A stretch of 64,000 nucleotides of DNA from the NCBI RefSeq assembly GCF_037198285.1, contig NZ_CP147243.1:1666422-1730421 (forward strand), in the 5' to 3' direction. Shown piece after piece: positions 1 to 64,000 of the stretch. How positions within the stretch are numbered: position 1 is the stretch's first letter; every line of letters begins with the position of its first letter. The stretch comes from Haladaptatus sp. DJG-WS-42. Its GTDB lineage: Archaea > Halobacteriota > Halobacteria > Halobacteriales > Halococcaceae. A program made the translations under genes and the position numbers. Under the pieces are notes generated by a model. It did no database searches and was not told where the DNA came from. It saw only the letters and a program-made list of their open reading frames with translations.

Positions 1-24
1 TTCGAACTCTCGGCAACGAACTAA
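1..24 (+). CDS. C-terminal tail of upstream gene (5' partial), probably gvpN
   Basis: The first eight codons read FELSATN then TAA, with codons of the type favoured by the neighbouring genes; another frame ends at a TGA overlapping the gvpO start but has poorer codons. The TAA directly abuts the gvpO ATG, so the two genes are translationally adjacent. In known haloarchaeal clusters gvpN precedes gvpO; the identity here rests on that gene order alone. Confidence 0.35.
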   Translation, partial: FELSATN

Positions 25-447
25 ATGAGCGCTGACGCACAGTGTCACGCGCTCACCGAGGATGGTGCGCGGTGTGACCGTGAAGCGACCGATGGGTCGT
101 TTTGCTACCAGCACGACGAAGACGACCCGACGGTAGACGAGGAAACGGACGACTCGCCTGCCGCGCCGTCGCTCGATGGCGATGAGCTGTCCATCCTCGA
201 CGTTCGCACGCGGGTCGCGGAGACGGCGACCGACCTCATCGGCCACGAGCTAGACGGCGTCTCCGAGGTGATGGCCACCAGCGACGGCGGCTGGCGTGCG
301 GTCGTCGAAGTCGTGGAACGCCACTCGGTTCCGGACACACAGGACATCCTCGGCCAGTACGAACTTCTGCTCACCGAGCGCGGTGAGATAGAAGGCTACA
401 GCCGACTCGGCCGGTTTCGTCGGTCTGACACCGCCGTCCAGAGCTGA
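25..447 (+). CDS. gvpO: Gas vesicle protein GvpO with N-terminal zinc-type motif
   Basis: A 140-residue protein. Residues about 58-135 match the GvpO family, including the conserved stretch GWRAVVEVVERHSVPDTQD near residues 89-107; GvpO is needed for gas vesicle formation in haloarchaea. The first 30 residues carry a Cys/His motif (C7, C17, C27, H30, in CHALTEDGARC and FCYQH) resembling small zinc knuckles of other haloarchaeal proteins. I do not recall this extension in Halobacterium GvpO. An acidic linker joins the two parts. The start directly follows the stop of the preceding gene, so this is the 3' end of a gas vesicle operon lying to the left. Confidence 0.88.
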   Translation: MSADAQCHALTEDGARCDREATDGSFCYQHDEDDPTVDEETDDSPAAPSLDGDELSILDVRTRVAETATDLIGHELDGVSEVMATSDGGWRAVVEVVERHSVPDTQDILGQYELLLTERGEIEGYSRLGRFRRSDTAVQS

Positions 448-468
448 ATCGCCTTCAATCGCTTTTCG

Positions 469-1722
469 TCACACCGGAGTTCTGAGCGCCCAGCTATCGG
501 TTTCCGGGTCGAGTCGGTGGGGTTCTTTCCCCCGCTCTGCCAGCAGGCCAACGTGATAGAGCATCGCCTTCAACTGGAACACGGTCGGTGAGTGGTACAC
601 GTTTCCGTCCGTGAGTGCCTCCACCACTAACTCGCCGTCCTCGTTGAGCACGCCAGCCCGTGCGGACGCAGTTCCGCGAATGAACAACTCAACCGTGAAC
701 GTCGGATGCTGTTCGTGGAGTGCGGTCACGAGTTCAACCAGTGTTGGCTCGGGGTTGTCCCACTCGTGGAGTTGCTGGAGTTCCGTTACGAGTAGTTGGG
801 TTGCCGGATACGCAAACACGACACGCCGGGCGAGTTGTCCCCAGCGTGGGGCTTCGGCGTAAAAGCGCGACCGAGTCCCTTTCCAGTGTTCAAAGGTTTC
901 GAGGGCGGCTTCCACGCCACCACAGGCGTCCTGTGCAAACCGCACCACTTCGTGACCGAGTGGTGCCAGGGTTTCACGCCCGAGTTTGTCGTCTACGAGG
1001 CCAAGAAACGCGGCTCCCTGCCGGGCGCTGTTCGTCTCACGAACGACGTACCGCGAGAGTGTTTGTTCAACCTCGTTTTGGGTCGCTCCGAGCGCGAACG
1101 CGAGGGCATAGCCGAGGTAGTTTTTCGGATGATTCAACCCAAACGACTTGTCGGCGACGCCCTGTGCGCTTGCCTGAAATCGGATTGCGTCCGTCGCTTC
1201 GGACGAGCGGTGACCAACGAGTCGCGGGACGATAGTTGGCTCGACCGCGCCATCAGGGGAGACGCCGAGGATGCCGACGTTTAACTCACGTGCAAGTGTC
1301 GCATCCGTCTGCGTGATGGCGTCTGCGGGTGCGGCCAGATACGCCGCATTTGCTTCACCGAGGCGGTTGTACGCTTGGACGATACCGCGCTCTGTGTCCA
1401 CCAATCCGTTGCTCGTGTGGCCTTTTGCTTCGATGGCGATGAGCGGCGGGTCGTCACCGAACCGTTCGACGGCGAGCAGTTCGGGTTCGAGCTTTCTGAC
1501 GCCGACCAAGTCTGGAAACCCACTGCCAATTTTGACGCGGTTGAACGGCGCGAGTTCTTCGATGACGTCTGCCCGAATGCGCTCGTCTGCGAGCCACCTC
1601 CCCGTCGAAAATTGTGTGTCCGTGACTGCATACTCCTGTGAGCCTCCAGAATTTGGAAACAGCCGTCGCTTCGTGTGCGCGAGTACGTAGGGTTCAGAGA
1701 GCGACTCCGAAGCGCTAGCCAT
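469..1722 (-). CDS. PD-(D/E)XK nuclease-like protein, function unknown
   Basis: A 417-residue soluble protein. Near the N-terminus it has the pattern of a PD-(D/E)XK nuclease core: GFPDLVGV (P70-D71), then a hydrophobic strand ending in IEAKG (E98-x-K100), then a helix with Q116-A-Y-N. The remaining 300 residues match no family I recognise. It lies convergent to gvpO and stands alone without a methylase or specificity gene, so a classical restriction system is not indicated; repair or defence roles are possible. On the minus strand a TATA-like TTCTTAACA lies about 25 bp upstream of the ATG, suggesting a leaderless transcript. Confidence 0.6.
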   Translation of the reverse strand: MASASESLSEPYVLAHTKRRLFPNSGGSQEYAVTDTQFSTGRWLADERIRADVIEELAPFNRVKIGSGFPDLVGVRKLEPELLAVERFGDDPPLIAIEAKGHTSNGLVDTERGIVQAYNRLGEANAAYLAAPADAITQTDATLARELNVGILGVSPDGAVEPTIVPRLVGHRSSEATDAIRFQASAQGVADKSFGLNHPKNYLGYALAFALGATQNEVEQTLSRYVVRETNSARQGAAFLGLVDDKLGRETLAPLGHEVVRFAQDACGGVEAALETFEHWKGTRSRFYAEAPRWGQLARRVVFAYPATQLLVTELQQLHEWDNPEPTLVELVTALHEQHPTFTVELFIRGTASARAGVLNEDGELVVEALTDGNVYHSPTVFQLKAMLYHVGLLAERGKEPHRLDPETDSWALRTPV

Positions 1723-1799
1723 GTCACCGTTTCAGTGACCACTGTTAAGAACCTTGAGCTAGCAGAACGCTCAACCCGACGCCACCCCAACCACCGTCA

Positions 1800-2117
1800 A
1801 TGCCCGAGGTTCGCGGCGTCGCCGTCGACACAGAAACGCGCTGTGCCCACTACGACACAGCCCGCGACGTGGTCGCGCTCAAGTTCGCCTGCTGTGAGAC
1901 GTATTACCCGTGTTTTCAGTGCCACGAGGCCGTCGCTGACCACGAGGCGACCGTCTGGCCACGCGACCGATTTGACGAACCAGCAGTGTTGTGTGGTGTC
2001 TGCGACACCGAACTCACGGTCACGGCGTATCTCGACGCCGAGGATGTGTGTCCGGCGTGCGAGGCGGCGTTCAATCCGGGGTGTCGGGCGCACGCAGACC
2101 GCTACTTCGAGCAGTGA
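1800..2117 (+). CDS. CHY-type zinc finger protein
   Basis: A 105-residue protein that opens with the family signature C15-x-H17-Y18, followed by many metal ligands: C31, C32, C38, C41, H42, C65, C68, C84, C87, C95 and H98. This spacing fits the CHY zinc finger domain known from eukaryotic PIRH2 and from stand-alone bacterial and archaeal proteins. There is no catalytic domain and no signal peptide. The molecular role of the stand-alone forms is unknown. It is transcribed divergently from the nuclease-like gene, with 77 bp between the two starts. Confidence 0.85.
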   Translation: MPEVRGVAVDTETRCAHYDTARDVVALKFACCETYYPCFQCHEAVADHEATVWPRDRFDEPAVLCGVCDTELTVTAYLDAEDVCPACEAAFNPGCRAHADRYFEQ

Positions 2118-2169
2118 CAGCGCTTGCTGGCGGGGGTAGCTACTTGTTCACACACTCGTTTGTGAAGCC

Positions 2170-3138
2170 ATGAAACTCGGGAGTATGCTGCCAACCCACT
2201 GTACCGGCGAGTATCGCGTCCCAGCGGAAACGATCCGCTGGTGGGCACGCGAAGCAACCGACGCGGGCTTCCACGGCCTCTGGGTACTCGACCACCTCGT
2301 GAAACCAGAAACGTATCGCACCAGCCTGCTCGACCCGTTGATTGCGCTTTCGCACGCCGCCGCGGTCGCGCCGGAGGCGAACCTCGGCACGTCCATTCTC
2401 ATTGCACCGCTTCGCCACACTGCGAACATCGCCTCACAAGCCCTCTCGATTCAGCACCTCACGGAGGGGCAGGTCACCCTCGGGCTCGGCGCCGGGTATG
2501 TCCCAAAGGAGTTCGAGGTGACGGGCGTTCCTCGCACCGAACGCGGCCCGCGCGTGAGCGAAGCCGTTTCAGTATTGAATCAGCTGTTCGACGGCGAGAC
2601 CTCCTTTTCTGGGCGCTTTCACGAGTTCGAGAACGTGCGAATCGATCCGGTGCTCGACACCCCACCAAAGCTCCTCGCCGGCGGTTCGTCGATTGTTGAC
2701 GAAGATGGAAACCGGCGCATCCCCCGCCCAATTCTCGACCGGATTTTGAACTGTGGTGGCTGGCTTGCCCGACCAACGAACCCGGAAAAGCTCGAAGCTG
2801 AGTGGGAGCTCATCACAGACTACGCCCGCGAACAGGGCGTCGATCCGGACTCGCTGCGCCGGGTGATGCTCCAGTACATCCACGTCGTGGACACCGACGA
2901 CCGCGAAGCAGCTCACCGCGAACAGAAAGTTGCCTACGAGGACTTCCTCGACGGCGACAGAAACTTCGACTACGCGAAACAGTACTGCTTGACCGGCACG
3001 CCAGCGGATATACAAGCCGACCTCGATGCCGTCGAAGCCATCGGCTTTGATGAAGTGATACTCGGGCAGGTCGTCCACACCCCTGCTGATCTCGAACAGC
3101 AACTCGGCTTACTGACCGACACCTTCCTCGACGCCTGA
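2170..3138 (+). CDS. LLM-class F420-dependent oxidoreductase
   Basis: A 322-residue TIM-barrel protein of the luciferase-like monooxygenase superfamily, in the branch that uses coenzyme F420. The N-terminal MKLGSMLPTH strand, the GFHGLWVLDHL region (about 35-45) and LGLGAGYVPKEFEVTGVP (about 105-122) are typical. The substrate cannot be told from sequence. F420-related genes elsewhere in this window (mer, cofE, npdG) show the cofactor is made and recycled. Its 3' end overlaps the convergent winged-helix gene by 30 bp. Confidence 0.85.
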   Translation: MKLGSMLPTHCTGEYRVPAETIRWWAREATDAGFHGLWVLDHLVKPETYRTSLLDPLIALSHAAAVAPEANLGTSILIAPLRHTANIASQALSIQHLTEGQVTLGLGAGYVPKEFEVTGVPRTERGPRVSEAVSVLNQLFDGETSFSGRFHEFENVRIDPVLDTPPKLLAGGSSIVDEDGNRRIPRPILDRILNCGGWLARPTNPEKLEAEWELITDYAREQGVDPDSLRRVMLQYIHVVDTDDREAAHREQKVAYEDFLDGDRNFDYAKQYCLTGTPADIQADLDAVEAIGFDEVILGQVVHTPADLEQQLGLLTDTFLDA

Positions 3139-4749
3139 GCCGTCCGCCATGAGGCGTGCGGAGGGTGCTGGCTCCGGTTCCGGGCGCAGGGCGGCGTTCG
3201 CTTCTTGTGAGAGTCGGGTAACGACCGCGCGGCCCTCGCGTTCGCGCACCACGATGCCGTCGGCTTCGAGCCGCTGGAGGTGATGCGTGATCGTACTCGG
3301 GTCGCGCCCGACAGCCGACGCGAGCGCGGAGACAGAGGCGGGGCCGAGCCGCGAGAGCGCGTCCAAGACGGTCGCCGTCGCCTCGTCGTTGAGCGCCGCG
3401 ACGAGTTCGTGACCTTCGGTGTGTGCCGAATAGAACCGACGCTTGCCCCGGATTTTCGCGCCCGAAATCAGCTGCTCGTCTTCGAGCACGCGGAGGTGAT
3501 GGCGCGCCGTCGAAAGCGGCACATCCGCGCGTTCTGCCACCGCCGAGAGGTAGATGCCGGGTGACTCGTTGATGGCCGAAAAGACGGCATCGCGCCCCTC
3601 GTGTTCGAGCGGGTCTGAGTCGTCAAAGCGGCTGTAGCGAAACGGCGCAATGATGCGCGTCACGCGCTCGATGCCGGCGTGCAGTCTGGTGGTGACGACG
3701 GGGCTGGCCGCCTGATTGGCGACGTGGCCAAAACTCGACCAGTCGATTGCGGGGCCATACCGCACCGCGCCCGCGGTGACGAGCGCGCCGAAACCGAGCG
3801 CGATGCCGGGTTCTTCGGCCACTGGCTCCGGTAGCGGGACGGTCGAAATCGGTGGAAGGAGTGCGGTGGCGCTGTCGTTCGACGGAGTTGTCGCGGTAGA
3901 CTCAGCGGCGCGTTGCTCGTCTCGTCGCTCGCTGCCGGATGCGGAATTGGCCACCGCTGCGGCATCGGCAGATTCGCTCGAACCCGGCTCCGTGGCGGCC
4001 GTGGTCTCGCTCGTCTGGGCTTCGTCTGCGTCTGCTTCCTGCGTCTCACTCGGGGTCTGCTCCGTTGTGACCACTGCGTCGGTCGGTTCGGTTGGCTCCG
4101 TGGTCACGTCCACTTCGGTCGTGGTTGCGGTTGTTTCGAGCGTCTCGCTAGCCGTGTTCGTCGCGTCAGCGTCAACGCTGTCCGTTGTGCCCGTCGTCTC
4201 AGTGGTCGGCGTTGCCGTCAGGTCGGCGGTGTCCGTTGAATCGACTGGGACGGTTACGGTGGTCGTCTCGTTCGTTCCCGTGTCCGTCGAGTCGGTCGAA
4301 ACCTCGGTGAGGGTGTCTCTTGTCTCGGTTACGTCGTCGGTCGCGTCACCCGTGTCAACGACTTCCGTCGTCGTCGTTCCGTCGTTCACATCTTCGACCA
4401 CGCTGGTCGCCCCGTCCTCGACGGTCGATTCGACCTCGGCTATCGTTTCGGTCGGTGTGGGCGTCGGCGCAGACACTTCGTCCGTGACCGTGTCCGTCGA
4501 AGGAGTCGTCTCAGTGGTCGAACCGGTCGGCTCGAGAGTCGGCGTTTCGGTAGTCGTGGTCGGTGTGAAAGTCAGCGTTTCCGTCTCGGTGTCGAGCGTC
4601 GTATTCGTCGTGTTGGTGGCGTCTGTCCCGGTTCCAGAAAGCGGGTCGTCAGGGAGTGCGGTGACGGCCATCGGTGAGAGAAGCAGTGCGGCAGCTACCA
4701 CAATCGTTCCAAACACCCACACGCTCACACGGTCGTCAGTCGCTGTCAT
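3109..4749 (-). CDS. Membrane-anchored protein with Thr-rich stalk and two winged-helix domains
   Basis: A 546-residue protein. A hydrophobic segment at about residues 10-32 is followed by about 260 residues dominated by Thr, Glu, Asp and Ser, then a second hydrophobic segment at about 315-332, and finally two winged-helix DNA-binding domains at about 385-445 (STARHHLRVLEDEQLIS) and 455-515 (STITHHLQRLEADGIV). The simplest topology puts the Thr-rich stalk outside and the DNA-binding part inside. The ATG at 4749 was chosen because an upstream in-frame ATG at 4878 would run into the preceding gene and past a TATA-like box (4802-4809). It lies 106 bp downstream of a secreted subtilase. Ligand and target genes are unknown. 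Confidence 0.8.
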   Translation of the reverse strand: MTATDDRVSVWVFGTIVVAAALLLSPMAVTALPDDPLSGTGTDATNTTNTTLDTETETLTFTPTTTTETPTLEPTGSTTETTPSTDTVTDEVSAPTPTPTETIAEVESTVEDGATSVVEDVNDGTTTTEVVDTGDATDDVTETRDTLTEVSTDSTDTGTNETTTVTVPVDSTDTADLTATPTTETTGTTDSVDADATNTASETLETTATTTEVDVTTEPTEPTDAVVTTEQTPSETQEADADEAQTSETTAATEPGSSESADAAAVANSASGSERRDEQRAAESTATTPSNDSATALLPPISTVPLPEPVAEEPGIALGFGALVTAGAVRYGPAIDWSSFGHVANQAASPVVTTRLHAGIERVTRIIAPFRYSRFDDSDPLEHEGRDAVFSAINESPGIYLSAVAERADVPLSTARHHLRVLEDEQLISGAKIRGKRRFYSAHTEGHELVAALNDEATATVLDALSRLGPASVSALASAVGRDPSTITHHLQRLEADGIVVREREGRAVVTRLSQEANAALRPEPEPAPSARLMADGSGVEEGVGQ

Positions 4750-4801
4750 GCTGAGGCATCTCTTCACACACCGTCGATACGCTGGATTCCAGACACATTC
4801 G

Positions 4802-4809
4802 CATATAGG
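4802..4809 (-). promoter_or_regulatory. TATA box for the membrane-anchored winged-helix gene
   Basis: On the minus strand the sequence reads ACCTATATGC. Initiation about 26 bp downstream would give a leader of roughly 30 nt before the ATG at 4749, so the gene can be transcribed separately from the subtilase behind it. Confidence 0.4.
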
Positions 4810-4838
4810 TTTTGGCCCAGCCAGCGCTGCTTCTTGCG

Positions 4839-4850
4839 AGAAAAAGGAAA
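4839..4850 (-). terminator. U-rich terminator behind the first subtilase
   Basis: Immediately after the subtilase stop codon the minus strand reads TTTCCTTTTTCTC. Archaeal termination typically needs only such a U-tract. Confidence 0.4.
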
Positions 4851-4855
4851 CTCGA

Positions 4856-7075
4856 TCAGTTCGTATCGACGCCGCCAACGGTGTTACTGTCCGTGCCGGT
4901 GAGCGTCACCGTCCGCACCTCGTCGAACGCCGCGGTGGCCTCTGCGGGGCCGAATTCGTAGCTGCCCGTCGAATCCGGCGCTTCGAGGAAGTACGTCCGA
5001 GTCACGGGGTCGTCGCCATCTTCGACCGCACCCACGGGCTCCGTGAACTCGACGTAGCGCGTGCCGTCTTCGGTGTACACCTCGGCGTCGTCGCCGCCGA
5101 CGAGCGTCCAGTCGAACGGAATCGCGTCGCGGACGAACGCCGCGCCGGTCGAACTGTCTACCGTAATCGTCACCTGATTCGTCTGCCCAGCGGTGAACAC
5201 CGAACCGTCGTCCGCCCGCGAACCGGTGGCTTCGAACACGGTGTCGGTGGCCGTGCCGTCGAGGCTCGTGAGTTCCACGTCTTTGAACTTCGCCGGATGC
5301 GGTTTGTTCTGCTCTGCGAGCGTGACCGCGCCGACGGCGTCGACGAATCCTGCGCCGATGTTCGCCGGGTTGTAGCCGCCGCGCACGTCCTTCGCGCTGG
5401 CTTCCATGATGAGCAACACGTCGAGTGGGTCTGGATACTCACCGTGGGTCTGGTAGTAGGCGTCCACGACGAGCGTGGCGACCCCGGCAGTGACGGGACA
5501 GGACATGCTCGTCCCCGAGATTTTGCCGTACCAGATTTCTGCGTCCTGTTCGTTCGGGTCGCCCGTGCTCGCGTACGCCTGCAACGGGTCGTCCGGCGAG
5601 AGCGTGCTCATGACGAGACTGCCGTTCGCGCCGACGCCGTTGCGGTAGATGCCGAACGGGCCCTCGGGTTGCTGACCCTTTGGCGGGGCTTCGCGGGCGG
5701 TGAGGTCGATGGTCCACGACGCGGTGAGGTTTGCGTACGGGACGATTTCGAAGTAGTATGTTTCGCCGCCGGTCACGGCTCCCGCGACGTGTTCTGGGTT
5801 GTCCAGGCTCGCACCGCTTGCGACGACGGGGCCGTCTTCTGCGCCTTGGTGGAGGTAGATATCGAGGTCTTGGCCCGGCGGCGTCCACGACACGTCGGCT
5901 TCGACGTAGCCCGCCTTCTCGGGGGCTGTCCACTCCTGATAGACGGCGTCGCCAACGCCCGCGTCGCTGGAACCGGGGCCGACGGTGCCGGTGAAGGTCG
6001 CTTCTGCGAGAACGGGCTGGTCTGCGAGGTTCGCGTCGAAGTAGTCGGTCAGGTTCGACAGTGCGAGTTCGCGGTCGTACTGTGCGCCCTCGCCGCCGCC
6101 GTCGTAGTCGGCGAACCGGCCGCGCGACGAAAAGTCAGTGACCGATTTATCGTCTTTCGTCGCGGCGACGCTGAGGACGTGCGGGGCTTTCGAGTAGTTA
6201 TTGAGCGTGTCCTCGCCGGGGCCGTCGTTGCCCGCCGAGAAGATGGGAAGGATGCCGCGCTGGAACGCTTCCCACGTGGCGACGTTGAGCGCGTCGCTTG
6301 GCACGAAGTCGTCGGGACTCGAACTGCCATACGAGTTCGAGACGATTTGCACGTCGGTTTTCCCTTGCTCGACCCGCGAGAGCAGGTGGTCGTAGGCTCC
6401 CACTGCTTGGACGATGAGGAGGGTTGCCCCCGCCGAGTAGACGGTGAGTTTCGCGTCGGGAGCCATACCCTTGTACTGGCCGCCGCTCGCGGTGCCGTCG
6501 CCCGCAACCGACCCGCTGGTGTGGGTGCCGTGGCCGTTATCGTCGGTGTCTGCGGGGCCCGCATCGACCCACATCGTGCCCGAATCGAGCGGGTCGGTGT
6601 AGCGCCAGTTGTGCTGGAGGTTCGTCTGGTGGTCGGGATGGTCGCCGTCGATACCGGAATCGATGACCACCGAGTGGGCGGTTTCGCCCGTGTAAAACAG
6701 GTTTTCTTGGACGATGTCAGCGCCCGTCGCCTCCCGCGAATCTTCGTTGTGATAGTCGAGTTGTTCGTTCGCTTGGACGTATCTTACTGCGGGAATCTCT
6801 CCGAGCGTCGCAATCTGGTCACCCGTGAGTTTCGTATAGGCAATCGGCAACACCTCGAAGGCGAAGTGGCCTTCCGCGAGGTCGAACTGCGCGAGGAGGT
6901 CCACGTTCGCGGGGTCGTCGAAGACGACGAGCACTTCCTGTAACTCCGTACTGGTTGTGTCGAGACCGGTGTCGATGGTTGGTGTCTGTGCAAACCCGCT
7001 TCCGGTGAACGGGACGAGTGTGGCCGCGCCCGCCGCGCCCGTGGCTTTGAGTACACTCCGTCTGCTGAAACGCAT
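4856..7075 (-). CDS. Tat-exported S8 subtilase with beta-domain inserted in the catalytic domain
   Basis: A 739-residue secreted serine protease. It begins with a twin-arginine signal (MRFSRRSVLKATGAAGAATL), then an inhibitor-like propeptide to about 125. The triad is D139 (VVIDSGID), H182 (NGHGTHTSG) and S523 (GTSMSCPVTAG), with oxyanion N283. Residues about 343-470 form an extra beta-rich segment resembling a pre-peptidase C-terminal domain, placed between the Asn and Ser blocks; the neighbouring paralogue has only a short loop there. A further beta-rich C-terminal region follows from about 590. The ATG at 7075 starts the Tat signal and lies 25 bp from a TATA box; an earlier in-frame ATG at 7171 is rejected. 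Confidence 0.93.
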   Translation of the reverse strand: MRFSRRSVLKATGAAGAATLVPFTGSGFAQTPTIDTGLDTTSTELQEVLVVFDDPANVDLLAQFDLAEGHFAFEVLPIAYTKLTGDQIATLGEIPAVRYVQANEQLDYHNEDSREATGADIVQENLFYTGETAHSVVIDSGIDGDHPDHQTNLQHNWRYTDPLDSGTMWVDAGPADTDDNGHGTHTSGSVAGDGTASGGQYKGMAPDAKLTVYSAGATLLIVQAVGAYDHLLSRVEQGKTDVQIVSNSYGSSSPDDFVPSDALNVATWEAFQRGILPIFSAGNDGPGEDTLNNYSKAPHVLSVAATKDDKSVTDFSSRGRFADYDGGGEGAQYDRELALSNLTDYFDANLADQPVLAEATFTGTVGPGSSDAGVGDAVYQEWTAPEKAGYVEADVSWTPPGQDLDIYLHQGAEDGPVVASGASLDNPEHVAGAVTGGETYYFEIVPYANLTASWTIDLTAREAPPKGQQPEGPFGIYRNGVGANGSLVMSTLSPDDPLQAYASTGDPNEQDAEIWYGKISGTSMSCPVTAGVATLVVDAYYQTHGEYPDPLDVLLIMEASAKDVRGGYNPANIGAGFVDAVGAVTLAEQNKPHPAKFKDVELTSLDGTATDTVFEATGSRADDGSVFTAGQTNQVTITVDSSTGAAFVRDAIPFDWTLVGGDDAEVYTEDGTRYVEFTEPVGAVEDGDDPVTRTYFLEAPDSTGSYEFGPAEATAAFDEVRTVTLTGTDSNTVGGVDTN

Positions 7076-7095
7076 GACAGTAGGCAACAATTGTC

Positions 7096-7104
7096 TATTA
7101 AATA
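7096..7104 (-). promoter_or_regulatory. TATA box of the first subtilase
   Basis: The symmetrical motif TATTAAATA is centred 25 bp from the ATG at 7075, predicting a leaderless mRNA. Confidence 0.5.
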
Positions 7105-7201
7105 GTGTTCTGGCCAAACTATCCAAACGTCTGAATTTCGTGCGGAGAAACGTATGTTCGCCCGAATACAACGCTTTCTCCTCAGCGTGCGTATCTCAAA
7201 C

Positions 7202-7360
7202 ATGGCCTACGAATACAGTTGCCCGGAACCGGACTGTGGCTTCCGAGTCCGGACGGGGAGCGAGTACGAGACGTTCGAGCACGCAGAACTGCACGCAGAA
7301 GAAAAGCACCTCGTGTGGCACTCCGGAGAAGTCCTCCGAGAGACCACAACGGTCGTCTGA
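7202..7360 (+). CDS. Small DUF1059-like zinc protein
   Basis: A 52-residue protein with a Cys pair in CPEPDCGF (C7, C12) and a downstream His-rich helix HAELHAEEKH, the layout of DUF1059-type small metal-binding proteins. Function is unknown. The start at 7202 gives a compact family-like N-terminus (MAYEYSCPEPDCG); an in-frame ATG at 7154 would add 16 unrelated residues. It sits between the two subtilase genes on the opposite strand, and its stop codon directly abuts the stop codon of the second subtilase. Confidence 0.75.
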   Translation: MAYEYSCPEPDCGFRVRTGSEYETFEHAELHAEEKHLVWHSGEVLRETTTVV

Positions 7361-8794
7361 TTATTCGCTGACGATGCTGACCTCGCTGAAGTCAGCGAGA
7401 TTTCCGTTTGCCGCCCGCGAGACGGCGGCTTCCCCATCCACGAAGCCTGCGCCGATGTTCGCTGGGGTGTAGTCCGCACGGGCCTCGATGGCCGTCGCTT
7501 CGAGCGTGTTCAACACGTCGAGCGGGTCCGGGTACGACCCCGTCGCGTCGTAGTAGGCGTCCACGACGAGCGTGGCGACCCCGGCGGTCACCGGACAGGA
7601 CATGCTCGTCCCGCTGAGCGGGCCGTAGTAGAGGTCGTTGCCCTCGCCGGTCGCGTTGAGCGGGTCGAGCGGCGAGAGCGTGCTCACGACGGCGTTGCCG
7701 GGTGCGCCAACGCCGTTGCGGTAGAGGCCGACTGGACCGCTCACGGACTCGCCCGCGCGGTAGGCACTGAGGTTCTTGAAGGCGGTCTGGCGGTCGTAGT
7801 TCGTCTCTCCCGAGTACGCGGGGGCGCGGCCCCGCGAGGAAAAGTCGGTGACCGCTTTCTCGTCGGTCGTCGCGGCGACGCTGAGGACGTGGGGAGCTTT
7901 CGCGTAGTCGTTTAACGTGTTGGTTGCTGGCCCCGAGTTCCCGGCTGAAAAGACGGGGAGAATCCCTGCTTCGAACGCTTCCCACGTCGCGACGTTGAGC
8001 GCGGCGTCCGGGTCGTAGTCGTCCGCGCTCGCACTCCCATACGAATTCGAGACGATTTGAGCGTCCGTGTTTCCGGCGAGGCGTTCTGCGATGAGGTGGT
8101 CCATCGCGGAGACGGCGTGGATGATGAGTAACGTGAGTCCTGCGGAGTAGACGGTGAGGTCTGCGTCCGGGGCCATCCCACGGTTCTCGGCGGTGTTCGT
8201 CCCGTCGCCCGCAATCGACCCGCTGGTGTGGGTCCCGTGGCCGTTGTCGTCGGTGTCGAGGTTGCCAACGTCCGTCCAGAAGGTGGTCTCGCTCGTCCCG
8301 AGCGGGTTGAGGTAGCGATAGTTGTGCTGGAGGGTTACTTGGTGGTCGGGATGCAGGCCAGAAATCCCCGAATCGATGACGGCGGTGTGGACGTTCTCGC
8401 CGGTGTAGCCGAGGGCAGAGTTGACAGTTTCGACGCCGGTCACGTCGCGGGCGTCTGCGTTGTGATACTCGAGTTCTGTGTTGGCTTCGACGCGCCGGAC
8501 GGCGTCCCACGAGGCGACCTCCTCGATTTGCGACCCCGTCAGGCGGGTGTAGCCGATTGGGAGGACGGTGAGTCCGACGAAGCCGTCTTCGAGGCTGAGT
8601 CCGGAGAGCAGTGAGATGTCGTCGGTGGTGTCGAAGACGACGAGCACTTCCTGTGGGGCTTCGCTTCCGAGGTCGAGAACGTCGTCAACGAGTGGCAACG
8701 ACGCGCCCGCGCTCCCGCTTGCGAGCGCCGTGCCGATGCCTGCCGCGCCGATGCCTTTGAGAAACGTCCGTCGTGGCGTGTTCTGACGTGCCAT
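7361..8794 (-). CDS. Tat-exported S8 subtilase (halolysin-like)
   Basis: A 477-residue secreted serine protease, clearly paralogous to the enzyme at 4856-7075. The Tat signal is NTPRRTFLKGIGAAG, followed by a propeptide to about 125. Triad: D141 (AVIDSGIS), H186 (NGHGTHTSG) and S397 (GTSMSCPVTAG), with oxyanion N286. It ends soon after the catalytic domain, lacking both the inserted beta-domain and the C-terminal extension of its neighbour. The ATG at 8794 starts the Tat signal and lies about 27 bp from an AT-rich box (8817-8826). It is a likely product of tandem duplication. Confidence 0.92.
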   Translation of the reverse strand: MARQNTPRRTFLKGIGAAGIGTALASGSAGASLPLVDDVLDLGSEAPQEVLVVFDTTDDISLLSGLSLEDGFVGLTVLPIGYTRLTGSQIEEVASWDAVRRVEANTELEYHNADARDVTGVETVNSALGYTGENVHTAVIDSGISGLHPDHQVTLQHNYRYLNPLGTSETTFWTDVGNLDTDDNGHGTHTSGSIAGDGTNTAENRGMAPDADLTVYSAGLTLLIIHAVSAMDHLIAERLAGNTDAQIVSNSYGSASADDYDPDAALNVATWEAFEAGILPVFSAGNSGPATNTLNDYAKAPHVLSVAATTDEKAVTDFSSRGRAPAYSGETNYDRQTAFKNLSAYRAGESVSGPVGLYRNGVGAPGNAVVSTLSPLDPLNATGEGNDLYYGPLSGTSMSCPVTAGVATLVVDAYYDATGSYPDPLDVLNTLEATAIEARADYTPANIGAGFVDGEAAVSRAANGNLADFSEVSIVSE

Positions 8795-8816
8795 AGCCTC
8801 TGCACGAGGATGCCAC

Positions 8817-8826
8817 ATTAAAATCT
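8817..8826 (-). promoter_or_regulatory. TATA-like box of the second subtilase
   Basis: The minus strand reads AGATTTTAAT about 27 bp upstream of the ATG at 8794, fitting a leaderless promoter. Confidence 0.4.
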
Positions 8827-8875
8827 ATTGCAGACTACGTTAAATTATCAAAAATATACTGGGACATTGTTCGGC

Positions 8876-9376
8876 TCAGTCGAGATTTTCACCCTGATAC
8901 GCCCCCTCGTAGACGCCTTCGTGGTCAGCCTCTGCGAGGACGAGTTGGGCGATGCGGGAACCGTGTTCGATTTCGATGTCGTGGTGGACTTGGAGGAGCC
9001 CTTCGCCCTTGCCCTCGTAGCCCGCGTCCCAGACGGCGGTGTTCAGCATACACGAGTTGCGCAGCAGCGACGACCGCGGGTAGATGAACCCGACGTGCTC
9101 CTCGGGGATGGAGACGATTTCGGCGTAGCGGACGATGTAGCCGCCCGGCGGCAGGTAGTACGCGCCGTTCGGGTCGGGGTCTTCCGGTGGCACTTCGACT
9201 ACCTGCTCGCCCGCCATGCGCTGGCGGTCGCCGACCTCCTTGCCGTCCATGCCGATTCGGCCGGGTTCGCGCTGTTCGAACACGGCCTCAAGCGTGAGGT
9301 CGATGCCGTTCGGTTGAATTTGTTCGTCGGTGACCGGGGTGACGTTGTCTGCAACGAACTGCCCGCTTCGGAACAT
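8876..9376 (-). CDS. dcd: dCTP deaminase / dUTPase family enzyme
   Basis: A 166-residue protein of the trimeric dUTPase fold. The segments IQPNGIDLTL (near 22), YPRSSLLRNSC (near 101) and NTAVWDAGYEGKGEGLLQV (near 113) are the conserved motifs of dCTP deaminase-like enzymes, which convert dCTP to dUTP or dUMP for thymidylate synthesis and keep dUTP low. Whether this one deaminates, hydrolyses dUTP or does both cannot be decided by eye. The ATG at 9376 gives the family-like start MFRSGQF. It is divergent from the SDR gene, sharing a 156-bp intergenic region. Confidence 0.85.
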   Translation of the reverse strand: MFRSGQFVADNVTPVTDEQIQPNGIDLTLEAVFEQREPGRIGMDGKEVGDRQRMAGEQVVEVPPEDPDPNGAYYLPPGGYIVRYAEIVSIPEEHVGFIYPRSSLLRNSCMLNTAVWDAGYEGKGEGLLQVHHDIEIEHGSRIAQLVLAEADHEGVYEGAYQGENLD

Positions 9377-9454
9377 ACCTATGGAAGTTTGGCCCGAGAG
9401 CAAAGGTCTGCCGAAGCACGCACCTCTCACACAGCCGTCATTTTTGAGGATACG

Positions 9455-9462
9455 CTTATATT
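9455..9462 (+). promoter_or_regulatory. TATA box of the SDR-tetR unit
   Basis: CTTATATT lies about 27 bp upstream of the palindrome at 9482, so the predicted transcription start falls inside the palindrome. Confidence 0.5.
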
Positions 9463-9481
9463 CTCCACCGCCATTTCAGTA

Positions 9482-9503
9482 TTTGATTGAACGTTCAAAC
9501 AAA
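9482..9503 (+). promoter_or_regulatory. Palindromic operator, probably for the TetR regulator
   Basis: A 22-bp inverted repeat with a single mismatched pair, core TTGAACGTTCAA. It lies between the TATA box and the SDR ATG at 9533, a position where a bound repressor would block initiation. The TetR gene follows the SDR gene on the same strand, making autoregulation likely. Confidence 0.6.
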
Positions 9504-9532
9504 TCGGTTGGACGGTCACTCGGAGACACACT

Positions 9533-10471
9533 ATGGCATCTACAAACTGGACGGCGGCAGACATCCCTGACCTCACCGGCAAGACGGTCATCGTGACCGG
9601 CGCGAACAGCGGAATTGGTTACGGCGCGACGAAGCAACTCGCGGCAAACGGCGCACACGTCGTCATGGCGTGTCGGAGCGCAGACCGCGCCGACGCCGCC
9701 CGACGCAAGCTTGAAGCCGAAGTTGAAAACGCCTCGCTCGACACGATGGAACTCGACCTCGCAAGCCTCGATTCGGTCGCACAGTTCGCATCCGCGTTCC
9801 GCGACCGCTATCACGACCTCCACGTGCTCGTGAACAACGCAGGCGTGATGATCCCGCCGTTCTCGAAGACCGAGGAGGGCTTCGAACTCCAGTTCGGCGT
9901 GAACTTCATCGGCCACTTCGCGCTCACCGGTCAGTTGCTCCCGATGCTCCTCGCCACGCCCGAGTCGCGGGTCGTGACGCTGTCGAGCCTCGCCCACCGC
10001 CGGGCGAGCATCGACTTCGACAACTTCCGCGGCGAGAAGTCCTACAGTCAGTGGCGCGAATACGGTCAGAGCAAGCTTGCAGACCTCATGTTCGCCCTCG
10101 AATTCCAGCGACGGCTCGACGCCCACGGCGCAGCCACCCGCTCGCTCGCCGCCCACCCCGGCTTTACGCGAACGAACCTCCAACGCCACAGTTCGCTCAC
10201 CGACTTCGGCATTGGCTTCTTCAGCATGGACCAAGACCAAGGCGCGCTTCCCACCCTCTATGCGGCAACCGCACCCGAGGCGCAAGCAGGCGAGTACTAC
10301 GGCCCGGACGGCTGGTTCGAAATCCGTGGCTACCCGGAACCCGCGAAAATCTCCACTGCCGCCCGCGACGAACAGGTCGCAAGCCGGCTCTGGGAGTACG
10401 CAACGGAAGCCACGGGCGTCACGTTCTTCGCCGAAGAAGCGACGGCGGACGAAGAAACCGTGGAGGCCTGA
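9533..10471 (+). CDS. Short-chain dehydrogenase/reductase
   Basis: A 312-residue NAD(P)-dependent oxidoreductase of the retinol dehydrogenase-like SDR branch. The cofactor motif TGANSGIG is at 22-29, NNAG at 101-104, the catalytic Ser in TLSSLAH near 151, and the YxxxK pair at Y177 and K181. Length fits the extended-classical type. The substrate is unknown; a lipophilic aldehyde or ketone is possible. It is followed after 53 bp by a TetR repressor on the same strand, and a 22-bp palindrome overlaps its promoter, so expression is probably induced by a small molecule sensed by that repressor. Confidence 0.9.
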   Translation: MASTNWTAADIPDLTGKTVIVTGANSGIGYGATKQLAANGAHVVMACRSADRADAARRKLEAEVENASLDTMELDLASLDSVAQFASAFRDRYHDLHVLVNNAGVMIPPFSKTEEGFELQFGVNFIGHFALTGQLLPMLLATPESRVVTLSSLAHRRASIDFDNFRGEKSYSQWREYGQSKLADLMFALEFQRRLDAHGAATRSLAAHPGFTRTNLQRHSSLTDFGIGFFSMDQDQGALPTLYAATAPEAQAGEYYGPDGWFEIRGYPEPAKISTAARDEQVASRLWEYATEATGVTFFAEEATADEETVEA

Positions 10472-10524
10472 CCCATTCTCGAAGTATTGAGGGTCACGCG
10501 TGTCGAACTACGTGTGAGAACTCT

Positions 10525-11133
10525 ATGACGCACTCCGGCGCGCGAGCGGACTCTGGCTCCACAAAACACCGAATCATCGCAGCGGCGTTCGACGCGCTTG
10601 CGACTCACGGCTACGCAGACCTCTCGATAAAGGCCATCGGCGACGAACTCGGCCAGAGCCCCTCGCTCATCTACTACCACTTCGACGACAAAGACGACCT
10701 CCTGTTGGCGTTGCTCGATTTCCACCTCGCCCAGTTCACCGAAGCGTACATCGACAATGCAACTGCAGATCCTGAAACGAATCTACGCGCGTTCGTCGAT
10801 AAACTCCTCCCAGAGAGCGTTTCAGAAGACAAACGCACCTTCTTGCGCGTTTACTCAGAGCTTCGTGCACAGGCTGCCCAGAGCGAGGCCTACCGCGAGA
10901 AGTTCACGGAACTCGACTCCCTGCTCGTCTCGACCGTCTCCACCTTCATCGACGCCGGTATCGAGGCCGGGCAGTTCGACGACGGAGACGTATCCGAGGT
11001 GGCAGAACACATCGTTGGCCTGCTCCTTTATGCGATGCAGACGCGCGCGACGACCACGCGCACGGAGGCGATTCCCCCGATTCGCGCCGCGCTCGATTCG
11101 GTGCTCGACGGGCTCCGAAGCGAGGCTGAATAG
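10525..11133 (+). CDS. TetR/AcrR family transcriptional regulator
   Basis: A 202-residue protein. The N-terminal 60 residues form the TetR DNA-binding domain, with IIAAAFDALATHGYADLSIKAI followed by the recognition region SPSLIYYHFDDKDDLL. The all-helical remainder would bind a ligand and dimerise. The start at 10525 yields a normal TetR N-terminus; the reading frame stays open upstream but overlaps the SDR gene. It probably represses its own operon through the palindrome at 9482-9503; the effector is unknown. Confidence 0.92.
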   Translation: MTHSGARADSGSTKHRIIAAAFDALATHGYADLSIKAIGDELGQSPSLIYYHFDDKDDLLLALLDFHLAQFTEAYIDNATADPETNLRAFVDKLLPESVSEDKRTFLRVYSELRAQAAQSEAYREKFTELDSLLVSTVSTFIDAGIEAGQFDDGDVSEVAEHIVGLLLYAMQTRATTTRTEAIPPIRAALDSVLDGLRSEAE

Positions 11134-11180
11134 CTGGCTAGTTGCTATGTCACCAAGTGTCTATCAGTTCGCGTGAAAAT

Positions 11181-11204
11181 GGCAATTCTTTCGAGAAAAT
11201 TGCC
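11181..11204. promoter_or_regulatory. 24-bp inverted repeat between tetR and aconitase
   Basis: The repeat begins GGCAATT and ends AATTGCC, with 10 of 12 pairs matching. It lies 48 bp behind tetR and about 47 bp ahead of the aconitase TATA box. It could bind a regulator of aconitase or mark the tetR 3' end; there is no U-tract at its end, which favours a protein site. Confidence 0.4.
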
Positions 11205-11250
11205 GCCGGAAGCGGTGTTTATGATGGTTTTCCATGGCTAATTTCACGGG

Positions 11251-11258
11251 ATTTATAA
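11251..11258 (+). promoter_or_regulatory. TATA box of aconitase
   Basis: ATTTATAA is centred about 30 bp upstream of the ATG at 11285, predicting a leaderless or nearly leaderless mRNA. Confidence 0.5.
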
Positions 11259-11284
11259 CACTGTAGCCTGCATTTTTAGCTGAT

Positions 11285-13252
11285 ATGGGACAGACGCTTA
11301 CGGAAAAAATTCTTGCTGACCACCTTGTCGAAGGGGAACTTGAGACAGGTGAAGAGATTGGTATCGAAATCGACCAAGTGCTCACACAGGACACGACGGG
11401 GACGCTCGTTTGGCTCCAGTTCGAAGCGCTCGAAATCGACGAGGTCCAGACTGAACTCGCCGCCCAGTACTGTGACCACCAGACCTATCAGTTCGACTTT
11501 AAGAACTCTGACGACCACCGCTTCCTCCGGTCTGCAGCAGGCACGTTCGGGGCCTACTTCTCCCGTCCCGGCAACGGCATCTGCCACAACGTCCACAAGG
11601 AGAACTTCGCCGCACCCGGCAAGACGCTCCTCGGCTCTGACTCCCACACGCCAACGCCCGGTGGCCTCGGCCAGCTCGCCATCGGTGCCGGTGGCCTCGA
11701 CATCGCCGTCGCCATGGGTGGCGGCCCATACTACGTCGAGATGCCTGAAGTCGTGAACGTTCGCCTCGAAGGCGAACTTCCAGAATGGTCCACCGCGAAG
11801 GACGTCATCCTCGAGATGCTCCGTCGTCTCTCCGTCAAAGGCGGCGTCGGCAAAATCTTCGAGTACACCGGTCCCGGTGTCGAGACGCTCACCGTCCCTG
11901 AGCGCACGACCATCACCAACATGGGTACGGAACTCGGCGCAACGTCCTCCATCTTCCCAACCGACGAGGCGACGAAGGACTTCCTCTCCCGTGTCGGCCG
12001 CGAAGACGAATTCGTCGACCTCCAGCCAGACGAGGACGCAGAGTACGACGACGAAATCGTCATCGACCTCGCAGAGATTGAACCGCTCATCGCGTGCCCA
12101 TCCATGCCGGACAAGGTCGTTCCCGTCCGCGAAGTCGCTGGCACGTCCGTCGAACAGGTCATGGTTGGCTCCTGTACCAACGGTGGCTACACCGACATCC
12201 TCCCGGCCGCGAAGATGGTCGAGGGCAACGAAGTCAATAAGAGAACGGAGTTCATCGTCGCACCCGGCTCCAAGCAGTCTGCAGAACTCCTCGCCCGCGA
12301 GGGCTGGGTCGCAGAGATGATGGCCGCCGGTGTCAACTTCTCTGAGGCAACCTGTGGTGCGTGTATCGGTATCGGTCACGTGCCAGCCTCCGACTCCGTC
12401 TCGCTTCGTACCTTCAACCGCAACTTCGAGGGTCGCTCCGGTATCGAAGACGACAACGTCTACCTCTGCTCGCCAGAGGTCGCCGCCGCCGCTGGCATCA
12501 AAGGCGAAATCGTCGACCCACGCGACCTCGCAGAGGAACTCGGCGACCTCGAAGCGCCAGGTGCCGTGATGCCTGACAAATACAACGGCTCGAAAGCAGA
12601 CATCATCACGCCAGACGAGCCCGTTGACGACAGCCTCATCAAAGGGCCAAACATCGGCGACGTGCCGCTCAAAGACCCGCTCGCAGCGAACCTCTCCGGG
12701 CCAGCCCTCCTTAAGATGGAGGACAACATCACGACCGACCACATCATCCCAGCAACGCAGGACATCTTGATGTACCGGTCGAACATCCCAAAGCTCTCTG
12801 AGTTCACGCTCTCGCGCGTCGACCAGAGCTTCGCCCAGCGCTCGCTCGACTCCGACGGCGGCTTCCTCGTCGCTGGTGAGAACTACGGGCAGGGTTCCTC
12901 CCGTGAACACGCCGCCCTCTGTCCGATGTTCCTCGGCATCCAGGGCGTCTTCGCCCAGTCGTTCGCCCGCATCCACAAGGCGAACCTGTTCAACTTCGGT
13001 CTCCTCCCGCTCGTCATCGACGAGGAGACCTACGGCAAACTCGAACAAGGCGATGACATGGAAATCGTCGACGACGTCGCAGAAGGCGTCCGCAACGGTA
13101 AGGAGACGTTCACGGTTCGCGTCAACGACGACTGGGAGTTCACCGCCGAACTCGAAGCCTCCGAGCGCGAACGCCAGATCCTCGCAGACGGTGGCAAACT
13201 GACACACACGAAGATGCAGACCGAAGGCGGCGCCGCACCCGCAGACGACTAA
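11285..13252 (+). CDS. acn: Aconitate hydratase
   Basis: A 655-residue TCA-cycle enzyme interconverting citrate and isocitrate with a [4Fe-4S] cluster. The cluster cysteines are C297 (VGSCTNGG), C357 and C360 (TCGACIGIG). SDSHTPTPGGLG (118-129) is a conserved active-site region, and the swivelling C-terminal domain carries GQGSSREHAA. The size and single-chain layout fit the haloarchaeal form related to mitochondrial aconitase. It is monocistronic, with its own promoter at 11251 and a pyrimidine-rich stretch with short T-runs after the stop codon. Confidence 0.96.
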   Translation: MGQTLTEKILADHLVEGELETGEEIGIEIDQVLTQDTTGTLVWLQFEALEIDEVQTELAAQYCDHQTYQFDFKNSDDHRFLRSAAGTFGAYFSRPGNGICHNVHKENFAAPGKTLLGSDSHTPTPGGLGQLAIGAGGLDIAVAMGGGPYYVEMPEVVNVRLEGELPEWSTAKDVILEMLRRLSVKGGVGKIFEYTGPGVETLTVPERTTITNMGTELGATSSIFPTDEATKDFLSRVGREDEFVDLQPDEDAEYDDEIVIDLAEIEPLIACPSMPDKVVPVREVAGTSVEQVMVGSCTNGGYTDILPAAKMVEGNEVNKRTEFIVAPGSKQSAELLAREGWVAEMMAAGVNFSEATCGACIGIGHVPASDSVSLRTFNRNFEGRSGIEDDNVYLCSPEVAAAAGIKGEIVDPRDLAEELGDLEAPGAVMPDKYNGSKADIITPDEPVDDSLIKGPNIGDVPLKDPLAANLSGPALLKMEDNITTDHIIPATQDILMYRSNIPKLSEFTLSRVDQSFAQRSLDSDGGFLVAGENYGQGSSREHAALCPMFLGIQGVFAQSFARIHKANLFNFGLLPLVIDEETYGKLEQGDDMEIVDDVAEGVRNGKETFTVRVNDDWEFTAELEASERERQILADGGKLTHTKMQTEGGAAPADD

Positions 13253-13362
13253 TCTCTCTCACTTCTCTTTCGTTTTCACCGGCAGTGAGCGACGGCTCTC
13301 AGTGGCTGGGTTCTCCACCATAGTGGGGGTGCTGTAACGCCACAGTACGTCGCCCAAATGTG

Positions 13363-13371
13363 ATATATAGC
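13363..13371 (+). promoter_or_regulatory. TATA box that fixes the rimI start
   Basis: GATATATAG is centred about 26 bp before the GTG at 13393. An upstream in-frame ATG at 13360 would place this TATA box inside the gene, so the leaderless GTG start is preferred. Confidence 0.55.
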
Positions 13372-13392
13372 GTTCCGTGCGTACCTTTCTCC

Positions 13393-13863
13393 GTGACAAC
13401 GACGGCCGAAGATGTCGGGCAGGCAGTCGAGATTCGAGAAGCGACGCGCACAGACTTGCTCTCTATTTTTCGTATCGAACGCCAGTCGTTTCCCCAGCCG
13501 TGGCCGTATCAGGCGTTCGAATTTTTTGTTGGCGAACCGGGCTTTCTCGTCGCTGCAGGCGACGACATCGTGGGCTACGTCGTGGCCGACGCGGTGGTGA
13601 ATCACGGGCGACCGATTGGCCACATCAAGGATTTCGCCGTTGCGCCCACCCACCGTGGCGAAGGGATTGGCAGCCTGTTGCTCGAACGTGCGCTGTTCGT
13701 CCTCGCCACCCACGGCGTGCGCTCGGTGAAACTCGAAGTCAGGGAGTCAAACGGGGGCGCACAGGCGCTCTACAAACGCTTTGGCTTCGCCCCACACCAT
13801 CGTGTTCCGGGCTACTACGAAGACGGCGAGGACGCACTCATCTTCCTCAAAACAGACGAGTGA
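13393..13863 (+). CDS. rimI: Ribosomal-protein-alanine N-acetyltransferase RimI-like (GNAT)
   Basis: A 156-residue GNAT-fold acetyltransferase. The acetyl-CoA loop is HRGEGIGSLLLERAL, and LEVRESNGGAQALYKRFGF is the hallmark C-terminal region of RimI/Ard1-type N-alpha-acetyltransferases. It probably acetylates protein N-termini; the exact substrate is not known. The GTG start is chosen from the TATA position. A T6 tract at 13874-13879 follows the stop, so the downstream genes may form a separate unit. Confidence 0.88.
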   Translation: MTTTAEDVGQAVEIREATRTDLLSIFRIERQSFPQPWPYQAFEFFVGEPGFLVAAGDDIVGYVVADAVVNHGRPIGHIKDFAVAPTHRGEGIGSLLLERALFVLATHGVRSVKLEVRESNGGAQALYKRFGFAPHHRVPGYYEDGEDALIFLKTDE

Positions 13864-13871
13864 GGCGATTG

Positions 13872-13880
13872 CCTTTTTTC
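13872..13880 (+). terminator. U-rich terminator behind rimI
   Basis: The run CCTTTTTTC lies 11 bp after the rimI stop codon and before the next gene. Confidence 0.4.
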
Positions 13881-13902
13881 GACGGCTCACATTCCACCCA
13901 CC

Positions 13903-14301
13903 ATGGGATATGTCTGCCCGGTCTGTGAGGCACCGCAGATGGACGGCAAGCATCTTGCGAACCACCTCGCCTTCACCGCCATCCTTGGCAACGCCGAGCA
14001 CGAAGCGTGGTTGGACGAACACGCCCCCGGTTGGTCTGCGGAGGGGCAGAAAGAACTCGCCGCGCGCGTCACCGAGTTCGCAGAAGAACGCGAGTATCCG
14101 CAGGTGTTCGAGGATACGACGGGCCACGACCACGACGACGTGCGCCCCGGCGACCTTTTCGATGACGAGCCAAGCCACGCACACCACATGGAACCAGCCG
14201 AACAGTCACCCGAGTTAGACGCCAAAACGCAGGCGGCGATGGAGGAAGCAAAGCGGATGGCGAAAGAACACCGCGCGAAAGACGAAGACGAAAACGCGTA
14301 A
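13903..14301 (+). CDS. DUF5810 family protein
   Basis: A 132-residue haloarchaeal protein of unknown function. It begins with a zinc-type motif (MGYVCPVCEAPQMDGKHLANH: C5, C8 and two His), then an acidic helical middle part and a His/Asp-rich stretch TGHDHDD, ending in a charged helix. The N-terminal CxxC...H layout resembles a C2H2 finger. It lies directly before a DUF5809 gene, a pairing I recall from other haloarchaea, so the two products may act together. Confidence 0.75.
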   Translation: MGYVCPVCEAPQMDGKHLANHLAFTAILGNAEHEAWLDEHAPGWSAEGQKELAARVTEFAEEREYPQVFEDTTGHDHDDVRPGDLFDDEPSHAHHMEPAEQSPELDAKTQAAMEEAKRMAKEHRAKDEDENA

Positions 14302-14326
14302 CTGCATCCCGCCACATACACAGACC

Positions 14327-14749
14327 ATGCACGAAGACGGCCTTTTCTCGCCAGCAACTATCGAAGACGCCCGCGAGCAGTTCGAACAGGTCGGCCCCGC
14401 CGCTCAACTCACGGTTCGCGAGACGGCGAAAGCGATGGAGTTCGACCGCGAGGAGTACCACGAACGCGTCACCGGCGACGTGGTCACGACCGCGCGAAAC
14501 GCGCTGTTTTCCTCGCTGCTCAAAGTCACCGTCGGCACGCGTACAGAGTTCGACGACTGGTGTGCGGAACACGAGGAGTACGAGGTCATCGAAGCCGGGA
14601 GTGACACCGTAGACCACGTCGTCTGGCACGTCGCGCCGTTCGCGGGCACCGTGGTTGCCGCCACGTTCCAGAACGAGGAGGACGCCGCGGTTGGCACGCT
14701 CCGCAGACAGGCGTTTGGCCGCATCTACCGCGACGCGCTGTCGCTCTAA
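14327..14749 (+). CDS. DUF5809 family protein
   Basis: A 140-residue soluble protein of a haloarchaeal family of unknown function. Recognisable parts are the N-terminal MHEDGLFSPATIEDAREQF and the central FDDWCAEHEEYEV. No catalytic motif or membrane segment is evident. It is 25 bp downstream of DUF5810 on the same strand and is probably cotranscribed with it. Confidence 0.72.
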   Translation: MHEDGLFSPATIEDAREQFEQVGPAAQLTVRETAKAMEFDREEYHERVTGDVVTTARNALFSSLLKVTVGTRTEFDDWCAEHEEYEVIEAGSDTVDHVVWHVAPFAGTVVAATFQNEEDAAVGTLRRQAFGRIYRDALSL

Positions 14750-14831
14750 CTTCGAGCTTGCGCAAAAGCGGCGACACCGTGTACGTCTCACACAACGGCA
14801 CACTTTATCGGATAACGATTGTACAGGACGT

Positions 14832-15374
14832 ATGACCGATTCACGCAATCACGACTGGCCGGTCCTCGAATCAAAGGCCGAATACGAAACCGGCTGGTAC
14901 ACCGGCGGCTACGACCTCGTCACCCAACCGGACGGCACGGAGAAGAAGTACTACTGGGCAGAACTCCCCGCCGCCGTCGTCGTGGTGGCCGTCGCTGACG
15001 ACAAAGTCATCCTCGTAGACCAGTACCGACCGGCCATCGGCGAGCAGTGTCTTGAACTCCCCGCAGGCATCGTTGAACAAGGCGAATCCTACACCCAAGC
15101 CGGGGCGCGCGAACTGCAGGAGGAAACCGGCTTCGCTGCAGACAGCCTCGCCCTCGTAGAAGAGTTCTGGTGCTCGACTGGCGTCCTCCGCCACCGCCGG
15201 GGAATTGTGTTCGCAGAAGGCTTGCGCCCCGTCGAACGCAAACTCGACGGCAACGAGTTCATCACCGTCACGTCGGTTCCCGTCGATGACGCTCTCGACC
15301 TCGCCCGAAAAGAACCCGCAAACGACGCCACGATTGAAGGCATTCTGCTGGCGAAAGAAGAAGGCCTCATCTAA
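14832..15374 (+). CDS. NUDIX hydrolase (ADP-ribose pyrophosphatase-like)
   Basis: A 180-residue enzyme with a complete Nudix box at 79-101 (G79, E85, R93, E94, E97, E98, G100). N-terminal region KKYYWAELPAAVVVVAV and QYRPAIGEQCLELPAG resemble ADP-sugar pyrophosphatases that hydrolyse ADP-ribose and similar nucleotides. The ATG at 14832 is used; an earlier open stretch runs through the preceding gene. The substrate is not certain. Confidence 0.88.
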   Translation: MTDSRNHDWPVLESKAEYETGWYTGGYDLVTQPDGTEKKYYWAELPAAVVVVAVADDKVILVDQYRPAIGEQCLELPAGIVEQGESYTQAGARELQEETGFAADSLALVEEFWCSTGVLRHRRGIVFAEGLRPVERKLDGNEFITVTSVPVDDALDLARKEPANDATIEGILLAKEEGLI

Positions 15375-15545
15375 GTTCACCGAGGGCTGGGACGCGCGAG
15401 TCGGGAACGGGCAGGCTGTGGGGTGGGACTGAAAGGGGCCGGGCGCTGGGCGAACCCCGGTGGGGCAAGCACCGCAACGAGCGGAGCGAGTGAGGAGCAC
15501 AGCGTGTACCGCGGGAGTCCAGCGCTCGGGGGCTTTCGTGGTAGC
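15375..15545. repeat. GC-rich non-coding block, possible dispersed haloarchaeal element
   Basis: This stretch contains GGGACTGAAAGGGGC (from about 15425) and a segment rich in GAGCG/GAGTG units (about 15469-15502). I recall similar wording in intergenic regions of many haloarchaeal genomes, but only one copy occurs here. It carries no convincing reading frame. It could be a dispersed repeat, a structured RNA or a degraded sequence. Confidence 0.3.
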
Positions 15546-15597
15546 AGTCGCAGTTTCGTCGTTCTCTTATCCAATTTTCCGTTCGTAGTAACCCAGA

Positions 15598-15606
15598 CGC
15601 TTATCC
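15598..15606 (+). promoter_or_regulatory. TATA-like box of the rhodanese gene
   Basis: CGCTTATCC is centred about 28 bp upstream of the ATG at 15631, fitting a leaderless start. Confidence 0.4.
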
Positions 15607-15630
15607 TCACGCACCCAATAAAACACGTAT

Positions 15631-16005
15631 ATGACCGACCTCAGAGACGACGAAATCGCGCCGGACGAGGTCAAAGCCCTGCTCGATGAGGGCGCAGACG
15701 TGCGCATCATCGACATCCGCTCGCCTGGGGCGTTCGCCCGCGGGCACATCCCCGGCAGCGAGAACATCCCGTTTCACAGCCTCGTGACGAAAATTCCGAC
15801 GCTCGCGGACGCAGCCCACATCGTGACCGTCTGCCCGCACGGCGTCTCAAGCATTCAAGCCGTGCGGCTCATCTCGTCGTACGAAGGCACTGCAGACGCC
15901 CGCGTCGAGAGCCTCGCTGGTGGCCTTGATGCGTGGGAGTACGGGTTTGAGACCGGTGGCCTCGAAGCCGAGGCATCGAACGAAGGCCCCGGCGCGCCGT
16001 TTTAG
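15631..16005 (+). CDS. Rhodanese-like domain protein
   Basis: A 124-residue single-domain sulfurtransferase-like protein. The fold shows RIIDIRSPGAFARGHIPGSENIP near 25-47 and the active-site cysteine C68 in VCPHGVSS. Rhodaneses carry a persulfide on this Cys and pass sulfur to thiolation or Fe-S pathways. The loop CPHGVSS has the length typical of sulfur carriers. It has its own promoter, and no partner gene is evident beside it. Confidence 0.9.
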   Translation: MTDLRDDEIAPDEVKALLDEGADVRIIDIRSPGAFARGHIPGSENIPFHSLVTKIPTLADAAHIVTVCPHGVSSIQAVRLISSYEGTADARVESLAGGLDAWEYGFETGGLEAEASNEGPGAPF

Positions 16006-16073
16006 CTGCCGCTCTGTTTTGATAGAAAGTAAATGTGTGGCCCGAAGGCCGAAGGTGACGATTCAGTTGAAGG

Positions 16074-16391
<318 letters not shown>

Positions 16392-16437
16392 CTACTAAAC
16401 GCTGTCGGGTGTTGTGTTTTTAGAAATTCGTGAGACG

Positions 16438-18666
16438 CTACCGACCCAACCGGCGAAGCAGCGGGGTTGCGTCCCGGACTTTTTCGCTTACGAGCGAGAG
16501 CGCCTCGTTCGCCTCCTCGCGGGTCACCCGCCCGGCGTACGTCGCCCGCTCGTAAATCGTGCCGACTCGGCGGGCATCGCCGTCTGCGTCCACTCTCGCC
16601 AGATACTGCCGTGGTGTCTCACCCGGCCGACGCGGGCCGTGGTGACGCGAGAGCAGGTATTCGAGGCGGGAAAACGCCCGCGCGGCATCCTCTTTTGGTG
16701 TGCCGGAGTGCGGCCAGCGCAGCCAGAGAGCGCGATAGGCGCGTTTCGAGGCGCCCGTGCGGTGGGCACCCGCGGCCATTCCGACGAGCGCGACCAGCCC
16801 AACGGCGGTCTGCTCGCGGCTCGGAATTGGGATGCCGCCACCCGCGTCTTCAGGGGCAGCTCCGTCCGGGCCGTCGGGTGGCGTACTCGCGTTCGACGTT
16901 CCCTGCGAGCCGGGGTCGCCGCCGAGAATCTCAGAGAGGCGCTCATCGTCCGGGCCGGAGACGGTGTTGTTCGAACTGGTGTTCGTGCTCGTGTCCGGCG
17001 TCTCGGTGGTCGTCGTCGCGTTCGCCTGCGTTTCGTCGGTATCGACGTTCTCCTCACCAGCCGCCCGCGCTTGGGTCAGGCGTTGGGTTTCCGCGGTCTC
17101 GCGCGCGCCTGACGGGGTCGGGTCGAACTGCACCCACCCCGTCTCAGGGAAGTACACTTCTACCCACGCGTGGGCGTCTAAGCCGCGGACGACCCACTTG
17201 TCGTCTGCGACCTGTTCGCCGGGCGTGTAGCCAACCGCGAGGCGGGCCGGGATGCCCTGGGTGCGGAGCATCGTCACCATCGTCGTCGCGTAGTAGGTGC
17301 AGTAGCCACGGTCCATCTCGAAGAGGAACGAATCTGCGATGTCACCGTCCGGCCGTTCGACGTCTAAGGAGTACGTCTTCTCAGTTTCGAGATACACTTC
17401 GATGACACGCGCGGTGTCGTAGGGATTCTCGGCGTCAGCCGTAATCTGGGTTGTAAACTCACCCACGCGGTCGGGCGTCGATTCGGGGAGCTGGAGATAC
17501 CGCTCTTCGATGTGCTCCGGGTAGTCCGTCCCCGCCGAACGCAGTTGGTCTGGGTGGGTCTGTGGCACCCGGCTCAAGACGGTGTATCGGTCGCCTTCGC
17601 GGAGTGACCCGAGCGGCTGGATGCCGTCGTGTTGGGTCACGCGCGTCCGGTCTGACTGCGTCCCGCGGACGCTCACTGGCTTCCACGCCGAGGGCATCGT
17701 GTCCATCCGGCTCGTCTCTATCTCGAACGTCTGGACGAGGCGGCGTGAGTCACCCTCGGGCGCGGCGAGCGAACTCGTATACAGCGTGCTTTCGCCGGTT
17801 CGCACCCACCCGCCGCCGGTGTAGCGGTCGTAGCTGCCGACTTTCCAGTACTGCGGGCTGTTCGCGGAGACGCTAAAGCGCACCTCCGGTGAGAGGCTGA
17901 TGCTCCCGAGGACGGCGACCTCCTCGTCTGCGGTGAGCAGGTTCGATTCGATGGTGTCGCCGCCCGGCCGACCCGAGAACAGCGGGTTCGACGCGCCACC
18001 CGGCACGACGCTGATGGTGAGCGAGAGTACGACCATCGTGGCGAGGACGACGGTCAACAGGTCTGCCTGTCCGAGCGTCGCGCCGAAGCGTTCGAGTTCG
18101 CCAAACCCAACGAGGGCGGCGGCGGCGGTCACGCCCATCGCGGTGAGCAGCATGTCCGCGTCGCCTGTGAGGACGAACAGGCCGAGCGGAACCGTGCCGA
18201 CGAGCGCGCCGAGTGCGTAGCGTCGCTGCATCACGAAGTACCACGACAAGAACACCGGGCCGGGCGCAATCGCCATCGCCCAGACGCTGGCTTTCGTCAC
18301 CCGCAGGATGGAGAGGCCGGTCATGAGCGCGGTCACGTCGCTTATGACGCGCTCGGTCTGAAGGAGCAGCGCGAAGCCGTCGGGAATCGACTGGAGATAG
18401 AACCACATTCCGCCGACGAGCATGACTGCGGCGAGCAGGAGGGCGACCCACGAGGAGAGATAGCGCGCGAGCAGCGTGCTCACGAGGAGCGTGGCGGCTA
18501 CGAGCACCAGCAGGTCGTTTGACCCGCCGACGATGGTTGTCACCTCGTACAGCACGTTCACGTAGGAGCTGGTCAAGACGGCAGCGGCGACGAGCGAGAG
18601 GAGGCGAAGCGGGTCGCGCAAGCCGAAGTCGGTTCGGTCAACGAAGGTGGCGGTTTCAGTACTCAT
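16438..18666 (-). CDS. TgpA-type membrane transglutaminase-like protein
   Basis: A 742-residue membrane protein. Several transmembrane helices lie in the first 225 residues (DUF3488-like), followed by an extracytoplasmic transglutaminase-like domain with triad C456 (GYCTYYA), H499 (LDAHAWVEVYF) and D515 (FDPTPSG). After a Thr/Asn-rich linker there is another helix at about 619-635 and a cytoplasmic DUF4129-like tail. It is the last gene of a MoxR-DUF58-TgpA operon; its ATG overlaps the DUF58 stop by 4 bp. Such operons are widespread, and their role in envelope or protein maturation is only partly known. Confidence 0.92.
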   Translation of the reverse strand: MSTETATFVDRTDFGLRDPLRLLSLVAAAVLTSSYVNVLYEVTTIVGGSNDLLVLVAATLLVSTLLARYLSSWVALLLAAVMLVGGMWFYLQSIPDGFALLLQTERVISDVTALMTGLSILRVTKASVWAMAIAPGPVFLSWYFVMQRRYALGALVGTVPLGLFVLTGDADMLLTAMGVTAAAALVGFGELERFGATLGQADLLTVVLATMVVLSLTISVVPGGASNPLFSGRPGGDTIESNLLTADEEVAVLGSISLSPEVRFSVSANSPQYWKVGSYDRYTGGGWVRTGESTLYTSSLAAPEGDSRRLVQTFEIETSRMDTMPSAWKPVSVRGTQSDRTRVTQHDGIQPLGSLREGDRYTVLSRVPQTHPDQLRSAGTDYPEHIEERYLQLPESTPDRVGEFTTQITADAENPYDTARVIEVYLETEKTYSLDVERPDGDIADSFLFEMDRGYCTYYATTMVTMLRTQGIPARLAVGYTPGEQVADDKWVVRGLDAHAWVEVYFPETGWVQFDPTPSGARETAETQRLTQARAAGEENVDTDETQANATTTTETPDTSTNTSSNNTVSGPDDERLSEILGGDPGSQGTSNASTPPDGPDGAAPEDAGGGIPIPSREQTAVGLVALVGMAAGAHRTGASKRAYRALWLRWPHSGTPKEDAARAFSRLEYLLSRHHGPRRPGETPRQYLARVDADGDARRVGTIYERATYAGRVTREEANEALSLVSEKVRDATPLLRRLGR

Positions 18667-19670
18667 GGTTCAGGGCTCCCGCCGTCTGCAGCCACCGCAG
18701 CCCGGCGAGTCAGGTCATTAAAAGCCAGTTCACGGTCGCGCAACGACAGGGTCGTCGGGCCGTCGCCCGACGCGGAGACGAGCACGTCTGCAGCCTCGCG
18801 GCGGGCGGTTGCAACCCCGCCTGCGGGCGTCTGGGCGAACAGCGTGAGGACGCGCTTTCGTTGGCTGTCGCCGCGAGCGCGCGTGACGTGGCCACCGGGA
18901 GCCGTCACGTCACACGAGAGCCCCGCATCGAGGACGTAGGCCGCGACGCTTGCGGCGGCACAGGCCATCTCGTCTGCGCGCCCGGCGTCGCCCTCTGCGA
19001 CGATGGAGAGGCCGTCTTCTTCCGCCTCGCCGATGAACTCCGCGACCAGCAGGTCGCCATCGCGTTTCGCGCTTGTCTTCCAGTGGATGTCGCGCAACGG
19101 GTCGCCGGGGACGTATTCACGCAGGCTATCGAACTCTTGGCGCGAGATGACGGCGGCTTCGTCAAAGAGGAGATTCAGCGTGTGGCGCGCGTCGTCCGAG
19201 AGGTCTTCGAGTCGCGGGTAGACGAGCGTCCGCGTGATGAGCGGGTACGAAAAGGTGCGCTCGAACAGGCCGAACATATCTCGCACCGAAACCGTGACCG
19301 GGCCGAGTTCGTGTTCGCCCCGGCGGTCGTACTCTATGTCGTAGCTGATGGTTCCGGGGACGGACGCCTCGAAATGGGTGTTGGTGGCAGAAAGCCCCTC
19401 TGCAACGCCATCGGTGACGCTCGCGCTTGCGGTGTTCGTGCCGTCGATAGAGAGCGTCACCGTCCGGGTCTCCCCCGGGAAGCCGGGCGCTGGCTGGCTT
19501 CTGGTCACTTCCGGCTTCGGGAGACGCGTGCTCTGGATGGCTCCCGCGACGAGCGCGATAACAGCAGGGACGACGATCGCGTTCAGTGCCCGCCCGCCGA
19601 ACGAATATGACATGGCGAGGGCGAGCGCGACTGCCACCACCACCACGATACCTCGGCGGGTGATGCTCAT
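18663..19670 (-). CDS. DUF58 domain-containing protein
   Basis: A 335-residue protein with two N-terminal membrane segments (about 8-45) and the DUF58 core, marked by YVPGDPLRDIHWKTSAKRDGDL near 180-200; the C-terminal part is VWA-like. Function is unknown, but the family is almost always paired with MoxR ATPases, which may act on it as a chaperone-like partner. It overlaps both neighbours by 4 bp, indicating coupled translation. Confidence 0.92.
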   Translation of the reverse strand: MSITRRGIVVVVAVALALAMSYSFGGRALNAIVVPAVIALVAGAIQSTRLPKPEVTRSQPAPGFPGETRTVTLSIDGTNTASASVTDGVAEGLSATNTHFEASVPGTISYDIEYDRRGEHELGPVTVSVRDMFGLFERTFSYPLITRTLVYPRLEDLSDDARHTLNLLFDEAAVISRQEFDSLREYVPGDPLRDIHWKTSAKRDGDLLVAEFIGEAEEDGLSIVAEGDAGRADEMACAAASVAAYVLDAGLSCDVTAPGGHVTRARGDSQRKRVLTLFAQTPAGGVATARREAADVLVSASGDGPTTLSLRDRELAFNDLTRRAAVAADGGSPEP

Positions 19671-20644
19671 GGAACCGAAACGGCCTCGAGCGCGGCTTCG
19701 ACGAGTTCGCGCTTGGTCACGCCAGCCGTGTCAGCGCCGAGTTGGATACGGTGGGCGAGCACCGAGACAGCCTCTTGTTGGACGTCGTCGGGGATGACGT
19801 AGTCTCGGCCGTCGATGACCGCGCGGGCTTGGGCGGCGCGCAACAGCGAAATGGAGCCGCGCGGACTCACGCCGAGGACGGCATTTTCGCGGGTGTAGCC
19901 CGCAATCTGGGTGACATAGCGACGGATCGGCTCTTCGATGGACACCTGCGAAACCGTCTCGCGGGCCGACTGGAGCGCTTCTGCGCTCGCGACTGGCTGG
20001 AGCTGCTCGATTGGGTGATGCCCGACCACACGCAGGAGCATCTCGCTTTCTGCATCCTCGTCGGGGTAGCCGAGGTGGAGTTTCTTCATGAACCGGTCGA
20101 CTTCGGCCATCGGAAGCTCGTAGGTGCGATTTCGCTCGACGGAGTTCTGCGTTGCAATGATGGTAAAAGGGAGTGGGACGCGGTGGGTGTCACCGTCAAC
20201 CGTCACCTGTTCTTCTTCCATCGCCTCTAAGAGCGAACTCTGGGTTTTCGGCGGTGCACGATTGATCTCGTCGCCGAGGACGAAGTTTGCGAAAATCGGG
20301 CCGGGGCGGAACTCGAACTCGCGGGTTTGCTGGTTGAAGACGTTGACGCCGGTTATGTCAGAGGGGAGCAAATCCGGGGTGAACTGGACGCGTTTAAACG
20401 AGCAATCGACAGAGCGAGCCACGGCGCGCGAGAGCATCGTTTTCCCGACGCCGGGAACGTCCTCTAAGAGGATGTGACCGCGAGCCAAGATGGCGGTCAC
20501 AATCTGCTCGACGGTGCCGTGATTCCCAACGATTACCTGTTCTACGTTGTCGATAATGTCCTGTGCGAGTGCGCCTGTGTCGTCGATAGACAACGCAGTA
20601 GAAGCCGCACTCGGTTCAGCGCTAGTGATGTCGGCGTCTGTCAT
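19667..20644 (-). CDS. MoxR family AAA+ ATPase
   Basis: A 325-residue ATPase. Walker A is EDVPGVGKTMLSRAVA, Walker B lies in FVLGDEINRAPPKTQSSLLEAMEEEQ, and the C-terminal lid carries the helical AAA domain. MoxR proteins remodel partner proteins, often VWA-containing ones. The ATG at 20644 is preferred over an in-frame GTG at 20659. It is the first gene of the operon with DUF58 and TgpA-like proteins. Confidence 0.93.
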   Translation of the reverse strand: MTDADITSAEPSAASTALSIDDTGALAQDIIDNVEQVIVGNHGTVEQIVTAILARGHILLEDVPGVGKTMLSRAVARSVDCSFKRVQFTPDLLPSDITGVNVFNQQTREFEFRPGPIFANFVLGDEINRAPPKTQSSLLEAMEEEQVTVDGDTHRVPLPFTIIATQNSVERNRTYELPMAEVDRFMKKLHLGYPDEDAESEMLLRVVGHHPIEQLQPVASAEALQSARETVSQVSIEEPIRRYVTQIAGYTRENAVLGVSPRGSISLLRAAQARAVIDGRDYVIPDDVQQEAVSVLAHRIQLGADTAGVTKRELVEAALEAVSVP

Positions 20645-20796
20645 GGGAGGGATAGTCACACTCTACAATGAGGTTGTCTGACACTCCGGCGGCTGGTTAC
20701 AAATGCTTTCTGTCATATGTCCAACGAGAGTGTACACCTCTTCGCCCGTTATAGTCCCCCAGAATATCTAACGTTACTGGCTGGTTCAACCGGCAG

Positions 20797-21015
20797 CTAC
20801 CACGATTTACACGATTCGCAGACTAACACGTCGCCGTCGCGCCACCGGCGTTTCACGACCTCGCCACACGACTCGCACGCGGCTCCATCCGGCGACCACG
20901 TGTAGGTTGCGGTCGCGGGGGTGACCGTCTCGGTCGTCGCTTTCGGGTCGGGTTCCTCCGCTTCGTCCGCCGATTCGCTCCCGGCGAACGCATCGAGCGT
21001 CGAATCCTCGCTCAT
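20797..21015 (-). CDS. Small acidic protein with C-terminal zinc ribbon
   Basis: A 72-residue protein. The first 40 residues are acidic and low in complexity; the last 25 carry two CxxC pairs (CESC and CESC) spaced as in a zinc ribbon, with an intervening RRWRDGD. Many haloarchaeal microproteins share this form, and their partners are unknown. It lies upstream of the MoxR operon on the same strand with 152 bp between. Confidence 0.65.
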   Translation of the reverse strand: MSEDSTLDAFAGSESADEAEEPDPKATTETVTPATATYTWSPDGAACESCGEVVKRRWRDGDVLVCESCKSW

Positions 21016-21099
21016 ACGCTTTCTCTCTGCGCGTCGGGCTTATACTATCTGCCGTGTCGGACAGTAGCAATCAAATACCCCGAGTACAATCCCACGACT

Positions 21100-21318
21100 A
21101 TGGCAAACATCGCTGTGGAACTCCTGAACAACGTCGTCGAACTCACGATGCGCTTTACTGACGTCGCCCTGAGCGACCCACTCTCTGCGCTCTTGCTCAC
21201 GATGGGCGCGCTTCTTACGGGCGTCTCGATGCTCGCACTCGGCTACCTCGCGCTTGGTGCGGTTGGCGACGCGATGGTCGGCGACGTCACCCAAGGACCG
21301 CCCCAGCAAGGGCAATAG
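21100..21318 (+). CDS. Small membrane protein, function unknown
   Basis: A 72-residue protein with one long or two short hydrophobic segments (about 25-56, ALLLTMGALLTGVSMLALGYLALGAV) and a Gln/Pro-rich tail. No family is recognised. Its 3' end overlaps the convergent mer gene by 32 bp. Codon use is typical of the neighbours, which supports it as a real gene. Confidence 0.55.
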   Translation: MANIAVELLNNVVELTMRFTDVALSDPLSALLLTMGALLTGVSMLALGYLALGAVGDAMVGDVTQGPPQQGQ

Positions 21319-22252
21319 CCGTCTCGATATCCGGGCCAAGCGGCGACCCCATCACGATGCTATCGACGTAGGAGAGGACGGCGTCCACTTTTTTCTCGAC
21401 CTCGTCGGGCGTCCCTGCGATACAGAAGGCGTCAATCATGTCGTCGGTGACCGCACCGAACGCCGATTTGAATTCTCCCGCCCCGATTTGTTCCCCAATC
21501 TGCGCCGCTGCGTCGGGGTCGATGCCGTGGCGTTCGAGCACGGGCGGCGCGGCCCCACCCGCGATGAACGCGACCGGCGGGCGGGCGGCCTCGCGTGCCG
21601 CCTCTCCGTCTTCTGCGATGCTCACGCTTGCGTAGGCGGCGGCGTCGAACGCGTCGCTGTCGTCTGGGCGCATCGCCAGCCCTTCTTCAATCTGTCCGGC
21701 AGCCCACTCGACGTCCGCCGGGTGTGAGGCGTTTATCAGGACGCCGTCTGCGTGTTTCGCGCTCATCTTGAGCATGTGCGGCCCCTGTGCGCCGATATAG
21801 ACGGGAATCTCGCCCACCTCGTAGTTGAGGCCTGCATCCGTTGCCGCAAACGTCCCGTCGTGGGTGACGCGCTCGCCTACCCACAGCCGTTGGGCGACTT
21901 TCATCGTTTCGAGCACCCGACGCAGTGGTTTGTCGCGGTCGTACCCTAAGTTGGTGAGCGTCGAGCGGTCGCCCGCCCCCAGCCCGAACACCGCACGGCC
22001 GTCGGTTGCTTCGGCAAGCGTCGCCATTCGTGAGGCGAGCGCGACGGGGTGGGTTTCGTAGGGATTGACGACGCCGGGGCCGACCCGCAACTCGCTCGTC
22101 GCCTGCCCGATTCGGTCGAGCGCGATGAACGGGTCGCGGTTGTTGTAGTGTGCGGAGACGAATCCGGTGTCGAACCCGACTTCCTCCGCGAGTTTGCCGT
22201 ACGCTGCGAGTTCCGAGACGGGGTGTTCAGGGGTTAGCTCAATGCCCTTCAT
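21287..22252 (-). CDS. mer: Coenzyme F420-dependent methylene-H4MPT reductase-like enzyme
   Basis: A 321-residue LLM-fold protein similar to Mer. Landmarks are the N-terminus MKGIELTPEHPVSELAAYGKL, GPGVVNPYETHPVALASRMATL near 70-90, and VYIGAQGPHMLKMSAKHADGVLI. In methanogens Mer reduces methylene-H4MPT; haloarchaea lack that pathway and the homologue may act on folate or another substrate. The start at 22252 overlaps cofE by 14 bp, so the F420 ligase and this F420 enzyme are cotranscribed. An upstream in-frame ATG (22345) lies inside cofE and is rejected. Confidence 0.9.
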   Translation of the reverse strand: MKGIELTPEHPVSELAAYGKLAEEVGFDTGFVSAHYNNRDPFIALDRIGQATSELRVGPGVVNPYETHPVALASRMATLAEATDGRAVFGLGAGDRSTLTNLGYDRDKPLRRVLETMKVAQRLWVGERVTHDGTFAATDAGLNYEVGEIPVYIGAQGPHMLKMSAKHADGVLINASHPADVEWAAGQIEEGLAMRPDDSDAFDAAAYASVSIAEDGEAAREAARPPVAFIAGGAAPPVLERHGIDPDAAAQIGEQIGAGEFKSAFGAVTDDMIDAFCIAGTPDEVEKKVDAVLSYVDSIVMGSPLGPDIETAIALAGAVLG

Positions 22253-22994
22253 ACGACCACCCCCGGAGGGCTTGGCGGACGAAGTCCGTCTCGACAGACC
22301 GATACAGGTTCTCGCTGCCGCCGTGGTCGCCAAACTCCCAACCACGGACGACGGTCACGGGCGTGCCGTCGTCGCCTTCGCCGGAGACGAGATTCGCCGC
22401 GCCTGCCAATTCATCGACGACGCACTGGACGGTCACACCGAGTTCGCGGCCGTCTCGGTCATGCTCGCCGCGCCAGTCACGGCTCGCGGGCATGCCTGCC
22501 CACCCAATCGCCACCGCGCGCTGGCCGTGGCGAAACGGTCGCCCGCAGGTGTCGGTCACGACCACGGGCACGCCGAGTTCGTCGTGAATCCGTTTCGCGC
22601 TCTCACTCGGGCGTTTCGGCAGGAGAAGGAGATCTGCGTCGGGGACGTTCGAACGGTCGATGCCCGCGTTCACGCCAACGTGGCCGAAGCGCGTTTCGGT
22701 GAGCAAGAAGGGCGCATCCATTACGATGTCAGTCGATTCTTCGAGCACGGCTTGGGCGAAGCGTGGGTCTTTTTCCTCGCCGGTTATCGCTTCGAGAGTC
22801 GCCGCGAGTTCGCGGGCGCGAGGGCCAGCCGGAAAGTCAGCGAGATTCGCCTGCCTGCCCTCCGCTTTCGAGATGATGGTGCTCGCAATCACCACGACGT
22901 CGTCGGATTCGAGCGAGACGCGTCCTGCGACGAGCGCGGCGATGTCGTCGCCCGGACGCACCTCGGGGAGGTCGGGCACCGAGAACAGTTCCAT
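22239..22994 (-). CDS. cofE: Coenzyme F420-0:L-glutamate ligase
   Basis: A 251-residue enzyme that adds glutamates to F420-0 with GTP. Typical features are the N-terminal FSVPDLPEVRPGDDIAALV, VVIASTIISKAEGR near 34-47, and VVVTDTCGRPFRHGQRAVAIG near 147-166. The length matches single-domain archaeal CofE. It overlaps the downstream mer gene by 14 bp. Confidence 0.95.
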   Translation of the reverse strand: MELFSVPDLPEVRPGDDIAALVAGRVSLESDDVVVIASTIISKAEGRQANLADFPAGPRARELAATLEAITGEEKDPRFAQAVLEESTDIVMDAPFLLTETRFGHVGVNAGIDRSNVPDADLLLLPKRPSESAKRIHDELGVPVVVTDTCGRPFRHGQRAVAIGWAGMPASRDWRGEHDRDGRELGVTVQCVVDELAGAANLVSGEGDDGTPVTVVRGWEFGDHGGSENLYRSVETDFVRQALRGWSYEGH

Positions 22995-23042
22995 AGGTGT
23001 TGGTCGCTCGCACCCCGTAAAAAGCGACCCGATAGGTGCAAG

Positions 23043-23540
23043 CTACCCGTCGATGCGCGAGACGGAGACGGCGTCGCCGTCGATGGAGACCACGAGCATG
23101 GTCGCTGTGAGCGCCGGGGCCGCTCCCGTCGCGCTCCCCGGATTCAACAGGCGGACGCCGTCTACCACTTCGTCGTGAACACGATGGGTGTGCCCGGAGA
23201 CGCCGATGGTCGTGCCCGCTCCGTGTTCGGTGGCGATAGCCGCGACTCGCTGTTTGTACGTCTCGGGGTCGCCCTGCCCGTGCGTGACGACGAAACGGAT
23301 GTCAGCGACGTCGAGGGTTGCGACTGCTGGAAGTTCAAGGTCGCCGGGGTCGGTGTTTCCGAGACACGCCGTGAGCGTTTCTCCTGCAATCTCGCCGACG
23401 CGCTCGAAGGCGTCAACAGAGTCGAAATCGCCGGCGTGAATCGTGTAGTCCGCGGCTTCGATTTCTTCGACCACCCACTCTGGGATAGTCTCTTTTCGGG
23501 AGGGAATGTGCGTGTCTGAAATAAGTGCCACGCGTGGCAT
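23043..23540 (-). CDS. YfcE/MJ0936-type metallophosphoesterase
   Basis: A 165-residue phosphodiesterase. The metal ligands are visible in order: SDTHI (D8, H10), HAGDFDS, LGNTDPGD, VTHGQG and SGHTHRVH. Family members cleave phosphodiesters with Mn or Ni; the natural substrate is unknown. The ATG at 23540 gives the canonical start MPRVALISDTH. It is divergent from the IF2B-like gene. Confidence 0.93.
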   Translation of the reverse strand: MPRVALISDTHIPSRKETIPEWVVEEIEAADYTIHAGDFDSVDAFERVGEIAGETLTACLGNTDPGDLELPAVATLDVADIRFVVTHGQGDPETYKQRVAAIATEHGAGTTIGVSGHTHRVHDEVVDGVRLLNPGSATGAAPALTATMLVVSIDGDAVSVSRIDG

Positions 23541-23593
23541 GCCCGGAGATTCACCGCCCGCCCTTCTAAATGTTCGCCGGGCGAAGGTGAAGT

Positions 23594-24436
23594 ATGGCCC
23601 GCGACCTGTCGGTCGAACGCATCCGCGACGACCGCGATCACGGCTCGGCACAGCTCTCGCTGTGGGCACTCGACGTGCTCCATGCGGGCGCAAAAGCCGC
23701 AGACGACTGGGAGGATGTAGCTACCCTCGCCCGCGACCTCGTCGCCGCCCGGCCGAGCATGGTGGTCATCGAAAACCGCATCAACCGCGTGATGCACGCG
23801 GCCGACCACACGCCGGAAGCGGTTGCCAACGAAGCCCGTAGCGTCCGGACGCGCGCAGAGCACGCGGACAACGCCGCGGCCACCGAACTCGACTGTCTGT
23901 CCGGGCAGACCGTATTCACGCTCTCGCGCTCGGGGACGGTGCTCGCCGCCCTCAACCACGCACCGCCCGCTCGCGTCATCGTCGCAGTCTCAACTCCCGG
24001 CGGCGAAGGCGTCCGCGTCGCAGAGACGCTTGCATCGGCGACGAAAACGACGCTCGTCGCAGATGCAGGCATCGCCCAAGCACTCGCGGAGTTCGATGTG
24101 GAGTACGTCGTCGTCGGTGCGGACACGATTCTCGCAGACGGGAGCGTCGTGAACAAGGTCGGGACGCGCGTCGCCGCGAGCGCCGCCTACGCCCTCGGAA
24201 TCCCCTTCTACGCCGTCTGTTCGCTCGACAAGGTGAGTCCGCGAGACGGCTACGACCCGGAACCGCGGGACGCAGCGGAACTGTACGACGGCGAGGCCGA
24301 TATCGACGTGTCGAATCCCACGTTCGACCGCACGCCACCCGACCTCGTGACGGGGATTGCGACCGAGGCAGGGTTGTTCGACACGGGCGACGTGGCGACC
24401 ATTGCGGTGGAACTGCGCGGACTCGCCGATTGGTAA
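23594..24436 (+). CDS. IF-2B / ribose-1,5-bisphosphate isomerase family protein
   Basis: A 280-residue Rossmann-type protein. The C-terminal half has the family blocks VVGADTILADGSVVNKVGT and IPFYAVCSLDKVSPR. Relatives include eIF2B alpha-like proteins, methylthioribose-1-phosphate isomerase and ribose-1,5-bisphosphate isomerase of the archaeal AMP pathway. It is shorter than typical ribose-1,5-bisphosphate isomerases (about 320 residues), so a generic IF-2B-like label is safer. Confidence 0.8.
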   Translation: MARDLSVERIRDDRDHGSAQLSLWALDVLHAGAKAADDWEDVATLARDLVAARPSMVVIENRINRVMHAADHTPEAVANEARSVRTRAEHADNAAATELDCLSGQTVFTLSRSGTVLAALNHAPPARVIVAVSTPGGEGVRVAETLASATKTTLVADAGIAQALAEFDVEYVVVGADTILADGSVVNKVGTRVAASAAYALGIPFYAVCSLDKVSPRDGYDPEPRDAAELYDGEADIDVSNPTFDRTPPDLVTGIATEAGLFDTGDVATIAVELRGLADW

Positions 24437-24605
24437 GCGTCAAATCCCTTGGTCGGATACGTCCAAACGGGCGGCGGTGACGACAGTTACCCCCTCTGAG
24501 CCCCTTGTGACGACGCTCACATTCTGAGCCGCCCACTCTCGATGGTTGTGAGCGACGCGTACCCACACGCGCGGCAGTTACGTCCGATTCGTGCCTAGCT
24601 CCTTC

Positions 24606-25370
24606 ATGCACCGTCGTCGGTTTCTCGCCGCAACAGCCGCCGGACTCAGCGCTGCGGCGGGCTGTCTCACCGATGGGTCGCCAACAGAGCCGACGACCAG
24701 CGACCCCCTCCCGACACTTTCACTCGCAGAACAGGGGTTCCCGAGTACGATTTGCGAGGAAGAAATCAAGACGAAAACCATCCGCGCCATCATCGAACCA
24801 CAGTTTGGCGCGAACTGGGACGGCCTCGAAATCGAGTCGAAGTACCTCCGGCGGAACCAACAGACCCTCACCGACCACCAGACCATAATCGGCCTCCGCG
24901 ACGGTGACCGCGCGCGAGCCTATCCGCTCACGATTCTCTGGTGGCACGAGCTCGTGAACGACGAGTTCGGGGGGCCAGTCATGGTCACCTATTGTCCGAT
25001 TTGCGGGAGCGGCCTCGTCGCCGATAGAACCGTCGCAGGCAAACCAACTCGTTTTCTCGTTTCCGGCTTGCTCTGGCAAGCGCCGGGCGTGTACACGGTT
25101 GCGAGCGAACTTGAGAACCGGACGTTCGTCGCCTACGAGAACAGTTCGGCCGTTTCAGCGCAGGTGCGGAACAACGCCAATCTCGTGATGTACGACGAGG
25201 CGACGCGCTCGTACTGGAGTCAAATCCTTGGTCGCGCCATCTGCGGCCCATTAGAAGGCGAGCGCCTCACCATCCGGCCCTCCGAGGTGACGACGTGGGG
25301 CGAGTGGAAGGAACGGTATCCAGACACCGACGTGCTGTTGCCGCCGCCGTATTCGACGTTGGTGGAGTGA
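24606..25370 (+). CDS. DUF3179 lipoprotein
   Basis: A 254-residue protein of the DUF3179 family. It begins with an RRRF Tat-type signal and a lipobox (LSAAAGC, Cys near 20), so it is probably a lipid-anchored exported protein. The conserved Cys motif is VTYCPICGSG, and WWHELVND is another family mark. Function is unknown; the Cys pair suggests metal or redox chemistry. The ATG at 24606 is preferred over the in-frame GTG at 24591 because it starts the signal directly. Confidence 0.85.
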   Translation: MHRRRFLAATAAGLSAAAGCLTDGSPTEPTTSDPLPTLSLAEQGFPSTICEEEIKTKTIRAIIEPQFGANWDGLEIESKYLRRNQQTLTDHQTIIGLRDGDRARAYPLTILWWHELVNDEFGGPVMVTYCPICGSGLVADRTVAGKPTRFLVSGLLWQAPGVYTVASELENRTFVAYENSSAVSAQVRNNANLVMYDEATRSYWSQILGRAICGPLEGERLTIRPSEVTTWGEWKERYPDTDVLLPPPYSTLVE

Positions 25371-25403
25371 GTTGTTTCGGTAGCGGTTGACCGCTGTTTG
25401 CAT

Positions 25404-25435
25404 CCGAGAGCGACGGGGTCGCTCTCGGCCTTTTT
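25404..25435 (+). terminator. Hairpin terminator behind the DUF3179 gene
   Basis: A perfect 11-bp stem (CCGAGAGCGAC with GTCGCTCTCGG) and a GGG loop are followed by CCTTTTT. This resembles a bacterial intrinsic terminator, which is unusual in form for archaea. Confidence 0.7.
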
Positions 25436-25457
25436 CATGCAAGTTTTTGCGCTGAGT

Positions 25458-25488
25458 GGTGCGCTCCGCGCACCCGAAGCGTAAAAAG
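25458..25488 (-). terminator. U-tract and hairpin behind engB
   Basis: On the minus strand the engB stop is followed by AACTTTTTACG and then a perfect 7-bp stem (GGTGCGC with GCGCACC, loop of three). The T5 run comes before the hairpin, so the U-tract is probably the functional part. Confidence 0.4.
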
Positions 25489-25493
25489 TTGCT

Positions 25494-26114
25494 CTAGAAG
25501 AATTTGAGCAAGTCGTCGCGCTTGTTCGCGTGGGCGTGCTCTCGAAGCGCCTCGTTCAGCGTGTCGATGCTACCGCGTTTGGCGATAATCGGGCAGATAA
25601 CGTCCTGCCACTGTTGCCAGGGTGGGGCGAGGCCGAGACGGTCACACAGGTCGTTCAGGCGCTCGTCTTTGTCGTCTACCTTGTCCATCTTGTTGACGGC
25701 GACGACGACGGGAATTCCGAGTTCTCTGAGGAAGTAGAACATCTCCACGTCGTGGGGAATCGAGTCCTCTGTCGTGTGGCGGTCGATGATGTCGATGACG
25801 CTTTTCCCGTCCACAACGAGGACGCCGAGCATGATGTTGTCCGCGTACTCCTCTATGTACTGGACGATGTTGGTCTTGATCTCCTCGCGGTGGTCTTCGT
25901 CGACGCCGGACATGAAGCCGAAGCCGGGGAGGTCGGATATCATGAAGCTCTCTGGAGCCCAGTCGAAGTGGTTCGGTTGGCGGGTGACGCCCGGCTTCTT
26001 GCCCGTGTTGAACTTCTTGTGACCGGTGAGCAGGCGCATGAGCGTCGATTTTCCGACGTTTGACCGCCCAACGAGGACGATTTCGGTGTCGCGGTTGGGA
26101 CGATTTTCGAACAT
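25494..26114 (-). CDS. engB: GTP-binding protein EngB
   Basis: A 206-residue GTPase of the TrmE-Era-EngA-EngB class. G1 is GRSNVGKS (near 16-23), G2 contains the Thr of [10 protein letters not shown]3 is DLPGFG and G4 is NKMD. Bacterial EngB (YsxC) assists large-subunit assembly; archaeal homologues are assumed to do the same. The gene is divergent from the DUF389 gene, with 68 bp between their starts. Confidence 0.94.
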
Positions 26115-26182
26115 ACCTGCTCTTTTCGCTCAGGCCTGAAAACCACCGCGGGTTATTTTTCGCCCGCCTGCGTCGATTCGGT

Positions 26183-27475
26183 GTGCGACTCGTACAGGTC
26201 ACCATCCCGGCTGGCAAACGTGAGGCGATTCTCGATACGTTGGACGACGAAGGCATCGACTACGTGCTCACCGACGAGACGAGCGGCCGGGAGTTCACCG
26301 GTGTTGTGTCGTTTCCCCTTCCGACGAACGCGGTCGAACACGTCCTCGGCCGCCTCCGCGAGGTCGGCGTCGAAGAAAAAGCCTACACTGTCGTCATCGA
26401 CGCAGAGACCGTCATCTCGCGGCGATTCGAGGCGCTCAAAGCAAAGTACGACGAGAGCGAGGCAGGCAACGAACGAATCGCCCGCGAAGAGTTGGTGGCG
26501 ACGGCGGCCGACCTCGCGCCGTCGATGACAATCTACGTCACGATGACGGTGGTGAGCGCGGTCATCGCCACCGCTGGCCTCTTGCTCGACTCACCAGCAG
26601 TCGTGGTCGGGTCGATGGTCATCGCGCCGTTGATTGGCCCGGCGATGGCCTCAAGTGTGGGGACGGTCGTTGACGACAGTAACCTGTTCCTCCGCGGCGT
26701 GAAGCTACAGTTTATCGGGTTTGCGTTCGCCATCTCGTCGGCCGCGCTGTTTGCGTTTCTCATCAAGACGATTCACCTGATTCCACCAGGTATCGACCCA
26801 ACCGCAATCGGGCAGGTGAAAGAACGCCTCGCTCCCGATTTCCTCTCGCTGGCTGTCGCCCTCGGTGCCGGTGTTGCTGGTGCGTTCAGTCTCTCGTCTG
26901 GTGTCTCTGCCTCACTGGTTGGCGTCATGATCGCCGTGGCACTTATCCCACCAGCGGCCACCGTCGGCATCGGCATCGCGTGGGGGCTTCCGATGGTCGT
27001 GCTTGGCTCTGGCATCCTCGCGCTCGTTAACGCACTCTCGATAAACCTCGCCGCGATTGCGGCGCTCTGGTACACTGGCTATCGCCCAGATCGCTGGTTC
27101 AAATTCGATGCAGCCCGCACGACGACGCTCAAGCGCGTTGGTGTCCTCCTTGGTGCGATTCTCATCCTCTCTGTGTTCCTTGGTGGTGTGACCTACGCGT
27201 CGTTCACGAGCGCAACCGCAGAAGAAGACATCCAGAACCAAATCGAGCAGACGCTTTCAGCACCCGGCTACCAGCAGGTGACGCTTCTCAACGTACAGGT
27301 TGAGTTTACGGATAACATCATCACCCAGCGTCCATCAAACGTTATCGTCTCAGTCGGAGTGCCACCGGACACTGACAAGCCACCGCTCGCGACAGAATTG
27401 AACACCGCAATTGCAGAGACTCTCGGCTACGATGTGACCGTGCAGGTGCGGTTCGTGGAACTCCAAGCCGCCTGA
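26183..27475 (+). CDS. TIGR00341/DUF389 family membrane protein
   Basis: A 430-residue protein with an N-terminal ACT-like region (VRLVQVTIPAGKREAILDTL) and about six to eight transmembrane helices between about 150 and 320, including PAVVVGSMVIAPLIGPAMASSVG. A second small domain follows after residue 350. Function is unknown. A GTG at 26183 is chosen because the upstream frame overlaps engB and its N-terminus is unlike the family. Confidence 0.88.
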   Translation: MRLVQVTIPAGKREAILDTLDDEGIDYVLTDETSGREFTGVVSFPLPTNAVEHVLGRLREVGVEEKAYTVVIDAETVISRRFEALKAKYDESEAGNERIAREELVATAADLAPSMTIYVTMTVVSAVIATAGLLLDSPAVVVGSMVIAPLIGPAMASSVGTVVDDSNLFLRGVKLQFIGFAFAISSAALFAFLIKTIHLIPPGIDPTAIGQVKERLAPDFLSLAVALGAGVAGAFSLSSGVSASLVGVMIAVALIPPAATVGIGIAWGLPMVVLGSGILALVNALSINLAAIAALWYTGYRPDRWFKFDAARTTTLKRVGVLLGAILILSVFLGGVTYASFTSATAEEDIQNQIEQTLSAPGYQQVTLLNVQVEFTDNIITQRPSNVIVSVGVPPDTDKPPLATELNTAIAETLGYDVTVQVRFVELQAA

Positions 27476-27483
27476 GCGCGCGC

Positions 27484-27492
27484 TATTTTTCC
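27484..27492 (+). terminator. U-rich terminator behind the DUF389 gene
   Basis: CTATTTTTC lies just behind the stop codon and ahead of the SIMPL-domain gene. Confidence 0.35.
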
Positions 27493-27512
27493 CCGTCCGT
27501 CGTAGGACGTGT

Positions 27513-28223
27513 ATGGGGTACCGATTCATAACGCGCACCCTCACACTCGCTGCGTTCGTGGTGCTCGCGGGGTGTTTGGGAACGATTGATTCGCCGGGCG
27601 CCGATTCTGCCACCGGACAGCGGACGATTCAGGTTTCGGCCACGGGCGAAGCCACCGGCGAACCAGACCAAGCAGTCGTGACGCTCGGCGTCAGCGCAGT
27701 CGCTGCTTCTGCTGACGACGCCCGAACACATGTCGCTGCGAACGTTTCCACGATGCGAACCGCGCTCCGTGACGCGGACGTGGCTGACGACCAGATTCAA
27801 ACCGTCTCGTTTTTCATCGGCGAAGAACGGGTGAACGACGAAACCGACTCGCGTGAATTCCGTGCGACCCACCTGTTCCGGCTAACACTCACCGACATCG
27901 AATCGGTCGGCTCGGTCATCGACACAGCCATTGAAAATGGGGCGACAAACGTTCAGGGCGTCCAGTTTACACTCTCGACCGAACGCTCGCGCGAACTGAG
28001 AGCCATCGCGCTCGAAGACGCCATGGAAAATGCGCGCGGTCAAGCGGACACACTTGCATCGGCCGCGTCGCTCTCGATAACCGGTGTGCAGTCGGTAGAA
28101 ACAGGTGAGGTTTCCGTCGGTCCAGTGTTCCAAGCCGCAGCCCTCAGCGCTGAGACGACCATCGAACCGGGACCGGTGACGGTCACGGCACAGGTGCGCG
28201 TCGTCTACAACGCGACGGCCTAG
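27513..28223 (+). CDS. SIMPL domain (DUF541) lipoprotein
   Basis: A 236-residue exported protein. The signal peptide ends in the lipobox VLAGC (Cys near 22), giving a probable lipid anchor. The SIMPL domain starts at about 44 (RTIQVSATGEATGEPDQAVVTLG) and continues through the periodic beta/alpha pattern to GPVTVTAQVRVVYNATA. Bacterial SIMPL proteins affect stress and immune signalling; the archaeal role is unknown. Its last four bases overlap the stop of the convergent NOG1-type gene. Confidence 0.88.
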   Translation: MGYRFITRTLTLAAFVVLAGCLGTIDSPGADSATGQRTIQVSATGEATGEPDQAVVTLGVSAVAASADDARTHVAANVSTMRTALRDADVADDQIQTVSFFIGEERVNDETDSREFRATHLFRLTLTDIESVGSVIDTAIENGATNVQGVQFTLSTERSRELRAIALEDAMENARGQADTLASAASLSITGVQSVETGEVSVGPVFQAAALSAETTIEPGPVTVTAQVRVVYNATA

Positions 28224-29176
28224 CGGATGGTGAACTCGTGTTCGTAGCCGATGGCCTCAACGGCCGCGTCGAGCGTTTCTTCGACGCCTTCGTTTTCGGT
28301 GACACTCATGTAGCAGTCGGCTTCCACGTCGTCTGAGCGGTCGATTTTGTTGGCGACGGTGAGCACTGGCTGGTTGTCGAACTGGGCTTCGAGTGCGTCG
28401 CGGAGGGCGAGTTGGTCGGCAAGTGGGTAGCCACACGAGGCGCTCGCGTCAACGAAGACGAGCACCACGTCGGCGAGGTGTTCGAGTGCGCTCACAGCTT
28501 GGGCTTCGATGTCGTTGCGCTCGTCTGCGGGGCGGTCGAGCAGGCCCGGCGTGTCCACAATCTGGTAGCGGATGCGGTCGCGCTCGATGTGCCCGACGTG
28601 GACTTGCGTCGTCGTGAACGGGTAGGTGGCCGTCGCGTTGCGGGCGTTTGTTACGGCGTTTACGAACGACGATTTGCCGACGTTCGGATAACCGGCGACA
28701 ACGATGGTCGGCTCCTCCGGGCGGATGTCCGGCAGTTTGCGGAGGATGTCACGCGCCTCGTTGAGCCGTTTCAGGTCGTCGTCAACCTCTTCGGTCACGT
28801 CTGCGAGGCGGGCGAACGCCTGCTTTCTGACCTTTCGGGCGGTGTCAACGTCGCCGCTCACACGGCGCTGGTACTCCTTTCTGATGTCGCCGCACTTGCG
28901 GCCAGCCCACATCACTTCGGAGAGGCTTTTTCTGAGTTCGTCTACGTCTACGAGCGCGTCTGCGAGCTCGTAGTAGAAGGGGTCGACGTCATCGAAGTCG
29001 GGCCACGACGTGCCGACGTTCTGGAGATTGTCAGAGAGAATGTTGGCGGCCGTCATCAGCATCGACTGCTGGGCGTCGAGGCCCTTCTTGGCACGACCCG
29101 CTCGCGCTGCCCGCGAGAAGGCCTTATCGATGAGTTCGTCCGACCGCGGCGTGGTCGGGAGGTCCTCGAAAATCAT
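28220..29176 (-). CDS. NOG1 family GTPase
   Basis: A 318-residue GTPase with an N-terminal helical NOG1 domain (about 1-155), followed by G1 (AGYPNVGKSSFVN), G3 (VDTPGLLDRP) and G4 (NKID). Eukaryotic NOG1 is required for 60S biogenesis, and a large-subunit role is inferred here. The ATG at 29176 lies 27 bp from a TATA box; an in-frame ATG at 29290 is rejected. A small perfect inverted repeat (CTCGC-TAT-GCGAG, 29181-29193) sits between box and start. Confidence 0.92.
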   Translation of the reverse strand: MIFEDLPTTPRSDELIDKAFSRAARAGRAKKGLDAQQSMLMTAANILSDNLQNVGTSWPDFDDVDPFYYELADALVDVDELRKSLSEVMWAGRKCGDIRKEYQRRVSGDVDTARKVRKQAFARLADVTEEVDDDLKRLNEARDILRKLPDIRPEEPTIVVAGYPNVGKSSFVNAVTNARNATATYPFTTTQVHVGHIERDRIRYQIVDTPGLLDRPADERNDIEAQAVSALEHLADVVLVFVDASASCGYPLADQLALRDALEAQFDNQPVLTVANKIDRSDDVEADCYMSVTENEGVEETLDAAVEAIGYEHEFTIR

Positions 29177-29198
29177 GTGCCTCGCTATGCGAGCCGAA

Positions 29199-29206
29199 CA
29201 TAAAAG
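29199..29206 (-). promoter_or_regulatory. TATA box of the NOG1-type gene
   Basis: The minus strand reads CTTTTATG, centred 27 bp from the ATG at 29176, so the mRNA is probably leaderless. Confidence 0.5.
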
Positions 29207-29346
29207 CCCGTTCGTTGGCGTTTGCGAGCGTGTCTCCGTGTCATGGCGAACAGCCAGCCAGTGGGTTGCGCGGCGAGAGCGGCTGGACACCCGCAGTTCT
29301 CGTCGCGGTCTGTAGTCAGGACATACGGTCGGTGGCCGCGGCTTTA

Positions 29347-29358
29347 CTGAAAAAGGCT
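29347..29358 (-). terminator. U-rich terminator behind hisE
   Basis: Downstream of the hisE stop the minus strand reads GAGCCTTTTTCAG, a short U-tract. Confidence 0.4.
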
Positions 29359-29365
29359 CGCCCGG

Positions 29366-29653
29366 TCAGCGGCGGTTGGCAAGTTCCGCGCGAAGGTCTT
29401 CGAGGTCCATGTCCTTCATCGAGAGGAGCACCAGCATGTGGTAGACGATGTCCGCGGCTTCGTGGGCCAGTTCGTCGTGGTCGTCGTCTTTCGCCGCAAG
29501 AATGAGTTCGGTGACCTCTTCGCCCAGCTTTTCGAGGACGGCGTTTTCGCCCTTCTCGTGGGTGAACAGCGACGTGGTGTACGACCCCTCGGGGAGGGTT
29601 TCTTTGCGCGATTCGATGAGGTCGAACAGTTCATCGATAATGTCGTCGCTCAC
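29366..29653 (-). CDS. hisE: Phosphoribosyl-ATP diphosphatase
   Basis: A 95-residue all-helical enzyme catalysing the second step of histidine synthesis. The MazG-like metal motif is seen in LGEEVTELILAAKDDD (EExxE) and HEAADIVYHMLVLL (ExxD). It overlaps the upstream BFN-domain gene by 4 bp, so the two are coupled. No other his gene lies nearby, which is common for scattered haloarchaeal histidine genes. Confidence 0.93.
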   Translation of the reverse strand: MSDDIIDELFDLIESRKETLPEGSYTTSLFTHEKGENAVLEKLGEEVTELILAAKDDDHDELAHEAADIVYHMLVLLSMKDMDLEDLRAELANRR

Positions 29654-30096
29654 AGTTGGCCAACCTCCCGAATGTCTCTGAGTTCGTCGAAGTCTGTGAG
29701 CGGGCGGCGGCCGTCTTCGAACACGGCTTCCGAGATGTGGATGGGCGCGTTGGTGCGCGAGACGAGGGCGAGGGTGTCGCTCGGGCGGGCGTCAATGACG
29801 GTCGTATCGCGCGGCGTGTTGAGATAGAGGTCTGCGATGTACGTCTCGTCTTCGAGCGTGCTGATTTCGACGTGGTCGATGTGGCCGCCGAGTTCTTGGA
29901 CGAGGTCGAGCATGAGGTCGTGAGTGAGCGGGCGGCCGATGTCGATGGCATCCATCCCACGGGCGATGCTCGCGGCTTCCTCGAAGCCGATGAAAATGGG
30001 GAGGATATCGGTTTCGTCCTCCACGGCGAGTAAGACCACGGGAACGGGGCCGTCTGGCGTGTTGGCGACGCGGACGGCCTCGATACTGGCGTTCAT
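29650..30096 (-). CDS. Bifunctional nuclease (BFN/DUF151) domain protein
   Basis: A 148-residue protein of the BFN family. Conserved parts are ILPIFIGFEEAASIARGMD (about 31-49), RPLTHDLMLDLVQELGG and IDARPSDTLALVSRTNAPI. A plant relative has been reported to cleave both RNA and DNA; in archaea the role is unknown. The start at 30096 gives MNASIEAVRV. Its stop overlaps the hisE ATG. Confidence 0.88.
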   Translation of the reverse strand: MNASIEAVRVANTPDGPVPVVLLAVEDETDILPIFIGFEEAASIARGMDAIDIGRPLTHDLMLDLVQELGGHIDHVEISTLEDETYIADLYLNTPRDTTVIDARPSDTLALVSRTNAPIHISEAVFEDGRRPLTDFDELRDIREVGQL

Positions 30097-30118
30097 ACCC
30101 ACACCCAAGCGGGGGCGA

Positions 30119-30127
30119 GTAAAAAGG
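30119..30127 (-). terminator. U-rich terminator behind pdxT
   Basis: Minus-strand CCCTTTTTAC follows the pdxT stop and precedes the BFN-domain gene, so these may be separate units. Confidence 0.35.
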
Positions 30128-30130
30128 GTG

Positions 30131-30718
30131 TCACTGCCGGTCGAAAAAGGCGAGTCCGTGGATGCGCGCGTCCGCGGTGAGTTCGGGATGGAACGAGGTG
30201 GCAATCACGTTGCCGTCACGGATGGCGACCGGGCGGCCATCCCACTCGGCGAGTATCTCGACGCCGTCGCCGACCTCACTGATGAGCGGCGCGCGGATGA
30301 ACACGGCCGGGAACGGCTCGTCGAGGCCGGTCACGGAGAGCGGCGCCTCGAAGCTGTCTTTCTGGCGACCGAAGGCGTTTCGCTCGACGGTCACGTCGAT
30401 GATGTCGAGCGTTTTCACGCGCTCGTCGTGGGCGTCTTCTGCGGCGACGATAAGCCCGGCGCAGGTGGCGAGAATCGGCTTCCCGGCTTCGTCGTGGGCT
30501 TTAATTTCTTCGTCGATGCCCTCCTTTTCGAGCAGCCGAGAAATGGCGGTTGACTCCCCGCCCGGAAGGAGCAGCATGTCGCAGTCGGGGACGATTCCCG
30601 CTTTGCGGATTTCGACGGCGGTGACGCGCTCGCCGAGCGACGTTGCGGCCTTCTCGATGGCCGCTGCGTGTTCGCTGACGTCGCCCTGCACGGCGATGAC
30701 GCCGGCTTTCAGACTCAT
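30131..30718 (-). CDS. pdxT: Pyridoxal 5'-phosphate synthase glutaminase subunit
   Basis: A 195-residue class I glutaminase that supplies ammonia to PdxS in vitamin B6 synthesis. N-terminal GVIAVQGDVSEH and LLPGGESTAISRL match the family; the nucleophile is C86 (ATCAGLI), and the His-Glu pair lies in TSFHPEL near the C-terminus. pdxS is not in this window. It lies downstream of the Sec61beta gene on the same strand. Confidence 0.95.
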   Translation of the reverse strand: MSLKAGVIAVQGDVSEHAAAIEKAATSLGERVTAVEIRKAGIVPDCDMLLLPGGESTAISRLLEKEGIDEEIKAHDEAGKPILATCAGLIVAAEDAHDERVKTLDIIDVTVERNAFGRQKDSFEAPLSVTGLDEPFPAVFIRAPLISEVGDGVEILAEWDGRPVAIRDGNVIATSFHPELTADARIHGLAFFDRQ

Positions 30719-30769
30719 AGCTGACGGTAGGAAAGACGCGGCGAAAAAGACCCGGTTTCGTGGGCGCGC

Positions 30770-30928
30770 TTACAGTGCGTTCAGCACCTGAATCATGATG
30801 CCGAAGAAGATGCCAAAGGCAACGACCGTTTTCGGGTCGATGCGGATGGCGTTGCGGTCTTCTGCGTCGAAATAGCGCACGAGACCGGCGCTTGACATGA
30901 GACCGCCGGAGTTCTGGCCTTTGCTCAT
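30770..30928 (-). CDS. Preprotein translocase subunit Sec61beta
   Basis: A 52-residue protein with the archaeal Sec61beta pattern: a Gly/Ser-rich cytosolic N-terminus ([20 protein letters not shown]), then [22 protein letters not shown] as the single membrane anchor. It associates with SecY and SecE. Start at 30928 is preferred; an ATG nine bases upstream is also possible. It is divergent from the thioredoxin gene. Confidence 0.92.
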
Positions 30929-31043
30929 ACCTTTCATAAAACAAGCGACTGCCCTAAACGTTTCGACAGGCGGTTGTGTGCGGGGTTTGGAAATAGTGGA
31001 AACCCTTATGCGCGACCCTGAGAAAAAACGGGTAGACCTACCT

Positions 31044-31310
31044 ATGACCGTCACGCTCAAGGATTTCTACGCAGACTGGTGTGGCCCGTGCAAGACCCAG
31101 GACCCAATCCTCGACGAACTTGAGGAGGACTGGGGCGACGTTGCCTTCGAGAAGGTGAACGTAGACGAAGAACAGGACATCGCAAACGAGTACCAAGTCC
31201 GCTCGCTTCCAACGCTCATCATCGAAAACGACGGCGGCGTCGTCGAACGCTTCGTCGGTGTCACCCAGCGCGAAGACATCGAGCAAGCCCTCGAAAAGGC
31301 AAGCGCATAA
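31044..31310 (+). CDS. Thioredoxin family protein
   Basis: An 88-residue compact thioredoxin fold with active site WCGPC (C12, C15) and the cis-Pro loop SLPTL. It is shorter than standard thioredoxins (about 105) because the first strand is trimmed: [16 protein letters not shown]. It acts as a cytosolic dithiol reductant. The ATG at 31044 lies about 37 bp behind a TATA-like CCTTATGC; an upstream in-frame ATG in the Sec61beta region is rejected. Confidence 0.9.
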
Positions 31311-31341
31311 ACACCAACTTCTCTCCGTCTTCACAACCCGC

Positions 31342-32010
31342 TTAGTGGAACGTAACGCCGAGGTCGTGCATCCCGTCGTTGTTCATGGCGACGTTGATGA
31401 GCAACGGCGTAATTCCCTCGACTTCCGAAGCGTTTGCGAGCCCGCCTGCATCGACTGGCCGAAGGCCTTCGATACCCGCAGAGAGCATCCGAACCGTCTC
31501 TTTTGCGTCCGCGTCGTCGGAGACGAGTAGGGTGTCGATGTCCAGTTCGGCATCCAAGTTGGCGAGTCGTGCGGCGGGTAGGTTGTGGAACGCGCCGACG
31601 ACTGGCGTGCCTTCGGGAGCCGCTCCGGCGGCCAACTGGGTCACGCTGCCCGCGCTTGGGGCGTTGTAGTGAAAGCCGTCGTCGTCGCGTTTCATTCCGA
31701 CGGCGGGACTCACGAGGACGGTGTTTTCATCTAAGCCATCTGCGACGGCTTCGATGGTGTCCACGAGGTGATACGCTGGGACGGCGAGCACGACCACGTC
31801 CGCGCGGTCGGCGGCCATCTCGTTGGTGAAGCCGGTGACTTTCACGTCACGGCCACGGCTGTCGAGTTCGGTCATGTACTCTTCTGCCTTCCCACGAGCG
31901 CGTTCTGGGTCGCGCGACCCGATGACAACCTCGTGGTTCGTGTCGTACGCCCACCGCAGGGCGAGGCCTTCACCGATATCGCCGGTTCCGCCAAGGAGTG
32001 CAATTCGCAT
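31342..32010 (-). CDS. npdG: NADPH-dependent F420 reductase
   Basis: A 222-residue Rossmann enzyme transferring hydride between NADP(H) and F420. The dinucleotide loop is LLGGTGDIGEGLALRWA, the NADP-specific basic region is IGSRDPERAR, and VVVLAVPAYH and ALHN-like GAFHNLPAARL match the family. It links F420 pools to NADPH, which complements mer, cofE and the LLM oxidoreductase in this window. Confidence 0.95.
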   Translation of the reverse strand: MRIALLGGTGDIGEGLALRWAYDTNHEVVIGSRDPERARGKAEEYMTELDSRGRDVKVTGFTNEMAADRADVVVLAVPAYHLVDTIEAVADGLDENTVLVSPAVGMKRDDDGFHYNAPSAGSVTQLAAGAAPEGTPVVGAFHNLPAARLANLDAELDIDTLLVSDDADAKETVRMLSAGIEGLRPVDAGGLANASEVEGITPLLINVAMNNDGMHDLGVTFH

Positions 32011-32061
32011 AGCTGACCCTCGGGTGTTGGGCGATTAAACGTTTGGAGAGCGGAGGGTGTT

Positions 32062-32259
32062 TCAGGAAACCTGCGCGCGAATCGTGGCGAAGCCGTCGCG
32101 GTAGACGAGCCAGTACGCTGCCACGAACGTGAAAACCAGCGAAAACACGAAAAACGGGAGTTGTGTGAGCGGGTCAGGTGGGAGGAACATTGCTATCGGG
32201 CTGAGGGTGAAAAACGACAGCGCCCACGCCGTGAGAAAGAATTTGACGAAGCGATTCAC
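32062..32259 (-). CDS. Small two-helix membrane protein, function unknown
   Basis: A 65-residue protein with two hydrophobic segments (about 7-25 and 34-52) separated by a Pro-rich turn FLPPDPLTQLP. No family is recognised. A GTG at 32259 is chosen since it starts just before the first helix; the frame further upstream runs into the HAD gene. It lies 25 bp behind the HAD hydrolase and is probably cotranscribed with it. Confidence 0.5.
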   Translation of the reverse strand: MNRFVKFFLTAWALSFFTLSPIAMFLPPDPLTQLPFFVFSLVFTFVAAYWLVYRDGFATIRAQVS

Positions 32260-32284
32260 ACCCGCACTTCGTGTTACTAAACCA

Positions 32285-33151
32285 TCAATTTTTGCGGAGC
32301 AGGTTCGGCAGCTCGTTGACCGATTCGAGCACCGCCGCCGCGCCAACGTCGGCGAACTTCTCGCGGCCTGCCTCGCCGGTCAGCCCGCCCGTGAGCACGC
32401 CAATGCCGTAGTAGACGCGCGCGCCGTCTCCCCTGTCCGCATTCAGCGCCGTCTTCACGTCATCGAGGGTGTCGCCGACGAACGCGACGTGGGCGGCGCG
32501 CGTCCGGTCGGCCAGCCGGATGAGCGCGCGGGGGTGTGGCTTACCTTCCTCCCAGTCGTCCATCGTCCAGCGGAGGTCGTCTCGAACGTCGAGGCCCACG
32601 CGTTCGAGGGCGATTTTCGCCTCGCCTTCGGGGCGTCCAGTCAACACGGCCACGTCGAATCGCTCGGTTAGGGCGTCGATGGTTTCCGGGTCAAGAAGCA
32701 CCGGTTCGTCGTTGATGAACCCGCGCGTCTCCATCGTCGGCTCTGCGCCTTCGAGTTCCTGATAGAGGTCGCTCCCGAGGTAGAGATGCTGGAACACGTC
32801 GCGCAGGCGCTCTGGTTCCCACTCGTCGAACGCCGCGTCGGGTTCGTCAAGGATGGTCTTTACGACCTGTTTTGCCGCGCCGAGGCCGCCGCCCTCGCGG
32901 GCAATGGCGTCGGTGAACTCTTCGATGGTCAGGTCGAGTCCTTCCCGTTCGGCGAGGAGGTAGAGTGCCACCGCGTAGGTGAGTTGCCAGTCGTTGTTGA
33001 ACCCACCTGCGTCTTTGAACAGCTGAATATCGGATTTGTTGATGGTCTTCCCGTACACCGCCTCGACGCTCTCGACGATGGCTCGTCGGTAGGAGTCGGC
33101 CACGTCAACGAGGACGCCGTCGATGTCGAGAACGACCGTGTCTACGCGCAT
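32285..33151 (-). CDS. HAD-type hydrolase, TIGR01548 family
   Basis: A 288-residue HAD phosphatase-like protein. Motif I is LDIDGVLVD (D8, D10 region), motif [10 protein letters not shown], motif III lysine in EEGKPHP and motif [10 protein letters not shown]. The helical cap is large. The substrate is unknown; the family is defined mainly in archaea and cyanobacteria. The ATG at 33151 gives [12 protein letters not shown]. It is followed by a small membrane protein and preceded by UPF0146 on the same strand. Confidence 0.88.
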
Positions 33152-33169
33152 ATCACACACTTTGCCCGG

Positions 33170-33577
33170 TCAGTCATAACGGGTTCGTCCGCGTTCGAGC
33201 GCGCGAAAGAGAGTGTCCCCGGGGAGCATCTCGGGTTTTACGGGAATGACTGTGGGGTCGGTGCCGAGCGTGGTAAAGTAAAAATCAGCGCCGACGCGCT
33301 GGGCAATTTCGGCAATTGCTCCTTGCAGGTCGGGCGGGCAGTTGAGTGCGTAAATGCAGTCTGCGAGGTCGTACACCCCAAGCCCGGGTTTGGTCACATC
33401 GTCTTTGACGAACGTCACGCCGTCTGGCACGACGATGTCGTAAATATCCACCGCCGTCACGTCCTTCCCGGCGGCGACGAGGCCCGCCGCCACGTCGGTG
33501 CGACGGCCAATCCCAACCTCGACCAATCGGTCATAGCGGGATAATCGGGAGACGAGTGCCTCGGTCGAATTGTCCAC
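33170..33577 (-). CDS. UPF0146 family protein
   Basis: A 135-residue Rossmann-like protein of unknown function. The signature VEVGIGRRTDVAAGL resembles an S-adenosylmethionine-binding loop, followed by VTAVDIYDI and DDVTKPGLGVYDLADCIYAL. A methyltransferase-like role is suspected but not shown. The GTG at 33577 is chosen; an ATG at 33622 would overlap the divergent archaemetzincin start. It precedes the HAD gene by 18 bp. Confidence 0.8.
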   Translation of the reverse strand: MDNSTEALVSRLSRYDRLVEVGIGRRTDVAAGLVAAGKDVTAVDIYDIVVPDGVTFVKDDVTKPGLGVYDLADCIYALNCPPDLQGAIAEIAQRVGADFYFTTLGTDPTVIPVKPEMLPGDTLFRALERGRTRYD

Positions 33578-33585
33578 GTCGGTGT

Positions 33586-33593
33586 GTTTATCA
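33586..33593 (+). promoter_or_regulatory. TATA-like box of archaemetzincin
   Basis: GTTTATCA is centred 27 bp upstream of the ATG at 33617, fitting a leaderless transcript. Confidence 0.4.
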
Positions 33594-33616
33594 TTGACGC
33601 AGACAAATGTGTTGCC

Positions 33617-34138
33617 ATGCACGTTGACATCGTGCCGGTCGGCGAGGTGCCGGCGCTGGTCAAGCGTGAAGCCTCAGCCGGACTCCGGGCGGTTTACGGC
33701 TGTGACGTCACGCTTCATGACGCTCTCGAGATACCCGAGAGCGCCTTCGACCAAAGCCGAAACCAGTACCGGGCCGAGGACTTTATCGAACTCGCAGGCC
33801 GCGTGGGGTCGGGGAATAAAAACATCGCCATCACGGCACAGGACCTCTACTACCGACGGCGCAACTACGTCTTTGGGCTCGCCTATCTCTCTGGCAACGG
33901 CAGCGTCATCTCGACGTATCGACTCCAAACCTCCTCTGACGGTGGCTTCTCGAATCGCTCTTCAGAAGACGTGTTCGCAGACCGCGTCCGCAAGGAAGTC
34001 GTCCACGAAATCGGCCACACCCTCGGCCTCGAACACTGCGACAACAGCCGCTGTGTGATGAACTTCTCGCCCACGGTACGCGAGGTTGACGTGAAAGAAC
34101 AGAACCTCTGTGGCACCTGCCAGCGGCAAGTGCTGTAG
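33617..34138 (+). CDS. amzA: Archaemetzincin metalloprotease
   Basis: A 173-residue zinc protease. The extended motif HEIGHTLGLEH (HExxHxxGxxH) binds the catalytic zinc; the following cysteines in HCDNSRCVMNFS and LCGTCQ form the second, structural zinc site that defines archaemetzincins. The Met of CVMNF supplies the Met-turn. It is cytosolic. The physiological substrate is unknown. Confidence 0.95.
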   Translation: MHVDIVPVGEVPALVKREASAGLRAVYGCDVTLHDALEIPESAFDQSRNQYRAEDFIELAGRVGSGNKNIAITAQDLYYRRRNYVFGLAYLSGNGSVISTYRLQTSSDGGFSNRSSEDVFADRVRKEVVHEIGHTLGLEHCDNSRCVMNFSPTVREVDVKEQNLCGTCQRQVL

Positions 34139-34193
34139 CTCGGATTACATTTTCGAAACCACTATCACCAATTCCAGAGTTCCATCAGTCGCA

Positions 34194-34502
34194 ATGACTG
34201 AACTCAGTCCCCGTTCGCGCGCTCGGTGGGCCATCCGCGAGGGGGCCGTCATCGGCGGCATTCTCGGCTTCTGGCTCGTGGTTTATCTCGTATTGAACAT
34301 CGTCACGTGGCTCCTCGAACCGCTCGCTCTGACGCTCAATTTTGAACCACTCTTCAGACTTGCACGCGAGACACAACAATTTATCCTCCCGTTGGTCCTC
34401 CAAGCCGCAACCGCGAACGTCGCGCTCTACACGCTTGTCAGGGTAGGAATGTTGATTATCGACCACTGGCGAAAAACGAGTCCGCAGGCTCAGGGCGCGT
34501 AG
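34194..34502 (+). CDS. Small two-helix membrane protein, function unknown
   Basis: A 102-residue protein with a basic N-terminus, a first hydrophobic segment at about 19-43 (GGILGFWLVVYLVLNIVTWLL) and a second at about 63-87. Charged ends suggest an integral membrane protein. I do not recognise the family. Its 3' end overlaps the convergent Rli1 gene by 13 bp. Confidence 0.55.
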   Translation: MTELSPRSRARWAIREGAVIGGILGFWLVVYLVLNIVTWLLEPLALTLNFEPLFRLARETQQFILPLVLQAATANVALYTLVRVGMLIIDHWRKTSPQAQGA

Positions 34503-36304
34503 TAGTACTCGCCCGCTTTCTTCTGTTCGCGGTCGAGTTGGCTGTCGAGTTTGTTGATGCGCGGGCGTCCCATGCGCTCGTCGCGCCGGAACGTGATTTC
34601 GAGATTCGAGAGGAACTCGTTCATGCCCTCGCGCATTTCGAGCGGTGGCGCGGCGTGACCGCTGACCGCGGGTTCGCCGTCGAACACCATTAGGCGGTCT
34701 GCGAGCAGGTCAATCATGTAGATGTCGTGGTCGATGACCATGACCGTCGCGTCGTGGTTCTCGGCGTAGCGGCGAATCGCGGTCGTCGCGCGAACCCGCT
34801 GTTCAACGTCGAGGTGAGCAGACGGCTCGTCGAGCAGGTAGAGGTCTGCGTCTTTCGACAGACACGCCGCGATGGCGACGCGCTGGCGCTCCCCGCCCGA
34901 GAGATCGGTGAGATTCTGCTCCATGATGCGGTCGAGTTGGAGCGGTCCCGCAATCTCCGTCTGCCAGTACGACGAGCCAAAGTCGTCGGTAATCGACGAA
35001 AGGAACACATCTACGCGCATCGGCTGGTCGATTTCGATGTACTGTGGCTTATACGAGATGTTCATCCGCCAGTCGAGTTCGCCCTCGTCTGGCTGGAGGT
35101 CGCCAGTGAGCAGCTGTGCGAGCGTGGACTTCCCAATCCCGTTTGGCCCGACGATGCCGAGCACTTCGCTCTTGTAGATGTTCCCGCCATCCACGTCTAA
35201 ACTGAACTCTCCGTCGCCGTAGGACTTCTTCAGGTCGGGATACGAGACGAGCAGGTCGCCTTTTGCCGTCTCGCGAGGCGCGTGTTCCTCGAACTTGATG
35301 GCGTTCGGGCGAATCCGCATGTTCTCGTTGTTGAGATACCCCTGCAGGTACTCGTTGATGCCGTTTCGCACGGACTTGTTGCTCGTGATGACACCGAACG
35401 CCCCGGGTTCACCGTAGGCGATGTGAAGGGTGTCTGCGAGCATGTCGAGAATCGCAAGGTCGTGTTCGACTACAAGCATCGAGCGGTTCTCCTCTTCTGC
35501 GAGTTCGCGGATGAGTTGCGCCGCAGTCATGCGCTGGCCGATGTCGAGATACGGCGTAATCTCGTCTAAGAAGTAAAAGTCGGCGTCGCGGGCGAGCGTC
35601 GCCGCAAGCGCCACGCGCTGGAGTTCCCCGCCGGAGATGGAGTCGATGTTCTGGTCCATCACCGGGCGAATCGAGAGGCGGTCGACGAGTTCGTCTAAGA
35701 CGCCGCGCTCGTCGGTGCGTTCTAAGAGTTCGCGCGTGTTCCCGTCGAACGTCTTTGGAATCTGGTCGACGTACTGCGGTTTGCGAGCAACGGTGAGGTC
35801 GCCTTCGCGCAAGTCTTCTAAGAAGTCCTGTAACTCGGTGCCGCGATACTCGTCGATGACGGCGTCCCAGCCGGGGGCGTTGCCGTACTCGCCGAGGTTC
35901 GGTTCGAGTTCGCCGGAAAGAATTTTGACGGCGGTCGATTTACCAATCCCGTTCGGTCCAAGAATACCCGTGACGCGGCCTTCTTCTGGAACCGGCAGGC
36001 CGTAGAGCGAGAAGGCGTTCTCGCCGTAGCGGTGGGTCGGCTCTTGGTTTAATTCCTGTGGGAGGTTGATAATCTCGATTGCGTCGAACGGACACTTCGA
36101 GACGCAGATACCGCAGGTCTCACCGAGACAGATCTCTTCGGAGATACGAATCTGGTCTGGTTTGCCCTGGAGGGTGTCCTCGCCGCGTTGGGTGATGCAC
36201 TCTTTGCCCGTCCGGTTGGGCGGGCAGTAGTTTGCACACTCGTAGTTACAGCGGTCGGGTTGACATCGGTCTAAGTCAACGACCGCGATGCTGTCGTCCG
36301 CCAT
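34490..36304 (-). CDS. Ribosome recycling ATPase Rli1/ABCE1
   Basis: A 604-residue ATPase that splits ribosomes after termination. The N-terminus has two Fe-S motifs (CQPDRCNYECANYCP and CLGETCGICVSKCP). Two ABC domains follow, with Walker A GPNGIGKST in each, signatures SGGELQRVA and SGGERQRVA, and Walker B YFLDEITPYLD and YLLDEPSAHLD. The hinge region carries the conserved RINKLDSQLDREQK at the C-terminus. The ATG at 36304 follows the EMC6-like gene by 2 bp, so they form an operon. Confidence 0.97.
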   Translation of the reverse strand: MADDSIAVVDLDRCQPDRCNYECANYCPPNRTGKECITQRGEDTLQGKPDQIRISEEICLGETCGICVSKCPFDAIEIINLPQELNQEPTHRYGENAFSLYGLPVPEEGRVTGILGPNGIGKSTAVKILSGELEPNLGEYGNAPGWDAVIDEYRGTELQDFLEDLREGDLTVARKPQYVDQIPKTFDGNTRELLERTDERGVLDELVDRLSIRPVMDQNIDSISGGELQRVALAATLARDADFYFLDEITPYLDIGQRMTAAQLIRELAEEENRSMLVVEHDLAILDMLADTLHIAYGEPGAFGVITSNKSVRNGINEYLQGYLNNENMRIRPNAIKFEEHAPRETAKGDLLVSYPDLKKSYGDGEFSLDVDGGNIYKSEVLGIVGPNGIGKSTLAQLLTGDLQPDEGELDWRMNISYKPQYIEIDQPMRVDVFLSSITDDFGSSYWQTEIAGPLQLDRIMEQNLTDLSGGERQRVAIAACLSKDADLYLLDEPSAHLDVEQRVRATTAIRRYAENHDATVMVIDHDIYMIDLLADRLMVFDGEPAVSGHAAPPLEMREGMNEFLSNLEITFRRDERMGRPRINKLDSQLDREQKKAGEYYYAP

Positions 36305-36306
36305 GT

Positions 36307-36606
36307 TTAGAAGACGTGGCCCTGCAACAGGAGCGTCCAAGAAACGAACCACAGCGAGAAGGTCATGAAGCCCACGTACAGGTAGTCCTTCGTCGAGAAC
36401 TCCTGTACGTCGATGCCGAGCAGGCGCAACAGCGGCAGTTGCACCAAGATTGCACCAACGAGGGCGAACACCGCCGTCGTGTCCTGTGGTCCGGCCGCCA
36501 CCATCGCGGAGATGATTGCACCAGCAACCCCCGCGAGTGCCGAGACCGACGTGACCGTAACCCCACGCATATGGGCTTTACGGCGGTCGAGCGTTTCGGT
36601 TGCCAT
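36307..36606 (-). CDS. EMC6-like membrane protein
   Basis: A 99-residue protein with a basic cytosolic start and three predicted membrane helices (about 16-37, 44-63 and 75-95). It resembles the archaeal homologues of EMC6, a subunit of the eukaryotic membrane protein insertase complex. It lies 2 bp upstream of Rli1 and shares its promoter region with a divergent winged-helix gene. The link to translation is suggestive. Family assignment is from overall pattern, not a strict motif. Confidence 0.7.
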   Translation of the reverse strand: MATETLDRRKAHMRGVTVTSVSALAGVAGAIISAMVAAGPQDTTAVFALVGAILVQLPLLRLLGIDVQEFSTKDYLYVGFMTFSLWFVSWTLLLQGHVF

Positions 36607-36694
36607 ACAGCAGTGTTCGGCTATGGAGCGTAAAAAGGCGTTCGTTCGCGCGCCCTCAATCTTTATGCTCCCAGCGCTACAGTCATTTATAGTA

Positions 36695-36973
36695 ATGGCT
36701 GAAACTACTGGGGAGGAGCTCTCTGACCTTCCACCGAGCGCGAAACTCGTGTTTAAAGTGCTCGAATACAACGGGCCGCTGACGCAGAAAGGAATTGTCC
36801 AAGAGTCGATGCTCTCTGCGCGGACCGTCCGATACGCCCTCGAACGACTCGAAGAAATCGGCGCAGTGAGTGAAGATGTGTATTTCGCAGACGCACGACA
36901 GAACCTCTACGAAATCCCGTCAGAACTCATCGCGGCCGACGGCGGTGCAGACCCGGCGGTTTGCGACGACTAA
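36695..36973 (+). CDS. Small winged-helix transcription regulator
   Basis: A 92-residue protein with one winged-helix domain (about 12-72): SAKLVFKVLEYNGPLTQKGI followed by the recognition helix SARTVRYALERLEEIGAV. It resembles MarR/TrmB-type domains without an effector part. The ATG at 36695 follows a TATA-like CTTTATGC by about 31 bp. It is divergent from the EMC6-Rli1 operon, which it might regulate. Confidence 0.8.
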   Translation: MAETTGEELSDLPPSAKLVFKVLEYNGPLTQKGIVQESMLSARTVRYALERLEEIGAVSEDVYFADARQNLYEIPSELIAADGGADPAVCDD

Positions 36974-37077
36974 CTCCATACTCACTTTCTTTGCTTCATC
37001 GTTCCTGAGCGATCGCGCTGTTTTGCGTTGGTAAAAACGAACACTGGAACGGCGGTGATTGAGCGGTTACAACCCGG

Positions 37078-37512
37078 TCATTCGGGTGGCAGGTCGACCA
37101 CACCGAGTTGTTGCATCATGCCGAGTGTATCCGGCTGCACCCACCGTTCTGCGATTTTCCCGTCTTCGATGCGCGTGAACACCATGTTCTGAACCTCGAA
37201 CGGCTTGCCAGTCGCTTCGAGCCCCATGAACGTCCCTTCGTGGGTTCCACGGAGTGTCACGCGCATCGCAACCATGTCACCCTCGGCGACGACCTCCTCG
37301 ACCGTTGCCGAGAAACCAGCCCATGCAGTGCGCAGGTCTTCGATTTGTTTCTTCACGGCGTCGCGCCCTTTCACCTCTCCGAACGGGCTGTGGTCGATGA
37401 TGTCCGCTGCACAGCACTCGTCGATGAGTGCGACGTTTCCTTCGGTGGCGATTTCCTCCGGGAAGCGCCGCGCAATCTGTTTGTTCTTCTCGAGTCCAGC
37501 TATTGTTGCCAT
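37078..37512 (-). CDS. SnoaL-like ester cyclase family protein
   Basis: A 144-residue protein of the SnoaL/NTF2 fold: N-terminal helix KNKQIARRFPEEI, then IDECCAADIIDHSPFGEVKGRDAVKKQIEDLR-type region and a beta-sheet ending in FTRIEDGKIAERWVQPD. Family members include polyketide cyclases and many uncharacterised small enzymes. The start at 37512 is preferred; the frame extends upstream without similarity. No biosynthetic neighbours indicate a substrate. Confidence 0.82.
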   Translation of the reverse strand: MATIAGLEKNKQIARRFPEEIATEGNVALIDECCAADIIDHSPFGEVKGRDAVKKQIEDLRTAWAGFSATVEEVVAEGDMVAMRVTLRGTHEGTFMGLEATGKPFEVQNMVFTRIEDGKIAERWVQPDTLGMMQQLGVVDLPPE

Positions 37513-37740
37513 TGGCCCACCTCTCTGTGTGCTCGATTCGACCCGCCTCAGCAGGTGGCCGTCTCGAACCACGGAAGTATATTGGCTCCAAATCGTGTTA
37601 ACCATTACCACTTTTCCTGCTGACTCGACGCGGTTCTTCGGCCGTCTGTCAGCCAACGGAGCGACCGCTCTCCCGGAGTACTAAGCCACGCTTTCGAAGT
37701 TGCTTCACCTCGGCGCAAAAACTATCCGGAAGCCAACAAG

Positions 37741-39597
37741 TTACGACGAGATGATCGAAATCTGCTGGCCGTGGTCGATGGCGCGCTCTAGCTCTTCTGC
37801 GATGGCGCTGCCGCGGGATACCTGAATGTCGCCGCCGCGTGAGACGGTCGCGGTGAACAGGTACTCGCCGTCTGCCTGCACTTCGATGGTCTCTCCGGCG
37901 CGGTCGTTCCCGATGGGGATGACGACGTGGCGCGAGGAGATTTCAGGCGTCACGACGTCGCCGGTCTCTTTTGGAGCGCTCGCTTGGGTTCCTTGGCTCG
38001 ACGCTTTGGGCTCCTCTGGGCGTTCATCGAGCGTCCGTACGTCGATGCTCATGCCGAGACGGTCTTCGACGTCTTGGATGCGACCGCCGCCCTTGCCGAT
38101 GACGTAGGAGATGTCGTCGTCTTCGACGTACACGATGGCGCTCGACTGGCTCTTGATTTCCACGTCAACGTGGCCGCGGGCGATGGAGCGAATCTCGCGT
38201 TCGATTTCCTTCTTTGCGAGTTTGTTCACGCCCGTGTCGCGGCTGCCGGTCTTGCTGACTGGGACCGTGACGACCTGCCGGTTGAACGTGTAGATTTCGT
38301 ACTCCGGCTGGTTCGTCTCGAAGTCCCGAATCATGATGACAGGCCGGGCGAGGTCTTCTTCCATGAGGCCTTCCGGCACTTTGACTTCCGTCGTCACGTC
38401 GTACACTTTCGCCACCTGTCCAGCCTCGATGTAGACAACCGTGTCTGCGACCTGCGGAATCAGGCCGAGTTCGACCCGGCCAATCAGGCGCTGGAGGGCG
38501 TCGATGGCGCGGGTCGCGTGAACCACACCAATCATGCCAACCCCCGCGAGGCGCATGTCCGCGAACACGGAGAAGTCGCTCGTTTTCCGCACCTCGTCGT
38601 AGATGGTGTAGTCGGGACGCACCATCAGCAAGGAGTCTGCGGTTTTCTCCATCGACCCGGCGAGTTCGGTGTACTGCGTGATTTCGGGGCCGACTTGCAG
38701 GTCGCGCGGTTTCTCCATCGTTTTGACGGCGAAGCCGGTGTCGTTCAAGAACTCGGCGACAGCTTGGCCAAAGGTGGATTTCCCCGCCCCGGGTGACCCG
38801 GCGATGAGCACGCCGCGCTGGCGTTCGAGCAGGCGCTCTTTGATGGTGTCTGCGCCCTCGTAGTCGTCCATCGTCGTCTTGACGATTGGCCGGACGGCCG
38901 TGATTTCGAGTGCGTCCGAAAACGGTGGGGAGGCAATCGCAATCCGGTAGTCACGGAACTGGACGATGGTCATGCCCGGCTCTGAGAGTTCAACGAAGCC
39001 TTCCTCGTCGTCCTCTGCGCCGTGTTCGATCTCCGCCGCCATGTCACGGAGTTCGCCCGCCGTGAGCACGTCGTCGCGGATTTTCTCGAAGGCCATCTCG
39101 CCGACGGAGCCGCGTTTTGCCATCGGACGCACACCCACCTTGAGGTGGACGGACATCGTCTGGTCGTCGAAGTACTCCTCGATTTCGAGGGTGCCGACCT
39201 GCCGGATGGTCGGCTCTAAGTAGATGACAGAGAGGCCTTTTGCCTTCGCAACCTTGCTCTGGACGACGTCGCTCGTGACGAACGTGGCGTCGTGTTCAAC
39301 CGCGAGGTCGCGAATCAGCGCGTCGATTTCGCCCTGTTTGGCACGGCTCCGCTCGCCCGAACTCGGGCGGCGACCGACGTACTTGATGGTGACCTCACCG
39401 GCATCCGCAAGCTCCGCGAGCGTCTGGAGTTCGCTGAGGCCTGCCCAGCCACTCTCGTGGCCGTCGTTGGCCCGCGACTCCAGCTCTGCAACGACTGCTT
39501 CCGGGACGTAGATGGTCGCGCCAGCGAACTCGCCGCTTTCGACTCGTTCGGACACGCGGTGGTCGATGACCACGCTCGTATCCGGTACGACATTCAT
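37741..39597 (-). CDS. PIN-ATPase-KH domain protein (PINc/VapC-type ATPase)
   Basis: A 618-residue fusion. The N-terminal PIN domain (about 1-135) has acidic residues in VPDTSVVID, VAELESR, GEIDALIRDLA and VTSDVV. A central RecA-type secretion ATPase-like domain (about 230-430) has Walker A AGSPGAGKSTFGQAVAEF and Walker B-like DYTIYDEVRK. A KH domain near 510 carries YVIGKGGGRIQDVEDRL. This archaeal arrangement suggests an ATP-driven RNase or RNA remodeller. Start at 39597 begins MNVVPDTSVV. Confidence 0.92.
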   Translation of the reverse strand: MNVVPDTSVVIDHRVSERVESGEFAGATIYVPEAVVAELESRANDGHESGWAGLSELQTLAELADAGEVTIKYVGRRPSSGERSRAKQGEIDALIRDLAVEHDATFVTSDVVQSKVAKAKGLSVIYLEPTIRQVGTLEIEEYFDDQTMSVHLKVGVRPMAKRGSVGEMAFEKIRDDVLTAGELRDMAAEIEHGAEDDEEGFVELSEPGMTIVQFRDYRIAIASPPFSDALEITAVRPIVKTTMDDYEGADTIKERLLERQRGVLIAGSPGAGKSTFGQAVAEFLNDTGFAVKTMEKPRDLQVGPEITQYTELAGSMEKTADSLLMVRPDYTIYDEVRKTSDFSVFADMRLAGVGMIGVVHATRAIDALQRLIGRVELGLIPQVADTVVYIEAGQVAKVYDVTTEVKVPEGLMEEDLARPVIMIRDFETNQPEYEIYTFNRQVVTVPVSKTGSRDTGVNKLAKKEIEREIRSIARGHVDVEIKSQSSAIVYVEDDDISYVIGKGGGRIQDVEDRLGMSIDVRTLDERPEEPKASSQGTQASAPKETGDVVTPEISSRHVVIPIGNDRAGETIEVQADGEYLFTATVSRGGDIQVSRGSAIAEELERAIDHGQQISIISS

Positions 39598-39691
39598 ACT
39601 GAATCTACGCCCGCGAACCCTGATAAGACTGTTCAACAGGGCGGCACGCGAACCCCTGAGAGGTAAGGCACTCGCCCCCAACTCTCCGACC

Positions 39692-40759
39692 ATGACCGTC
39701 GCCTCACTCACCCGCGACCTCGTTTCGATTCCGAGCCACGACGACGAAACCGCAGCCGGAGATTTCATCGAAAACTGGCTCCGCGCAGAAACCGCCGCCG
39801 CCGTCACGCGAGACGACGCGGGCAACGTCATCGCCCGAAAAGGCTCGGGCGACCGCTCGCTTGCGCTCGTTGGCCACCACGACGTGGTCGCCCCCGACGC
39901 CTCCCAACTCGACGGCGACGACTACGTGGTCGAAACACGCGACGGACGCATCTACGGCCGCGGCACTGCAGACATGAAGGGAGCCGTCGCCGCCGCCATG
40001 TGCGCTTTCCGCGACGCAGACCCATCCTGCGAACTCGTCTTCGCCTCGTTCGTCGGCGAGGAGGTCGGCGGAACCGGCGCACGCGCCGCCATCGACGACG
40101 GGTTCGCGCCCGATTTCGCCATCGTCGGCGAGGGTTCGACGGGCTACTCAGCGCCCGGCATCACTGACGTTGCCGTTGCCCACAAGGGCCGTCGTGGGAG
40201 TACGATTGTTGCGGCGGGAACCGCGGCCCACGCGAGCGAGGTCGAAGCCGGTGAGAACGCCATCTACCGCGCCTGTGACGCCGTGAACGTCGTGCGCGAC
40301 CTTGACTTCCCGACCGCAACCGTGCTCGGCCACGAGATGACCGGCAGTGTCGCGGTCACGGAAATCGAAGGCGGGAGCGGCTGGAATGTGATTCCTGCAT
40401 CCTGTTCGGTGACCGTAGACGAGCGCACGGTTCCCGGCGGCTACGCACCGCTCGAACAGGTCGAAGACATAGCGGGTGTTTCGTGGAACGTTGACCAAGA
40501 CTTACCGCCAATGGCCTGCGACGACGCCGTGTTTGCTGACGTGGTACTCGAAGCGGCGAGCGAGGCACAGGACGCAGCGCCCGAACAGGTCACGAAACCC
40601 CACGCAACCGACGCGGGTTGGTTGGCCAAAGCGGGAACCACGTGCGTCATCTGCGGGGCGGCAGAACAGGGCGAGGCCCACACCAAAGACGAGAGCGTCT
40701 CGATTGCCACACTTGAAACGATTCAGACCCTCTACCGGACGGTCGCAGAATCGGTCTGA
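39692..40759 (+). CDS. M20 family metallopeptidase
   Basis: A 355-residue zinc hydrolase of the ArgE/DapE/LysK type. Metal ligands are seen in LVGHHDVVAPD (His, Asp), GRGTADMKGA (Asp), VGEEVGGTGA (catalytic Glu pair) and a C-terminal His in GEAHTKDE. A lysine-carrier deacylase role (LysK) or general deacetylation is possible. The start at 39692 gives MTVASLTRDLVSIPS. It is divergent from the PIN-ATPase gene. Confidence 0.88.
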   Translation: MTVASLTRDLVSIPSHDDETAAGDFIENWLRAETAAAVTRDDAGNVIARKGSGDRSLALVGHHDVVAPDASQLDGDDYVVETRDGRIYGRGTADMKGAVAAAMCAFRDADPSCELVFASFVGEEVGGTGARAAIDDGFAPDFAIVGEGSTGYSAPGITDVAVAHKGRRGSTIVAAGTAAHASEVEAGENAIYRACDAVNVVRDLDFPTATVLGHEMTGSVAVTEIEGGSGWNVIPASCSVTVDERTVPGGYAPLEQVEDIAGVSWNVDQDLPPMACDDAVFADVVLEAASEAQDAAPEQVTKPHATDAGWLAKAGTTCVICGAAEQGEAHTKDESVSIATLETIQTLYRTVAESV

Positions 40760-40807
40760 GTCACCCCGTGTGAGAGGATTGATAGGTGGCCGCATCCTTG
40801 TGCATCT

Positions 40808-42307
40808 ATGGCACCGGACACACCCGATGCGTACGACGCCCTTCTCTCGAAGTATCGCCGAATTTCTGGCCTCCAGGACGCAGGCCAACTGCTCTCGTGG
40901 GACCAGCAGGTCATGATGCCGCCGGGCGGAACCGGCGCGCGTTCGCGCCAACTCTCCGCGCTCTCTGCGACGAGCCACGAACTGCTCACCGCAGACGAAA
41001 TCGGCGACCTCCTCGGTTCGGTCGAGGGCAACGTCTCGGGCGAACAGGCCGCAGCCGTCCGCGAGATTCGTCGCCAGTACGACCGAGCAACGCGCGTCCC
41101 GACTGAGTTGGTCGAACAGATCTCGATTGCGACCTCAGAGGCGCTGCCCGTCTGGGAGCAGGCAAAAGCCGACGACGACTTCGACGCCTTCACGCCGACG
41201 CTCCAAAAGATGGTCGAGCTAAAGCGCGAGTACGCCGCCCACATCGACCCGGACGAAGACCCGTATGCCGTCCTCTTTGCCGACTACGAACCGTACCTCG
41301 AACTCGACACCGCAGACCGCGTGCTCTCGCGACTCCGTGACAACCTCGTCCCGCTCATCGAAGACATCGCTGCGAGTGACGTTGCGGCTCCCAGTCCATT
41401 CGCCGGGACGTTCGACACGAGCACGCAAAACGACCTCTCTCGGGACGCACTTTCGTTGCTCGGCTACGACTGGAATCGCGGCCGTCTCGACTCTTCTTCG
41501 CATCCCTTCTCGACGGGGACGCAGTTCGACTCGCGCATCACGACGCGCTTCAAGGAAACCGACCCAATCGACGCGCTCACCGCGACCATCCACGAGTTCG
41601 GCCACGCGACCTACACGCTTGGCCTGCCACAGGACAAGTACGGTTCGCCGCTCGGCGAGTCGCGCGACCTCACCGTCCACGAGTCCCAGTCGCGCCTCTG
41701 GGAGAACCACATCGGCCGCTCGCGGGCGTTCTGGGAGCGTTTCCTGCCGTCGTTCAAAGACCGCTTCCCGCAGGTTGGCGACGCGAGCGCAGACGACGCC
41801 TACCGCGCGGTCAACCGGGTTTACGATGACAACTACATCCGCGTCGAAGCGGACGAACTCACCTACCACATGCACATCGTGCTCCGATACGAAATCGAAC
41901 AGGCGCTCATCCACGGCGACATCGAGGTCTCAGAGGTGCCACAAGTCTGGAACGACAAGATGGAGAAGTACCTCGGCATCCGCCCGGAGACGGACGCAGA
42001 AGGTTGTCTCCAAGACATCCACTGGAGCCACGGCAGCTTTGGCTACTTCCCGACCTACTCGCTCGGCTCCGTACTCTCCGCTCAACTGTTTGCGAGCGTC
42101 GAAGACGCCATTCCGGACGTGTACGGGAAGGTCCGCGAGGGCTCGTTCGACGACCTTCATTCGTGGCTCACCACGAACGTCCACGCCCACGGCAAGCGCT
42201 ACACCACGCCAGACCTCGTGAAAGAGGCAACTGGCGAGGAGTACACGGCCGACTACTTCATCGACTACGCCACCGAGAAGTACGGCGACCTGTACGACCT
42301 CGACTGA
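40808..42307 (+). CDS. Carboxypeptidase Taq (M32 family)
   Basis: A 499-residue metallocarboxypeptidase. The zinc motif is HEFGH in ATIHEFGHATYTLG; the Glu ligand lies in LTVHESQSRLWENHIGRS, and DIHWSHGSFGYFPTYSLGS is a further M32 hallmark. It removes C-terminal residues from peptides in the cytosol. It lies 48 bp behind the M20 peptidase on the same strand, so the two may form a peptide-degradation unit. Confidence 0.95.
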   Translation: MAPDTPDAYDALLSKYRRISGLQDAGQLLSWDQQVMMPPGGTGARSRQLSALSATSHELLTADEIGDLLGSVEGNVSGEQAAAVREIRRQYDRATRVPTELVEQISIATSEALPVWEQAKADDDFDAFTPTLQKMVELKREYAAHIDPDEDPYAVLFADYEPYLELDTADRVLSRLRDNLVPLIEDIAASDVAAPSPFAGTFDTSTQNDLSRDALSLLGYDWNRGRLDSSSHPFSTGTQFDSRITTRFKETDPIDALTATIHEFGHATYTLGLPQDKYGSPLGESRDLTVHESQSRLWENHIGRSRAFWERFLPSFKDRFPQVGDASADDAYRAVNRVYDDNYIRVEADELTYHMHIVLRYEIEQALIHGDIEVSEVPQVWNDKMEKYLGIRPETDAEGCLQDIHWSHGSFGYFPTYSLGSVLSAQLFASVEDAIPDVYGKVREGSFDDLHSWLTTNVHAHGKRYTTPDLVKEATGEEYTADYFIDYATEKYGDLYDLD

Positions 42308-42321
42308 GCCACAAACTATAC

Positions 42322-42336
42322 GTTTTCTCGTTTTTC
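42322..42336 (+). terminator. U-rich terminator behind the M32 peptidase
   Basis: GTTTTCTCGTTTTTC (T4 and T5 runs) lies about 15 bp after the stop codon. Confidence 0.45.
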
Positions 42337-42433
42337 GGCCACAATAGTTACAACTGTCTGGTTATCGCGCTGACAACCTCCTGACTGCGCAAGCCAGAAA
42401 CACTAAGTACTGTCGTGGTATAGCATACCATGT

Positions 42434-42613
42434 ATGGCCTCAGCACCGAACGACAACTTATTCGACGAGTTCCTCTCGCACCGTGGCCACGAAACTGCTG
42501 TTGTCGGATGGCAGCAAAACTATAACAAACTCCAGTGCCCAGAGTGTATGGGCCTCCACGATACAGGAGCAACCGAGTGTTCGGTATGCGGCTGGTCCCC
42601 GCAAACCGCGTAG
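42434..42613 (+). CDS. HVO_0416-type small zinc finger protein
   Basis: A 59-residue protein starting MASAPNDNLFDEFLSHRGHE, with CPECMGLHD (C35, C38) and CSVCGW (C49, C52), i.e. two CxxC pairs of a zinc ribbon. It matches a haloarchaeal small zinc finger family known from Haloferax. The second ATG (42434) is used because the first, at 42431, is in another frame that soon stops. Function is unknown. Confidence 0.85.
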   Translation: MASAPNDNLFDEFLSHRGHETAVVGWQQNYNKLQCPECMGLHDTGATECSVCGWSPQTA

Positions 42614-42712
42614 AATCCGTCGCTGATTCATTTTTTGCGTTGATTACCCGGCGATAGTGACTATCAGGGACACTGATTTATTGTATTATTTCTATAATGT
42701 TAATTGAGAAAT

Positions 42713-42871
42713 ATGCCCGAATGTCAGAACTGCGGCTCTTTCGTTACCGACGCTTACGTCCGTGTGTTTGCACCGACTGGAATCAGCGACCCTCGCGTGT
42801 GTCCGCGGTGTACCGACAAAATCAGAGAAGGCGCGTCCGTCCGCGACGCGCGTTCGCCCCGAAATCAGTAG
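42713..42871 (+). CDS. DUF7563-type small zinc protein
   Basis: A 52-residue protein with two CxxC pairs (C4, C7 in CQNCGS; C30, C33 in CPRCTDK) and the sequence YVRVFAPTGISDPRVCPRC. The layout matches the haloarchaeal DUF7563 family of small zinc proteins with unknown function. Upstream DNA is markedly AT-rich (about 42677-42700), suggesting its own promoter. Confidence 0.82.
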   Translation: MPECQNCGSFVTDAYVRVFAPTGISDPRVCPRCTDKIREGASVRDARSPRNQ

Positions 42872-42913
42872 TTTAAGCGCTTCTTCTCGGGATTTTTGGG
42901 GATAACCCGGAGG

Positions 42914-42920
42914 TTTATCC
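42914..42920 (+). promoter_or_regulatory. TATA-like box of the helicase gene
   Basis: TTTATCC is centred about 28 bp upstream of the ATG at 42945, fitting a leaderless transcript. Confidence 0.4.
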
Positions 42921-42944
42921 ATTACCGTCACTACCACATGGACA

Positions 42945-44780
42945 ATGACTGAAGTCGAACCCACGGTCACCCGTCTCTTTGGTGGGCCGGGGAGCGGGAA
43001 GACAACGGCCCTTCTCGACGAAGTTGAGGACATCCTCGAAACCGAGGGTGTCGAAATCAACGATATTCTCGTTGTTTCGTATACCCGAGCTGCAGCAGCA
43101 GAGATTCGAGAACGCCTCGCAGAGCGCCTCGAGGTCACGCCTCGCTCGTTACAGGGGAACGTCTCGACCATGCACGCGAAGGCGTACGAACTGCTCGACC
43201 TCTCGCGCAAAGACGTGGTGGGCGAAAAGGACAAAAAGGAGTTCTGTGAGGAGTACGGCCTTGAGTTCGAAGACGAGTATTCGAGTTCGCGCCGCCGGAC
43301 CGCCCGCTCGACCACGATTGGCAACAAGATTATCGCCACGAGCCAGTGGCTCCAGCGCACCCGCCGTGAGGTCGCAGACTGGTACGACGTGCCTTTCCAG
43401 TGGAACGTAGAGAAAGTTCGCCTCCCGCCGGAAATCGACCCGAACGCGATGGAGGGGAACAAGTACACGCCAACGTGGCCGTCTGACGACAAGCGCATCG
43501 ACATCCCCGAAGCCATCCGCGCGTGGCAATCGTACAAGGGCAAGCACAACAAGGTCGGCTTCGCCGACATGCTTGAACGCGTCCACCAGCGCTCGCTGCT
43601 CCCGAGCGTCGATTATCTGGTCATCGACGAGTTTCAGGACATCACGACGCTCCAGTACGCAGTGTACGAGGAGTGGAAACAGCACATGAAACACGTCCTC
43701 ATCGCGGGTGACGACGACCAGGTCGTCTACGCGTGGCAGGGCGCAGACCCGAAATTGCTGTTAGAAGAACAGGGTGAGGACGTCATTCTCCCGAACTCCT
43801 ACCGGTTGCCCTCGAAGATTCTGAACGTCGTCCAACACGAAATTCGCCACATCGAAGAGCGCCAAGAGAAGAAGCTCAGACCCCGGAAAGAAGGCGGCAT
43901 CGTCGAAGCAATGAGTTCGCCGTCGATGTTAGACCTCGTGCGCGAACTCAGGCGCACAATCGTAGACGAGGAGGGCACCATCATGGTGCTGTTCCGGGCA
44001 CGCTACCAGATGTTCCAGTTCATGGACGAGTTCATCGACGAGGGGATTCCGTTCCGCGTGCTCACCGACCAGCGTATGTGGACCGACCGCCTCTATCAGT
44101 ACGTCACTGCGGTCGAAGCTATCGAGGAGGGTGAGAACATCGACGGCCTGCAAGCGCGCCGGCTCGCCAACATGCTCGCCGACTCCGCGTTTGGCACGAA
44201 CGACCGCGAAGCGCTGTTCGAGGCCATCGAGGAGGCGAAAGAAGAACACGACGAGGACGACCTCACGAACCTCGAATTCGAGCCGGATTTCATCCGCGAG
44301 TTCGCGCCGTTCGTTCCTGCGCCCGTGTCTGCCGCAGACATGCTTCGGAAAGTCACCTCCTTCCAGAAACGGTCACTCAAAGCCTACTTCGCGGGCGATT
44401 ACCAGCACTTAGACCGCGAAAACGTTCGCGTGGGGACCATCCACTCGGCGAAGGGTCGTGAGGCAGACCACGTGTTCGTCGCCACCGACCTCACCGAGAA
44501 GGTCGTCGAACAGATGGCCGCGCTCCTTGAACAAGAGGACCGCATCCCCGAGGGCCTCGAGTTCACCAAACGCACGAGTCCCATTCCGATTATGACCGAC
44601 AACGAACGCCGTGTGTTCTACGTCGGGATGAGCCGTGCGCGCGAACGCCTCGTCATGATGGAAAATCTCGTCGACGGTGCGCCAACGCTCCCGATCGACG
44701 TGTTGCTCCACAACCGCCCGGTCGAAACGCCGCTCGCAGAACTGCTCGAAGAAGCTTCAGAGCCGCTGTCTGCTGACTGA
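42945..44780 (+). CDS. UvrD/Rep-type superfamily 1 DNA helicase
   Basis: A 611-residue helicase. Walker A is FGGPGSGKTTALLDE (motif I, near 13); motif Ia follows in VVSYTRAAAAEIRERL; motif II is LVIDEFQDI; motif III GDDDQVVYAWQGA; motif V TIHSAKGREADHVF; motif VI VGMSRARERLVM. It probably unwinds DNA 3'-5' in repair or replication. The stop codon abuts the stop of the convergent small membrane protein. Confidence 0.94.
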   Translation: MTEVEPTVTRLFGGPGSGKTTALLDEVEDILETEGVEINDILVVSYTRAAAAEIRERLAERLEVTPRSLQGNVSTMHAKAYELLDLSRKDVVGEKDKKEFCEEYGLEFEDEYSSSRRRTARSTTIGNKIIATSQWLQRTRREVADWYDVPFQWNVEKVRLPPEIDPNAMEGNKYTPTWPSDDKRIDIPEAIRAWQSYKGKHNKVGFADMLERVHQRSLLPSVDYLVIDEFQDITTLQYAVYEEWKQHMKHVLIAGDDDQVVYAWQGADPKLLLEEQGEDVILPNSYRLPSKILNVVQHEIRHIEERQEKKLRPRKEGGIVEAMSSPSMLDLVRELRRTIVDEEGTIMVLFRARYQMFQFMDEFIDEGIPFRVLTDQRMWTDRLYQYVTAVEAIEEGENIDGLQARRLANMLADSAFGTNDREALFEAIEEAKEEHDEDDLTNLEFEPDFIREFAPFVPAPVSAADMLRKVTSFQKRSLKAYFAGDYQHLDRENVRVGTIHSAKGREADHVFVATDLTEKVVEQMAALLEQEDRIPEGLEFTKRTSPIPIMTDNERRVFYVGMSRARERLVMMENLVDGAPTLPIDVLLHNRPVETPLAELLEEASEPLSAD

Positions 44781-45020
44781 CTACTCGTCGTCTTTCTCTT
44801 TTACGACCGCGCCGGCGACCTTCTCTGCGGCCATTCCCGGCAGGTCGCCGGGCGTCGTGATGTACTCTTCAATTGCAATCATCAGAATGGCAAGCCCGAT
44901 GAACCCCGCGCCGATGAGGGTTTCTCCCCGCGTGAGCATGTCGAGGCCGAGCAAGCCCACGGGGATGGCGAAGGCGAGCGCGATGGCCAACTGGATGGTT
45001 CCGAGGATGCCCTTTCCCAT
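44781..45020 (-). CDS. Small two-helix membrane protein, function unknown
   Basis: A 79-residue protein with two hydrophobic segments (about 5-29 and 35-51), a short loop TRGETLIGAG and a charged C-terminal tail. It resembles conserved small membrane proteins of haloarchaea but I cannot name the family with confidence. It ends directly at the helicase stop codon. Confidence 0.6.
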   Translation of the reverse strand: MGKGILGTIQLAIALAFAIPVGLLGLDMLTRGETLIGAGFIGLAILMIAIEEYITTPGDLPGMAAEKVAGAVVKEKDDE

Positions 45021-45103
45021 TGGGACAGCGTTTCGCTCGCGCGTGCAAAAACGCCTCGGCTGAAGGCGAGGGATTCTTTCGCGTTCCCTCCCTATGCCCG
45101 ACT

Positions 45104-45679
45104 ATGTTCACCGGAATCGTCGAGACGACGGGCGACGTGCTCGCCGTCACCGACACCGACGGCGGCCGCCGTCTCAAACTCGGCGTCCCCTTCGAAGACC
45201 TTCACCACGGCCAGTCGATAAGCGTCAATGGAGCCTGCCTCACCGTCGAGGAGTTCGGCGACGGCTGGTTTTCTGTGTTCTTGCTCAGAGAGACGCTCTC
45301 GCGCACCGCCTTCGACGAAGTTGCGGAAGGCGACGTGGTCAACGTCGAACGCGCCATGCCTGCAGATGGTCGCTTTGACGGGCACATCGTGCAGGGGCAC
45401 GTCGATGGAACCGCCGAGATTCAACGCATCGACCAGCTTGGCGACGACTGGGAGTTCGAGATTTCACTGCCCGAGCAGTCGGCAAAATACGTCGTCGAGA
45501 AGGGCTCAATTACCGTCGATGGCATCTCGCTCACGGTCGCCTCCCGCGAGGATGACTCCTTTACGGTGGCCATCATTCCAACGACGTACGACCTCACAAA
45601 CCTCTCAGAAAAGCAGGTCGGCGGAAGCGTCCATCTCGAAGTTGACGTCATCGCAAAATACGTAGAACAGCTGCTTTAG
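45104..45679 (+). CDS. ribE: Riboflavin synthase
   Basis: A 191-residue enzyme with two similar beta-barrels. Each half carries the family marks: MFTGIVETTGDVLAV and HGQSISVNGACLTVEEFG in the first, GHIVQGHVDGTAEI and KGSITVDGISLTVASRE in the second. It dismutates two 6,7-dimethyl-8-ribityllumazine molecules to riboflavin. This is the bacterial type, common in haloarchaea. F420 and flavin pathways share precursors, though no other rib gene is here. Its last four bases overlap the convergent PrsW-type gene. Confidence 0.95.
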   Translation: MFTGIVETTGDVLAVTDTDGGRRLKLGVPFEDLHHGQSISVNGACLTVEEFGDGWFSVFLLRETLSRTAFDEVAEGDVVNVERAMPADGRFDGHIVQGHVDGTAEIQRIDQLGDDWEFEISLPEQSAKYVVEKGSITVDGISLTVASREDDSFTVAIIPTTYDLTNLSEKQVGGSVHLEVDVIAKYVEQLL

Positions 45680-46710
45680 GCGTCGTATTCGGTTTTCTCG
45701 ACGTTCATCTCGCTCACGTCGGGTGAGTTGTGCAGGTCACGGTAGGTGTGGCTGTACCGGCGCAACTTTCGGAGGAGGATGTAGCCAAAGATGCCGTCGT
45801 AGACGATGACGAAGCCGAGAAACACGACGAACGGGGAGAGACCCGGGATGAGCACGCTGATGAGGTCGGGGACGATGGTGACGAGCGTGTTGTAGGTCGC
45901 GTGGATGAGCGCGGCGATGAGCAGGCCTTTCACGACGATTGGGCCGCGGTTTTCCGGGTTGAACTTTGCGAGGCCGAGGTAGTAGCCCGCAAAGGCAGAG
46001 TAGATGACGTGGCCCGGCCCGGCGAGGGCGCGAACCGCCGTGATGTCGGAGCCTGCACCCACGATGTTCCCGCTTGCGAGGAAGGCAGCGTTCAGGTTTT
46101 GGGTGATATACAGGGCGTTTTCGATGGTGGCGAACCCGAGTCCAGCTATCGCGCCGTACACCGCGCCGTCGATGACCGCGTCAAAGCGGTCAGAGCGGTA
46201 GGCATACAGCCGGATGGCAAGCCACTTCACCGTCTCTTCGACGGGGCCGACGACGAGATAGAACATGAACACGAGGCCAAGCAGCGGGAGCGTGCCGAAC
46301 CCGGAGCCGATGGCTTGGACGCCGTTGCCAACGTACGTGTTCAAAATGCCCGCAAAGCCCGCGAACAACACGCTGAGGACGAACGTCGCAACCATGAGCT
46401 CGAGTGGCTCCTCGCTCGTCGCATCTTCGCGTCGCACGTACCACGCAAGCCCGAGGGCAGGGAGCGCAGAGAGGAGCACGAGTGCGCCGACGGCAGGTTC
46501 AGTGACTGCGCCGAAGCCGCCGAGGGCAAACTGGGCGACGAAGATGAGCAACGCCGCGATGATAACGAACGCCCGAAGGGAGAATTTGAGCCCGCGATAG
46601 ATGGAGACCGCAAAGCGGTCGGTTCGAGAGCGCACCTCCCACGTTGCGACATCGTAGAGGTCTTGTGACCCGTCGGCGCGCGCCTGAATCGGGTCGCGTC
46701 TATCCGTCAT
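45676..46710 (-). CDS. PrsW family intramembrane metalloprotease
   Basis: A 344-residue protein with about eight membrane helices. The protease motifs are PVEETVKWLA (EExxK), ATIENALY, AGPGHVIYSAFAGYYLG and the His in LIHATYNTL. PrsW proteins cleave membrane-bound regulators in bacteria; the archaeal substrate is unknown. The ATG at 46710 is preferred to an earlier one. It is divergent from a small acidic protein gene. Confidence 0.9.
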   Translation of the reverse strand: MTDRRDPIQARADGSQDLYDVATWEVRSRTDRFAVSIYRGLKFSLRAFVIIAALLIFVAQFALGGFGAVTEPAVGALVLLSALPALGLAWYVRREDATSEEPLELMVATFVLSVLFAGFAGILNTYVGNGVQAIGSGFGTLPLLGLVFMFYLVVGPVEETVKWLAIRLYAYRSDRFDAVIDGAVYGAIAGLGFATIENALYITQNLNAAFLASGNIVGAGSDITAVRALAGPGHVIYSAFAGYYLGLAKFNPENRGPIVVKGLLIAALIHATYNTLVTIVPDLISVLIPGLSPFVVFLGFVIVYDGIFGYILLRKLRRYSHTYRDLHNSPDVSEMNVEKTEYDA

Positions 46711-46769
46711 GCACCGGTCTATGCCATCCCCGACCCTAATTGTTCTGCCCGCTAGGCCTCCTTCAAACA

Positions 46770-46799
46770 CCTAATACACGTGTTAGGGGTAGTTTTATC
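46770..46799 (+). promoter_or_regulatory. Inverted repeat and TATA box upstream of a 51-residue acidic protein
   Basis: CCTAA-N8-TTAGG (46770-46787) lies just upstream of the TATA-like AGTTTTATC (46791-46799), which is about 30 bp from the ATG at 46826. The repeat position suits a transcription activator or repressor site. Confidence 0.45.
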
Positions 46800-46825
46800 A
46801 CCCGCTTCGTGCCGAGTGTTGGGTC

Positions 46826-46981
46826 ATGACACGGTACAGCACGAGCAGAGGCCTGCTCTACACGGCCCCACCAAAAACAGACCGACGAACAGCCGACGAC
46901 GACCAGCCAACCGCGACAGCAGACGACAAACCAACCGCGACAGCCGAACTCGCACCGACCGCCGCCCCCGCAGACGACTGA
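46826..46981 (+). CDS. 51-residue acidic Thr/Ala-rich protein, function unknown
   Basis: A short reading frame beginning MTRYSTSRGLLYTAPP, followed by a low-complexity Thr, Asp, Ala-rich tail with imperfect repeats (QPTATADDKPTATAEL). No family is recognised and the tail looks unstructured. A convincing TATA box and an inverted repeat lie at the right distance upstream, which supports it as a real gene despite its size. Confidence 0.45.
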   Translation: MTRYSTSRGLLYTAPPKTDRRTADDDQPTATADDKPTATAELAPTAAPADD

Positions 46982-47026
46982 CCAGAGACCGCGCTATTTT
47001 CAATCCCGCCCACCCAACCGTGGAGC

Positions 47027-47401
47027 ATGCACTTTGACCAGCGAACGCAGACGGCGCTTCGTGATGCTGGCCTCTCGCTCTCCGACCTGAAGACTGTCTC
47101 TCAGGCCATCGTCGAGACGACACAGGCAGACGCAGACCGCCTGCGTGCCTTCTTCGAGGGCCACGACACCGTCTACTCGGATATGGACCTCGCCCACAGT
47201 CGCGCGACGTTCCCCGAACACACCGTTTCCTACTGCGACCTGTTCACCCACGGGGCGGACATCCGTGGCTATCTCCGCTTTGATTCGTGGGGCGTCCCGG
47301 TCGAAGGCGGACGCGTCCTCTCCGACGACGTGGTCGAACTGAAACTCGGCGCGACGGTCCACGACCGCGTTCGCTTTGCCACCTCGCGCGACGCGCTATG
47401 A
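47027..47401 (+). CDS. Conserved haloarchaeal protein, function unknown
   Basis: A 124-residue soluble protein with no catalytic motif that I recognise. It has an N-terminal helical part (RTQTALRDAGLSLSDLKTVSQ) and a beta-rich C-terminal part ending in GATVHDRVRFATSRDAL. Its stop overlaps the ATG of the FAU-1-like gene by 4 bp, so the two products are translated together and may act together. Confidence 0.7.
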   Translation: MHFDQRTQTALRDAGLSLSDLKTVSQAIVETTQADADRLRAFFEGHDTVYSDMDLAHSRATFPEHTVSYCDLFTHGADIRGYLRFDSWGVPVEGGRVLSDDVVELKLGATVHDRVRFATSRDAL

Positions 47402-48777
47402 ACGTTCGCGTCCGCGGCATCTACACGACCGCCACCACCCACCTGCTCCACGAGGCGGGCCACGACGTGGTCCTCGCCTCAGAACCCATCCAGAACCGGT
47501 TCGACGAATCGTTCCCCGAGGCAGAGTACGACGCGACCGTCGAGACCACTGCCGACCGACAGGGCGTTTCGGTCATCGGCACCGACGACGCCGTCTCCGT
47601 CCTCCACGACCTGCTCTCGATTGGCATCGACACGTTCTCGTGGGACGACCCGGCTCCGCGTGGAGCCATCTGCAACGCCGTCGTGATGGAGACGAAAAAC
47701 AGCGGCGCAATCGTCGACTTGGGCGAGTGCGACGGCTTTCTCCCCTACTCGAAAGTTGACGACCGCGTCGAAGAAGGCGACGCGCTCCGCGTACAGGTGC
47801 GCGACCCCGCCGCGCCGTGGGGCGACGACCGGCCGGTCGTTGACACGCGACTCAGAGTGATGGGCGGTCTCGTTACGCTTGTCCGCGGGAGCCAACCCTC
47901 CGGCACGCGCCCGATGGCCCTCGGCGACCTCTTGCCGACCGACCCGCCGGAGGGCTGGTACGTAAACTGGAGTCGAGGCGCAGACGACGCCGGCCTTGAC
48001 GCCCTCGACGACGCACTTTCGGGTGCGGTCGAGCAGGCAACCGCCATCGAACAGGCCCTTTCGTCGGCTTCCGAACCCGAAGCCGACGCCCCCGTGATGC
48101 TCTCCGCGGGCGATGCGACGCGCTGGGTCTGGTTCGGCCGCGAGTCTCGCTTCGCGCTCGACGACCACCGCCGCGCCGTGACGACGACGATGCCCGGCCA
48201 CCACCGGACGAAGGCCGCAGACCGCCGGGCAAGCGCCGCCGTTGACTTCGCAGAGGCAATCTGCGACCCGAGCGGCGGCTTCCCCTTCGCCGCCGTCACC
48301 CGCCAGTTCGGCCCGATGACGGGCGACCGGCTGGCGATTGGCCACGGCAAACCAGAGGGCCGCCTCATCACGCTCGGGTCGGGCAAGGTCACCGACCGCG
48401 ACGTGGACAAACAGCGTATCACCCTCACCCGCGAGATGTCGCCCGGTGGCTCCTACGACGCCTTAGACGTGCCCCGGCGCGCTGGAGACGTGGCGGTCAC
48501 AAAGTTCACCGAGGGCAAGTGGTGGTATCCAACCGTCTACAAAAGCCAAGACGGCGAGCGTCGAGGCACCTACGTCAACATCTGTACGCCGGTCGAACTC
48601 TTCCCCGACAGCGTCCGCTACGTAGACTTGCACGTTGACGTCATCAAACACGCGGACGGAACGGTCGAGCGCGTCGATGACGACGAACTCGATGCGGCGG
48701 TCGAGGCGGGTCACATCTCTCCCGAACTTGCGGAAAAAGCGCGCCGCGTCGCGACCGCCATCGAAAACGCGCTTTAA
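47398..48777 (+). CDS. FAU-1-like RNA-binding protein (DUF402, S1-type domain)
   Basis: A 459-residue protein of the FAU-1 type. The N-terminal half contains an S1-like barrel (SGAIVDLGECDGFLPYSKVDD and VEEGDALRVQV), related to RNase E/G. The C-terminal DUF402 domain is seen in KWWYPTVYKSQDGERRGTYVNICTP-type sequence and YVDLHVDVIKHADGTVERVDDDEL. FAU-1 of Pyrococcus binds AU-rich RNA and has been linked to rRNA processing. Start at 47398 overlaps the preceding stop. Its end overlaps the LVIVD gene by 4 bp. Confidence 0.88.
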   Translation: MNVRVRGIYTTATTHLLHEAGHDVVLASEPIQNRFDESFPEAEYDATVETTADRQGVSVIGTDDAVSVLHDLLSIGIDTFSWDDPAPRGAICNAVVMETKNSGAIVDLGECDGFLPYSKVDDRVEEGDALRVQVRDPAAPWGDDRPVVDTRLRVMGGLVTLVRGSQPSGTRPMALGDLLPTDPPEGWYVNWSRGADDAGLDALDDALSGAVEQATAIEQALSSASEPEADAPVMLSAGDATRWVWFGRESRFALDDHRRAVTTTMPGHHRTKAADRRASAAVDFAEAICDPSGGFPFAAVTRQFGPMTGDRLAIGHGKPEGRLITLGSGKVTDRDVDKQRITLTREMSPGGSYDALDVPRRAGDVAVTKFTEGKWWYPTVYKSQDGERRGTYVNICTPVELFPDSVRYVDLHVDVIKHADGTVERVDDDELDAAVEAGHISPELAEKARRVATAIENAL

Positions 48778-50255
48778 TCGGACTGTTCTTTTCGGCGCAG
48801 GGAGCGCCACGCGCCGAGGCCGACCCCGGCAAGCGCTGTGGGGACGCCAAAGCCCGGCCCGGTGGTCTCAGTGGTCGTCTCCTGCGTGGTCGTGGTTGGC
48901 TCCGCTGTCGTGGTTTGGGTCGTCGTTTGCGTGGCCGTCGTCTGCGTCGCCGTCTGCGTCTGCGTGGGGGTTTCTGTCTCCGTCAACGACGGCGGATTTG
49001 CTTGCTCGCCTGCGTGGTCGGGGAAGGTGTACAGCGCCGCGCCACTGGCACCACTGGCGCTCGGATTCTCGTGGCTAGTCGCGACGAAGAACTCACCGGA
49101 GACGGCGAGTTGTGCCGTCCAGAAACTCGTCTCGTCGGGCGCGCGCCACCACGCGAGCTCCTCGGGATTGGCCGGGTCTGCGATGTCGTGAATCTTCACG
49201 CCGCCTTGATACCACGAGGTGTAGAGGCGGTCGCCCGCGATGCCGAAGTTGTGCGACGTGGTCCACGTGCCTTGGAAGGTGGCGTCTGCGGTTTCCGGTG
49301 GGTCAATCATCACGAGCGACTCCGGGGCGGTTTTATCGGAGATGTCGAACAGCTCGATGCCGCTTGGCCCACCAGAATCGTCAGAGGCGTCTACGTCCCA
49401 CGACTCGCCGCCAACGCCCATGACCGTCGCGTCGTCGTTGACGGTAACGTAGTGGTCGTTGCCCGGCGGCTCGAACACCCGCTGGCTGAGTTGGTCGTCG
49501 GTGAGTTGGGCGAGTTCGTCCGGGTCGGGCGTCCGCACGTTGCCCAGATATTCGGGATTCGCGGGGTCTGTACAATTGACAATCCACGTGCCTGCATCCC
49601 AGAAGACGAGATACGCGATGGCGTCTTTGACGAAAAGGTCGTGGAGCGTCCAGACGCTGGTGTTGATGTCTGCCCAGCGCTCGTCGTGGTCTGCAATCGA
49701 CCAGCGGCCGACTTCCTCTGGTTCGCCACTGATATCGACGATGACGAGTTCGTTTTCTCGCCTGTCGATGTCGGCGTGTTCGTTGTCGCCGAGGTAGGCG
49801 GTGTCGCCTTCGAGATAGACGTTGTGGTGGAAGAAGTTCGTCTCGTAGACGGCGCGTTGGGTCGGATTCGCCGGGTCTGAAACATCGTAGATGACGAGCG
49901 CGTTGATATTTTGTCTCGCCGTGGGATTTGCTGGCCCGGCGACGAGGAGGGTGTCACCGTCTACTTTTACGTCGTAGATGCCGCGAAGCGGGCCGCCCTC
50001 AACGTCGCTCAGCAATCCGCGTTCTTCTGCGAGTATCGTCGGATTTGCGGGGCTACTCACATCGACGGTTGCAAAGCCGTCGGTCAGGGCGACGTAGGCG
50101 GTTTCGCCGTCGGCGCTCACAACCACTTCTTTCACACGGGGGAGGTCAAGGCGAGCGATTGGTGCGTAACCGGATTCCTGCGCAGTGCCGATATGACTGA
50201 AAAGAGGGAGGGTGGCGCCTGCGGCTGCAGCCTGGAGGACCTGTCTGCGGCGCAT
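48774..50255 (-). CDS. LVIVD-repeat surface protein with Tat signal and PGF-CTERM tail
   Basis: A 493-residue exported protein. MRRRQVLQAAAAGATL is a Tat signal. The body consists of LVIVD-type beta-propeller repeats, seen as repeated units such as VVDVSSPANPTIL, IYDVSDPANPTQ and IVNCTDPANPEYLG. A Thr-rich spacer (about 430-465) leads to a PGF-CTERM-like tail: GPGFGVPTALAGVGLGAW then RRK, the archaeosortase signal for lipid attachment at the cell surface. Ligand is unknown. Confidence 0.85.
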   Translation of the reverse strand: MRRRQVLQAAAAGATLPLFSHIGTAQESGYAPIARLDLPRVKEVVVSADGETAYVALTDGFATVDVSSPANPTILAEERGLLSDVEGGPLRGIYDVKVDGDTLLVAGPANPTARQNINALVIYDVSDPANPTQRAVYETNFFHHNVYLEGDTAYLGDNEHADIDRRENELVIVDISGEPEEVGRWSIADHDERWADINTSVWTLHDLFVKDAIAYLVFWDAGTWIVNCTDPANPEYLGNVRTPDPDELAQLTDDQLSQRVFEPPGNDHYVTVNDDATVMGVGGESWDVDASDDSGGPSGIELFDISDKTAPESLVMIDPPETADATFQGTWTTSHNFGIAGDRLYTSWYQGGVKIHDIADPANPEELAWWRAPDETSFWTAQLAVSGEFFVATSHENPSASGASGAALYTFPDHAGEQANPPSLTETETPTQTQTATQTTATQTTTQTTTAEPTTTTQETTTETTGPGFGVPTALAGVGLGAWRSLRRKEQSD

Positions 50256-50308
50256 GCCCCATGTAAACCCGTTGCACATATGGCAGTTTTGGTCAGGCCA
50301 CTTGCGGT

Positions 50309-50986
50309 TCAGTTGCTGTTGTTGGTGGGCAACTGCGGGATGAGCCACGAGAGGAAGGCGTCTTCACTCCGGGTCTGCATCCAGATGCGTCCGGGGCCGG
50401 TGAACGTCACGACGAGGCCTTCGCCGCTCAGGAGCGTGGACTTGAGGCCGCCGACTTTGTTCACCGTGAAGTTTGTCGTCTCCTCGAACGCGACGACGTG
50501 GCCGGTGTCAACGATGTATTTCTCGCCAGCTTCCAAGTCGACTTCCTGAATCGCGCCGTAGCTCGACAGGAAGGTTTCGCCCGTCCCGGTGAGTTTAAGC
50601 AAGAACAATCCTTCGCCGCCGAAGAACGTCCGGCCGCCACCGAACTTCGTGTCGATATCGATGCTCGGATCTGCGGCGAGAAACGACCCTGATTGGACGT
50701 AGAGCGTCTCGTCTTCGATGTCGTGGTTCACCACGTCGCCGGGAAGCGGCGGGGCAAGCGTGACGTGCCCGTCTGCGTTCGCAGTGAACGTGTTCATGAA
50801 GAAGCTCTCGCCGCCGAGGACAGAGCGTTTCAGCGACCCGAGAATCCCGCCGTTCGCAGAAGTCTTGATTTCAACGCCGTCTGTGTAGCTGACCATCGAA
50901 CCCGCTTCGGTGACGATTGCCTCGCCTGCGTCGAGGTGGACGGTCACGAGGGCGAACGACGGTCGGTGGTCGATTTCGTGGTGCAT
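50309..50986 (-). CDS. AIM24/TIGR00266 family protein
   Basis: A 225-residue all-beta protein. Family signatures are AIVTEAGSMVSYTDGVEIKT, GGESFFMNTFTA, GGGRTFFGGEGLFLLKLTG and STLLSGEGLVVTFTGPG, with repeated Gly-rich turns. AIM24-like proteins are widespread; function is unknown in archaea. It is cytosolic by sequence. It lies upstream of the LVIVD gene on the same strand. Confidence 0.9.
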   Translation of the reverse strand: MHHEIDHRPSFALVTVHLDAGEAIVTEAGSMVSYTDGVEIKTSANGGILGSLKRSVLGGESFFMNTFTANADGHVTLAPPLPGDVVNHDIEDETLYVQSGSFLAADPSIDIDTKFGGGRTFFGGEGLFLLKLTGTGETFLSSYGAIQEVDLEAGEKYIVDTGHVVAFEETTNFTVNKVGGLKSTLLSGEGLVVTFTGPGRIWMQTRSEDAFLSWLIPQLPTNNSN

Positions 50987-51041
50987 TACACCTACCTGTT
51001 AGTTGGCCTCCACTAAGGAGATTTGCCCGGCCTGTTCCGAA

Positions 51042-51491
51042 TCAGTCTCTCCGGACGTACGTCACCGGACACGACGCAGCGAAGAGCACTTCCTGTGCCG
51101 TCGAGCCAAACACCGCTTTGCCCGTCGGGGAGCGCTTTCGCCCGCCGATGACGACGCGGTCTGCATCGACCTGCTCTGCGAGGGTGACGATTGCGTCGCC
51201 GTGATTTCCGACTGTGCCTTCGATTTCGTATGATACCCCAGCGTCGTCAAAGTGCGCTGCGAGGTCTCGAATCGTCGTGTGGCGTCGGGCGACTTCACCG
51301 GGCTCCGCACGAGATTGTGGGGTGTAATCGAGTTGGTCTAACACCGACTCGAACTCATCTTCGGTGAACACGTGGCCAAGCACGACGGTTGCTCCAGTCG
51401 GCTTCGCCACTTCGATAACTGTCTGTGCAAGTCGGCTCACGCTGTTCGCATCGCGGGGGCCAACCGCGAGTAACATGGTATCGAGTGCCAT
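51042..51491 (-). CDS. Universal stress protein (UspA family)
   Basis: A 149-residue Rossmann-like protein. The ATP-binding signature G-x2-G-x9-G-S is present in IGGRKRSPTGKAVFGSTAQEVL. MALDTMLLAVGPRDANSVSRL is the N-terminal strand and loop. It probably binds ATP and helps stress survival. The start at 51491 gives a standard N-terminus. It is divergent from uvrA with 135 bp between. Confidence 0.92.
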   Translation of the reverse strand: MALDTMLLAVGPRDANSVSRLAQTVIEVAKPTGATVVLGHVFTEDEFESVLDQLDYTPQSRAEPGEVARRHTTIRDLAAHFDDAGVSYEIEGTVGNHGDAIVTLAEQVDADRVVIGGRKRSPTGKAVFGSTAQEVLFAASCPVTYVRRD

Positions 51492-51626
51492 ACTCGGCTG
51501 GTTGTTTCGTGACCGGCTAAAACGTACGGCCATCAATGAGCGACTCCTTTTCTATCCCGCCCGCGTGGCACCGTCTCACACCCTAACCGACAGCGTTTCA
51601 CGCCTCCCGTCCATACGCAGGCGTAG

Positions 51627-54575
51627 ATGAGCAAGGACTACATCGAGGTTCGGGGGGCCAACGAGCACAACCTGAAAGACCTCGACGTCCGCGTACCACG
51701 CGAGACGTTCACCGTCGTCACCGGATTGTCGGGGTCGGGGAAGTCGTCGCTCGCCTTCGATACCATCTACGCCGAAGGTCAACGGCGCTACATCGAGAGT
51801 CTGAGCGCCTACGCCCGCAACTTCCTCGGGCAGATGGACAAACCACAAGTCGAGAGCGTCGAGGGGTTGTCCCCGGCCATCTCCATCGACCAGAAAAACG
51901 GGGCAAACAACCCCCGTTCGACGGTTGGGACGGTGACCGAACTCCACGACTACCTGCGCCTGCTGTACGCCCGCGTCGGGATTCCCCACTGCCCCGAGTG
52001 CGGGAGAGAAGTCGGCGAACAGAGCGCCCAGAACATGGTGCGCCGGATTCTCGAATTGCCGGACGGGACGAAAGCGAAAATCGCCGCACCGGTCGTTCGC
52101 GACCAGAAAGGCGCGTTCGCAGACCTGTTCTCTGACCTCGTGAGCGACGGCTACTCGCGCGTCGAAGTCGACGGCGAGGAGTACGACCTCACCGTCGAAA
52201 AGCCGACGCTTGATGAGAACTTTCGCCACACCGTCGACGTCATCGTCGACCGCGTGAAAATCGCCGAAAAGGCGCGCTCGCGCATCACCGACAGCGTCGA
52301 AACCGCGCTTCGGGAAGCCGAGGGCGTCATCAAGGTCATTCTGCCGAACCCGCCAGAGGGCGTTCGCCTCGGTTCTGAAACTCGCTCGACCGGGTCACTC
52401 GGTGCGGATGCGGAAAACGACGGCCGCCTCGTCGTTGAGTTCTCAGAAGACCTTGCGTGTACCCACTGTGGCATCGACCTGAGCGAAGTCGAGACGCGGA
52501 GTTTCTCCTTCAACAGCCCGTACGGGGCGTGTCCCGAGTGTTCCGGGCTTGGCGAGACGAAGGAAATCGACGAAGCCCTCGTGATTCAGGACGCGAGCCA
52601 ACCGCTCAAGCACGTGTTCGAGCCGTGGAGCTACAACCGGAACTACTACCGCCGCCAGCTCGACTCGATGGCAGACCACTACGACGTCTCGCTCGACACG
52701 CCGTTCGAGGAACTCGATGAGGAAGTGAGACAGGGATTCCTCTACGGCACCCGCGAGGACGTGCTGTTCGAGTGGAAAACCAAAAACGGCATTCGCCGCA
52801 AGAAACAGCCGTTCGAGGGCGTCATCCCGAACCTCGAACGCCGCCATGTCGAAACCGACAGCAAGCGCGCCCGTGAGCACATCGAGAAGTTCATGTCCGT
52901 CACGACGTGCCCTGCGTGTAACGGCTCGCGGCTGAAGCCAGAATCGCGCGCGGTGCTCGTTTCGGGCACGTCACTTCCCGAGGTCAACCGCATGAGCATC
53001 GGTGATGCGCTCTCGTACTTCGAAGGGCTCGAAGACACGCTCACCGACCGCGAGCGAACCATCGCCACGGAGATTCTCAAAGAGATTCGCGCCCGCCTCG
53101 GGTTCATGTGCGAAGTCGGGCTCGAATACCTCACGCTCGACCGCGAGGCCGCGACTCTCTCGGGCGGGGAGAGCCAACGGATTCGTCTCGCCACGCAAAT
53201 CGGCTCCGGCCTCGTTGGCGTGCTCTACGTGCTCGACGAACCCTCGATTGGGCTACACCAGCGCGACAACGACCGCCTGCTCAACACGCTCTGTGAACTC
53301 CGCGACATCGGGAACACGCTCATCGTCGTCGAACACGACGAGGAGACGATGCGCCGGGCGGATAACATCATCGACATGGGGCCCGGTCCCGGCAAGCGCG
53401 GCGGCGAAGTCGTCTTCCAAGGAACCTACGACGAAATCCTCGACGCCGACACCATCACCGCGGAGTATCTCTCCGGCGGAAAGGCGATTCCCGTGCCCGC
53501 AGAGCGCCGTGAACCGGACGAGACGATCACCGTCCGTGGTGCGCGCCAGCACAACCTCAAGAACCTCGACGTGGACATCCCGCTGGGGTGTTTCACGGCT
53601 GTGACTGGCGTCTCCGGCTCCGGGAAATCGACGCTGATGCACGAGATTCTCTACAAGAGCCTCGCGCGGACGATGAACAACAACACGAGCGTCGACCCCG
53701 GCGACCACGACTCCATCGACGGTCTCGACGCCATCGAGACGGTGCGCCTCATCGACCAGAGTCCGATCGGCCGCACGCCGCGGTCGAACCCGGCGACCTA
53801 CACCGGCGTGTTCGACTACATCCGTGACCTGTTTGCCCGGACGAAACTCGCCCGCCAGCGCGGCTACGAGAAGGGGCGCTTCTCGTTCAACGTGAAAGGC
53901 GGGCGCTGTGAGGAGTGTGGCGGGCAGGGAACGGTCAAAATCGAGATGAACTTTCTCTCAGACGTGTACGTCCCGTGTGAGGAGTGTGGCGGCGACCGCT
54001 ACAACGACGAGACCCTCGACGTAGCGTACAAGGGCAAGACCATCGCCGACGTGCTCGATATGAGTATCGAGGAGGCCCTCGAATTCTTCGAGGCAGACAC
54101 ACGCATCAAGCGCCGCCTGCAACTGCTCTCGGACGTCGGTCTCGACTACATGCGTCTCGGACAGCCCTCGACCACGCTCTCCGGCGGGGAGGCCCAGCGC
54201 GTCAAACTCGCCGAGGAACTCGGCAAGAAACAGACTGGCGAGACGCTCTATCTCTTAGACGAGCCGACGACCGGCCTTCATTCAGAAGACGAACGTAAAC
54301 TCATCGAGGTACTCCAGCGACTCGTGGACAACGGCAACAGCGTGGTCGTCGTGGAACACGAACTCGATCTCGTGAAAAATGCAGACCACATCATCGACCT
54401 CGGACCGGAAGGCGGCGAGAAGGGTGGGCAAATCGTCGCCCGCGGCACGCCAGAGGAGGTCGCGAGAAACGACGACTCTCACACTGGCCGCTATCTGCGT
54501 GATTTGCTCCCCGACATCGAACTCGACGGCCCGCGCGCAGACCGCGTAGCTCCGGCGTTGACGACCGACGACTAA
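51627..54575 (+). CDS. uvrA: Excinuclease ABC subunit A
   Basis: A 982-residue DNA-damage sensor of nucleotide excision repair. The first ATPase has Walker A GLSGSGKSSLAFDT near 32 and signature LSGGESQRIRLA; the second has GVSGSGKSTLMHEI and LSGGEAQRVKLA. Walker B strands are LYVLDEPSIGLHQRD and LYLLDEPTTGLHSED. Zinc modules are at CTHCG...CPECSG and CEECGGQG...CEECGGDRY. All parts of a full-length UvrA are present. uvrB and uvrC are not in this window. Confidence 0.98.
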   Translation: MSKDYIEVRGANEHNLKDLDVRVPRETFTVVTGLSGSGKSSLAFDTIYAEGQRRYIESLSAYARNFLGQMDKPQVESVEGLSPAISIDQKNGANNPRSTVGTVTELHDYLRLLYARVGIPHCPECGREVGEQSAQNMVRRILELPDGTKAKIAAPVVRDQKGAFADLFSDLVSDGYSRVEVDGEEYDLTVEKPTLDENFRHTVDVIVDRVKIAEKARSRITDSVETALREAEGVIKVILPNPPEGVRLGSETRSTGSLGADAENDGRLVVEFSEDLACTHCGIDLSEVETRSFSFNSPYGACPECSGLGETKEIDEALVIQDASQPLKHVFEPWSYNRNYYRRQLDSMADHYDVSLDTPFEELDEEVRQGFLYGTREDVLFEWKTKNGIRRKKQPFEGVIPNLERRHVETDSKRAREHIEKFMSVTTCPACNGSRLKPESRAVLVSGTSLPEVNRMSIGDALSYFEGLEDTLTDRERTIATEILKEIRARLGFMCEVGLEYLTLDREAATLSGGESQRIRLATQIGSGLVGVLYVLDEPSIGLHQRDNDRLLNTLCELRDIGNTLIVVEHDEETMRRADNIIDMGPGPGKRGGEVVFQGTYDEILDADTITAEYLSGGKAIPVPAERREPDETITVRGARQHNLKNLDVDIPLGCFTAVTGVSGSGKSTLMHEILYKSLARTMNNNTSVDPGDHDSIDGLDAIETVRLIDQSPIGRTPRSNPATYTGVFDYIRDLFARTKLARQRGYEKGRFSFNVKGGRCEECGGQGTVKIEMNFLSDVYVPCEECGGDRYNDETLDVAYKGKTIADVLDMSIEEALEFFEADTRIKRRLQLLSDVGLDYMRLGQPSTTLSGGEAQRVKLAEELGKKQTGETLYLLDEPTTGLHSEDERKLIEVLQRLVDNGNSVVVVEHELDLVKNADHIIDLGPEGGEKGGQIVARGTPEEVARNDDSHTGRYLRDLLPDIELDGPRADRVAPALTTDD

Positions 54576-54617
54576 GCGGGTCATATCTCTTTCTGCGCTG
54601 ATCGCGTACCATTCAGT

Positions 54618-55613
54618 ATGACCTCCATTTACGCGCCGCTCCGCGAGGTGTTCGTGGTGGCTACTGGCCGGGGTGACGACTGGCAAACCGCCGAACGTCT
54701 CGACGGCCATTCGCTCGAATGCGTCGCCGTCTCACCGGCTGCGCCCGACCGCGTGTTCGTCGGGACGTTTGATTCCGGGCTTCAGCGCAGTCTTGATGCG
54801 GGCGATACGTGGGAACAGGTTGGCGAGGATGTCACCGACGGTGCGGTGATGTCAGCGCGCGTGAGTCCACATGGCCCGGATACCGTCTACGTCGGCACCG
54901 AACCGAGCGCCGTCTATCGCTCGACCGATGGTGGCGACTCGTGGACGTCGCTCTCGCCGCTCACCGACCTCCCTTCGGCTGACGAGTGGTACTTCCCTCC
55001 GCGTCCTTCGACCCACCACGTCCGGTGGATTGAGGTTGACCCGGCAGACTCAGACCGCCTCTACGTCGGCATCGAAGCCGGGGCGTTCGTCTACTCCGAA
55101 GACGGCGGCGAGTCGTGGCACGAACGGCCCTCCGGCTCGCGCTACGACAACCACTCGCTGGCCGTCCATCCGGACGCACCCGGTCGCGTCTACGCGGCGG
55201 CTGGTGACGGCTACGCAGAGTCGAGAGACGGCGGAAAGTCGTGGAATCACCTGCAGGATGGCTTGAACCACCGCTACTGTTGGAGCGTTGTGCCCGACCC
55301 GGGTGACCCGGACACGGTGATTCTCAGCGCGGCCGCTGGGCCGTATTCGGCGCACAACCCGTCGTCTGCTGAGTCCTTCGTCTATCGACGCGAGGGCGGT
55401 GCGTGGGAGCGATGCGGAGCCGACCTCGGAGAAGGAGACGGACTGGTTCGCGCCGAACTGGCGACGGTCGGCAAACCGGGCGTTATCTACGCGTTCTCGA
55501 ATCTCGGCATCTCCCGCTCATCGGATGCGGGACAGTCGTGGCAGTCGCTTTCGATACCGTGGAGCGGCCGCTATACGGGGCTGACGCCACGCGGATTCGC
55601 GGTCGTCGAATAG
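54618..55613 (+). CDS. BNR/Asp-box beta-propeller protein
   Basis: A 331-residue cytosolic protein with repeated Asp-box turns: SLDAGDTW, STDGGDSW, SEDGGESW, SRDGGKSW and SSDAGQSW. This indicates a sialidase-type beta-propeller as in plant HCF136-like and exo-sialidase-like proteins. No signal peptide or catalytic residues are seen, so a binding or scaffold role is more likely. It lies 42 bp behind uvrA on the same strand. Confidence 0.85.
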   Translation: MTSIYAPLREVFVVATGRGDDWQTAERLDGHSLECVAVSPAAPDRVFVGTFDSGLQRSLDAGDTWEQVGEDVTDGAVMSARVSPHGPDTVYVGTEPSAVYRSTDGGDSWTSLSPLTDLPSADEWYFPPRPSTHHVRWIEVDPADSDRLYVGIEAGAFVYSEDGGESWHERPSGSRYDNHSLAVHPDAPGRVYAAAGDGYAESRDGGKSWNHLQDGLNHRYCWSVVPDPGDPDTVILSAAAGPYSAHNPSSAESFVYRREGGAWERCGADLGEGDGLVRAELATVGKPGVIYAFSNLGISRSSDAGQSWQSLSIPWSGRYTGLTPRGFAVVE

Positions 55614-55637
55614 GGCAAACAGCCGGCACAGCCTGCT

Positions 55638-55675
55638 CACGAAGCCGGATGCCGGACACCCGCGGCGGCTTCGTG
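55638..55675 (+). terminator. Long inverted repeat behind the BNR gene
   Basis: A perfect 10-bp inverted repeat (CACGAAGCCG and CGGCTTCGTG) with an 18-base loop, flanked by ACAGCC and GGCTGT that can extend the stem across a bulge. There is no T-run, so it may be an RNA structure or protein site rather than a terminator. Confidence 0.4.
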
Positions 55676-55752
55676 GCTGTCCTCAGTACATGGCCCTGCT
55701 GGCCGCGCTTTCACTGATAAGTGCTCGCACGAAACATGCAGAGGCCGGGAAG

Positions 55753-55758
55753 TATATA
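55753..55758 (+). promoter_or_regulatory. TATA box of the geranylgeranyl reductase gene
   Basis: TATATA lies in AGTATATACTGG, about 28 bp upstream of the ATG at 55784, giving a nearly leaderless mRNA. Confidence 0.6.
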
Positions 55759-55783
55759 CTGGCGGAAAAGTTAGGCGAAGGCA

Positions 55784-56875
55784 ATGTACGACTTCGTCGT
55801 CGTCGGTGCAGGGCCGGCCGGGTCGCGGTTCGCACGCCGCACCGCCGAGGCCGGACGCGACGTGCTCGTGCTCGAACGCGGCGAGGTGGGCAAACCACTC
55901 GCTTGTTCGGGGCACGTCAGCACCGACCTCTGGGAGTTCACGCCGCCGGGCGCGCGAGAGCAACTCCTCCAGAACGAAATCTCGGGCGCGCGATTCCACA
56001 CGGGCGGCCCCGGCAGCGACGCCCATCTCTTCTACAAACACGAGGTCATCTCGAACGTTATCGACCGCGTCGGCCTGGACAAAATTCTCGCAGATACGGC
56101 TCGCGACGAGGGTGCCGACCTGCGCGAGAATCACAGCGTCACCTCAGTGAGGGAACGCCGCGACCACGTTGAGGTTGTGGCCCAAACGCCGGACGGAACC
56201 GAAACCTTCGAGGGAAAAATCGTCGTCGGCTGTGATGGCCCCGTCTCGCGGGTACGCCGCGAGTGTGGCCTTCCCGAACCAAACGAGAAACTGCAGGGCG
56301 TGCTTGCCTTCTCCGAGGAAGACGACCCCGGCGAGTACGTGGACGTGCACCTGACGGCACCATCCTTCTTCGCGTGGCGCATCCCGCGCGGTGAGGCGGG
56401 TGTCGAATACGGCCTCGCCGCGCCTCCGGGCTCGGAGCCAACCGCTCGTGAGCTATTCGACGAGTTCGTTTCCGGCTACGACGTGGAAACCTCGCACTTC
56501 TGTGCGGGCATGATTCCGATTGGCCCGCCAAAGCGCGTGACCGGCCGTCGGAGTTTGCTGATTGGCGACGCCGCTGCCCAGACGAAACCGTTCACCGGCG
56601 GTGGAATTGTGTATGGCATGACGGCCGCAGACCACGCCGCGGCGACGGTTGACCCCAACGACCCGGGAACGCTCGGCGACTACGAACGAGCGTGGCGCGA
56701 CGATTTACGCACAGAAATTCGTCTCGGTGCGTGGATTCGCAAAGCGTACTCACTCCCAACGCCGGTGCAGAATGCGGGACTCGGGACGCTCGCGGGCGAG
56801 ATTGGCGTCCACATGGACAAGCCAACGACGCTCGCCTCGCGCGAGCAGTTGAAGGCGCTGTTGTCGCGAAAATAG
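55784..56875 (+). CDS. Geranylgeranyl reductase family FAD oxidoreductase
   Basis: A 363-residue flavoprotein. The FAD loop VVVGAGPAGSRFARRTAEAG is at the N-terminus, the CSGHVS motif near 41-46 carries the conserved Cys, and the GDAAAQTKPFTGGGIVYGM region binds FAD near 260. Relatives saturate the isoprenoid chains of archaeal lipids or of quinones and carotenoids. The exact substrate is not settled by sequence. It lies between the BNR gene and the convergent YgfZ-type gene. Confidence 0.92.
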   Translation: MYDFVVVGAGPAGSRFARRTAEAGRDVLVLERGEVGKPLACSGHVSTDLWEFTPPGAREQLLQNEISGARFHTGGPGSDAHLFYKHEVISNVIDRVGLDKILADTARDEGADLRENHSVTSVRERRDHVEVVAQTPDGTETFEGKIVVGCDGPVSRVRRECGLPEPNEKLQGVLAFSEEDDPGEYVDVHLTAPSFFAWRIPRGEAGVEYGLAAPPGSEPTARELFDEFVSGYDVETSHFCAGMIPIGPPKRVTGRRSLLIGDAAAQTKPFTGGGIVYGMTAADHAAATVDPNDPGTLGDYERAWRDDLRTEIRLGAWIRKAYSLPTPVQNAGLGTLAGEIGVHMDKPTTLASREQLKALLSRK

Positions 56876-56883
56876 GCCGCGGA

Positions 56884-57960
56884 TTAGTCGAGGTAGGATG
56901 GGAGTCGCGCAGAGCGTTGACTGCCTTCGACGAACGGAAGCGATTCGATTGTGCCAGTTGTCTCTCCCACGGCCACGTCAGTTTCTGTCACGCCGTATTC
57001 GACATAGGCAAGCGCGAGTGGTTCGTCGCGGGAAGGACTGTGGAGGGCGCGGGTCACAGTTCCAACCGCCTCACCATCAACGGAGACTGTGGCCTCCGCT
57101 TCGGGACGTTCCTCACAGACGATTCCGACGAGGCGGCGGCTTGGCTGGCCGCGGTTTTCGACTCGGGAGACGACCTCTTGGCCGACGAAACAGCCCTTCT
57201 CGAAGTTGAGCGCGTTGCGGATGCCCGCGACGTTCGGAATCTGGCCGTCGAGTTCGGTTTCAAAGAGTGGCGTCCCGGCTTCGAGGGTGAGTGAGTCCCA
57301 CGTCTCGTAACCGAATGGACTGGCCGCCATGCCGAAATACAAGAGCGCGTCGAGGACTTCTCTTGCTTTGTCGGCAGTACAGACAACTTCGTAGCCCTCC
57401 TCGCCGGTGGGGCCGTCCGTCGCAATTACGGTGACGCCCGCCTCGCCCATCGAGCCACGGTCGAACGAGAGCGGGCCTTCGGGTGCGCCGGGGCCGGTGA
57501 GCACGCTTGCGATTTTTTCGGTGGCTTTCGGGCCGTGGACGCCGAACACGGCGAAGTCGTCGGTGGCGACACTGATGTCCACGTCTTGGATGAAGGTTTT
57601 ACCCTGCCAGTCGTCTGCGAGCGCTTGTGCGTGGTCAGGCGGCGTGAACAGCAAAAGGCGCTCGCCCGCGTTGTAGACGTACATGTCCAGCTCGACGCGG
57701 CCCTGTGGGTCGAGAAGCAGTGAATAGACACCCTGTCCGTCGTCGGCCGGGACGGAGTTCGAGATGGCGTTGTCCACGAACTCGACGCGGTCGTCGCCGG
57801 AGACGAGAACGACGCCGTAGCCCATCTCGATGACGCCAACGACGTTTCGGACGGCTTTGTGCGCCTGAGCGGGTCGCCCGTAGTGGCGGACGACGCGACG
57901 GCCGCCGCGCTCATAGAACGTTGCGCCGTGGTCTTCGTGGAACCCCTCGACGACAGTCAT
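56884..57960 (-). CDS. YgfZ/GcvT-type folate-binding protein
   Basis: A 358-residue protein with the GcvT fold. The YgfZ signature K-G-C-x-x-G-Q-E is present at 255-262 (FEKGCFVGQEV), which separates YgfZ-type Fe-S maintenance proteins from true glycine cleavage T-proteins. No gcvH or gcvP gene lies nearby. The C-terminal barrel follows from about 275. A role in Fe-S cluster assembly or repair is inferred; an aminomethyltransferase is the alternative. Confidence 0.85.
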   Translation of the reverse strand: MTVVEGFHEDHGATFYERGGRRVVRHYGRPAQAHKAVRNVVGVIEMGYGVVLVSGDDRVEFVDNAISNSVPADDGQGVYSLLLDPQGRVELDMYVYNAGERLLLFTPPDHAQALADDWQGKTFIQDVDISVATDDFAVFGVHGPKATEKIASVLTGPGAPEGPLSFDRGSMGEAGVTVIATDGPTGEEGYEVVCTADKAREVLDALLYFGMAASPFGYETWDSLTLEAGTPLFETELDGQIPNVAGIRNALNFEKGCFVGQEVVSRVENRGQPSRRLVGIVCEERPEAEATVSVDGEAVGTVTRALHSPSRDEPLALAYVEYGVTETDVAVGETTGTIESLPFVEGSQRSARLPSYLD

Positions 57961-57999
57961 GGCTGGTGGTATTTGCTGGCCGGGAATAAACCTCGCCCT

Positions 58000-58296
58000 C
58001 TACGGCGAGAACTTCCCGAGAATTCGGTCTATCAGTGACGGTTCGTCTTCTGCCTCGCCCGGTTCTGGAACGACCCTGTCGTCTGGGAGGATGACGGTGC
58101 GAGTCCCTTCGTCGGTCACCTCGATGAGCCCGGCGTCTTTCAGGCTTGCCAGTGCGCCTTCGAGTTCATCGATGGAAATGTCGGCGTGTGCTCTGAGTTC
58201 GAATACGGTCAGCCCCTCGCCTTTTCTGTCGACCAAGGCGTCGAGCACCGCAACCTCCGTCGCGTCGCGGTTCCGATACTCACGCTTTGCCCTCAT
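58000..58296 (-). CDS. DUF6432 family winged-helix-like protein
   Basis: A 98-residue protein with a helix-turn-helix-like core (ATEVAVLDALVDRKGEGLTVFEL and IDELEGALASLKDAGLIEV), typical of the haloarchaeal DUF6432 family. A short tail, SLIDRILGKFSP, could be an amphipathic helix. The ATG at 58296 gives MRAKREYRNRD, the family start; an ATG further upstream is less likely. It is divergent from the DUF7093-type gene and may regulate it. Confidence 0.78.
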   Translation of the reverse strand: MRAKREYRNRDATEVAVLDALVDRKGEGLTVFELRAHADISIDELEGALASLKDAGLIEVTDEGTRTVILPDDRVVPEPGEAEDEPSLIDRILGKFSP

Positions 58297-58403
58297 ACGC
58301 CACTGTATGTCGGGATACATCTTACCCTTGTCCCCCATCTGTCAGCTTGCTTGTTGTTTCGCGCCCCGTTCGAGGTGGAAATTTCGCGAAAAGCGGCCTC
58401 CGC

Positions 58404-58430
58404 GAGTACAGGAAACAGTACTCTTATACT
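58404..58430 (+). promoter_or_regulatory. Inverted repeat and TATA box upstream of the DUF7093-type gene
   Basis: GAGTAC-N8-GTACTC (58404-58423) is a perfect 6-bp inverted repeat whose right arm touches the TATA box CTTATACT (58423-58430). The box is centred about 27 bp from the ATG at 58454. Confidence 0.5.
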
Positions 58431-58453
58431 CGCACGTGGGGATGCAATTGCCA

Positions 58454-59191
58454 ATGAGTCTCAAGTGTTCGCTCCTCGGCCACCGGTACGGGGAACTGGA
58501 AGTCGAACGGGAGCGAGAGGAGCGCGGGAGCGAAGTCGTGGTGACGGTGCGCGAAGTCGAGGTGTGTGACCGTTGTGGAAACACACAAATTCGCTCTGAA
58601 GCCAAAGAGGTCACGACGATGGAGACGGGCACACAGGAGCCAGCGCCCGAATCTGAGCCAGAACCACCTCACGACGACGCGGCCGTAGTCACAGAACCCG
58701 ACGACGCCGAGGTCGAACCGGCCGACGACACTGACGAAGCCGACCAACTGCCTGCTGAGCCTGCGGACGAAGACGTCGAGATTATCGACGAGCACGAAGC
58801 CGCAGACGTGGGCCACGACACGGCCCCGAACTTAGCGGAGGTAGAACAGTACGAGGAACTGGACGACTTAGACCCCGAACAAGACGACGGCATCATCCTC
58901 ACCGACGACGAAGACGAGGTGCCACAGCGCAACCCCGGTGAGTGGCCGGACGAGCCAGAGCGCGTTGACCCGAAAGACACGAGTTGGGTGCGAAACGGCG
59001 ACGGCGAGGGCGACGATGCTGCGGCTGACCTCGAAGCGCCTGCGCCAGCCACAGGGCCGGGCGAAGGCCACTTCCACTGCCCGAAGTGCAACTTCGAGAC
59101 CGAGGTGCGCGAATCACCACTGCGCGAAGGCGACATCTGCCCGTCGTGCAAACAGGGGTATCTCGACCGGGTTGCGACGCGAAAAGAGTAA
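58454..59191 (+). CDS. DUF7093-type protein with two zinc sites and an acidic linker
   Basis: A 245-residue protein. The N-terminal 45 residues (MSLKCSLLGHRYGELEVERE) include a Cys-rich part VCDRCGNTQ, and the C-terminus has a zinc ribbon with CPKCNFE and CPSCKQGY. Between them lie about 150 residues that are extremely acidic and probably disordered. It resembles the haloarchaeal DUF7093 family; function is unknown, but nucleic-acid or protein binding is plausible. Confidence 0.75.
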   Translation: MSLKCSLLGHRYGELEVEREREERGSEVVVTVREVEVCDRCGNTQIRSEAKEVTTMETGTQEPAPESEPEPPHDDAAVVTEPDDAEVEPADDTDEADQLPAEPADEDVEIIDEHEAADVGHDTAPNLAEVEQYEELDDLDPEQDDGIILTDDEDEVPQRNPGEWPDEPERVDPKDTSWVRNGDGEGDDAAADLEAPAPATGPGEGHFHCPKCNFETEVRESPLREGDICPSCKQGYLDRVATRKE

Positions 59192-59216
59192 AACCTGGCT
59201 ACACAAACAGCAGTCC

Positions 59217-59600
59217 ATGAAGGAGTATAAGATGCGCCGTGGTGAGACGCTCGAAGAGCGAATCCCCGACATGAAAGCGACCGTCGAAGACTACTTTGGT
59301 CCAATCACGGGGACGGAAGATTTCAAGGGGAGCGACCTCTTCGTCGTTGGCGAACCCAAGAACCCAGTGTTCACGCGCATCATTGCCGGTGCTGTCAAAT
59401 ACAGCGGCAAAAAGGACAAACTCGCTGTCCACTTCGAAGAGCGAGAGGCAAAAGAGATCCTCGATAAAGGCCTCGCAGACCACGCTGCAGACGCCGTGAG
59501 CGCGAAAAATGATTTCCTGCTCGAAGCCACGGGTCGCGACGCAAAGAGCCGCCGAAAGTCGATGAAGCGCGAAGTCGAAGACGACTCACCCGACTTCTAA
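59217..59600 (+). CDS. DUF5611 family protein
   Basis: A 127-residue basic-start protein (MKEYKMRRGETLEERIPDMKATVEDYFG) of an archaeal family of unknown function. It has a compact beta/alpha core (LFVVGEPKNPVFTRIIAGAVKYSGKKDKLAVHF-type region) and a helical, charged C-terminus. It follows the DUF7093 gene after 25 bp on the same strand and is probably cotranscribed. Confidence 0.82.
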   Translation: MKEYKMRRGETLEERIPDMKATVEDYFGPITGTEDFKGSDLFVVGEPKNPVFTRIIAGAVKYSGKKDKLAVHFEEREAKEILDKGLADHAADAVSAKNDFLLEATGRDAKSRRKSMKREVEDDSPDF

Positions 59601-59620
59601 CCCCGCCGATTTCGATTTCG

Positions 59621-59630
59621 ATTTTTCGGA
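59621..59630 (+). terminator. U-rich terminator behind the DUF5611 gene
   Basis: GATTTTTCGG, preceded by further T-rich repeats, lies about 20 bp after the stop codon. Confidence 0.4.
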
Positions 59631-59650
59631 CAGTCAGCAAATAATACCTA

Positions 59651-59734
59651 GATTTATCGTCGCATGGTACGTAGTAACATACTGGCCTTCAGTGAGTGCT
59701 ACTATGGTGGGAGTCAATAGCACAGAGTGAGGCC
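59651..59734 (+). ncRNA. Candidate structured small RNA with TATA-like box
   Basis: The TATA-like GATTTATC at 59651-59658 is followed about 29 bp later by nested inverted repeats: GGCCT (59684-59688) with AGGCC (59730-59734), enclosing GTGCTA (59696-59701) with TAGCAC (59718-59723). The region has no convincing reading frame. Transcription from the box would start at the base of the fold. This is a prediction from structure and position only. Confidence 0.3.
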
Positions 59735-59762
59735 GCGCTGTCTGTCATGGCCTTTCATATTC

Positions 59763-59794
59763 CCGGGCACGTTTTGCCCGCGGTGAGAAAAATC
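59763..59794 (-). terminator. U-tract and hairpin behind sepF
   Basis: On the minus strand the sepF stop is followed by CGATTTTTCTC and then CGGGCA-loop-TGCCCG. The T5 run is the likely stop signal. Confidence 0.45.
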
Positions 59795-59802
59795 GAGCGC
59801 GC

Positions 59803-60162
59803 TTAGCGGCCGCCGAGTTTCTGGCGGCTGATAGAGACGCCGGTTGGCGTGAGGATGAGCTGGTCGTCGTCTTTCTGGACGATGTCGCCACCGACTTCCT
59901 GGGCGACCTGCTGGAGTTCGTCGCTGATGCGTTGCATCGTGCGGTCTTCGGTCGCGTGACGCGTGATGTCTGCGATGACCAGGTCGCCGTCATAGATTGC
60001 GTCTTTGATGGCGATAACGTCCTGTTGATTGCCGATTTTGGCGATGTGGACGCGCATCTTCGCGTCGCCAGCCGCGGCCTCGAAGTCATCTATGTTGAGC
60101 TCTAGGTAGTCGTCGGTCCGTCGTGACCCACGCTCACCCAGCAGCTTGTTCATAAATCCCAT
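59803..60162 (-). CDS. sepF: Cell division protein SepF
   Basis: A 119-residue archaeal SepF. The N-terminus MGFMNKLLGERG is an amphipathic membrane-targeting helix, followed by a short linker and the SepF core (about 38-119) with VIAIKDAIYDGDLVIADITRH and a beta strand DQLILTPTGVSIS. Archaeal SepF tethers FtsZ to the membrane and is essential in Haloferax. The start at 60162 gives the canonical helix. ftsZ is not nearby. Confidence 0.93.
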   Translation of the reverse strand: MGFMNKLLGERGSRRTDDYLELNIDDFEAAAGDAKMRVHIAKIGNQQDVIAIKDAIYDGDLVIADITRHATEDRTMQRISDELQQVAQEVGGDIVQKDDDQLILTPTGVSISRQKLGGR

Positions 60163-60261
60163 AGAACACACACCGACTCCTTCGAGTATAGGCTTTACGT
60201 CAGACGTGGTCTGCTTGACAACATGCAGCCGGGTCGCTGTGCCATGCCAACACGGGCCAAG

Positions 60262-60270
60262 TTTTAAATA
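60262..60270 (+). promoter_or_regulatory. TATA box of the third subtilase
   Basis: TTTTAAATA is centred about 33 bp upstream of the ATG at 60299. Confidence 0.4.
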
Positions 60271-60298
60271 CTGCGGCTCGGTCGTAAATATTGCACAC

Positions 60299-61474
60299 AT
60301 GCGTGACGTAAATTTAACACGACGTAACTTGCTGAAAACCTCTGCTGTTGGTGCGGTTGGCACACTTTTCGTTGGCAGTGCGGCAGCCGAGAAGCCGCCT
60401 CGACGCATCGTCGGGACGAGTTCTCCGGGTGCGAGCGCCGACGCGCGCGGGCAGGCCCACACCGTCCACCGCACGCTCGACTTTGGCGCACACGGGCAGG
60501 CAGTCGCCGGTCGCTTTTCAGACCAAGCCATCGCGCAACTCAGTGCGCGCGCTGATGTTCGCTACGTCGAAGACGACATCACGATGCATGCCGTGGACAA
60601 ACCGGGCGATGGCGTCACCACACAGGCCCAGACCCAACCGTGGGGTGTAGACCGCGTCGACGCCGACGTTGCCCACGCAAACGGCTCCACCGGAAGCGGC
60701 GCAGACCTCGCAATTATCGACACGGGCATCGACTCAGACCACCCCGACCTCGCCGCGAATCTCGGCGCGGGCCAAGCGTTCACGAAGGCGAAGGGCAACT
60801 ACGCCTACGACTGGGACGACGACAACGACCACGGCACCCACTGTGCCGGTATCGCCGCCGGTATCGACAACGCAGAAGGCGTCGTCGGCGTCGCCCCAGA
60901 CGCGACGCTCCACGCCGTCAAAGTCCTCGACAAGCGCGGTAGCGGCTACCTCTCGGATGTCGCCGCGGGTATCGAGTGGACCGCAGACCAGGGCTACGAC
61001 GTTGGCTCGATGAGCCTCGGCGCGAGCAGTGGTGCACAAACGCTCAAAGACGCCTGCCAGTACGCCGTCGATAACGGGGTCTTCCTCGTCGGCGCGGCCG
61101 GGAACAGCGGGCCGTGTACGGACTGCGTTGGCTACCCCGGTGCCTACTCGACGGTCATGGCCGTCTCCTCGACCGACTCCGCTGACAACCTCTCCGGGTT
61201 CTCCTCACAAGGGCCAGAAGTCGACATTGCCGCCCCCGGCACCGACATCTACTCCTCGGTTGTCGGCGGCTACGACACCTTCTCGGGCACGTCGATGGCC
61301 ACACCGCACGTCGCCGGTGCGGCCGCTCAACTCATGGCGAGCGGGAGTTCGAACACGCAGACGCGCTCTTCGCTCGCAAGTTCAGCAGAAGACATCGGTC
61401 TCGGCGAAAACGAGTCCGGCGCAGGCCTCCTCGACGTGGCCGCAGCGCTCGGCCTCGACTCGTCGGATAACTAA
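60299..61474 (+). CDS. Tat-exported S8 subtilase (halolysin-like)
   Basis: A 391-residue secreted protease. The Tat signal is NLTRRNLLKTSAVGAV, with a propeptide to about 110. Triad: D141 (AIIDTGIDSDHPD), H178 (DHGTHCAG) and S332 (GTSMATPHVAG), with oxyanion N269. The active-site Ser segment is the classical one, unlike the SCPVTAG form of the pair near 5-8 kb. It ends soon after the catalytic domain and lacks the C-terminal extension of typical halolysins. Four Cys (182, 253, 273, 276) may form disulfides. Confidence 0.94.
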   Translation: MRDVNLTRRNLLKTSAVGAVGTLFVGSAAAEKPPRRIVGTSSPGASADARGQAHTVHRTLDFGAHGQAVAGRFSDQAIAQLSARADVRYVEDDITMHAVDKPGDGVTTQAQTQPWGVDRVDADVAHANGSTGSGADLAIIDTGIDSDHPDLAANLGAGQAFTKAKGNYAYDWDDDNDHGTHCAGIAAGIDNAEGVVGVAPDATLHAVKVLDKRGSGYLSDVAAGIEWTADQGYDVGSMSLGASSGAQTLKDACQYAVDNGVFLVGAAGNSGPCTDCVGYPGAYSTVMAVSSTDSADNLSGFSSQGPEVDIAAPGTDIYSSVVGGYDTFSGTSMATPHVAGAAAQLMASGSSNTQTRSSLASSAEDIGLGENESGAGLLDVAAALGLDSSDN

Positions 61475-61489
61475 AACCAAACCGCTCTG

Positions 61490-61969
61490 TTAGGCGGTAA
61501 AGTTGTACAACTCGTCGCCGACGAAGTGGATGGATTTGACGACTTTCCCCGAGTCACCGACCATGTCGGAGCCCGCGGTGAGCGCCGTGCCGATGGCGAG
61601 CACTTTGCCGTGGGTTTCCTCTGCGATGGCGACCACGTCGCCTTCTTCGATGGAGTCGTCGGCTTCGACGATGCCCGGGCGCATCACGTCTGCGCCGTCT
61701 GAGACGAACGAAACGGCTCCGGCGTCCACCGTCACGACGTTGCGCTCTGGTGGGTAGTCGTTCGCGCCGCGAACTGTGAGAAACGGCGTGTCGTCGAGGC
61801 GGCCAACCGTCGCCGCACCGTCGACGAGGATGAGCTCGAACTCAGAGTCTTTGAACTCGACGAGTTCGAAACTATTTGCATCGAGGGAAACGCCGAGTCC
61901 GTCGGAAAGCGCTTCTGTCACGGCTTTCACCTCGTCACTGCGAAGGTGATGGCGAGATTTGACTTCCAT
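61490..61969 (-). CDS. PUA domain RNA-binding protein (MCT-1/DUF1947-like)
   Basis: A 159-residue protein. The N-terminal half (MEVKSRHHLRSDEVKAVTEALSD) is a pre-PUA domain and the C-terminal half a PUA fold (VSFVSDGADVMRPGIVEADDSIEEGD and KVLAIGTALTAGSDM). Eukaryotic relatives MCT-1 and Tma20 act in ribosome recycling and reinitiation. The ATG at 61969 lies about 27 bp from the TATA-like GATTTAATG (minus strand, 61992-62000). It converges with the third subtilase. Confidence 0.9.
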   Translation of the reverse strand: MEVKSRHHLRSDEVKAVTEALSDGLGVSLDANSFELVEFKDSEFELILVDGAATVGRLDDTPFLTVRGANDYPPERNVVTVDAGAVSFVSDGADVMRPGIVEADDSIEEGDVVAIAEETHGKVLAIGTALTAGSDMVGDSGKVVKSIHFVGDELYNFTA

Positions 61970-61991
61970 ATCGGAGACTGTCACCGCCGGA

Positions 61992-62000
61992 CATTAAATC
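61992..62000 (-). promoter_or_regulatory. TATA box of the PUA-domain gene
   Basis: The minus strand reads GATTTAATG, 27 bp from the ATG at 61969, so the mRNA is probably leaderless. Confidence 0.45.
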
Positions 62001-62033
62001 GTCCGTCCGCAGATTTGTGACCGCAACAACAGC

Positions 62034-62040
62034 TAAATAT
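62034..62040 (+). promoter_or_regulatory. TATA box that fixes the start of the small zinc protein
   Basis: TAAATAT is centred 25 bp from the ATG at 62062, favouring that ATG over the one at 62092. Confidence 0.45.
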
Positions 62041-62061
62041 TCCCGAATCAAATCCCCGCTC

Positions 62062-62358
62062 ATGTGGGGTTCCCGGAAGTCCCGGGCCAGCATGGTTGTC
62101 ACCTGTACCGCGTGTGGCAAAACTGTCCTTCGCAAAGAGGCGCGCGAATACGACAAGTACGGCAACCGCTGGGAGCGCGATGGCAAACAGTTCGAACACC
62201 TCTGTAAGCAGTGTGACACAGCCCTCTGTCACCAGCCCCGCGGCGGGCTTGAATCGCTGCTCACAGAGTGTGGTGCAGGCGAGGTCTCACAAGCTGAGTT
62301 CCTCACTCGCTACACCCAGACCGTCAGAGACCGGTACGAATCGCTCGGTGAGCGCTGA
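62062..62358 (+). CDS. Small zinc-binding protein, function unknown
   Basis: A 98-residue protein with CTACGK (C14, C17) and HLCKQC (C54, C57), which together can bind one zinc ion, followed by a helical C-terminal half. Family not named with confidence. The start at 62062 is supported by a TATA box; starting at 62092 (MVVTCTACG) would give 88 residues. It is divergent from the PUA-domain gene and precedes the RNB-domain nuclease by 57 bp. Confidence 0.7.
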   Translation: MWGSRKSRASMVVTCTACGKTVLRKEAREYDKYGNRWERDGKQFEHLCKQCDTALCHQPRGGLESLLTECGAGEVSQAEFLTRYTQTVRDRYESLGER

Positions 62359-62415
62359 CCGCCGCCCGCTTTTCGGGTCGATACGTCTTTCTGTCCGACA
62401 TCCGTAGCCCCGGGT

Positions 62416-63720
62416 ATGACTGACGACGCCCAGGCCTACGCCGGGACGGCCGAGGGACAAGGTCCCGTCGAAATCGACGAAGACCTCGCCCGACACCTCG
62501 CGAACAAACGCGAGGAACTCTTCGAGAAGTTCGAGATTCGCGATGCCTTCCCGCCGGAAGTCATGGCCGAAGCAGAAGAACGCACGACTGACGTGCAAGA
62601 AGAAATCCACGCCGAGGTGGACAACCGCGCCGACCTCCGGGACATGCCGACGTGGACCATCGACCCAGTGGACGCCCAAGACTTCGACGACGCCATCAGC
62701 ATCGAGGAGGGCGAAGAGGAGTACACGCTGTGGGTGCACATCGCCGACGTGACCCACTACGTCCACCCCGAATCCAAGATGTGGGAGGAGGCGGTCAAAC
62801 GCGGAAACACGGTGTACCTGCCGGCGTACACCATCCACATGCTCCCACCGATGCTCGCAGAGACGGTTTGCTCGCTCGTCCCGAACGAAGAGCGCCTCGC
62901 ACACACCGTCGAGATGCACATCAGCAAGGAGACGCTCTCCTACGAGACCATCGACATCTACAAATCCGTCATCGAATCCGACGAGCGCCTGACTTACTCA
63001 CAGGCAGAAAAGCGCCTTGACGAACCGGACTCCGACCTCCACGACGAGATTTCGCTCGTCTTCGAACTCGCAAACCAACTCCACGAACAGCGCAAAGAAG
63101 ACGGTTCGCTCGTCCTCAATCCGAGCCGCGACCGCGCCCACACCATCATCGAGGAGTGCATGCTGAAGGCGAATAAGGCCGTCACGCATGAACTCATGTG
63201 GGGGCGTGGCGTCGAGGCGATGTACCGCGTCCACCCCCAGCCAACGCCCGACGAATGGGACAAAGCCTTACAGGAAATTCAAGACCTCGATGGCGTCAAA
63301 ATCCCCGGCAGCACGTGGGAGGACCCGCGCAAGGCCGTGAACGCGACCATCGAAAACGCCCCCGGTCGCCAGCTCAACAAGATTCAGTGGGCCGTGATGA
63401 AGGTGATGCCGCGAGCCAAATACATGAACGACCCGTTCGGCGGCCACCACGCGCTCAACTTCGAGATTTACGGCCACTTCACGAGCCCCATCCGGCGGCT
63501 CTCAGACCTCATCAACCACTGGATTGTCTACCAAAACGACGTGCCAGAAAACCTCATTGAACTCTGTGACCGCGCCTCCGACCGCCAGAAGGCCGCAGAA
63601 ACCTGTGAGCGCCACTATAAGCAGTTCTTAGAAGAAGTCGGCTTAGACCCCTACGCGGTCAACAGCCGTGGACTCGAAGTCATCGAAGACGACGACGCGG
63701 ACGAGCCAACAGACGAGTAA
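62416..63720 (+). CDS. RNB-domain exoribonuclease (RNase R/II-like)
   Basis: A 434-residue enzyme consisting mainly of the RNB catalytic domain. The metal-binding cluster is TIDPVDAQDFDDAISIEE (near 80-98), and HIADVTHYVHPES and GHFTSPIRRLSDLINH are typical. It lacks the cold-shock and S1 domains of bacterial RNase R. It degrades RNA 3'-5'; haloarchaea use such RNase R-like enzymes in place of or beside the exosome. Confidence 0.93.
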   Translation: MTDDAQAYAGTAEGQGPVEIDEDLARHLANKREELFEKFEIRDAFPPEVMAEAEERTTDVQEEIHAEVDNRADLRDMPTWTIDPVDAQDFDDAISIEEGEEEYTLWVHIADVTHYVHPESKMWEEAVKRGNTVYLPAYTIHMLPPMLAETVCSLVPNEERLAHTVEMHISKETLSYETIDIYKSVIESDERLTYSQAEKRLDEPDSDLHDEISLVFELANQLHEQRKEDGSLVLNPSRDRAHTIIEECMLKANKAVTHELMWGRGVEAMYRVHPQPTPDEWDKALQEIQDLDGVKIPGSTWEDPRKAVNATIENAPGRQLNKIQWAVMKVMPRAKYMNDPFGGHHALNFEIYGHFTSPIRRLSDLINHWIVYQNDVPENLIELCDRASDRQKAAETCERHYKQFLEEVGLDPYAVNSRGLEVIEDDDADEPTDE

Positions 63721-63788
63721 CCTCTACTTTCTCGCGCTTTCACATGTGAACCTCCGGTTAGTAGACGTTGCCAGCCGTAGGTCACGCC

Positions 63789-64000
63789 ATGGCTTGGCAC
63801 GTCACCGTTCCAACTGAGAGCTACGACACTGCGCGCGACCAGTTCGAATGGAATCTTCCGGACGACTACAACCTCGCCCACGACCTCGTGAGAAAACACG
63901 AAGCTGGAGACGCCCCGGCACTGTATCAGGCGTATCCGGACGGGCGACGCGAGACCTACTCGTTTGCCGACCTCGACCGACTCTCGAACCAACTCGCAAA
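63789..64000 (+). CDS. Acyl-CoA synthetase / AMP-dependent ligase (3' partial)
   Basis: The first 70 codons of a gene that runs past the window edge. The start MAWHVTVPTESYDTARDQF and the later FEWNLPDDYNLAHDLVRKH, then RRETYSFADLDRLSNQLA, match the N-terminus of acyl- or acetyl-CoA synthetases of the AMP-forming family. The catalytic motifs lie beyond the window. The chain-length preference cannot be inferred. Confidence 0.8.
   Translation, partial: MAWHVTVPTESYDTARDQFEWNLPDDYNLAHDLVRKHEAGDAPALYQAYPDGRRETYSFADLDRLSNQLA

Follow-up and report, generated by a model that had tools for sequence, protein, structure and literature searches.

A predicted membrane-anchored double winged-helix regulator recurrently located beside secreted peptidase genes in haloarchaea

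The window analyzed here, the whole 64,000-nucleotide stretch of DNA from Haladaptatus sp. DJG-WS-42, encodes a double winged-helix protein (HTH) that we read, with a probability of about 0.5, as a one-component transcription regulator anchored in the membrane, which was recruited to loci of secreted peptidases and most likely controls them according to the state of the cell surface. In the proposed mechanism, an N-terminal signal would export an acidic, Thr-rich, possibly glycosylated stalk, a small-residue-rich second hydrophobic segment (TM2) would cross the membrane again in the direction of the cytosol, and there two winged helices (wHTHs), together with a basic linker, would bind DNA. 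Transcription of the adjoining secreted peptidase genes (S8, sometimes M14) would then be controlled by the state of the cell surface; the target genes, the sign of the control, and the signal are parts of the model that we infer. The computed parts are the domain order, the conservation of the family, purifying selection on the wHTHs, recurrent adjacency to peptidase genes, and soluble paralogues at such genes.

Gene Order and Transcription Units

On the minus strand, the locus runs dut, S8B, S8A, and HTH (Table 1), and a luciferase-like monooxygenase gene converges on HTH with an overlap of 30 nt. Both subtilases match the Peptidase_S8 profile (PF00082) with intact D, H, N, and S motifs and carry twin-arginine motifs (SRRSVLK; PRRTFLK), although the Tat model score of S8B (19.7) falls just under the cut-off of 22.7. 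Between the catalytic Asn and Ser motifs, S8A is ~130 residues longer than S8B (282 to 523 vs. 285 to 397), and the extra stretch looks like an inserted beta domain of the PPC type. A small ORF at 7202-7360 (+) (MAYEYSCPEPDCGF...) lies between S8B and S8A, and its DNA sequence is conserved across three species of the genus; its product is possibly a small zinc protein.

HTH lies 106 nt downstream of S8A and probably has its own promoter, because the gap holds a T-run 3' of S8A and a TATA-like element ~55 nt upstream of the HTH start that is conserved, including in two sister species. S8A and HTH are thus probably separate transcription units, and an S8A-HTH operon was judged unlikely. No operator motif shared among the S8A, S8B, and HTH upstream regions was found beyond chance (10-mers, mononucleotide shuffles), and direct control of S8A and S8B would accordingly be read from their position only.

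Table 1. Features of the HTH locus in window coordinates.
Feature	Position	Strand	Basis
HTH, predicted membrane-tethered double winged-helix protein, 546 aa, stop included	3109..4749	-	ORF, domain profiles, orthologues' common ATG
N-terminal hydrophobic segment / export signal, residues 8-30	4660..4728	-	hydropathy 2.1, conserved in orthologues
Acidic Thr-rich stalk, residues 33-310 (~270 residues)	3820..4653	-	composition, low conservation, dN/dS 0.41
TM2, weak small-residue-rich hydrophobic segment, residues 314-331, PGIALGFGALVTAGAVRY	3757..3810	-	hydropathy 1.19, family-conserved position
Winged helix 1, HVO_0163_N type, residues 384-447	3409..3600	-	PF24266 35.9 bits, pLDDT about 95
Winged helix 2, HTH_20/ArsR type, residues 452-522	3184..3396	-	PF12840, NF033788 above cut-off; pLDDT about 97
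TATA-like element of HTH gene	4801..4809	-	conserved in three species; consensus by eye only
T-rich stretch after S8A, possible terminator	4841..4850	-	sequence
S8A, Tat-exported subtilase, 739 aa, extra domain between Asn and Ser motifs	4856..7075	-	Peptidase_S8 profile, motifs
S8B, Tat-type subtilase, 477 aa	7361..8794	-	Peptidase_S8 profile, motifs, Tat motif in sequence
dut/dcd-type nucleotidohydrolase, syntenic locus marker	8876..9430	-	NF002598 227.7 bits; same order in other genera

Domain Layout and Predicted Topology

The layout that the earlier note had described for HTH, with an export signal or TM segment, a stalk, a second hydrophobic segment, and two winged helices, was recovered, as was the gene order, in which HTH follows the Tat-type S8A near a second subtilase on the same strand. 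The N-terminal segment is strongly hydrophobic (Kyte-Doolittle 2.1 over 19 aa) and could be a signal that is cleaved off; a PDDPLS motif conserved in the genus follows it. Residues 33-300 of the stalk contain 31% Thr, 12% Glu, and 11% Asp, with a net charge of -56 and nearly no aromatic residues.

The first wHTH passes the PF24266 (HTH_HVO_0163_N) gathering cut-off of 31 bits, and the second is matched at about residues 460-510 by HTH_20/ArsR/MarR models (best 58.5 bits) and by NF033788 (73.3 bits, cut-off 55), which identifies it as an ArsR-type wHTH. The cysteine-based metal site of ArsR/SmtB metalloregulators is missing, as no cysteine occurs anywhere in the 546-aa chain. AlphaFold2 modeled both wHTHs at a pLDDT of about 95-98. 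Foldseek returned ArsR-type single-domain matches, and two-domain overlays, ScpB-type double winged helices among them, were poor; therefore, no function was transferred from these matches.

TM2 is weak in HTH, and the segment is mostly stronger in homologues (median hydropathy 1.65 over 17 aa). AlphaFold2 leaves it below a pLDDT of 50 and without a helix, both in HTH and in one homologue with a more hydrophobic TM2. The weak hydropathy in this species and the unstructured models, together with the ScpB-type matches, would suit a surface protein whose C-terminal winged helices lie outside the cell or serve in protein contacts, rather than a transcription factor. We consider this very improbable, given the charge asymmetry around TM2, the absence of TM2 from members without a signal, and the strong purifying selection on the ArsR/MarR-type wHTHs described below. 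The mean net charge of the 59 members scored was -3.0 in the 20 aa before TM2, +0.5 in the 20 aa after it, and +3.0 over the linker (before vs. after, p 1e-9), which is the pattern expected if the C-terminus is inside. Moreover, TM2 is also absent from G016s, four g29 paralogues, and G329, the members that have no N-terminal signal. Since AlphaFold2 leaves TM2 below 50, the predicted topology of HTH, with the stalk outside and the wHTH pair in the cytosol, rests on hydropathy, charge, and this co-loss.

Elsewhere in the window, an exported protein of the Tat type is encoded at 48774-50348 (-); it resembles a PGF-CTERM-like surface protein, with a Thr-rich stalk in the same style as that of HTH and an anchor rich in Gly/Ala at the C-terminus (PGFGVPTALAGVGLGAWRSLRR). 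Its Gly/Ala-rich end is comparable to TM2, which suggests that this organism makes use of such segments.

Distribution of the Family

A search with the C-terminal part of HTH against 391 genomes of the class gave matches in 226 genomes at E ≤ 1e-8, with many weaker generic double-wHTH matches. The strong matches have a distinctive common core (FRYSRYDDSDPLEH...; alignment A1), and the family is widespread in haloarchaea; in a phylum-wide sample, only weak matches (30-35% identity) were obtained outside the order. Based on an HMM score >100 bits, the family set consists of 96 loci, 76 of which encode a TM1/signal, a stalk, a TM2-like segment, and a double wHTH. In these 76, a median of about 67 residues separates the TM2-like segment from the wHTHs. 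The stalks range from 16 to 1263 residues and are acidic, rich in Thr/Ser, and poor in aromatics (~0.5%). Natronorubrum texcoconense (L177 / L086) has a family member of 1533 aa with a stalk of ~1260 residues. The G377 copy has no start codon before TM2 and the G333 copy is missing its stalk, and both may be decayed. We found no published description of the family in the literature.

Association With Secreted Peptidase Genes

Neighborhoods of up to 16 kb around the loci were examined with a codon-usage gene finder and with S8 and HTH profiles in all frames. Loci were picked by HTH score and not by neighborhood, save some of the second batch: G061, G262, G333, G261b, and G312b were fetched after their S8 coordinates were known, and all five are matches of the 391-genome search.

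Within the genus, G017 keeps the S8B-S8A-HTH block and its flanks collinear, with S8 and flanking proteins 86-97% identical and an HTH that is 71% identical over its full length and 90% in the wHTH part. The block is also kept in G016, where three genes come after S8A: first one for a soluble double-wHTH paralogue of 186 aa, then, in inverted orientation, one for a third subtilase (S8C, 984 aa), and finally the membrane HTH. A conserved neighborhood, set beforehand by the earlier note as the test that its proposal had to survive, is therefore present in 3/3 species of the genus, and it recurs in other families. The order dut-S8-HTH on one strand occurs in g1 (three species), G312, and G377, and in G387 acn/dut-S8B is followed by an M14 gene and S8C on the opposite strand and then by HTH. 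At six loci (G016, G281, G387, G312b, G261b, and G295b), S8C and HTH are divergent and ~155-221 nt apart; a divergent gene pair is a common layout of a regulator and its target. Soluble HTH copies stand in the order S8C-S8B-soluble HTH-M14 in G061 and G262 and soluble HTH-M14 in G187 and G260. At L130, L131, and L168, secreted peptidase genes (S8C, S8B, and M14 carboxypeptidase) form clusters that contain or adjoin a double-wHTH gene.

An S8 gene is the immediate neighbor in 14 of the 96 family loci, compared to about 0.4 expected by chance (naive binomial p 3e-17, from a PF00082 density of 8.8 per genome in 25 of these genomes). An M14 carboxypeptidase gene is the immediate neighbor in two further loci, and S8C lies ~2.2 kb away in another two; G187a and G260 were dropped as S8-adjacent because their neighbor is an M14 peptidase. 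The 14 S8 and 2 M14 loci span five archaeal families, several separate tree branches, and both divergent and downstream layouts. On the maximum-likelihood tree, 8 changes are required to account for the peptidase label, which takes in the two M14 loci and the two near loci, and well supported branches force at least 7 of these changes. When clustered at 70% identity, 10/49 clusters hold an S8-adjacent member; at 60% identity this is 2/21, a weak test because single linkage joins most of the family. Across genomes, HTH was found in 33/54 of those with S8A/B-like genes vs. 66/337 of those without (p 1e-9), a count tallied by hand from two search tables and confounded by phylogeny. These results support a non-random, repeatedly arisen association of the family with secreted peptidases.

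On the other hand, 82/96 loci have no adjoining S8 gene, and many of these lie beside mutS or near dut without S8. A ~920-aa gene divergent from the family member in many f4 genomes (L082 and others; Natrialbaceae-like) is one that we take to be mutS and was rejected as a protease, as its sequence reads as MutS. In Natronomonas (L170-L172), g67, and g20, dut stays close to HTH with no intervening S8 gene, and hence the dut-HTH order is found more widely than the S8 link. The L170 and L171 loci (Natronomonas gomsonensis) show the same region near the ends of two contigs, perhaps as an assembly duplicate. Because most members sit elsewhere and the dut-HTH order extends beyond the S8 link, the association is read as recurrent recruitment rather than an obligate partnership. 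The co-occurrence with adjacent S8 genes that the earlier note proposed to check thus exceeds chance but is absent from most of the family.

The S8-free majority, the separate HTH promoter, the lack of a shared motif, and the weak TM2 count against the main model. All but the last, along with the S8-free dut-HTH loci, would also be expected if HTH were a tethered regulator of broader envelope or other functions with targets elsewhere, and the dut-HTH locus a stable chromosomal site that gained or lost secreted peptidase genes with no regulatory link to them. This explanation is a serious one, but we consider it somewhat unlikely, as it fails for the associations at other sites (G312b, the Natronomonas b copies, and the g29 soluble copies) and for the differing orientations.

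Selection and the Role of the Stalk

In the comparison of G000 with G017, the two subtilases gave dN/dS values of 0.08 (S8A) and 0.14 (S8B), and within HTH the values were 0.11 in the wHTHs, 0.18 in TM2 plus linker, and 0.41 in the stalk. The wHTHs of HTH are, by this measure, under strong purifying selection, and the soluble wHTH paralogues are under moderate purifying selection (dN/dS 0.26-0.35). In five loci, soluble double-wHTH paralogues adjoin S8 or M14 genes while the stalk and TM are absent, which shows that the wHTH pair, and not the stalk, is the retained part. Control of peptidase gene transcription by the wHTH pair is therefore favored over a role of the stalk as protease substrate, and the soluble paralogues argue against stalk cleavage as the core mechanism.

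The stalks of S8-adjacent members did not differ significantly from those of other members (length and T+S, p 0.06; aromatics, p 0.92), and a stalk difference as a mark of protease cleavage or resistance was rejected. The suggestion in the earlier note that the subtilases cleave or shield the stalk was not supported: besides the unremarkable stalks with few aromatics, most members have no adjoining S8, and some peptidase-adjacent paralogues are stalkless. Its wider idea of protease-linked surface signaling keeps the conserved tethered architecture and the non-random association and loses the part on cleavage or shielding. The same stalk properties and the scarcity of S8 partners nearby weigh on a proteolytic switch, in which secreted subtilases would first shorten the stalk and cleavage within the membrane, at the Gly/Ala-rich TM2, would then release the wHTH pair to act on DNA. 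TM2 is indeed rich in small residues, adjacency to proteases recurs, natural soluble paralogues mimic the released form, and rhomboids and S2P proteases, whose targets are unknown, occur in haloarchaea (PMC9263693), but such a switch appears improbable overall.

Comparison With Known Regulators

HTH resembles the transmembrane transcription regulators (TTRs) in joining a DNA-binding domain to a predicted membrane segment within a single chain, with no partner kinase. Its DNA-binding part is recognized by PF24266, PF12840, and other profiles above cut-off and by the AlphaFold2 wHTHs. In ToxR and CadC, the wHTH is N-terminal and cytosolic and the outer domain is folded; HTH differs in that its two wHTHs stand in tandem at the C-terminus, preceded by an exported stalk of low complexity. 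In the available part of a census of TTRs such as ToxR, CadC, and TcpP, the haloarchaeal family is not named (PMC10269533).

Among Archaea, ArnR and ArnR1 of Sulfolobus acidocaldarius are membrane-bound HTH regulators of cell-surface structure genes, and ArnR has a single HTH at its N-terminus, a HAMP-like domain, a sensor domain, and two TM segments at its C-terminus (PMC6396743). HTH is likewise an archaeal, predicted membrane-bound HTH regulator, but its domain order is reversed, it has a stalk and two wHTHs, and no profile match to the HAMP-like and sensor domains of the ArnR type was found in it. The first wHTH is shared with HVO_0163-type proteins, to which HTH adds the export signal, stalk, and TM2; we found no paper on HVO_0163 function. 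S8A and S8B are Tat-type haloarchaeal subtilases and in this respect like the halolysins SptA and Nep. Cis-elements of the halolysins are known, including semi-palindromic elements of SptA, and the regulatory proteins of their expression remain to be determined (PMC6085418), which makes the HTH family a useful candidate.

Tentatively, stalked, tethered tandem-wHTH regulators could be an undescribed haloarchaeal class that reads the cell surface directly and controls secreted peptidase genes. Its members would then be the halolysin regulators that have so far been missing, and soluble offshoots would have been recruited at these same loci. If the main model is true, HTH would join the small number of archaeal membrane-bound regulators that have been studied, with a stalk on the outside in place of a folded sensor. 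As a family found repeatedly beside secreted peptidase genes, it is a concrete, testable candidate for the control of extracellular proteases in haloarchaea.
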